In this document: positions 1 to 22,109 of the stretch, one piece after another
Numbering within the stretch: the first letter of the stretch is position 1
Layout: the number at the start of each line of letters is the position of its first letter
IMG/VR virus record: IMGVR_UViG_3300021185_000761
Coordinates: 1-22,109 of that record
Length of the DNA: 22,109 bases
Origin: a virus
Direction: 5' to 3' (one strand)
Made by a program: the position numbers and the translations under genes
Notes under the pieces: model-generated
What the model was told of the DNA's origin: nothing
What the model saw: only the letters and a program-made list of their open reading frames with translations
Database searches by the model: none

Positions 1-1
1 A

Positions 2-1663
2 GGAGCCGCATTTAAAGGTGTAGGTGCTACACTAAGCACAGCAAGTGGCTTTCAGGATGTACAAGTAACACTAAGCAACCTAGTAGGTAGTGCAGAAGGT
101 GGTGCAGCCGCATTAGCAAAGATCAAAAAGGTAGCAGAAGACTTACCATTTGAATTTGAAGCATTAGCACAAAGTGCCCCAGCCTTAACCACAGTGAGTG
201 GTACAATTGGTGAATTAGAAGACAATATGAGATTAGCGGCTGACTTAGCGGCTAACTTTGGTATTCCTTTTGAAGTAGCGGCAGGACAGTTACAGAGATC
301 CTTTACAGCAGGTGCAGGTGCCGCTGATGTGTTCAGAGAAAAAGGTGTGTTAAGTGCTGCAGGATTTCAAGCAGGTGTAACATACAGTATAGATGAAACA
401 AGAAAGAAATTTGAAGAGTTTGGTAAAACAGTTGAAGGCTCAGCAGTACAATTAAACAATACTCTAACTGGTGCATTAAGTCAGACATCAGATAGATTTA
501 CAGCATTCCGAGACAGTATCGGACAAGCAATGCTACCCACATTTCAAGTATTCTTAACAGAACTAGTAAGCATATTTGATGAGAACAAAGTAGCCATCAC
601 AAACTTTGGTAACGCAATAGGACAAGGTGTAGTTAGAGCATTTAAACAAATGCTAACAGGTGGTGCTGTTGTTGTAGACTTTATTACTATGTTGTTTAAC
701 ACATTTAAGAGTTTGGCAATCTTTATACAAGACAAATTTGGTAATGTTATAGCCACAGTGATGGATTTTGCTGTTAAAGCAATTGGCGGTGTTGTTGAAG
801 CAGTTGCTTTCTTAGGCACAGGTATAGGTAAACTAATATCAATTGCAACAGGCAATGATGATATACAATTATTCTTTGAAAACATACAAGCAGCCGCAAA
901 CAAAGCAAGAACAGGTGGACTAGACAGAGTTAAAGAAAGTTTCGAAGACTTAGGCACTGCCTTGCCAGTTACCACAGCACAAGATTTCATAGCAAACTTA
1001 TTAGCAGGTGTTGAAGAGGGTGCTATACAAATTGAAGAAGCACAAAGACAGATACAAGAGAAGTTAGCAAAAACAGGTGATGACACATTAATCACAATTG
1101 CACAAAGTACCAACCAAACAATGGAAGAACTTGCAAAACAGTTCGGCGCCTATTCCGATGGTGCATTAGAAGTACTTAAAACATTCGAACAAAGCACTAA
1201 GAAACTAAGCGATGACTTAGCAAGTGCATTAATGGAAGGACAAAGCACAGGTGATGTGTTTAAGAACTACTTTAAAGGCTTAGTCACAGAGATGATATCA
1301 CAAGCACTTAGACTAGCAGTTATACAACCACTGTTAAGCAGTATATTTGGAATACAATTTGGTGCAGGTGGTAGTTTTGAAGGATTTAGCGGTAAAGGAT
1401 TGATTAACTTTGGTGGTCCTAAAGCAAACGGTGGTAGTGTGATGAAGAATCGTCCATATCTAGTAGGTGAGCGTGGACCAGAATTATTTACACCAGGTGC
1501 AAGTGGACAAATTACACCTAACAATGCATTAGGTGGCGGTACTCAAGCAGTAACATACAATATCAATGCAGTAGATGCAAGAAGTTTCAAACAACTAGTA
1601 GCCCAGGACCCAGAGTTTATATATAACATCACCAGAGTAGGCCAGAGGAGGTTACCAGCATAA
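2..1663 (+). CDS. Tail tape measure protein, C-terminal 553 residues (5' truncated by window edge)
   Basis: The reading frame is open from base 2, so the ATG at 194 is internal and the true start lies outside the window. Tape measure proteins span the tail lumen, set tail length and are ejected with DNA. Visible support: alanine/glycine-rich helical N-part (FEALAQSAPALTTVSG, then LAANFGIPFEVAAGQLQRSF), long hydrophobic stretches in the middle (around 620-850, e.g. GAVVVDFITMLFNTF), and the C-terminal motif YLVGERGPELFTPG, which is typical of lambda/HK97-type tape measures. Placement just before minor tail and tip genes fits. The stop overlaps the next ATG (TAATG). The family call is confident; the full length is unknown. 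Confidence 0.93.
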   Translation, partial: GAAFKGVGATLSTASGFQDVQVTLSNLVGSAEGGAAALAKIKKVAEDLPFEFEALAQSAPALTTVSGTIGELEDNMRLAADLAANFGIPFEVAAGQLQRSFTAGAGAADVFREKGVLSAAGFQAGVTYSIDETRKKFEEFGKTVEGSAVQLNNTLTGALSQTSDRFTAFRDSIGQAMLPTFQVFLTELVSIFDENKVAITNFGNAIGQGVVRAFKQMLTGGAVVVDFITMLFNTFKSLAIFIQDKFGNVIATVMDFAVKAIGGVVEAVAFLGTGIGKLISIATGNDDIQLFFENIQAAANKARTGGLDRVKESFEDLGTALPVTTAQDFIANLLAGVEEGAIQIEEAQRQIQEKLAKTGDDTLITIAQSTNQTMEELAKQFGAYSDGALEVLKTFEQSTKKLSDDLASALMEGQSTGDVFKNYFKGLVTEMISQALRLAVIQPLLSSIFGIQFGAGGSFEGFSGKGLINFGGPKANGGSVMKNRPYLVGERGPELFTPGASGQITPNNALGGGTQAVTYNINAVDARSFKQLVAQDPEFIYNITRVGQRRLPA

Positions 1664-2313
1664 TGAGTTTACAAACAATAATTGACAATGCTACATTTAT
1701 AAGTTTTGAGCAGAAGAAAATAGCAGGACAATCTATGAGTAGAAGTGGTAGATTGCTCACATCAGAATTTGCAAGTAGTGTGCCTTTTAAATTTACAGTA
1801 GGTATGCACGAAGGCTTAGCATATAGCACAAACAGAGATCTAATTAGTTCATTGAATACATTAGATATCACTGTTGAAGAAAACATCGACATAGGCTCTA
1901 CCAATGCTGGTATGAGTTATATTACAAATGCATTAGGTGATAGTTTTACAGGCTCTCTGTCAGCAACAAGTGCAAGTGGTAGTACATTAGTAGTAAACAC
2001 TAGCAGTGCAAGTGGCAGTGGTAACTTGTTTAAGAAAGGTGATTTGATATCACTGGGTAGCAGTTATAGATATCCATATTTTGTCACAGCAGATGTTGCT
2101 TGGAGCGGTAGTAGTGTTAGTGTACCTTTACATAGACCTTTTATAGCACAAGACGGATACACAGTAAGCGGCAAGGCTATACTAATAGGTAAAGATGTAA
2201 CTTGGAATGTTAAAATGGTAAACAAGCCAACATACAGTGTTGTACCACACGATAGAGTAGTGTTTAACACAGATTTCGAATTAGTAGAAGTTATTAGAAA
2301 AGAGGACGGTTAA
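1663..2313 (+). CDS. Putative minor tail protein
   Basis: A 216-aa protein starting in the TAATG overlap with the tape measure gene. It has no signal peptide or membrane segment. It is rich in Ser/Thr/Gly and beta-prone, with a low-complexity middle (SATSASGSTLVVNTSSASGSG, about aa 100-120). A more ordered C-terminal half follows (FKKGDLISLGSSYRYPYFVTADV). The position between tape measure and hub-like protein corresponds to lambda gpM/gpL or the tail genes after the tape measure in gene transfer agents. I do not recognise a specific domain, so the function rests on context. It ends in another TAATG overlap, so translation is probably coupled. Confidence 0.6.
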   Translation: MSLQTIIDNATFISFEQKKIAGQSMSRSGRLLTSEFASSVPFKFTVGMHEGLAYSTNRDLISSLNTLDITVEENIDIGSTNAGMSYITNALGDSFTGSLSATSASGSTLVVNTSSASGSGNLFKKGDLISLGSSYRYPYFVTADVAWSGSSVSVPLHRPFIAQDGYTVSGKAILIGKDVTWNVKMVNKPTYSVVPHDRVVFNTDFELVEVIRKEDG

Positions 2314-2972
2314 TGAGTACTAGTATACCAGCAGTTGATAACGAACTAAACATCAAACACGCACTGTTATTAGATTTAACATTTGGTGCCAATGTGTATT
2401 ATGTTAGTTCAGCATTTAAGCCTATCACATTTGATGGTAATACATACACTGAGTTAGGTTCTTTTTTACAACTAGGCGAAATACAAGATGATATCAAAAC
2501 CACAAACGGTGATATTGGTATTACACTAAGTGGTGTACCACAAGAAAACCTAGATGCTGTACTTGACACAAAAGTCAAAGGTGGTGAAGTAATAGTACGC
2601 AGAGCATTCTTTAATGATGATTTTAGTTTAGACTCAGGTAATGTAGTACAACGATTTAGAGGCGTTATCACCAACTTACAAATTGAAGAAAATTATGATA
2701 TACTAGAAGGTGACAGAACAAACTCCGTGAGTGTGAGTTGCAGTAGTATTGTAACCATACTAGAAAACAAAACATCAGGACAACGCACATCACCAATAGA
2801 CAGAGATAGATTATTCCCAGGTGATCAAACATTTAAGCGAGTACCAGATTTACACAATATACAATTTGACTTCGGTAGAGAATCAAATGGTGCAGGTGGA
2901 TCAGGTGGTGGTGGATATGGCGGAGGCGGTAGCCGAGGCCGTGGTGGTGGCCGTAACCAACAACATAGGTAA
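2313..2972 (+). CDS. Hub-like minor tail protein (DUF2163/BR0599-like) with glycine-rich tail
   Basis: 219 aa. Residues about 15-190 read like the phage tail hub proteins found after the tape measure: LLLDLTFGANVYYVSSAF, then FDGNTYTELGSF, then VIVRRAFFNDD, VVQRFRGVITN, and RTSPIDRDRLFPGDQTFKRVPD. That last stretch matches the 'R..P..D..FPGD..F..VP' ending I associate with DUF2163/BR0599-type proteins. This match is from memory, not a search. The last roughly 30 residues are an unusual Gly/Arg-rich tail (GGGGYGGGGSRGRGGGR). The gene overlaps its upstream neighbour by TAATG and is followed 12 bases later by the acetyltransferase gene. Confidence 0.7.
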   Translation: MSTSIPAVDNELNIKHALLLDLTFGANVYYVSSAFKPITFDGNTYTELGSFLQLGEIQDDIKTTNGDIGITLSGVPQENLDAVLDTKVKGGEVIVRRAFFNDDFSLDSGNVVQRFRGVITNLQIEENYDILEGDRTNSVSVSCSSIVTILENKTSGQRTSPIDRDRLFPGDQTFKRVPDLHNIQFDFGRESNGAGGSGGGGYGGGGSRGRGGGRNQQHR

Positions 2973-2984
2973 AGATATAAAGAT

Positions 2985-3443
2985 ATGAAGATAAGAAGAG
3001 CAACAATACAAGATTTTGATAGAATAATGGAATTAATGATTAACTTTGCAAACAGTTCACCACTACAAGCACATCATAATCCACAGTACAATGATACTTA
3101 TGTGAGAAGATTGCTGTGCGAAGTAATCAAAAACGGATGTATAATAGTAGGTGAGCACGAAGAACGCATAGAAGGTATGTTGATTGCTTATGTAAATGCA
3201 GATCCGTGGTTACCCGAAGTTAAAACATTAAGAGAATGGGCTTGGTGGGTTGAAGAAGATTACAGACACACCAGTCTAGGGTACAAATTACTTAAGAAAT
3301 ACATTGAGTATGGTACTAAGATGAAAGAAGCAGGTGTAGTAGATGAGTTTATGCTCACAATGATGGATATATCACCGGAATTAGGTCTCGAAAAACGAGG
3401 CTGGAAGAAAGTAGAACACAATTTTGTGTACCAAGGAGTTTAG
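2985..3443 (+). CDS. GNAT-family N-acetyltransferase
   Basis: 152 aa. The N-terminus MKIRRATIQDFDRIMELM is the usual GNAT beta1-alpha1 start (R.A...D...I..L). Residues about 88-105 (VEEDYRHTSLGYKLLKKY) fit motif A, where R-x-x-x-x-G-x binds the acetyl-CoA pyrophosphate; the usual R/Q-x-x-G-x-G/A is partly degenerate. The C-terminal GLEKRGWKKVEHNFVY matches the GNAT 'lGF/GW....v.y' ending. The substrate is unknown. The gene sits inside the tail module and its stop abuts the J-like ATG (TAGATG), so it is likely co-expressed with structural genes. The start follows a GATATAAAGATATGA leader, seen again before position 6503. Confidence 0.8.
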   Translation: MKIRRATIQDFDRIMELMINFANSSPLQAHHNPQYNDTYVRRLLCEVIKNGCIIVGEHEERIEGMLIAYVNADPWLPEVKTLREWAWWVEEDYRHTSLGYKLLKKYIEYGTKMKEAGVVDEFMLTMMDISPELGLEKRGWKKVEHNFVYQGV

Positions 3444-6077
3444 ATGGCAGTTTTTACAGCAATAGCAAGTGCAATCGTTAGTGTTTTTACCACAATGGGT
3501 GCTGTGGCAACATTTCAGGGCTTTATGGCAGGTACACTAGGTATAGGAGCCACAATTGGTGTTGCTCTTGTAGCAGGTGGTTTAGGAATAGCCACAGCAA
3601 AAGTACTAGGACCCAAAGTCCCCAGCATACAAGCGGCCAAAGATCCAGGTGTAAAAGTACAATTACAACCTAGCACAGATAATAGAGTGCCAGTGTTTTA
3701 TGGTAGAGTAAACACAGGTGCAATTGCAGTAGATGCCGGCATCAAAAATAGAAATAACACTATGGTGTATGCTTATGTTATTGGTGAGAAAACAGACACT
3801 GGCTCATACACTGTAAACAACATATACAGAGGTGATGCTAAACTTAATTTTACAGGTGCAAGTGTTAGCAGTATCACAGACCCTAACGCAACATCAAGTA
3901 ACAATGTAAATGGTAAGATGCGTTGTAGAGTGTATGCAGGTAACGCACAAAGCAGTGCTAACCAAATATTCCCTGCAACAGGCAAAGTAGCCGCACAAAC
4001 ATTATTATCCACAATAGACAGTAGCACAAATTACGAAGACTTAGTTTATGCAATATTTGAAGTAGATTATGACGCAGAAAATGGTCTTACAGGATTGGGT
4101 CAAATCACTTATGATATCACAAACAGTTTAACTAATCCTGCAAATGTATTATTAGACTATTGTCAAAACGACCGCTATGGTGCAGGCCTTAGTAGCAGTG
4201 AATTAGACTTACCTAGTTTTGATGATATGTTTGATTACTGTTCAGAGCAAGTAGACTACATATCAACAGCAAATGTAACACTACAGCATAACAGATGGCA
4301 AATTGATGGTATGATGAGTACATATCAACCAGTCAAAGACAACATTGATCAAATATGTCAAGCCAGTAACACATTCTTTTCATATAATCCTAAAAGAGGT
4401 TCATTTAGTGTAGTGCCTAACAGAGCCGCCACAACATCAGAGAAAAATGCTGCCTATGTGTTTGATAACAATAACATTATAGATAAAATTGATGTTGCTT
4501 CAACAGAACTATACAGTATGTATAACAGCATTGAAGCAGAGTATCCTGCAGTAAATCAAAAAGATCAAACCAGTACTGTGTATGTGGCTACACCTGGTGT
4601 TGATAGAAATGCTAACGAGCCAGACAATGGACTAAATGTTAGATATGATATAGTAAACGATGCACCTCGAGTCAAGAACTTGGCAAATATTGATTTGCGT
4701 CAAAGTAGAGTTGACCAAGTACTCACATTTGATGCAGACTACAGTGCAATACAAGTTGATGTAGGTGACATAGTAAAAGTAACAGAACCAACATATAATT
4801 TTAGCAATAAATTGTATAGAGTTATGCGTACAGTAGAAAAAGAACTCCCTAACAGTATGTTAGTAGTAAGTGTGGTATTATTAGAATACAGTGATGATGT
4901 ATACGAACACGAAGTGGTGCAAAGTCAAACTCCACCGGGAGTAAGTCTTATCCCAGGATGGTGGACAGGCATATGGGGTAATATTGATTACTCAAACATA
5001 GCAAACATTATTGGCAATATAGTCATTGTGGATGATCCGCTAGGTAATGTGGCAAATGTTGTTGATCCACCAACAGGTAATGTTTTAGCCAATGTGGATA
5101 TTGGTAATGTAATATACGGACCAGGTGCAGGTGGACCAGGCATACCAAGTATCAACTTCCCTATCACTATACCAAACATACCTGACATTGACAAAATACT
5201 TGCTAACTTAAATTTACCAGGTGTGGGTAACTATGAGCCAGAGATGCAAACAATCTTCCCAACAACAGGCAGTACTTTTGTGCCAGGCGAAGTAGTTAAT
5301 GTATCTATACCACAGCCAGATCCAATACCACAAGATCCTGCTTTCCCAGTAGGACCATTATCACCTGATGTATTAGCAGAATTACAATTAGAGTTTGGTG
5401 GTGTAGGCAGTAACAGAAGTATAAAAAGTAACACAGCAAACATAGCATTAAATAACAGAGGTGGTATTACCAGAGGTACAATAGGTGATGTACAGGCTGG
5501 ATTACAATATGATGAAACAGACTCAAACACCAATGTAGCAAACAGCCAAGTAGTTGACGCAACATTGTTCACTGAAAATAGTAGAATTAGTCCAGCAGAT
5601 CTCATTGACTTAGGCGGAATGGACTATGGATTGTTTAGTGCAATCAACACAGCACAGCCTTTAGGTGGTATTGACCCAGGTGGCAACCAAGTGTCATATT
5701 TGCCTAGTAGGCGTGTGGGATATCAAGAATTTGATATTGATGCAAATGGCAAATATACACCAAATGCAAATGCAGCAATAGACAAATATTACTTCCCTGC
5801 AGGTATACAAGCCAGTGGCATTACTTCAATACCTATTTTAACAGAAAACTTTAAGTATGAAATATCACCAGCAGAAGGTAGTGATATAGCAGTATCATTA
5901 GGCTTACCACCAGCAAGTGCTACTAAAGCCTATGTGCCAAGTGCAATGATTATAGAAAATTGGGGTAACAGTGATTTAGCAGATCCAGGTTCCTCTGTGC
6001 GTGGTTTCAATGTCACAAACTTAGACAAGCGTATTACCAAATCAGATGTATATTTAGATATTGGAGGATTCTTTTAA
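3444..6077 (+). CDS. Tail tip / host specificity protein J-like
   Basis: 877 aa, the large protein after the hub position. It begins with a hydrophobic, glycine/alanine-rich segment (about aa 5-55), as in J-like tip proteins. QPSTDNRVPVFYGRV (about aa 75-90) follows, matching the early J domain 'r.l.YGr.r..G'. The middle part contains FDADYSAIQVDVGDIVKVT and LYRVMRTVEKE, typical of the central tail-tip domain. After about aa 500 the protein becomes low-complexity and rich in N, G, I, V and P, with recurring GNI/GNV units (IIGNIVIVDDPLGNVANVV). That suggests a rapidly changing, host-facing C-terminus. The stop overlaps the next ATG (TAATG). Confidence 0.85.
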   Translation: MAVFTAIASAIVSVFTTMGAVATFQGFMAGTLGIGATIGVALVAGGLGIATAKVLGPKVPSIQAAKDPGVKVQLQPSTDNRVPVFYGRVNTGAIAVDAGIKNRNNTMVYAYVIGEKTDTGSYTVNNIYRGDAKLNFTGASVSSITDPNATSSNNVNGKMRCRVYAGNAQSSANQIFPATGKVAAQTLLSTIDSSTNYEDLVYAIFEVDYDAENGLTGLGQITYDITNSLTNPANVLLDYCQNDRYGAGLSSSELDLPSFDDMFDYCSEQVDYISTANVTLQHNRWQIDGMMSTYQPVKDNIDQICQASNTFFSYNPKRGSFSVVPNRAATTSEKNAAYVFDNNNIIDKIDVASTELYSMYNSIEAEYPAVNQKDQTSTVYVATPGVDRNANEPDNGLNVRYDIVNDAPRVKNLANIDLRQSRVDQVLTFDADYSAIQVDVGDIVKVTEPTYNFSNKLYRVMRTVEKELPNSMLVVSVVLLEYSDDVYEHEVVQSQTPPGVSLIPGWWTGIWGNIDYSNIANIIGNIVIVDDPLGNVANVVDPPTGNVLANVDIGNVIYGPGAGGPGIPSINFPITIPNIPDIDKILANLNLPGVGNYEPEMQTIFPTTGSTFVPGEVVNVSIPQPDPIPQDPAFPVGPLSPDVLAELQLEFGGVGSNRSIKSNTANIALNNRGGITRGTIGDVQAGLQYDETDSNTNVANSQVVDATLFTENSRISPADLIDLGGMDYGLFSAINTAQPLGGIDPGGNQVSYLPSRRVGYQEFDIDANGKYTPNANAAIDKYYFPAGIQASGITSIPILTENFKYEISPAEGSDIAVSLGLPPASATKAYVPSAMIIENWGNSDLADPGSSVRGFNVTNLDKRITKSDVYLDIGGFF

Positions 6078-6490
6078 TGGAAAAATATGTATTATACAAC
6101 AATGTTACCGGCAATATTTATTATATTAAGAAAATTAAAGAAGCCAAAGCAATAAAATTATGTGAACTAAATGCTAATATGAATATGAGTTACATATTAG
6201 AAAGTGCAATCACTGGCTCAGTGACTGACAGTAGAACACAAGAATTAGATTTAAGCACAACACCTCCCAGTGCTAGGCATTTACCAGAGTATGCACCTAG
6301 TGCAAGTGATTTAGCAAAACAAAAAAGAAATGCATTGCTTACTGCCTGTGATTGGACAGTAGGAGTAGACTCACCTCTCACTGATGCTAAGAAAGAAGAG
6401 TGGAAAACATACAGACAAGCATTGCGAGACTTTGATTATGCTGGTGTTACACAAGATTTTGGCATTGTATGGCCAACACAACCAAGTTAA
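6077..6490 (+). CDS. Tail assembly chaperone-like protein (Phage_tail_APC type C-terminus)
   Basis: 137 aa. The C-terminal half (about aa 80-137) carries KQKRNALLTACDWTVGVDSP, then LTDAKKEEWKTYRQALRDF and IVWPTQPS. This closely follows the 'R..LL...DWt...DsPL.......w..YRQALRD......WP..P' pattern of Phage_tail_APC (PF16778), common beside tail fibre genes. The N-terminal half is unique. The role in fibre or tip assembly is inferred from the family; many relatives are experimentally uncharacterised. It starts in a TAATG overlap with the J-like gene. Confidence 0.75.
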   Translation: MEKYVLYNNVTGNIYYIKKIKEAKAIKLCELNANMNMSYILESAITGSVTDSRTQELDLSTTPPSARHLPEYAPSASDLAKQKRNALLTACDWTVGVDSPLTDAKKEEWKTYRQALRDFDYAGVTQDFGIVWPTQPS

Positions 6491-6502
6491 GGATATAAAG
6501 AT

Positions 6503-6658
6503 ATGATATATGATGGATTAATACTGAGAATGTTTGACGAAGAGGGCAATTACATAGGACACCCAAGTAGAAAATTACTTGTAAATGCTGAAGTTATAGA
6601 CATTGATGAATATGCGGCTAACAGTAACGGTCGTTTAGTGCTACCAGACGCTGAATAG
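6503..6658 (+). CDS. 51-aa conserved-looking small protein, unknown
   Basis: MIYDGLILRMFDEEGNYIGH is followed by an acidic C-terminus (VIDIDEYAAN and LVLPDAE). No membrane segment. A ribosome site AAGGAT lies 7 bases before the ATG, inside a leader identical over 15 bases to that of the acetyltransferase gene. It lies 12 bases after the previous stop and 2 bases before the next gene, so it is in the tail operon. Function unknown; fibre-associated by position only. Confidence 0.6.
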   Translation: MIYDGLILRMFDEEGNYIGHPSRKLLVNAEVIDIDEYAANSNGRLVLPDAE

Positions 6659-6660
6659 TT

Positions 6661-7230
6661 GTGGAGGCTGATGTCTTCTTAAAGGCTAGTAACAATTGGT
6701 CTAGTAAAAAAGAAACTATGAGCGGCAGTGGTTCAACTATAGAACACACCAGTAACATAAGACTCAACTTACCTAAACTGTTAAAAGAATACAATGTTAA
6801 AACAATGTTTGATGCACCTTGTGGAGACGGTAATTGGATTAAAGAATGTGATTTAGGTAACACCAAATACACTGGTGGTGACTTAGTATCTAAGTTTGTT
6901 GAAGTAAACCCAATGCCAAATCTAAGTGTATTTGATATCACACTAGACACATTCCCACTTGTTGATTTATGGATGTGCAGGGCTTGTTTATATCACCTAA
7001 GCATAGAAGATATAACAACAGCAATTGATAACTTTAAAAATAGTAATATCAAGTATGCACTCATAACTAGTCACACAGGTAAATCAGGTGGTGATATTAC
7101 AACAGGTGGTTTTAGAAGGTTAAACTTAGAAGAATATAATTATTTTGGACTAGGCAAACCCATAGATAAATTTAACGATGTACTTTATAACAATATGCAA
7201 GAAGAAATGCTATTGTTCGGTAAATACTAG
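6661..7230 (+). CDS. Class I SAM-dependent methyltransferase
   Basis: 189 aa with a GTG start. Residues about 43-60 (VKTMFDAPCGDGNWIKEC) are motif I of class I methyltransferases. SGSGSTIEHT just upstream fits the 'SG.GS....T' lead-in of a phage/bacterial subfamily in which the N-terminus contacts SAM. YTGGDLV is the motif II acidic position, and WMCRACLYHLS lies at motif IV. An internal ATG at 6718 is possible, but it would remove the conserved-looking ASNNW segment, so the GTG is preferred. It lacks an obvious DNA-methylase DPPY/NPPY motif, so protein, sugar or small-molecule substrates are as likely as DNA. It is embedded among fibre genes. Confidence 0.78.
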   Translation: MEADVFLKASNNWSSKKETMSGSGSTIEHTSNIRLNLPKLLKEYNVKTMFDAPCGDGNWIKECDLGNTKYTGGDLVSKFVEVNPMPNLSVFDITLDTFPLVDLWMCRACLYHLSIEDITTAIDNFKNSNIKYALITSHTGKSGGDITTGGFRRLNLEEYNYFGLGKPIDKFNDVLYNNMQEEMLLFGKY

Positions 7231-7245
7231 AAGCGGAGAGAATAT

Positions 7246-8808
7246 ATGCCATTAGGTAGTAGCAAAATTGCAGTCAATAAAAACAGGACACTAGGCGTCA
7301 ATAGTGGCGGTACTCCTTTTGATCTTGTAGTCTCGGTTGTAGAAACACTCACAAATAGCCATACTGTAAATTATGCAGTTACCACTAATGTACCTAATAT
7401 CACATTAACTTTTAAAATTGAAACAAACTTAACAGGTTTAGACTTTCAAAACGGAAGTGTAAACGGCACAGTGTCTATAGATGGTAATGGTTCAGGATCA
7501 TTTGACATACAATTATTAGATGGATTAGGTAGTCCTAATAATCCTGAATTTAGAACAAATATAACCAGGGGTAGTGCTGTTTTAGTTGAAGGTGATTTAC
7601 ATACTATTACGGCTTTACAACCTGTACAACTATTAGGTGCTCGTAGCAAAAAACTAATAACGCTGTATCCAGGTGGTAACGCCGCAGTATATCAAGTTGC
7701 AGACTTTACAAATACATTAAATTCGCCCACTGATACAGATATAACAATGAATATAACTAGCCTAGGCGATTATAGCGAATACACTGGTAATGCTAATTTA
7801 GAAATGCAAGTAGTAATAGTAGGTGGCGGTGGTGGCACAAACAGTGCAAATACATCATTGCCTACATTTACTAGTGGTACTGGCGATAATACATACACAT
7901 ACGAACCTTGGAAATTTATGGGACTTAATGGTGGTGCTGGTGGTAATACATTACGATTTGATGTGCCACTAGCAAATTTAAGTGTAGGCGCATACAATGG
8001 CACAATAGGAAAAGGCGGAGCAATTGGAACTTCAAGTACAAATTATGTAGCAGGTGATGGTGGTAATACCACTTTCTTAGGATACACTGTAGAAGGCGGC
8101 CTCGGCGTAGAATCAGGACAAGTTTATGAACCAGGTTCATACTACCGTGCCGGCTTCGGTGCATCTGAAAAAACAGTTACTCGCACTAATGAAAGAGCAG
8201 GCGGTGGCGGTGGCGGTGGTATGGGAGTACAAACGCTTGGTGCTGGCCTTCCTGACTTGGATCCAGGATTTGGATATATTTTTAATGCTGACCAAGATAT
8301 GACGGGTGCTAAATACCAACAATTCCCCCGCAGCGGTTATGTCGGCCCAGGTAGCCCACCTGATAATGACTCAGGAGGATGGGGATCAGCAAGAGTTCCT
8401 ATTATTGTTGACGGTATTGTAGTTAGTACACCACTCCCTAGTGTATCCGGATGGTTTTATGATAATGTCCCAGCAACAGCACCAACCCTCGGATCCTTCT
8501 TTTTCGGCATAGGTGGTAACGGATCTGCCTTCCCAGGCGATGCTGCTGGTTTAGCAAATAGAGATGTAGAATGGCAGAATACATTTAACTCTACTAACGA
8601 TCCTAAAACAGGTGTAGGCCCCGGGTATCAGCATCCACAAAACGCATATGGACAAGGCGGAAGTGCTACTACAACATCAGGTGCTACAGTGCCAAATAGT
8701 TATGGTCCGGATTTATTAACTGTCACAGTTACTCCAAGTGTAGGTAACAACGGTACTATACAAGTTAGATATCCTTATTTTGTTGCTAGTAGATCAATTG
8801 ACAGTTAA
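7246..8808 (+). CDS. Glycine-rich tail fibre / receptor-binding protein
   Basis: 520 aa, with ribosome site GGAGAG before ATG. The first 180 residues are beta-rich (VVSVVETLTNSHTVNYAVTT, then FDIQLLDGLGSPNNPEFRT). From about aa 187 a glycine-rich domain begins: VVIVGGGGG, GGAGGN, IGKGGAIG, GDGGNTTFLGY, and a block of seven consecutive glycines near aa 318. Such domains (Gly_rich type, polyglycine-II bundles) occur in phage adhesins. The sequence pattern 'G.GG...F.GY...GG' supports this. It is the last gene before a short regulatory gap and probably ends a transcription unit. Confidence 0.75.
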   Translation: MPLGSSKIAVNKNRTLGVNSGGTPFDLVVSVVETLTNSHTVNYAVTTNVPNITLTFKIETNLTGLDFQNGSVNGTVSIDGNGSGSFDIQLLDGLGSPNNPEFRTNITRGSAVLVEGDLHTITALQPVQLLGARSKKLITLYPGGNAAVYQVADFTNTLNSPTDTDITMNITSLGDYSEYTGNANLEMQVVIVGGGGGTNSANTSLPTFTSGTGDNTYTYEPWKFMGLNGGAGGNTLRFDVPLANLSVGAYNGTIGKGGAIGTSSTNYVAGDGGNTTFLGYTVEGGLGVESGQVYEPGSYYRAGFGASEKTVTRTNERAGGGGGGGMGVQTLGAGLPDLDPGFGYIFNADQDMTGAKYQQFPRSGYVGPGSPPDNDSGGWGSARVPIIVDGIVVSTPLPSVSGWFYDNVPATAPTLGSFFFGIGGNGSAFPGDAAGLANRDVEWQNTFNSTNDPKTGVGPGYQHPQNAYGQGGSATTTSGATVPNSYGPDLLTVTVTPSVGNNGTIQVRYPYFVASRSIDS

Positions 8809-8822
8809 AATTACACAATTTG

Positions 8823-8830
8823 CATAAATA
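8823..8830 (+). promoter_or_regulatory. CATAAATA: T4-late-like promoter motif
   Basis: CATAAATA followed by GTAT lies in the 84-base gap before the 8893 gene. The same 12 bases (CATAAATAGTAT) end the window at 22098. The core resembles the T4-type late promoter TATAAATA. No -35 box is evident. The promoter role is inferred. Confidence 0.45.
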
Positions 8831-8845
8831 GTATTAAATTAATTT

Positions 8846-8867
8846 CGATAATACCTTAGTGTTATCG
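8846..8867 (+). other. 5' leader hairpin
   Basis: CGATAATAC (8846-8854) pairs with GTGTTATCG (8859-8867) through nine pairs, one a U-G wobble, closing a CTTA tetraloop. It lies between the CATAAATA motif and the TAGGAG ribosome site. There is no T-run, so it is not a standard terminator. It could stabilise the mRNA 5' end. Confidence 0.6.
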
Positions 8868-8892
8868 TCTAATCCCTTAGGAGTTCAAAATT

Positions 8893-9657
8893 ATGTCATC
8901 TCGTCTATTAGACTTTCAATCTTACATCGGTGGTTCAGATAATGTACAAGTTATCAACCTTTTCCCACGCAGTCAAAAAACATTTACATACGACTTTAAT
9001 GTCGATGTTAGTGGCTGGACATTTACAGCAGATAAACAAAGTCTAGTTTTAGACAATATTGCTTACGACCGTATTAGTAAATTACCAAATTTTGCAGACA
9101 GTATAATCACAGGTTATATGAATAGTAGTACAACTATTCCTGCAGGAACATATATTAATGAAACAAATGCTTCATCAGGAGTAATTTATTTTACAATACC
9201 AGAAGAAAGATACACAGGACCATTATTACCAAATGCAAGAAAAAATCCTGTGATGACAGTAGTTAGTTTTGAATGGGCATCAGATGCAACTCCACCAGTA
9301 AAAGAATCACACAGATGGGCAGTCATAGAAACTTGGGAACCAGGTGTAACAGTAGGTGATCCTGCAGTTAGTACTAACTATGTGCCAATTGGCGTAGGTG
9401 CAGTAGCATCGTTTACAGATAACAGTTCAACTGATAGTGATAGAGTGCCAGGTGCTTACACAGTAACAGGCCTAAGTAACGGCGAAGGTACTGGTGCAAC
9501 ATTTAGTGTACAAGTAACTGCCGGTGGGGTAACAAACATAGATCTTATATCAAGAGGTACATTATACAATGCCGCTGACACAATCCAATTACTAGATGTT
9601 AATATGGGCAGTGGCGGAGCCGCAGACATAACAGTAACAGTATCGACAGTAGCGTAA
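8893..9657 (+). CDS. Putative structural / fibre-associated protein
   Basis: 254 aa, preceded by TAGGAG with 10-base spacing. No membrane segment; beta-rich. The N-terminal half looks globular (FQSYIGGSDNVQVINLFP, WAVIETWEPGV). The C-terminus ends in a short repeat-like beta domain (YTVTGLSNGEGTGATFSVQV, then ADITVTVSTVA) that resembles domains seen in fibre and baseplate proteins of marine phages. It starts a new transcription unit by the evidence of the upstream motif and hairpin, and it is 10 bases from the giant fibre gene. Structural role is inferred from context. Confidence 0.55.
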   Translation: MSSRLLDFQSYIGGSDNVQVINLFPRSQKTFTYDFNVDVSGWTFTADKQSLVLDNIAYDRISKLPNFADSIITGYMNSSTTIPAGTYINETNASSGVIYFTIPEERYTGPLLPNARKNPVMTVVSFEWASDATPPVKESHRWAVIETWEPGVTVGDPAVSTNYVPIGVGAVASFTDNSSTDSDRVPGAYTVTGLSNGEGTGATFSVQVTAGGVTNIDLISRGTLYNAADTIQLLDVNMGSGGAADITVTVSTVA

Positions 9658-9667
9658 GGAGTATAAT

Positions 9668-12600
9668 ATGGCTAATATAGTACTTTCAGCAAATACAACC
9701 AGTATAAATGTCGACACAACCACAAGCAATGTTGATGTAACCACATCGACAAGCACTATTAAGGTAGGTGAAACTACCTTTGTTGCAAACAACTTAGTAA
9801 GAGCCGCTATTAGTGTTGCCAACAATGGTGGCGATGGTAGTTTAAGTTATGATGAACCAACAGGTGTTATCACATACAATGGTGTAACCGCTGCAGAAAC
9901 AAGAGCACACTTTAGTGGTAGCAATGGGGTAGACTACAATAGTTCAACTGGTGCTATAACAGCAGACAGTGCAGAAATTAGAGCATTATTATCTAATGTA
10001 GCACCAATTACATATAATGCATCCACAGGTGTAATAGGCTTAGAACAAACACTCGATGACTTAACTCTTAAAAAATATCAAGAAACAGTAGTTAACAATG
10101 GAACACTTAGTGGTGATATTTCAGTAAACATCGCCGATGGTACTATCCATCAAGTAACACTAACAGGCGATATTACAGGCATTACATTAGCAAACATAAG
10201 CACTGGTGGTAGTGCAACTATATTACTCACACAAGACGGAATAGGTGGCAGTACAATAGATACCACTACAACACCTAGCAATTGGACAAATTGGAATTTC
10301 ACAAACGAATTTACAGCATTAGATGCTACAGCAGATGCTTGGAGTGCATTGAATGTTCTTTATGATGGTTCTGAATACTATGCTACAGTTATCACAGGAT
10401 CAGGAACAATTGATAATGCAACTCTAGAAATTATTAAGGCATATATCGAAACAAATGGCTTGGATATGGAAAACACTGTTACTAGTAATAGTAATATTTC
10501 AAGCACAGCAAATATTTCTGCAAACACATTTAAAACCACAAACATTGAATCGCAAGGTGCATTAGATGTTAAATTTAATGCAGACGGCAGTTTCAACCTT
10601 GACGCATTTACTGTAAGCAACAGCGATGGTGCTTTTATACAGGCATTTCAACAGGCACAAGGCACAACATCTTTGAAAACCTTTAGAGTAGGTAGTGATA
10701 GTATTGGTGAGGGACAAACTCAAACAGGTACTTTAAAAGTTTATGGTGCAGATCCACTGTATAATCTTTTACCTGCAATAGATGTTGAGAGAGGTAATGT
10801 TGTAATAGCAGACAGAATTAGTGCAGGTTCATTAGCCACAGATACTCATACATTTACAGGTAATGTTGATGTCACAGGTAACATAGAAGTAAGCGGTAAT
10901 TTAAACTATAGAAATGTTGAAGACTTATATGTAAGAGATCAAAGTATCACACTAAATGCTAATGCGGCTACAAATGCCACAGTAGAAATTATAGCAAACA
11001 GACCGCAAAACACTAGCACACTGTTAAGATGGAATGAAACCGCAGACAAATGGCAGTTCACAAACGATGGTAGCACATTTTATGACATACCAACATCAAC
11101 AAGTGACTTAGCAGAAGGTACTAACTTATATTACACAGATGCTAGATTTGATACAAGACTAGCAACCAAGTCAACAACTGACTTAGCAGAAGGTACTAAT
11201 TTATACTACACTGATAGTAGAGTACAAAGCAAAATTGATAGTTATGTACTAGGTTCAGAAAACATCACAGTCACTAGTGGCGTCCTTGCTACAACATCAG
11301 CACTGGGTAACACTAACAGCCTCACAGCACAAAGTGGTAGTGGCTTAACATTTAACAGTGATGATGGTACTATAGTAACAAGTAAATTTGGTATAAACAG
11401 TACTGTAACTGAAACAGCAAACATTGCCGGTAAAGGCTTTGGTGTGTTTAACTACAGTAACGGACTAAGCACTACTATTTCTTATAGTGGCACAGATTCG
11501 CTTGAATGGTATGAAATTGATGGTAGTGTAGTATCAGGTTCAACCACTATGACTATCACAAGTGTAGTAAGAGGTATAGACAGTACAACAGCAGCAGTAA
11601 GTGATATAATTGTAGGACAAGTAATAGCAAATGGTACTAGTGCAAGTACTCCAGGAAGTACTGATTTAATTATATTCCCAGATGATGCTTATGTGGTAAG
11701 TGTTGACTCAGGTGCTGGCACAGTTGAAATGAGCCAACCAGCAACCCAAACAACATCATTTACTCACACCACAGATGGTATAATACTAGATGCAGGCTTA
11801 GTTGATACTACCACAGGCTTAGTTATTAAATTATTAAGTCAATTGAGATCACTAGGTAGTGGTAGTGATAGTGCTTTATTTTTTAGATCAGTTAGAAACA
11901 CACCTTTTGGATATCCAGCATCAGGACCAGTACCAACAGACTTTGATATAATTACCGCAGGCACAGCCAGTGATTACTCAATGACATTGAGTACCTTTAT
12001 GATAGGTCAAACACCAGTAACAAATGATATAACAGTGTTAAACGCACCAAAAGGTATAACAATAGGTGAAAACACTCAACTTACCAACAGAGGTGAGAAT
12101 GATCAAGTAGGTTGCTTTGGTATGAACCTAATGTGGGACGGTTTAACTTCTGCAACTAATCCAATACAACCACAGATGTTGTTCAAGAGTTACACAGATA
12201 ACACAGAACAAGGTGAAGTAGGATCTATTAGTGGAGGTGGACCTAGACTGTTCTTTACTAGTGCAAACGGTAACTCAAATGATAATGCGTTTGATACATA
12301 TCCAAGAGCAAACCAAGAATTAGGTAGAATAAGTTTTTGGGGTACCACAGGTGAACAGTTAACACCAAGTTCATATTCTGTACCTTCATATATGAGTGTA
12401 CAAGCCGCAGATGATTGGGATACTTGGGGCGGTGGTGTTGCAGGTAACACAGATGTGTATATGGCTTCAACAGCAGGTGGTCAAGCACAAACATATCTAG
12501 CATTTAAAAATGGTGAATTATATTTAACTGGTAGTAACAGCAATCCAGTTACATTTGCACCAGCACAGAGTGCATCAGGTTTTAGACCAGAACTTGCTTA

Positions 12601-13390
12601 TGACGGTTCAACCACATTGTGGGCAAACATTAACTATGCTAACACAGGCACAAATGCAGGTGCTAAATTTACTGTAACTAACGGTGATAGTGTAGATGCA
12701 GGTGTTGTAGGTGATATGCAAATAGCATTGAAAAGAAATGACAACAGTTCAAACCTAACAACCCCAGTTAGAAGTATACTGTCAGGAAGTGCAAGTGGTT
12801 CATTAGAAAATGGTAAAATAGTATTTACTTTTGATGATGATGGCAGTATTGGTAGTACTCTAAATGGTTTAGCGGCAACAGTAAGTGCTCCAAGCACAAT
12901 TGATGAATCAATATACAACGGCGGCCCATTTTACGGAAGTGGTAATGAAACAGCACTAGGCAGCAATGTATATGATTTGAGTTTTGCTTTCAGTTTCAGT
13001 GGTGTTGCATACTACTACATTTTAAGTGGTGGTAGCAGAGTAAGTTACACTGATATTGGTGGTACAGATCCATACTATTTTGTTACACAAACATTAGGTA
13101 TGACAGTAACCACAGTAGTAAGTTCAGGTGTTACTGCTAAAGAATGGAAGTTCAACTTAGAAGAACAATCAGATGACTTAAAGATACAAAGTGATGGCAC
13201 AACTGTTATGCACTTTACAGATCAAAGAGTGTTTATAGATGAAGTATTTAGATTACATAACTTAACCACCACAGAGATTAATGCATTGCCAAGTCCACAG
13301 TCAGGTGATACAGTATACAATACTACACTTAATCAAGTATGTTTTTACAATGGAACAGCGTGGCAGAAAATAACTTCAGCAACAATGTAA
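9668..13390 (+). CDS. Large tail fibre / adhesin (1240 aa)
   Basis: The largest gene in the window, with AAGGAG ribosome site. The composition is Thr/Ser/Asn/Gly/Ala-rich with no cysteine-rich or membrane segments, as in trimeric beta-helical fibres. Features in order: short repetitive beta stretches at the N-terminus (SYDEPTGVITYNG, YNASTGVIGLEQ); LNYRNVEDLYVRDQSITLNA (about aa 412-431), a segment seen in marine phage fibres; two 25-residue repeats containing DLAEGTNLYYTD (aa 479-528); a long variable middle; and a C-terminal module with LPSPQSGDTVYNTT and VCFYNGTAWQKI, a common fibre ending. Likely host recognition. Confidence 0.85.
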   Translation: MANIVLSANTTSINVDTTTSNVDVTTSTSTIKVGETTFVANNLVRAAISVANNGGDGSLSYDEPTGVITYNGVTAAETRAHFSGSNGVDYNSSTGAITADSAEIRALLSNVAPITYNASTGVIGLEQTLDDLTLKKYQETVVNNGTLSGDISVNIADGTIHQVTLTGDITGITLANISTGGSATILLTQDGIGGSTIDTTTTPSNWTNWNFTNEFTALDATADAWSALNVLYDGSEYYATVITGSGTIDNATLEIIKAYIETNGLDMENTVTSNSNISSTANISANTFKTTNIESQGALDVKFNADGSFNLDAFTVSNSDGAFIQAFQQAQGTTSLKTFRVGSDSIGEGQTQTGTLKVYGADPLYNLLPAIDVERGNVVIADRISAGSLATDTHTFTGNVDVTGNIEVSGNLNYRNVEDLYVRDQSITLNANAATNATVEIIANRPQNTSTLLRWNETADKWQFTNDGSTFYDIPTSTSDLAEGTNLYYTDARFDTRLATKSTTDLAEGTNLYYTDSRVQSKIDSYVLGSENITVTSGVLATTSALGNTNSLTAQSGSGLTFNSDDGTIVTSKFGINSTVTETANIAGKGFGVFNYSNGLSTTISYSGTDSLEWYEIDGSVVSGSTTMTITSVVRGIDSTTAAVSDIIVGQVIANGTSASTPGSTDLIIFPDDAYVVSVDSGAGTVEMSQPATQTTSFTHTTDGIILDAGLVDTTTGLVIKLLSQLRSLGSGSDSALFFRSVRNTPFGYPASGPVPTDFDIITAGTASDYSMTLSTFMIGQTPVTNDITVLNAPKGITIGENTQLTNRGENDQVGCFGMNLMWDGLTSATNPIQPQMLFKSYTDNTEQGEVGSISGGGPRLFFTSANGNSNDNAFDTYPRANQELGRISFWGTTGEQLTPSSYSVPSYMSVQAADDWDTWGGGVAGNTDVYMASTAGGQAQTYLAFKNGELYLTGSNSNPVTFAPAQSASGFRPELAYDGSTTLWANINYANTGTNAGAKFTVTNGDSVDAGVVGDMQIALKRNDNSSNLTTPVRSILSGSASGSLENGKIVFTFDDDGSIGSTLNGLAATVSAPSTIDESIYNGGPFYGSGNETALGSNVYDLSFAFSFSGVAYYYILSGGSRVSYTDIGGTDPYYFVTQTLGMTVTTVVSSGVTAKEWKFNLEEQSDDLKIQSDGTTVMHFTDQRVFIDEVFRLHNLTTTEINALPSPQSGDTVYNTTLNQVCFYNGTAWQKITSATM
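11102..11251 (+). repeat. Two tandem 75-bp repeats in fibre gene
   Basis: Units 11102-11176 and 11177-11251 both encode DLAEGTNLYYTD followed by a diverged tail. The DNA is nearly identical over about 40 bases and differs mostly at third positions. This points to in-frame duplication kept under protein-level selection. Confidence 0.8.
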
Positions 13391-13399
13391 GGAGTAGCA

Positions 13400-13576
13400 A
13401 TGGCTAGTAGAAGAATGTACAAAGGGTCTGTGTGCAAATTAGATTGCGGTGGACATAGAGCAGGTGCTAGATATGCTAGAAGTGGTGGATCAAAGCCATC
13501 ACCTAGCAGTAGTAGTTTTAACAAAGGAATGAAAATTGCACAAGGTGGTGCAGCAAGAAGATCAACAAGGAGATAA
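13400..13576 (+). CDS. 58-aa basic cysteine-pair small protein
   Basis: MASRRMYKGSVCKLDCGGHR begins a very basic protein (at least 13 Arg/Lys of 58). It carries a C-x3-C-x2-H arrangement (Cys12, Cys16, His19), a serine run (SPSSSSF) and an Arg-rich end (AARRSTRR). AAGGAG sits 5 bases before the ATG. It follows the fibre gene and is 2 bases ahead of another basic microprotein. I recall similar short CKLDCxGHxAG proteins in marine phages but cannot name a family. A single C-C-H triplet is too few ligands for a zinc site in a monomer. Confidence 0.7.
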   Translation: MASRRMYKGSVCKLDCGGHRAGARYARSGGSKPSPSSSSFNKGMKIAQGGAARRSTRR

Positions 13577-13578
13577 CA

Positions 13579-13659
13579 ATGCCAAAGTCACAAAGAGGCG
13601 GAATGAAGAAAAAGAAGAAAACACAACGCGGTGGAAAGAAAGGATCTAAAAGAGGATAA
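13579..13659 (+). CDS. 26-aa lysine/arginine-rich microprotein
   Basis: MPKSQRGGMKKKKKTQRGGK plus KGSKRG: 13 of 26 residues are Lys or Arg, with two QRGG units. The start has a near-ideal AAGGAG site inside the end of the previous gene (CAAGGAGATAACAATG), and such a site is the main reason to accept so short a frame. The last 29 bases overlap the start of the 13631 frame. Nucleic-acid binding is plausible from charge only. Confidence 0.5.
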   Translation: MPKSQRGGMKKKKKTQRGGKKGSKRG

Positions 13660-14005
13660 CTGGGCCACATACTTTGCTAAGATACGCGGAGTATGTCCTT
13701 GGAGTTATCAAGCACATATGAAAAACAACATAATGTTTGTGGATTACAGTGAAATATCACATAATACTTGGGCTATGTTGTTTGGATCAACCAAGCACGA
13801 AGCATTTGTGTATAAATGCACTGGTAAAACAGTTGATTGGTTAAATAGTATGTGTGATGAATTAAATGAACAATATGCTGACAGTGAATGGTTGTGGAGT
13901 CACCCAGAAGAAGGTGGAGACTCAACTCCAATACCAGTGTTAATACAACAAAACAAAGCACAACTAGAACAGTTGCGTGAAAAAATAGGATATGAAGAGG
14001 AATAA
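13631..14005 (+). CDS. 124-aa conserved-looking protein, unknown
   Basis: Sequence character is that of a soluble globular protein: NWATYFAKIRGVCPWSYQAH, IMFVDYSEISHNTWAMLFG, KTVDWLNSMCDELNEQY, then a charged C-terminus (NKAQLEQLREKIGYEEE). The start is uncertain. The GTG at 13631 overlaps the microprotein gene and lacks a good ribosome site. The next in-frame start is ATG 13718, which would cut off the ordered NWATYF...CPWS segment, so the GTG is preferred. Three of the window's rare Cys residues are here. No family recognised. Confidence 0.6.
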   Translation: MERKDLKEDNWATYFAKIRGVCPWSYQAHMKNNIMFVDYSEISHNTWAMLFGSTKHEAFVYKCTGKTVDWLNSMCDELNEQYADSEWLWSHPEEGGDSTPIPVLIQQNKAQLEQLREKIGYEEE

Positions 14006-14007
14006 AG

Positions 14008-14157
14008 ATGGAAGAACTACAAATATTTGAACAGCATAAAGAGTTGCTCGACACATTAGAGGGTGAAAAATTAAATATTGCAGTAAGATTTATTGTTGAT
14101 AACCCAGACTGTAGCACTGATGTAGTAGCAATGGCAGTAGAGAAGCAATATGCCTAA
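14008..14157 (+). CDS. 49-aa small protein, unknown
   Basis: MEELQIFEQHKELLDTLEGE, then NIAVRFIVDNPDCSTDVVAM: helical and acidic, with no membrane segment. It starts 2 bases after the previous stop and overlaps the next ATG by 8 bases, an arrangement typical of coupled phage genes. The upstream GAGGAATAAAG gives a GAGG ribosome site. Unknown function. Confidence 0.6.
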   Translation: MEELQIFEQHKELLDTLEGEKLNIAVRFIVDNPDCSTDVVAMAVEKQYA

Positions 14158-14386
14158 AACAAAAGCAGAGGTAATAGAAATCAACGATCTAGCCAAAGAA
14201 ATCGAAACTGTAAAGGATGTTCATCTTGCTCATATACACGATTGTATACACAGAGTAGAAGATGAGTTGAAAGAAAACAAAAAACACTTCAATGGGCGTT
14301 TAGACAAGTTAGATAACCGTATTTTTTGGGTCCTAGGGCTTACTGTAACGACCTTAGCAGGCATTATAGCCAATATGGTAGTATAA
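14150..14386 (+). CDS. XhlA-like coiled-coil plus single membrane helix protein
   Basis: 78 aa. A charged, heptad-like helix (about aa 14-55: EIETVKDVHLAHIHDCIHRV, then ELKENKKHFNGRLDKLDNRI) leads into one C-terminal transmembrane segment (FWVLGLTVTTLAGIIANMVV, aa 59-78). The 'RLDKLDNRIFWVLG' junction is the hallmark of haemolysin XhlA-type phage proteins (PF10779), which assist host lysis or act as holin partners. The cytoplasmic N-terminus is inferred. No endolysin is visible nearby, so the lysis role is plausible but unproven. Confidence 0.65.
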   Translation: MPKTKAEVIEINDLAKEIETVKDVHLAHIHDCIHRVEDELKENKKHFNGRLDKLDNRIFWVLGLTVTTLAGIIANMVV

Positions 14387-14387
14387 G

Positions 14388-14693
14388 GTGCCAGTTGCTC
14401 CTAATTACATAAAAGACGCCGCTAAAAGAGCCTTAAAAGCCAGGGAGAATGTGCCGCCAAGTAGAAAAGCAGGTACAGCAGTAGGCTTAGCAAGAGCAAA
14501 TCAATTGGCAAACGGTGCAAACTTATCTGAAAACACACTCAAAAGAATGCGTAGTTATTTAGAAAGAGCCAAAGAGAACTACGAAAACGCAAGGTCACAA
14601 GGCTTAGACTTAGAATCAAGCAAAGCCATACAAGCATATTACCTATGGGGCGGTCCTAGAGCCCTTGCTTGGGTAAACTCACAATTAGATTAA
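14388..14693 (+). CDS. Phage 'GTxVGxxRA...WGG' domain protein, unknown role
   Basis: 101 aa, GTG start 1 base after the previous stop. The pattern RKAGTAVGLARANQLANGAN, then LSENTLKRMRSYLERAKENY, then IQAYYLWGGPRALAWVNSQL matches a recurrent phage domain I know as 'GT.VG..RA..L..G..LS..T..RM.SYL.R...WGG..gl.W'. It occurs alone or fused to head-maturation proteins. Strongly basic N-part (KDAAKRALKARENVPPSRK). Biochemical function is not established. It is the last gene before the regulatory gap. Confidence 0.7.
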   Translation: MPVAPNYIKDAAKRALKARENVPPSRKAGTAVGLARANQLANGANLSENTLKRMRSYLERAKENYENARSQGLDLESSKAIQAYYLWGGPRALAWVNSQLD

Positions 14694-14700
14694 AAAAAGG

Positions 14701-14728
14701 TTGACATCTAACACCTAGGTGTTATAAT
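14701..14728 (+). promoter_or_regulatory. Sigma70-type promoter P1
   Basis: Perfect -35 TTGACA (14701-14706), 16-bp spacer, perfect -10 TATAAT (14723-14728) with an extended -10 TG. Expected start near 14735. The upstream 10 bases and -35 flank (TTAAAAAAAGGTTGACATC) recur at promoter P2. Confidence 0.85.
14709..14724. promoter_or_regulatory. Perfect 16-bp palindrome in P1 spacer: candidate operator
   Basis: TAACACCTAGGTGTTA reads the same on both strands. It occupies almost the whole spacer and touches the -10 box, so a bound dimer would block RNA polymerase. No matching repressor gene is in the window. Confidence 0.6.
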
Positions 14729-14734
14729 AGTTGC

Positions 14735-14865
14735 ATACTCTAAAGTAACTTGTTAAGGCAAGCAAAAAAGGGAAAAGATTAGAAAAGAGGTTATGGTTTT
14801 GAGACAAGAATGCGGATGCAGGAGTCAAGAAAAATTGCAAACCTCACTTTTAATTTAAAAAAAGG
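14735..14865 (+). other. P1 leader region, no convincing gene
   Basis: Between P1 and P2. It contains the small inverted repeat CTTG-TTAAGG-CAAG and an outer pair GAGGTT (14787-14792)/AACCTC (14840-14845) followed by CACTTTTAATTT, a weak terminator candidate. A 21-codon frame (ATG at 14793) exists but is not convincing. It may be a second short RNA or a leader that reads into the P2 unit. Confidence 0.35.
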
Positions 14866-14893
14866 TTGACATCCCTTAAATAGATGTTATAAT
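14866..14893 (+). promoter_or_regulatory. Sigma70-type promoter P2
   Basis: Perfect TTGACA (14866-14871), 16-bp spacer, perfect TATAAT (14888-14893), extended -10 TG. It shares 19 identical bases around its -35 with P1. Expected start near 14900. It points at the hairpin cluster and terminator immediately downstream. Confidence 0.85.
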
Positions 14894-14899
14894 TAGAAA

Positions 14900-15049
14900 G
14901 TTATCACAACAATAATGTTGTGTTAACGCTAACAGCGTTTCAATAATGTGTGGACACTGTTAGTCTTTATGTTTAAAGCCCTTAATACAGGCTCCTTTTA
15001 TTATATAAACTGACATTTACTATTATAAATCTGTATTAGGGGCTTTTTT
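14900..15049 (+). ncRNA. Candidate small structured RNA (~150 nt)
   Basis: A self-contained unit: strong promoter P2, then hairpin CACAACA-ATAA-TGTTGTG (14905-14922), then AACGCT-AAC-AGCGTT (14925-14939), a weak GTG-TGGA-CAC (14948-14957), and a 16-pair terminator stem ending in six Ts. No reading frame with a ribosome site fits inside. The structure is read directly from the sequence; the function is unknown. Possibilities are a regulatory RNA, a host RNA mimic, or a leader with attenuation. No Rfam family was recognised. Confidence 0.6.
14975..15049 (+). terminator. Rho-independent terminator with 16-bp stem
   Basis: 14975-14990 pairs with 15031-15046 (AAAGCCCTTAATACAG against CTGTATTAGGGGCTTT; one U-G wobble), followed by a T-run at 15044-15049. 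The 40-base loop is unusually long and has its own weak TTATA/TATAA pairing. Confidence 0.8.
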
Positions 15050-15088
15050 ATGACTGTAAGTTCTTGATCTATAAAGTGTTTATTTTAC

Positions 15089-15117
15089 TTGACATTGACT
15101 AGATAAATGTGTATAAT
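15089..15117 (+). promoter_or_regulatory. Sigma70-type promoter P3 for the 15-17 kb operon
   Basis: Perfect TTGACA (15089-15094), 17-bp spacer, perfect TATAAT (15112-15117). Expected start near 15124, 41 bases ahead of the first ATG of the operon. Confidence 0.88.
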
Positions 15118-15127
15118 ACTACTATGT

Positions 15128-15143
15128 TAAGCAATAATGCTTA
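15128..15143 (+). other. 5' leader hairpin of P3 transcript
   Basis: TAAGCA-ATAA-TGCTTA, a perfect 6-bp stem at the predicted 5' end of the P3 mRNA. The ATAA loop is the same as in the first hairpin of the P2 RNA. Confidence 0.55.
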
Positions 15144-15164
15144 CATTTAATAGGTAGGAATATT

Positions 15165-15842
15165 ATGAACACAAAAGAAATGAAAGAATTAGCAAAAAAC
15201 ATTAGTCCTAGGACTAAGATGACTGCATTTGATCAAGTTGATCCTCAATGCAAAATTGCTGAGAATATGGCAGAGATACTTAAAAATACTGCTTATGACA
15301 AAGACTCAGGTGATACTATAGGCAGTAGATCAAGTGTTATGAATTTAGAAGAGATGAATATTCTTACGCCTGATCCTAGCGGTTACCCTATAATTGCTTG
15401 GGCCAGAGTAACTGTACAGGACAAATACAGTGAAAAGAAAAATGGCAAATACCAGTCATATGAAAACTTTTGGGACAAAAATAATCCAGAACAACTGCTT
15501 GGTAAAAGAACATTTTGGCAGAAAAAATATATGACATTTAGTATTTTTAACCATATAGAAGGCGCAGATTGTGTACATCCATTATGTACATTTAGCACTT
15601 ATTTTATGGCTAGACATAAGTCACATATGGATTTATGTATAGGTGATATGTTGTTTGAATATTCTGAATTGCAAGAAGACATTACTATCAACATAGAAAA
15701 CAAATTATTGAATAAAGAAGGTGATATAGATCTAGATGTGCTTAGAAATATGCTAGGTATTATGCTAAGTGTGGCAAACAAAGCCAAAGTAGATAATGAA
15801 GAAAAAGTTGCTAAAATGAGCAAAATGTTAGGAGTGGCGTAA
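15165..15842 (+). CDS. 225-aa protein, unknown; first gene of P3 operon
   Basis: The start is supported by TAGGTAGGAA upstream and P3. It is a soluble, mixed alpha/beta protein with a charged N-terminal helix (NTKEMKELAKNISPRTKM), a central aromatic region (YENFWDKNNPEQLLGKRTFW, then MTFSIFNHIEGADCVHPLC) and a helical C-terminus (LDVLRNMLGIMLSVANKAKV). Cys and His residues cluster in GADCVHPLCTF and MARHKSHMDLC (about aa 133-158), which could bind a metal, though that is speculative. No family recognised. The stop overlaps the next ATG. Being under a host promoter, it is more likely early than structural. Confidence 0.75.
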   Translation: MNTKEMKELAKNISPRTKMTAFDQVDPQCKIAENMAEILKNTAYDKDSGDTIGSRSSVMNLEEMNILTPDPSGYPIIAWARVTVQDKYSEKKNGKYQSYENFWDKNNPEQLLGKRTFWQKKYMTFSIFNHIEGADCVHPLCTFSTYFMARHKSHMDLCIGDMLFEYSELQEDITINIENKLLNKEGDIDLDVLRNMLGIMLSVANKAKVDNEEKVAKMSKMLGVA

Positions 15843-16126
15843 TGAAGATTGTAGACACAAACTTAATGGATTTTGAAGGCAAACAAGTTATCATTAACAA
15901 TGAAAAGTATGATCTTATGATCCGCCAGCCTATGGGCGATAGTGCGTTGATTGGTATTGGTAAAGATATCTATACTGAAATAGATGGTGAACCGGAATGG
16001 ACTGGCTTCAATTGTCTAGGCACTATGCAGTTGATGATAGATCCTGAAGATTATATGATTACCAGCATATATGGTTTAGAGTTAAATAATGTTAATCTAA
16101 AGGCTAATCAAATCAAGGCCACTTAA
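15842..16126 (+). CDS. 94-aa protein, unknown
   Basis: Translation-coupled to the previous gene (TAATG). A beta-rich small protein: FEGKQVIINNEKYDLMIRQP, then GDSALIGIGKDIYTEIDGEP, then MQLMIDPEDYMITSIYGLEL. Acidic, no membrane segment, no recognised domain. The pairing with the 225-aa protein may mean a complex, by context only. Confidence 0.65.
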   Translation: MKIVDTNLMDFEGKQVIINNEKYDLMIRQPMGDSALIGIGKDIYTEIDGEPEWTGFNCLGTMQLMIDPEDYMITSIYGLELNNVNLKANQIKAT

Positions 16127-16148
16127 CTACCCAAATATGTGCAAAGAA

Positions 16149-16156
16149 GATAAATA
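16149..16156 (+). promoter_or_regulatory. GATAAATA motif upstream of HTH gene
   Basis: GATAAATA lies in the 51-base gap, 21 bases before the 16178 ATG. It matches the core found at 8823, 17324, 18145 and 22098. If a promoter, it gives the HTH gene its own (late?) expression in addition to P3. Confidence 0.35.
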
Positions 16157-16177
16157 AAGTTATACCGGAGAAATAAA

Positions 16178-16669
16178 ATGGCAAAAAGAATAAACAACAA
16201 ATTTGAAAGAACATACGGTTTTCACATCAGCGATTTCGCAAAATCTGAGAGTGTAACCGATGAAGCAATAAGGATGAGAATCAGAAACTTTGGTTCAATC
16301 TATCAGCGTCGTAAAACACCTACCAAATATGAGAAATTGTATGGTAGAACTTGGTATGAGATTGCTGAAGAACGCAAGTTACATCCGCAAACAATTGAAA
16401 CACATCAAACAAAATACGGTGATGCATACTATCATAATCCTGATTGGCATTTGACTAAAACTGTATTCGAAGATGTTCCTAGATGGCGTCAAGCAGTGCA
16501 AGAAGGCGAGTATTGGAACAAACAAGCACCTCTTTATCACCCAAGTCACCCCGACTATGATGCATATAGATCAGGTGAAATGTATCCAGATGATTACATA
16601 GGTGGTAGTAGTATGACCGCTGAAGAAGTAGAAACAATGATGCGTGAAGCAGGCTGGGAGAAATACTAA
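16178..16669 (+). CDS. Tandem helix-turn-helix protein, putative DNA-binding
   Basis: 163 aa, with ribosome site CGGAG. The N-terminal half is an internal duplication with an exact 42-residue offset: F9/Y51, E10/E52, Y13/Y55, G14/G56, A21/A63, I31/I73, F38/Y80, G39/G81, Y42/Y84. The second copy (YEKLYGRTWYEIAEERKLHP, then QTIETHQTKYGDAYY) is a recognisable helix-turn-helix of the 'T..EIA...g.hp.Ti..r...yG' type. That type is found in phage regulators and homing-endonuclease-associated domains. No nuclease motif is visible in the remaining half (aa 90-163). Likely a small DNA-binding regulator; the target is unknown. Confidence 0.7.
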   Translation: MAKRINNKFERTYGFHISDFAKSESVTDEAIRMRIRNFGSIYQRRKTPTKYEKLYGRTWYEIAEERKLHPQTIETHQTKYGDAYYHNPDWHLTKTVFEDVPRWRQAVQEGEYWNKQAPLYHPSHPDYDAYRSGEMYPDDYIGGSSMTAEEVETMMREAGWEKY

Positions 16670-17106
16670 TGAATAAACACTTCCCCGCTGAAGAAACAGT
16701 AATTGCTTACAAGCAAAAAAAGTTACCCACAATCACATACGCAAAAATGAATGATCTAGACAAAGATTATTTGAGATATATGTACAGTATGTTTTACGGA
16801 CATATCTTAGATCAGAAAGACGGTGATGCTGAACAAAGAGGTTTATACAAATGGTTTTTTGATACCCCACAAGATCATTTGCCAAGACCTAGTAAGAAAG
16901 CAAAATTAAAAACACAATACAACACTTGGGCTAGTTTCTTGCAAGGTGTTGACAGCAACTTCGATGAGGGCACTGATGACTTCTCACTAAAACAATTAGA
17001 GTATGTAGTAGAAGCAGTGAATATGGCTGTAAAGTATTTTAGCAATAAGTGGATTGATTTTGAACCACAAGTTCAAGCAAACCGAGTAAGATTATTAAAG
17101 ATATAA
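16669..17106 (+). CDS. 145-aa protein, unknown; last gene of operon
   Basis: Starts in a TAATG overlap with the HTH gene. Helical and charged: PTITYAKMNDLDKDYLRYMY, then WFFDTPQDHLPRPSKKAKLK, then FSLKQLEYVVEAVNMAVKYF. No membrane segment or cysteine, and no family recognised. It ends 2 bases ahead of the terminator stem, so it closes the P3 operon. Confidence 0.7.
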   Translation: MNKHFPAEETVIAYKQKKLPTITYAKMNDLDKDYLRYMYSMFYGHILDQKDGDAEQRGLYKWFFDTPQDHLPRPSKKAKLKTQYNTWASFLQGVDSNFDEGTDDFSLKQLEYVVEAVNMAVKYFSNKWIDFEPQVQANRVRLLKI

Positions 17107-17108
17107 AA

Positions 17109-17145
17109 AAACCTCACTAGAGGTAAGACAATAGTGAGGTTTTAA
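17109..17145 (+). terminator. Rho-independent terminator
   Basis: AAACCTCACTA (17109-17119) pairs perfectly with TAGTGAGGTTT (17132-17142) across a 12-base loop. An A-tract lies before it and four Ts after it, so it could also work on the opposite strand. It ends the 15-17 kb operon. Confidence 0.8.
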
Positions 17146-17149
17146 AGTT

Positions 17150-17189
17150 GTATTACCGAAGGCCACTAAGGTAATACTTACCGGGGTAA
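17150..17189. repeat. Adjacent inverted repeats, candidate protein-binding or packaging site
   Basis: GTATTACC (17150-17157) is inverted at GGTAATAC (17170-17177). It is followed directly by TTACC-GG-GGTAA (17178-17189), so the GGTAA/TTACC element occurs four times in 40 bases. There is no T-run, so it is not a terminator. Position upstream of the terminase genes allows a cos/pac or regulatory role. Confidence 0.45.
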
Positions 17190-17252
17190 TTAACGAATGG
17201 CAAAAAACGCTAATTATGTAGCAAAAATAAGTGGCAAAACTTAAAGCATATA

Positions 17253-17314
17253 TTAGGATAATATTTGTTGCTACAATATTATTTATCCTAAATCATAAAT
17301 TTACATCAAATTTA
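17253..17314. repeat. Two AT-rich inverted repeats
   Basis: TTAGGAT+AATATT (17253-17265) pairs with AATATT+ATCCTAA (17275-17291) with a 4-base bulge. It is followed by TAAATTT-ACATC-AAATTTA (17296-17314), a perfect 7-bp pair. No reading frame is supported here. Could be a recognition site, origin-like element or transcript structure. Confidence 0.45.
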
Positions 17315-17323
17315 GTGATAAAG

Positions 17324-17331
17324 CATAAATA
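17324..17331 (+). promoter_or_regulatory. CATAAATA motif before structured RNA
   Basis: CATAAATAGAAT closely repeats CATAAATAGTAT at 8823 and 22098. There is no gene for 570 bases downstream, so if it is a promoter its product is the structured RNA. Confidence 0.4.
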
Positions 17332-17336
17332 GAATT

Positions 17337-17715
17337 ACAAGGCAAAACACATTATGGCAAATCATCACAGAACCCTCAAATAATCAACACATAAGGCTGG
17401 CGGGCCAGGTTATAATTCCGCTGAGAAAGGGCTGGTAATACAGCACTCGTAACATAGTAAGACACTCCCCTAGATTTATCTAGTTAAAGGAGTCACACAG
17501 TAGAACCCTAGACTGAACGGATTACTATAGTGTAAATGTTGATACACGAAAAGCATCGCATAACGCATAAACAGAGAACATATAAGGTAACGAAGTTCTT
17601 AATGCTGTAAAGCATACCTCAGAGAGTATGGAGTGAGTGAGAGATCCATTGCGTTAGATGTAAAAATACTCTCTTCCTAAAGGCTATCGATCGTTAACAT
17701 CAAGTCTTTTTTTTT
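17337..17715 (+). ncRNA. Candidate large structured noncoding RNA upstream of terminase genes
   Basis: No reading frame fits, yet paired segments are dense. In order: CTGG-CGGG-CCAG (17397-17408); GCTG/CAGC (17431-17444); ATAGTAA/TTACTAT (17454-17460 with 17522-17528) enclosing ACTCC/GGAGT plus CTAG/CTAG (17464-17493) and CAGT/ACTG; GTGTA/TACAC (17530-17547). A long helix then pairs CATC+TAACGCA (17554-17567, 3-base bulge) with TGCGTTA+GATG (17650-17660). It encloses three hairpins: AGAAC/GTTCT; ATGCT-GTAA-AGCAT with a GNRA loop; and ATGGA/TCCAT. The last stacks directly on the long helix, making a four-way junction. A T-run at 17707-17715 may end it. The boundaries are approximate and the family is unknown. 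Confidence 0.55.
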
Positions 17716-17745
17716 AAGGAACCTGTGTATGGTTCCTTATGACTT
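17702..17745 (+). other. Nested hairpin with T9 bulge
   Basis: AAGGAACC/GGTTCCTT (17716-17723 with 17731-17738) lies inside AAGTC/GACTT (17702-17706 with 17741-17745). Nine Ts (17707-17715) are on the 5' side only. A terminator would need the T-run after the stem, so the T-run may instead end the RNA to its left, with the hairpin as a second element. Confidence 0.5.
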
Positions 17746-17886
17746 CAATTCCTTACATCAATTCTTCTTTATATGTTCTCTAGTAATCAAATACGAAGTA
17801 TCTAAACAACAAAGGTTCGAGCGAGCAAAGCGAGTGTTAGAACTTGTAGTTGGTTTCGCCTTTAGGTGATATAGATGTTGTAGGGT
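17746..17886. other. Noncoding stretch, no gene seen
   Basis: Contains ATAC-GAA-GTAT (palindromic, near 17791) and a GC-richer patch GAGCGAGCAAAGCGAG (17819-17834) flanked by GTTC/GAAC. I see no tRNA or frame with a ribosome site. Confidence 0.4.
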
Positions 17887-17894
17887 TATAAATA
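17887..17894 (+). promoter_or_regulatory. TATAAATA, exact T4-late core
   Basis: TATAAATA lies only 6 bases before the 17901 ATG. A start site just downstream would leave an almost leaderless mRNA, so either the motif is incidental or the 17901 gene uses a later start (ATG 17961). Confidence 0.25.
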
Positions 17895-17900
17895 TCCCAT

Positions 17901-18146
17901 ATGCAGTTAACACAAAAAGAAAGAAAAAGACTTATTACCAAAGGCAGTGTGCCACTACAAATGGAATATTGGTGTAGAACTGTAGCACTAGATCCAAATC
18001 CCACACAACAACAAATAACCACAGTCAGAGAACTATTTGATATAAAAGATGCTTATAATCGCAACAAGCATTGGATATTTGAAGACAAATTACGACTCAC
18101 AGAAGTCTCATACCACACTATCCCCCGTAAAAAAGCCAATTCCTGA
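17901..18146 (+). CDS. 81-aa basic protein, unknown, before TerS
   Basis: MQLTQKERKRLITKGSVPLQ, then MEYWCRTVALDPNPTQQQIT, then FDIKDAYNRNKHWIFEDKLR. The composition is that of a real soluble protein, and the position just ahead of TerS fits a packaging-module gene. No clear ribosome site is present (AGGG is 15 bases away). An internal ATG at 17961 is an alternative that would shorten it to 61 aa. No family recognised. Confidence 0.5.
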   Translation: MQLTQKERKRLITKGSVPLQMEYWCRTVALDPNPTQQQITTVRELFDIKDAYNRNKHWIFEDKLRLTEVSYHTIPRKKANS

Positions 18147-18180
18147 TAAATAACTGTGCGTTCACACTACGCTTAACAGT
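18145..18180 (+). promoter_or_regulatory. GATAAATA motif plus leader hairpin before terS
   Basis: GATAAATA (18145-18152) overlaps the previous stop. It is followed at once by ACTGT+GCGT (18153-18161) paired with ACGC+ACAGT (18169-18172 and 18176-18180): nine pairs with a 3-base bulge. The same motif-then-hairpin order occurs at 8823-8867. Confidence 0.45.
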
Positions 18181-18197
18181 GATATACAGGAATAAAA

Positions 18198-18686
18198 ATG
18201 ACTGAAGATAACAACCAAGACCCAAGTTTCGCGGAATCCCCACAAAAAGAAGATTGGATAGAGATAGATGGCAAATACTATGTTCAACTTGACGATTCTT
18301 ACGAACTAGAAAACAAACCTTATCAACCCAAACGCAGATACGCAGAAAAAACAGTGCGTGGTGTTGTGGTAGGTCGTGGCCAAAACAAACAAATCATTCC
18401 TGTAGAAGAAGTGCGTAAATTAGCCGCACTACATTGCTCATACAAAGATATGGCTGAATACTTTCAAGTAAAAGAAGGCACATTTAGAGATCACTTCCGT
18501 TCAGAAGTAGAGCGAAGCAGACAAAAACTCAAACATAGACTGTTAGAAAGTATGATTGAAAATGCTATACACAGACTAAACCCAACAACGCAGATATGGC
18601 TAAGCAAAAATTGGCTTGGTATGAATCCAGATGCAGAACAAACGCAAGGTGAACAAGTTTTACCGTGGATAGAAGAAGATGAATAG
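18198..18686 (+). CDS. terS: Terminase small subunit
   Basis: 162 aa, immediately upstream of TerL (2-base gap), with ribosome site CAGGAA. TerS binds the packaging site and hands the genome to TerL. Residues about 72-100 (VRKLAALHCSYKDMAEYFQV, then KEGTFRDHFRSEVERSR) form a helix-turn-helix. The C-terminal part (NPTTQIWLSKNWLGMNPDAE) matches the 'PT.QIWL.KNWLGM' segment shared by many phage small terminases. The acidic N-terminus (DWIEIDGKYYVQLDDSYELE) is additional. Confidence 0.85.
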   Translation: MTEDNNQDPSFAESPQKEDWIEIDGKYYVQLDDSYELENKPYQPKRRYAEKTVRGVVVGRGQNKQIIPVEEVRKLAALHCSYKDMAEYFQVKEGTFRDHFRSEVERSRQKLKHRLLESMIENAIHRLNPTTQIWLSKNWLGMNPDAEQTQGEQVLPWIEEDE

Positions 18687-18688
18687 AT

Positions 18689-19924
18689 ATGAAGTTAACA
18701 ACCCCTCAACGAGAAATACTAGACTCACCTGCACGATTTAAAGTAGTTGCCGCAGGAAGAAGATTTGGTAAAAGTTATGCCAGTATAGCCGCATTGGCTA
18801 AACACGCACGATTCCCCAATACAAAATGTCTTTACATAGCACCTAGTTACCGTATGGGTAAACAAATTATATGGGATGACTTAAAAGTATTCTTGCGAGA
18901 CAAACGCTGGACTAAGAAAGTAAATGAATCAGAACTAACTATAACACTAGTAAACGGTTCACAGATAATGATACGAAGTGCAGACAATCCGGATAGCATA
19001 CGAGGTATAGGTGTTAACTTTGTGGTAATAGATGAAGCCGCAGACATACCTAAACTAAATGATACTTGGCAAGCAGTTATAAGACCAACATTATCAGACA
19101 GAGAAGGACACGCACTCATAATTGGATCACCTAAGGGTAGAAATTACTTTTATGATATGTGGAACAATACGGATAGTGATTGGCAAAGTTGGCAGTTCAC
19201 AACTCTGCAAGGTGGACAAGTAAGTGCTGAAGAAGTAGAAGCAGCCAAAAAAGACTTAGACGAAAAAACTTTTAAACAAGAGTATATGGCTGAATGGATC
19301 GACTTTACAGGTCTTATATACTATAATATGAATGACGATAATATTGTACAAAAGCCTAGAACAGAATTACCGCTTATAGAAATTGGAATGGACTTTAACA
19401 TTGATCCAGGTGCGGCTGTTATTGGATATAGGCATCTAGACACACTTCATATATTTGATGAAGTAGAGATGTATGGTACTAACACTTTTGAAATGGTTGC
19501 TGAAATAAATCGTCGTTACCCACACAGTAGAAAGAATGTATACCCTGATGCGGCTGGAGCACAACGAAAGACCAGTGCGGCCCACGGTATTACAGATCAC
19601 ATTATTTTAAAGAATGCTGGTTATAAAATAACTGTAGGAAATCAAAATCCTAGTGTAGCAGATAGAATTGCTGCCGTCAATAGTGCTTTTAAAAGTCAAA
19701 ACGGCATAACTAAATTAACAATAGATCCTGACTGTAAGAAGTTGCTTGAATGTTTACGCAAACAAACTTACAAAGAAGGAACTAGGCAACCGAGTAAGGA
19801 TGGTTTAGATCACTTTCCGGATGCACTGGGATATGCTATAAACAGTATGTTCCCAATAAGGCAAGATATACAAACCAGAGGCCACGCAATTAGGCGAAAC
19901 ACCGGTTCAAATTATAGAGGATAA
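18689..19924 (+). CDS. terL: Terminase large subunit (packaging ATPase/nuclease)
   Basis: 411 aa, HK97/P22-type length. ATPase: Walker A AAGRRFGKS (aa 21-29), adenine-binding Q near aa 7, Walker B FVVIDE (aa 111-116), coupling motif GSPKG (aa 146-150). RNase H-like nuclease: acidic residues D235 (GMDFN), D287 (YPDAAGA) and D378 (HFPDALGYA) at the three expected positions. The protein powers DNA translocation into the prohead and cuts the concatemer. All key residues are present, so it should be active. The leader (AGATATGAAGTTA) is identical to that of the gene at 19929. Confidence 0.97.
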   Translation: MKLTTPQREILDSPARFKVVAAGRRFGKSYASIAALAKHARFPNTKCLYIAPSYRMGKQIIWDDLKVFLRDKRWTKKVNESELTITLVNGSQIMIRSADNPDSIRGIGVNFVVIDEAADIPKLNDTWQAVIRPTLSDREGHALIIGSPKGRNYFYDMWNNTDSDWQSWQFTTLQGGQVSAEEVEAAKKDLDEKTFKQEYMAEWIDFTGLIYYNMNDDNIVQKPRTELPLIEIGMDFNIDPGAAVIGYRHLDTLHIFDEVEMYGTNTFEMVAEINRRYPHSRKNVYPDAAGAQRKTSAAHGITDHIILKNAGYKITVGNQNPSVADRIAAVNSAFKSQNGITKLTIDPDCKKLLECLRKQTYKEGTRQPSKDGLDHFPDALGYAINSMFPIRQDIQTRGHAIRRNTGSNYRG

Positions 19925-19928
19925 AGAT

Positions 19929-20141
19929 ATGAAGTTACCAGAATACTTAAACAAAGAAAGCACCCATCAAACCAACACCCTAAACACAATGACACTCACA
20001 GGACTTAGTTTACTGTGGGGCACTATGTTAGGCTTACTTAACCCATACTGGAACATAGCCACTGTGTTATGTTTGTTAGCAGGTTATGGCAGTGAAATCA
20101 ATAAGAGAAATGAACAAAGTGACAGACTCCAAGACTCCTAG
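19929..20141 (+). CDS. 70-aa membrane protein, unknown
   Basis: A hydrophobic core at about aa 20-55 (MTLTGLSLLWGTMLGLL, then YWNIATVLCLLAGYG) could form two short helices with an NP turn. Charged ends flank it (MKLPEYLNKES and EINKRNEQSDRLQDS). A holin-like hairpin is possible, but no family is recognised. It starts 4 bases after TerL and overlaps the next gene by about 30 bases. Confidence 0.6.
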   Translation: MKLPEYLNKESTHQTNTLNTMTLTGLSLLWGTMLGLLNPYWNIATVLCLLAGYGSEINKRNEQSDRLQDS

Positions 20142-20382
20142 TAATGCACCACCTGAAAAAGGTAGTAGTGCGTGGAAAAAGAATGAAAAAACAATTGCAA
20201 GTAATCCTGCACTAAGACAGTTGCGTGATATACAACAAGGGTTTAAGCCAAGCAGTGGTATAAGCAGTTTTGATAACTCACCAGAGTACAAAGAAAACTT
20301 TGACAAGATAGACTGGGGCACCAAAGACGAAACACCAAAGAATTACAGAGTAAAAATAAACGGGAAATACACAGATGAATAG
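20110..20382 (+). CDS. 90-aa hydrophilic protein, unknown
   Basis: MNKVTDSKTPSNAPPEKGSS, then NPALRQLRDIQQGFKPSSGI, then YRVKINGKYTDE. Charged, with little hydrophobic core; probably flexible. An in-frame ATG at 20086 would add 8 residues. I chose 20110 because AAGAGAA sits just before it and the overlap with the upstream gene is smaller. It ends in an ATGAATAG overlap with the methyltransferase gene. Unknown function; terminase-adjacent. Confidence 0.6.
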   Translation: MNKVTDSKTPSNAPPEKGSSAWKKNEKTIASNPALRQLRDIQQGFKPSSGISSFDNSPEYKENFDKIDWGTKDETPKNYRVKINGKYTDE

Positions 20383-20932
20383 AAATCAATGGCTTAGAGA
20401 AGTAGTTAAACCACAACTAGGTGATGTAACCACAGCAATAGAAGTAGGTGTGTGGAGAGGTGAATACTCACGCATTATAATGAGCAGTATAGAACCGCTA
20501 CAATTTTATGGAGTTGATCCTTACTTGTTACACGACGAATATGGTGACGCACCTGATCCTGTTGAATTTGCTAATCAAACAAACCTAAACAACTTGTATA
20601 TGAGAGTAGCAGGTGAATTTGCTAGAAACCCTTATGCTACACTGTTAAGAGAAAAAGGTGTTGATGCCGCTAAACAATTTGATGATAACAGTTTAGACTT
20701 TGTGTACATAGATGGTGATCACAGTTATGACTTTGTAAAGAATGATATAGCCGCTTGGTATCCTAAAATAATGCCAGGTGGTATACTAAGTGGACACGAC
20801 TACACTGAAGGCAACCCACAGAAAGGACACATATACGGTGTTATACAAGCAGTAAACGAATTTGTTGAGGAATACGATTTAGAACTACACACCACAGACG
20901 AAGAATATGCTACTTGGTGGGTAACTGTGTGA
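20375..20932 (+). CDS. Class I SAM-dependent methyltransferase (Methyltransf_24 type)
   Basis: 185 aa. Motif I AIEVGVWRGEYS (about aa 22-33), motif II FYGVDPY (aspartate at the ribose position), motif III/IV LDFVYIDGDHSYD with the DG/DH pair characteristic of Methyltransf_24/FkbM-like enzymes, and LSGHDY after the MPGGIL loop. This group usually methylates sugars or small molecules, not DNA. The C-terminus ends in a GTGA overlap with a glycosyltransferase-like gene, which supports joint glycan modification. Confidence 0.85.
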   Translation: MNRNQWLREVVKPQLGDVTTAIEVGVWRGEYSRIIMSSIEPLQFYGVDPYLLHDEYGDAPDPVEFANQTNLNNLYMRVAGEFARNPYATLLREKGVDAAKQFDDNSLDFVYIDGDHSYDFVKNDIAAWYPKIMPGGILSGHDYTEGNPQKGHIYGVIQAVNEFVEEYDLELHTTDEEYATWWVTV

Positions 20933-21843
20933 ACATAATTGTAACCAAGTTTTACACTGTAGAAGACCACACCAAATGGTATGGCGATAGGTCAAACGAA
21001 GCCGATCTAGAACAAAACTATAGCGAAATGATTGAAGTAATGAAAGACAGTGCTGTGCAGTATGTTGAAGACCTAGATGATATTGTAGTACACACAGGCA
21101 CTGTTACTGATATTAGAACAGCATTTGAAAAGCACTATTGGGAAGTGCGAGAGTTGTGGAAAGCAGGACACAACATACTGTATGTAGACGCAGATGTATT
21201 GTTTACTAAACCACTAAAGATATTTGGAGAATTTGATGAATTTAAAATGTTTAACTACACAGATCCACGCAGTCTTGATCAACATCCTTATGTTTTTGAA
21301 CATTTCTTCAACTGTGGCATAAGATATTATCCTAGTGGGATGAGCGAAGATACTTGGGCTATTGGTGATGCTGGATTTACTGATATGGATAGAACGCATT
21401 GGGATAGCGAACAGCGAATATACAATGATATGCTGTGGAGTAACGGTAGTGTGTTAGAAGACCACCTAAACCCGGGTTTAGCATATCAATTAGTAACTGG
21501 TAACACAGAAAACGATAACGATTTTAATGGCATCTCTATAAATGATGCTAAAATTATACACATACACGGCAGTAGAGGCAGTGGCAACAGATTAAACATA
21601 ATGAAAGCACTCAAACAACACACAACAAGGAAAACTATGAATAACATAGCACACGATGTAATGTATCGAATGACATATAACACAGGTAAAGGTGATACAT
21701 TTACCACAGTAGCAAACTTTTGTGCCAACACCCCAGAAGAATTACAATTACAAGTAGCAAGGCATTGCAGTCGTTATGGAGTAATTGGTAAGCAAGAAAT
21801 ATCACCTGCTGATTTAGAATTTGAAGACTTAATTGATGACTAA
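20929..21843 (+). CDS. GT-A fold glycosyltransferase-like protein
   Basis: 304 aa from GTG 20929, whose GTGA overlap with the methyltransferase stop favours it over the upstream in-frame TTG at 20914. The N-terminal NIIVTKFYTVEDH is a Rossmann-like strand. The GT-A metal motif is HNILYVDADVLFTKP (DAD at aa 87-89). HWDSEQRIYNDMLWS and IIHIHGSRG fit the acceptor and late metal-binding positions of GT8/GT-A-like enzymes. The last roughly 80 residues (from KTMNNIAHDV) are separate and of unknown role. It may add sugar to DNA, capsid or host glycan; the substrate is not readable. Confidence 0.65.
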   Translation: MNIIVTKFYTVEDHTKWYGDRSNEADLEQNYSEMIEVMKDSAVQYVEDLDDIVVHTGTVTDIRTAFEKHYWEVRELWKAGHNILYVDADVLFTKPLKIFGEFDEFKMFNYTDPRSLDQHPYVFEHFFNCGIRYYPSGMSEDTWAIGDAGFTDMDRTHWDSEQRIYNDMLWSNGSVLEDHLNPGLAYQLVTGNTENDNDFNGISINDAKIIHIHGSRGSGNRLNIMKALKQHTTRKTMNNIAHDVMYRMTYNTGKGDTFTTVANFCANTPEELQLQVARHCSRYGVIGKQEISPADLEFEDLIDD

Positions 21844-22003
21844 ACAATGGCACGGTGGCAAAGGTTCCCAAAGGCGTAACACTAACAATAAAGCATACGC
21901 TGACAACTGGGATAAAATATTTAACAAGGAGAAAAACAATGGCAATGAGTCAAGCGAAATTAGCAAAGAAAAGAGCGGCAAAGAATCTAAAAAGAAAGGG
22001 TAA
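21836..22003 (+). CDS. 55-aa 'WHGGKGSxxR' small protein
   Basis: MTKQWHGGKGSQRRNTNNKA then YADNWDKIFNKEKNNG and a Lys/Glu/Ser tail. The 'K.W.GGKGS..R.....Y..NWD.IF' layout matches a short protein family I remember from marine and T4-like phages, function unknown. Its ATG overlaps the glycosyltransferase-like stop (ATGACTAA). The 3' 65 bases also encode the start of the next frame. Confidence 0.55.
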   Translation: MTKQWHGGKGSQRRNTNNKAYADNWDKIFNKEKNNGNESSEISKEKSGKESKKKG

Positions 22004-22061
22004 AAAGTATAACCCTAACAAAAGAGTAGTTAAACAGCCTTTAGACACACTGGTATTATAA
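21939..22061 (+). CDS. 40-aa lysine/arginine-rich small protein
   Basis: MAMSQAKLAKKRAAKNLKRK then GKKYNPNKRVVKQPLDTLVL. AAGGAG lies 8 bases before the ATG at 21939 and argues for a real start. A longer in-frame GTG at 21855 lacks such a site. Basic N-terminal helix, possibly nucleic-acid binding. It overlaps the previous gene in another frame. Confidence 0.55.
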   Translation: MAMSQAKLAKKRAAKNLKRKGKKYNPNKRVVKQPLDTLVL

Positions 22062-22097
22062 CTATTGCGTATAAATGACACAAAATGCTGTAAATAT

Positions 22098-22109
22098 CAT
22101 AAATAGTAT
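22098..22109 (+). promoter_or_regulatory. CATAAATAGTAT motif at window end
   Basis: Identical over 12 bases to 8823-8834. It follows the last gene stop by 36 bases, so it probably fronts the next (head?) genes outside the window. Confidence 0.4.

Follow-up and report, generated by a model that had tools for sequence, protein, structure and literature searches.

Only a small number of large structured RNAs are described in phages, and little is understood of what they do. GOLLD and ROOL are large, ornate phage RNAs, and GOLLD rises during phage lysis (PMC12286853). At the smaller end, antisense RNAs of phages include c4, listed as Rfam family RF01695 (PMC2864571), and CfrI, an RNA of about 225 nt from the marine cyanophage S-PM2 (PMC2984593). 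We analyzed a virus contig from IMG/VR (the window; 22,109 bases), a fragment carrying tailed-phage late genes that include tape measure, distal tail and tail fibre assembly genes. Two proteins of the tail region, of 1240 aa (9668-13390) and 520 aa (7246-8808), matched no PHROG at E<=0.001. A noncoding segment separates a 145-aa gene from the terminase genes to its right:

18198 to 18686: TerS-like gene, similar to the 'DNA-packaging protein' of Phage DSL-LC06
18689 to 19924: large terminase (TerL) gene

The window TerL belongs to classical terminase families, and the nearest terminases of named phages, those of Pelagibacter and Vibrio phages among them, are only about 45% identical to those of the window. 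From its sequence features, the segment probably comprises two divergent late noncoding RNA genes, one for a large plus-strand RNA and one for a small minus-strand RNA (RNA A).

Protein and pattern searches found homologs in five further IMG/VR records, giving six records in all:

L009: 98% identical to the window
L002: terminase DNA 77-83% identical to the window
L010 and its near twin L011: further homologs of the plus-strand RNA
L003: left part only, without the plus-strand RNA at this locus

These contigs are fragments and represent only three to four independent lineages. Scans of IMG/VR with four separate pieces of pattern returned the same records only, and neither DNA similarity searches of phage and plasmid collections nor two motif searches across 84,980 genomes of prokaryotes gave a match. 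Four further records (L017-L019 and L024) were considered as homologs and rejected as chance matches in coding DNA. Covariance models of RNA A (R1) and the plus-strand RNA (R2) found neither RNA in Phage DSL-LC06 or in the examined parts of Pelagibacter phages HTVC202P and HTVC112P, and R1 found none in the distant TerL relatives L004-L008. Rfam, which the original prediction had named as a check, held nothing recognizable: its families, including GOLLD, ROOL, pRNA, c4 and group I/II introns, gave no match in the window at the gathering score and none on either strand of 17100-17910 at E<=1. Both RNAs thus belong to families absent from Rfam.

Late transcription would depend on the motif ATAAATA, which matches the late promoters NATAAATA of S-PM2 and TATAAATA of T4 (PMC2984593) and is conserved in the relatives. 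Of its six plus-strand copies in the window, five are no more than 80 nt from a gene start, a distance shared by 9% of positions; one of these five starts is that of a short ORF at 17354. The sixth copy has no sequence after it. This placement just upstream of late genes is that of T4-like late promoters of the form NATAAATA. The ATG of an 81-aa gene lies only about 6 bases past the end of one copy (17887-17901), so that a late transcript starting there would be nearly leaderless. In the TerS leader that follows another copy (18146-18197), a possible hairpin (ACTGT...ACAGT) is conserved in the window, L002, L010 and L003.

RNA A was overlooked in the original prediction, which was concerned with positions 17337 to 17715, and is better supported than the structure described there, just to the left of which it lies. 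Its features are:

17104 to 17278, minus strand: RNA A, about 175 nt, with a three-way junction, two hairpins and a terminator hairpin
17111 to 17143, minus strand: terminator hairpin and T7
17280 to 17286, minus strand: divergent late promoter ATAAATA, the only intergenic minus-strand copy

RNA A thus has what is expected of an intrinsically terminated sRNA gene, namely its own minus-strand ATAAATA and a hairpin with T7; the promoter motif would drive a transcript of about 175 nt ending at this terminator. Six or seven bases past the motif comes a G, beside the closing helix. The region 17104-17286 is conserved in all relatives, L003 included, the promoter motif is also present in L012, L013, L015 and L016, and R1 recovered RNA A in 6 of 6 records. 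Its fold was far better than that of shuffled sequence (z -4.5). In an alignment of four distinct sequences 94% of cells were paired, and ten pairs had changed on both sides compared to 3.8 in shuffles (0 of 500 as high), with only 0-2 when partners were slid. Counts of G.U cells favored the minus strand only weakly (7 vs 4), and the strand was therefore assigned mainly from the promoter and terminator. The terminator hairpin (17113-17143) is flanked by T runs and could also stop plus-strand transcripts from upstream genes.

Two single-stranded stretches of RNA A are complementary to the translation start of a nearby gene:

17196 to 17207, minus strand: invariant loop UUUUUUGCCAUU, complementary to AAUGGCAAAAAG at the start codon of gene 16178
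17178 to 17186, minus strand: unpaired linker CCCCGGUAA, with CCCGGU invariant, complementary to UACCGGaG at the Shine-Dalgarno of gene 16178
16163 to 16188, plus strand: proposed target, the Shine-Dalgarno and start codon of the 163-aa gene 16178-16669

On the strength of this match to the translation start of gene 16178, we read RNA A as an antisense RNA. Among 84 translation starts in the contigs examined, this gene was the best partner of the loop, although MAK-type starts are common and the loop match alone is therefore weak. Loop and linker together scored 16.5 at gene 16178, the best site in the window (next 13.5), and 1% of shuffled windows reached this score. The ortholog in L015 showed a weaker joint pairing (12.5), and the contigs of L010 and L002 do not reach the start of the target gene. 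The 163-aa product has a sub-threshold helix-turn-helix (HTH) match. In the proposed mechanism, UUUUUUGCCAUU and CCCCGGUAA would pair antiparallel with the start codon and Shine-Dalgarno, respectively, and this pairing would block translation of gene 16178 in trans. That RNA A is a trans antisense repressor of this gene is plausible, if just short of probable, and the pairing provides a directly testable target. A regulatory RNA was among the roles first suggested for this locus, and RNA A, rather than its plus-strand neighbor, is the best fit to that suggestion.

The plus-strand RNA was described at first as a candidate structured noncoding RNA of about 380 bases upstream of the packaging genes. 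Comparative evidence supports such an RNA but moves its boundaries, with structure running on to about 17886. Its features are:

17324 to 17331, plus strand: late promoter motif CATAAATA
17337 to 17886, plus strand: large RNA (domains B, C and D), conserved in L002 beyond coding DNA, with covarying helices
17354 to 17383, plus strand: possible 9-codon ORF MANHHRTLK, read from the sequence
17553-17557 with 17657-17661 and 17561-17567 with 17650-17656, plus strand: helix X of the core, compensated
17574-17600, 17602-17615 and 17628-17649, plus strand: core hairpins inside helix X
17621-17629 with 17666-17674, plus strand: pseudoknot helix Y, which crosses helix X, compensated
17679 to 17745, plus strand: domain C, 94% identical in L010, made up of a weak terminator-like hairpin (17679-17709), T9 (17707-17715) and a strong hairpin (17715-17739, clamp AAGTC/GACTT)
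17803 to 17886, plus strand: domain D, fold z -2.4 (window) and -3.5 (L010)
17807-17810 with 17849-17852, 17813-17818 with 17840-17845 and 17856-17860 with 17865-17869, plus strand: domain D helices

Much of the original description was borne out. There is no ORF of at least 50 aa in 17337-17715, the upstream motif and the downstream T9 run are present, and the long-range helix (17553-17567 with 17650-17661) had been placed correctly to about one base. It encloses three hairpins to give a four-way junction that, taken alone, folded better than all 200 shuffles (z -3.1). The GTAA loop and the flush-stacked hairpin are both found in the window, but neither persists in every relative (in L010 the loop reads GCAG). 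Folding energy did not bear out the segment as a whole: the full 380 bases folded no better than shuffled sequence (z +1.0, with 85 of 100 shuffles equally good), neither strand taken as a block beat shuffled sequence in folding energy, sliding windows included, and the 5' part (17385-17530) gave z +0.1, so pairing seen by eye in that part means little by itself. Nested folding is blind to helix Y, which had not been noticed before, and this may be part of the reason for the poor global energy. The short ORF MANHHRTLK has 12 codons in L002 and is replaced in L010 by a 78-aa ORF, which has the same start region and precedes the RNA.

We next consider whether 17337-17886 might encode no functional RNA, its conservation being due to recent DNA exchange and its helices to chance. 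Besides the whole-segment z, the distribution of identity in region B1 (17354-17555, aligned to L002:263-457) fits this explanation: B1 is 97% identical between the window and L002 and heavily altered in L010, as exchange predicts, and a recent cassette exchange is possible. On the side of a functional RNA, B1 and domain D (17803-17889, 99% identical to L002) are both more conserved than terS (83%) or terL (77.5%), though such an exchange may have contributed in B1. The diverged core also keeps its helices in L002 and L010 through changes on both strands. Helix X reads GCATC[GCA]TAACGCA/TGCGTTAGATGT in the window, GCACTGACAA/TTGTC-ATAA-AGTGT in L002 and ACACTTTGCA/TGCAA-ACAC-AGTGT in L010, and has thus been rebuilt with different letters in two further phage lineages; helix Y reads AGAGAGTAT/ATACTCTCT, GGAGTAGGT/ACCTACTTC and GTAGGT/ACCTAC, respectively. 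Tested against shuffled strands in L002 and L010, each of the two helices gave p 0.004-0.024. These changes and the junction z argue that helix X exceeds chance. Across nine hand-picked helices, 19 pairs had changed on both sides; the helices of this RNA were partly picked by eye. In an automatic helix scan, the offset control failed to discriminate for the window and L002, whose B1 sequences are nearly identical, and we therefore relied on the per-helix tests. Minimum-energy folds run separately for three lineages gave the same closing helix and hairpins. R2, built on the window sequence alone, matched L002 (E 8.5e-14) and L010 (E 5.6e-9), with scores that partly reflect plain sequence similarity. 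The changes in domain D include swaps among G-C, G.U and A-U that leave pairing valid on the plus strand only, and its pairs are kept in L010. In light of these results, the absence of a functional RNA is decidedly improbable.

The 3' end of the RNA is uncertain and could lie at T9 (17715) or near 17886, for a length of 380-550 nt. Domain C is a nearly invariant series of weak hairpin, U9 and strong hairpin. T9 is doubtful as a clean terminator, since the preceding hairpin has only 5-7 pairs with one G.U and since a helix of 6-7 pairs (17695-17701 with 17874-17880) would join this hairpin to domain D. That helix is kept in all three lineages and an ACTCG/CGAGT pairing links B1 with domain D, both with almost no covariation; together they suggest that B, C and D form one RNA of about 550 nt, although an RNA that instead stops at T9, about 380 nt long, is possible. 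The CATAAATA promoter would in either case yield an RNA with a pseudoknotted four-way-junction core, the longer form including the conserved 3' domain.

The plus-strand RNA occupies a variable slot among the relatives. In L003, where the TerS protein is 99% and the large terminase 93% identical to those of the window, ORFs of 236, 54 and 107 aa (L003:4056-5189) stand in its place; for the first and last of these no PHROG match was obtained. L010 retains the RNA; between it and the terminase operon come a sigma-70 promoter, two genes and a terminator. The two genes, one for an AAA-type ATPase and one homing-endonuclease-like with matches to I-TevI DNA-binding and homing-endonuclease domains, lie at L010:1589-3516 and are shared with L011, and the sigma-70 promoter, of perfect consensus, is at L010:1526.

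This arrangement bears on several alternatives. One is that the RNA works in cis, as a long structured 5' leader through which the terminase operon is controlled and in which T9 is an attenuator. This would account for its place immediately before the 81-aa gene and terS and for the terminator-like hairpin before T9. We nevertheless consider a leader unlikely: the operon that follows carries ATAAATA motifs itself, at 17887 and at 18145, L010 has a strong terminator and two genes in between, and L003 keeps the operon without the RNA at this locus.

A packaging RNA had been raised in the original prediction; the element might be a phi29-like pRNA, or its DNA might serve as the terminase cos/pac site. 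With phi29 pRNA it shares a structure that includes a multi-way junction and a location near packaging genes, here immediately before the terS-like and terL genes. The phi29 pRNA works with a phi29-type ATPase, however, and not with a classical terminase, whereas the window encodes a TerL of the classical type, and no match to pRNA was found in Rfam. An RNA of this kind is expected always to accompany its motor, yet L003, a fragment, has no such element here beside a nearly identical terminase. The L003 and L010 arrangements together make a packaging role very unlikely.

A ribozyme or mobile intron-like element, the former also proposed originally, would be in keeping with the pseudoknot and multi-way junction and with the gene that follows the RNA in L010, whose 304-aa product has the I-TevI DNA-binding and homing-endonuclease matches. 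With no ribozyme or intron of Rfam matching at E<=1 and no recognizable gene interrupted in the window, we give this explanation almost no credence.

Its variable slot and its dispensability to the packaging machinery instead suggest that the plus-strand RNA is an accessory late RNA that stands alone and most likely acts in trans late in infection; it might, for instance, bind a component of the host or of a defence system. L003, being a fragment, could carry the RNA elsewhere. A more ambitious proposal, that it represents a new class of large phage RNA with a pseudoknotted four-way-junction core, a scaffold or anti-defence RNA acting in trans late in infection, on an exchangeable cassette with a divergent antisense sRNA, is possible but rather doubtful. 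A compact late RNA in an accessory slot, with a natural relative that is without it at the locus, offers a clean comparison for function.

Compared to described systems, RNA A resembles c4 in being a phage antisense RNA and differs in having no Rfam match, another promoter type and another genome setting. It resembles CfrI as a small antisense-type RNA, and the S-PM2 late promoters match its promoter motif; compared by description, CfrI is encoded opposite its own neighbors, whereas RNA A lies opposite noncoding DNA with its proposed target about 1 kb away. The plus-strand RNA differs from GOLLD and ROOL in its smaller size and lack of an Rfam match. GOLLD and ROOL sit in tRNA islands, whereas this RNA sits beside packaging genes in a window, itself a fragment, where ARAGORN found no tRNA or tmRNA gene in 22 kb. 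It shares with them the character of a large, pseudoknotted, noncoding and phage-borne RNA, and is preceded by a late promoter motif.
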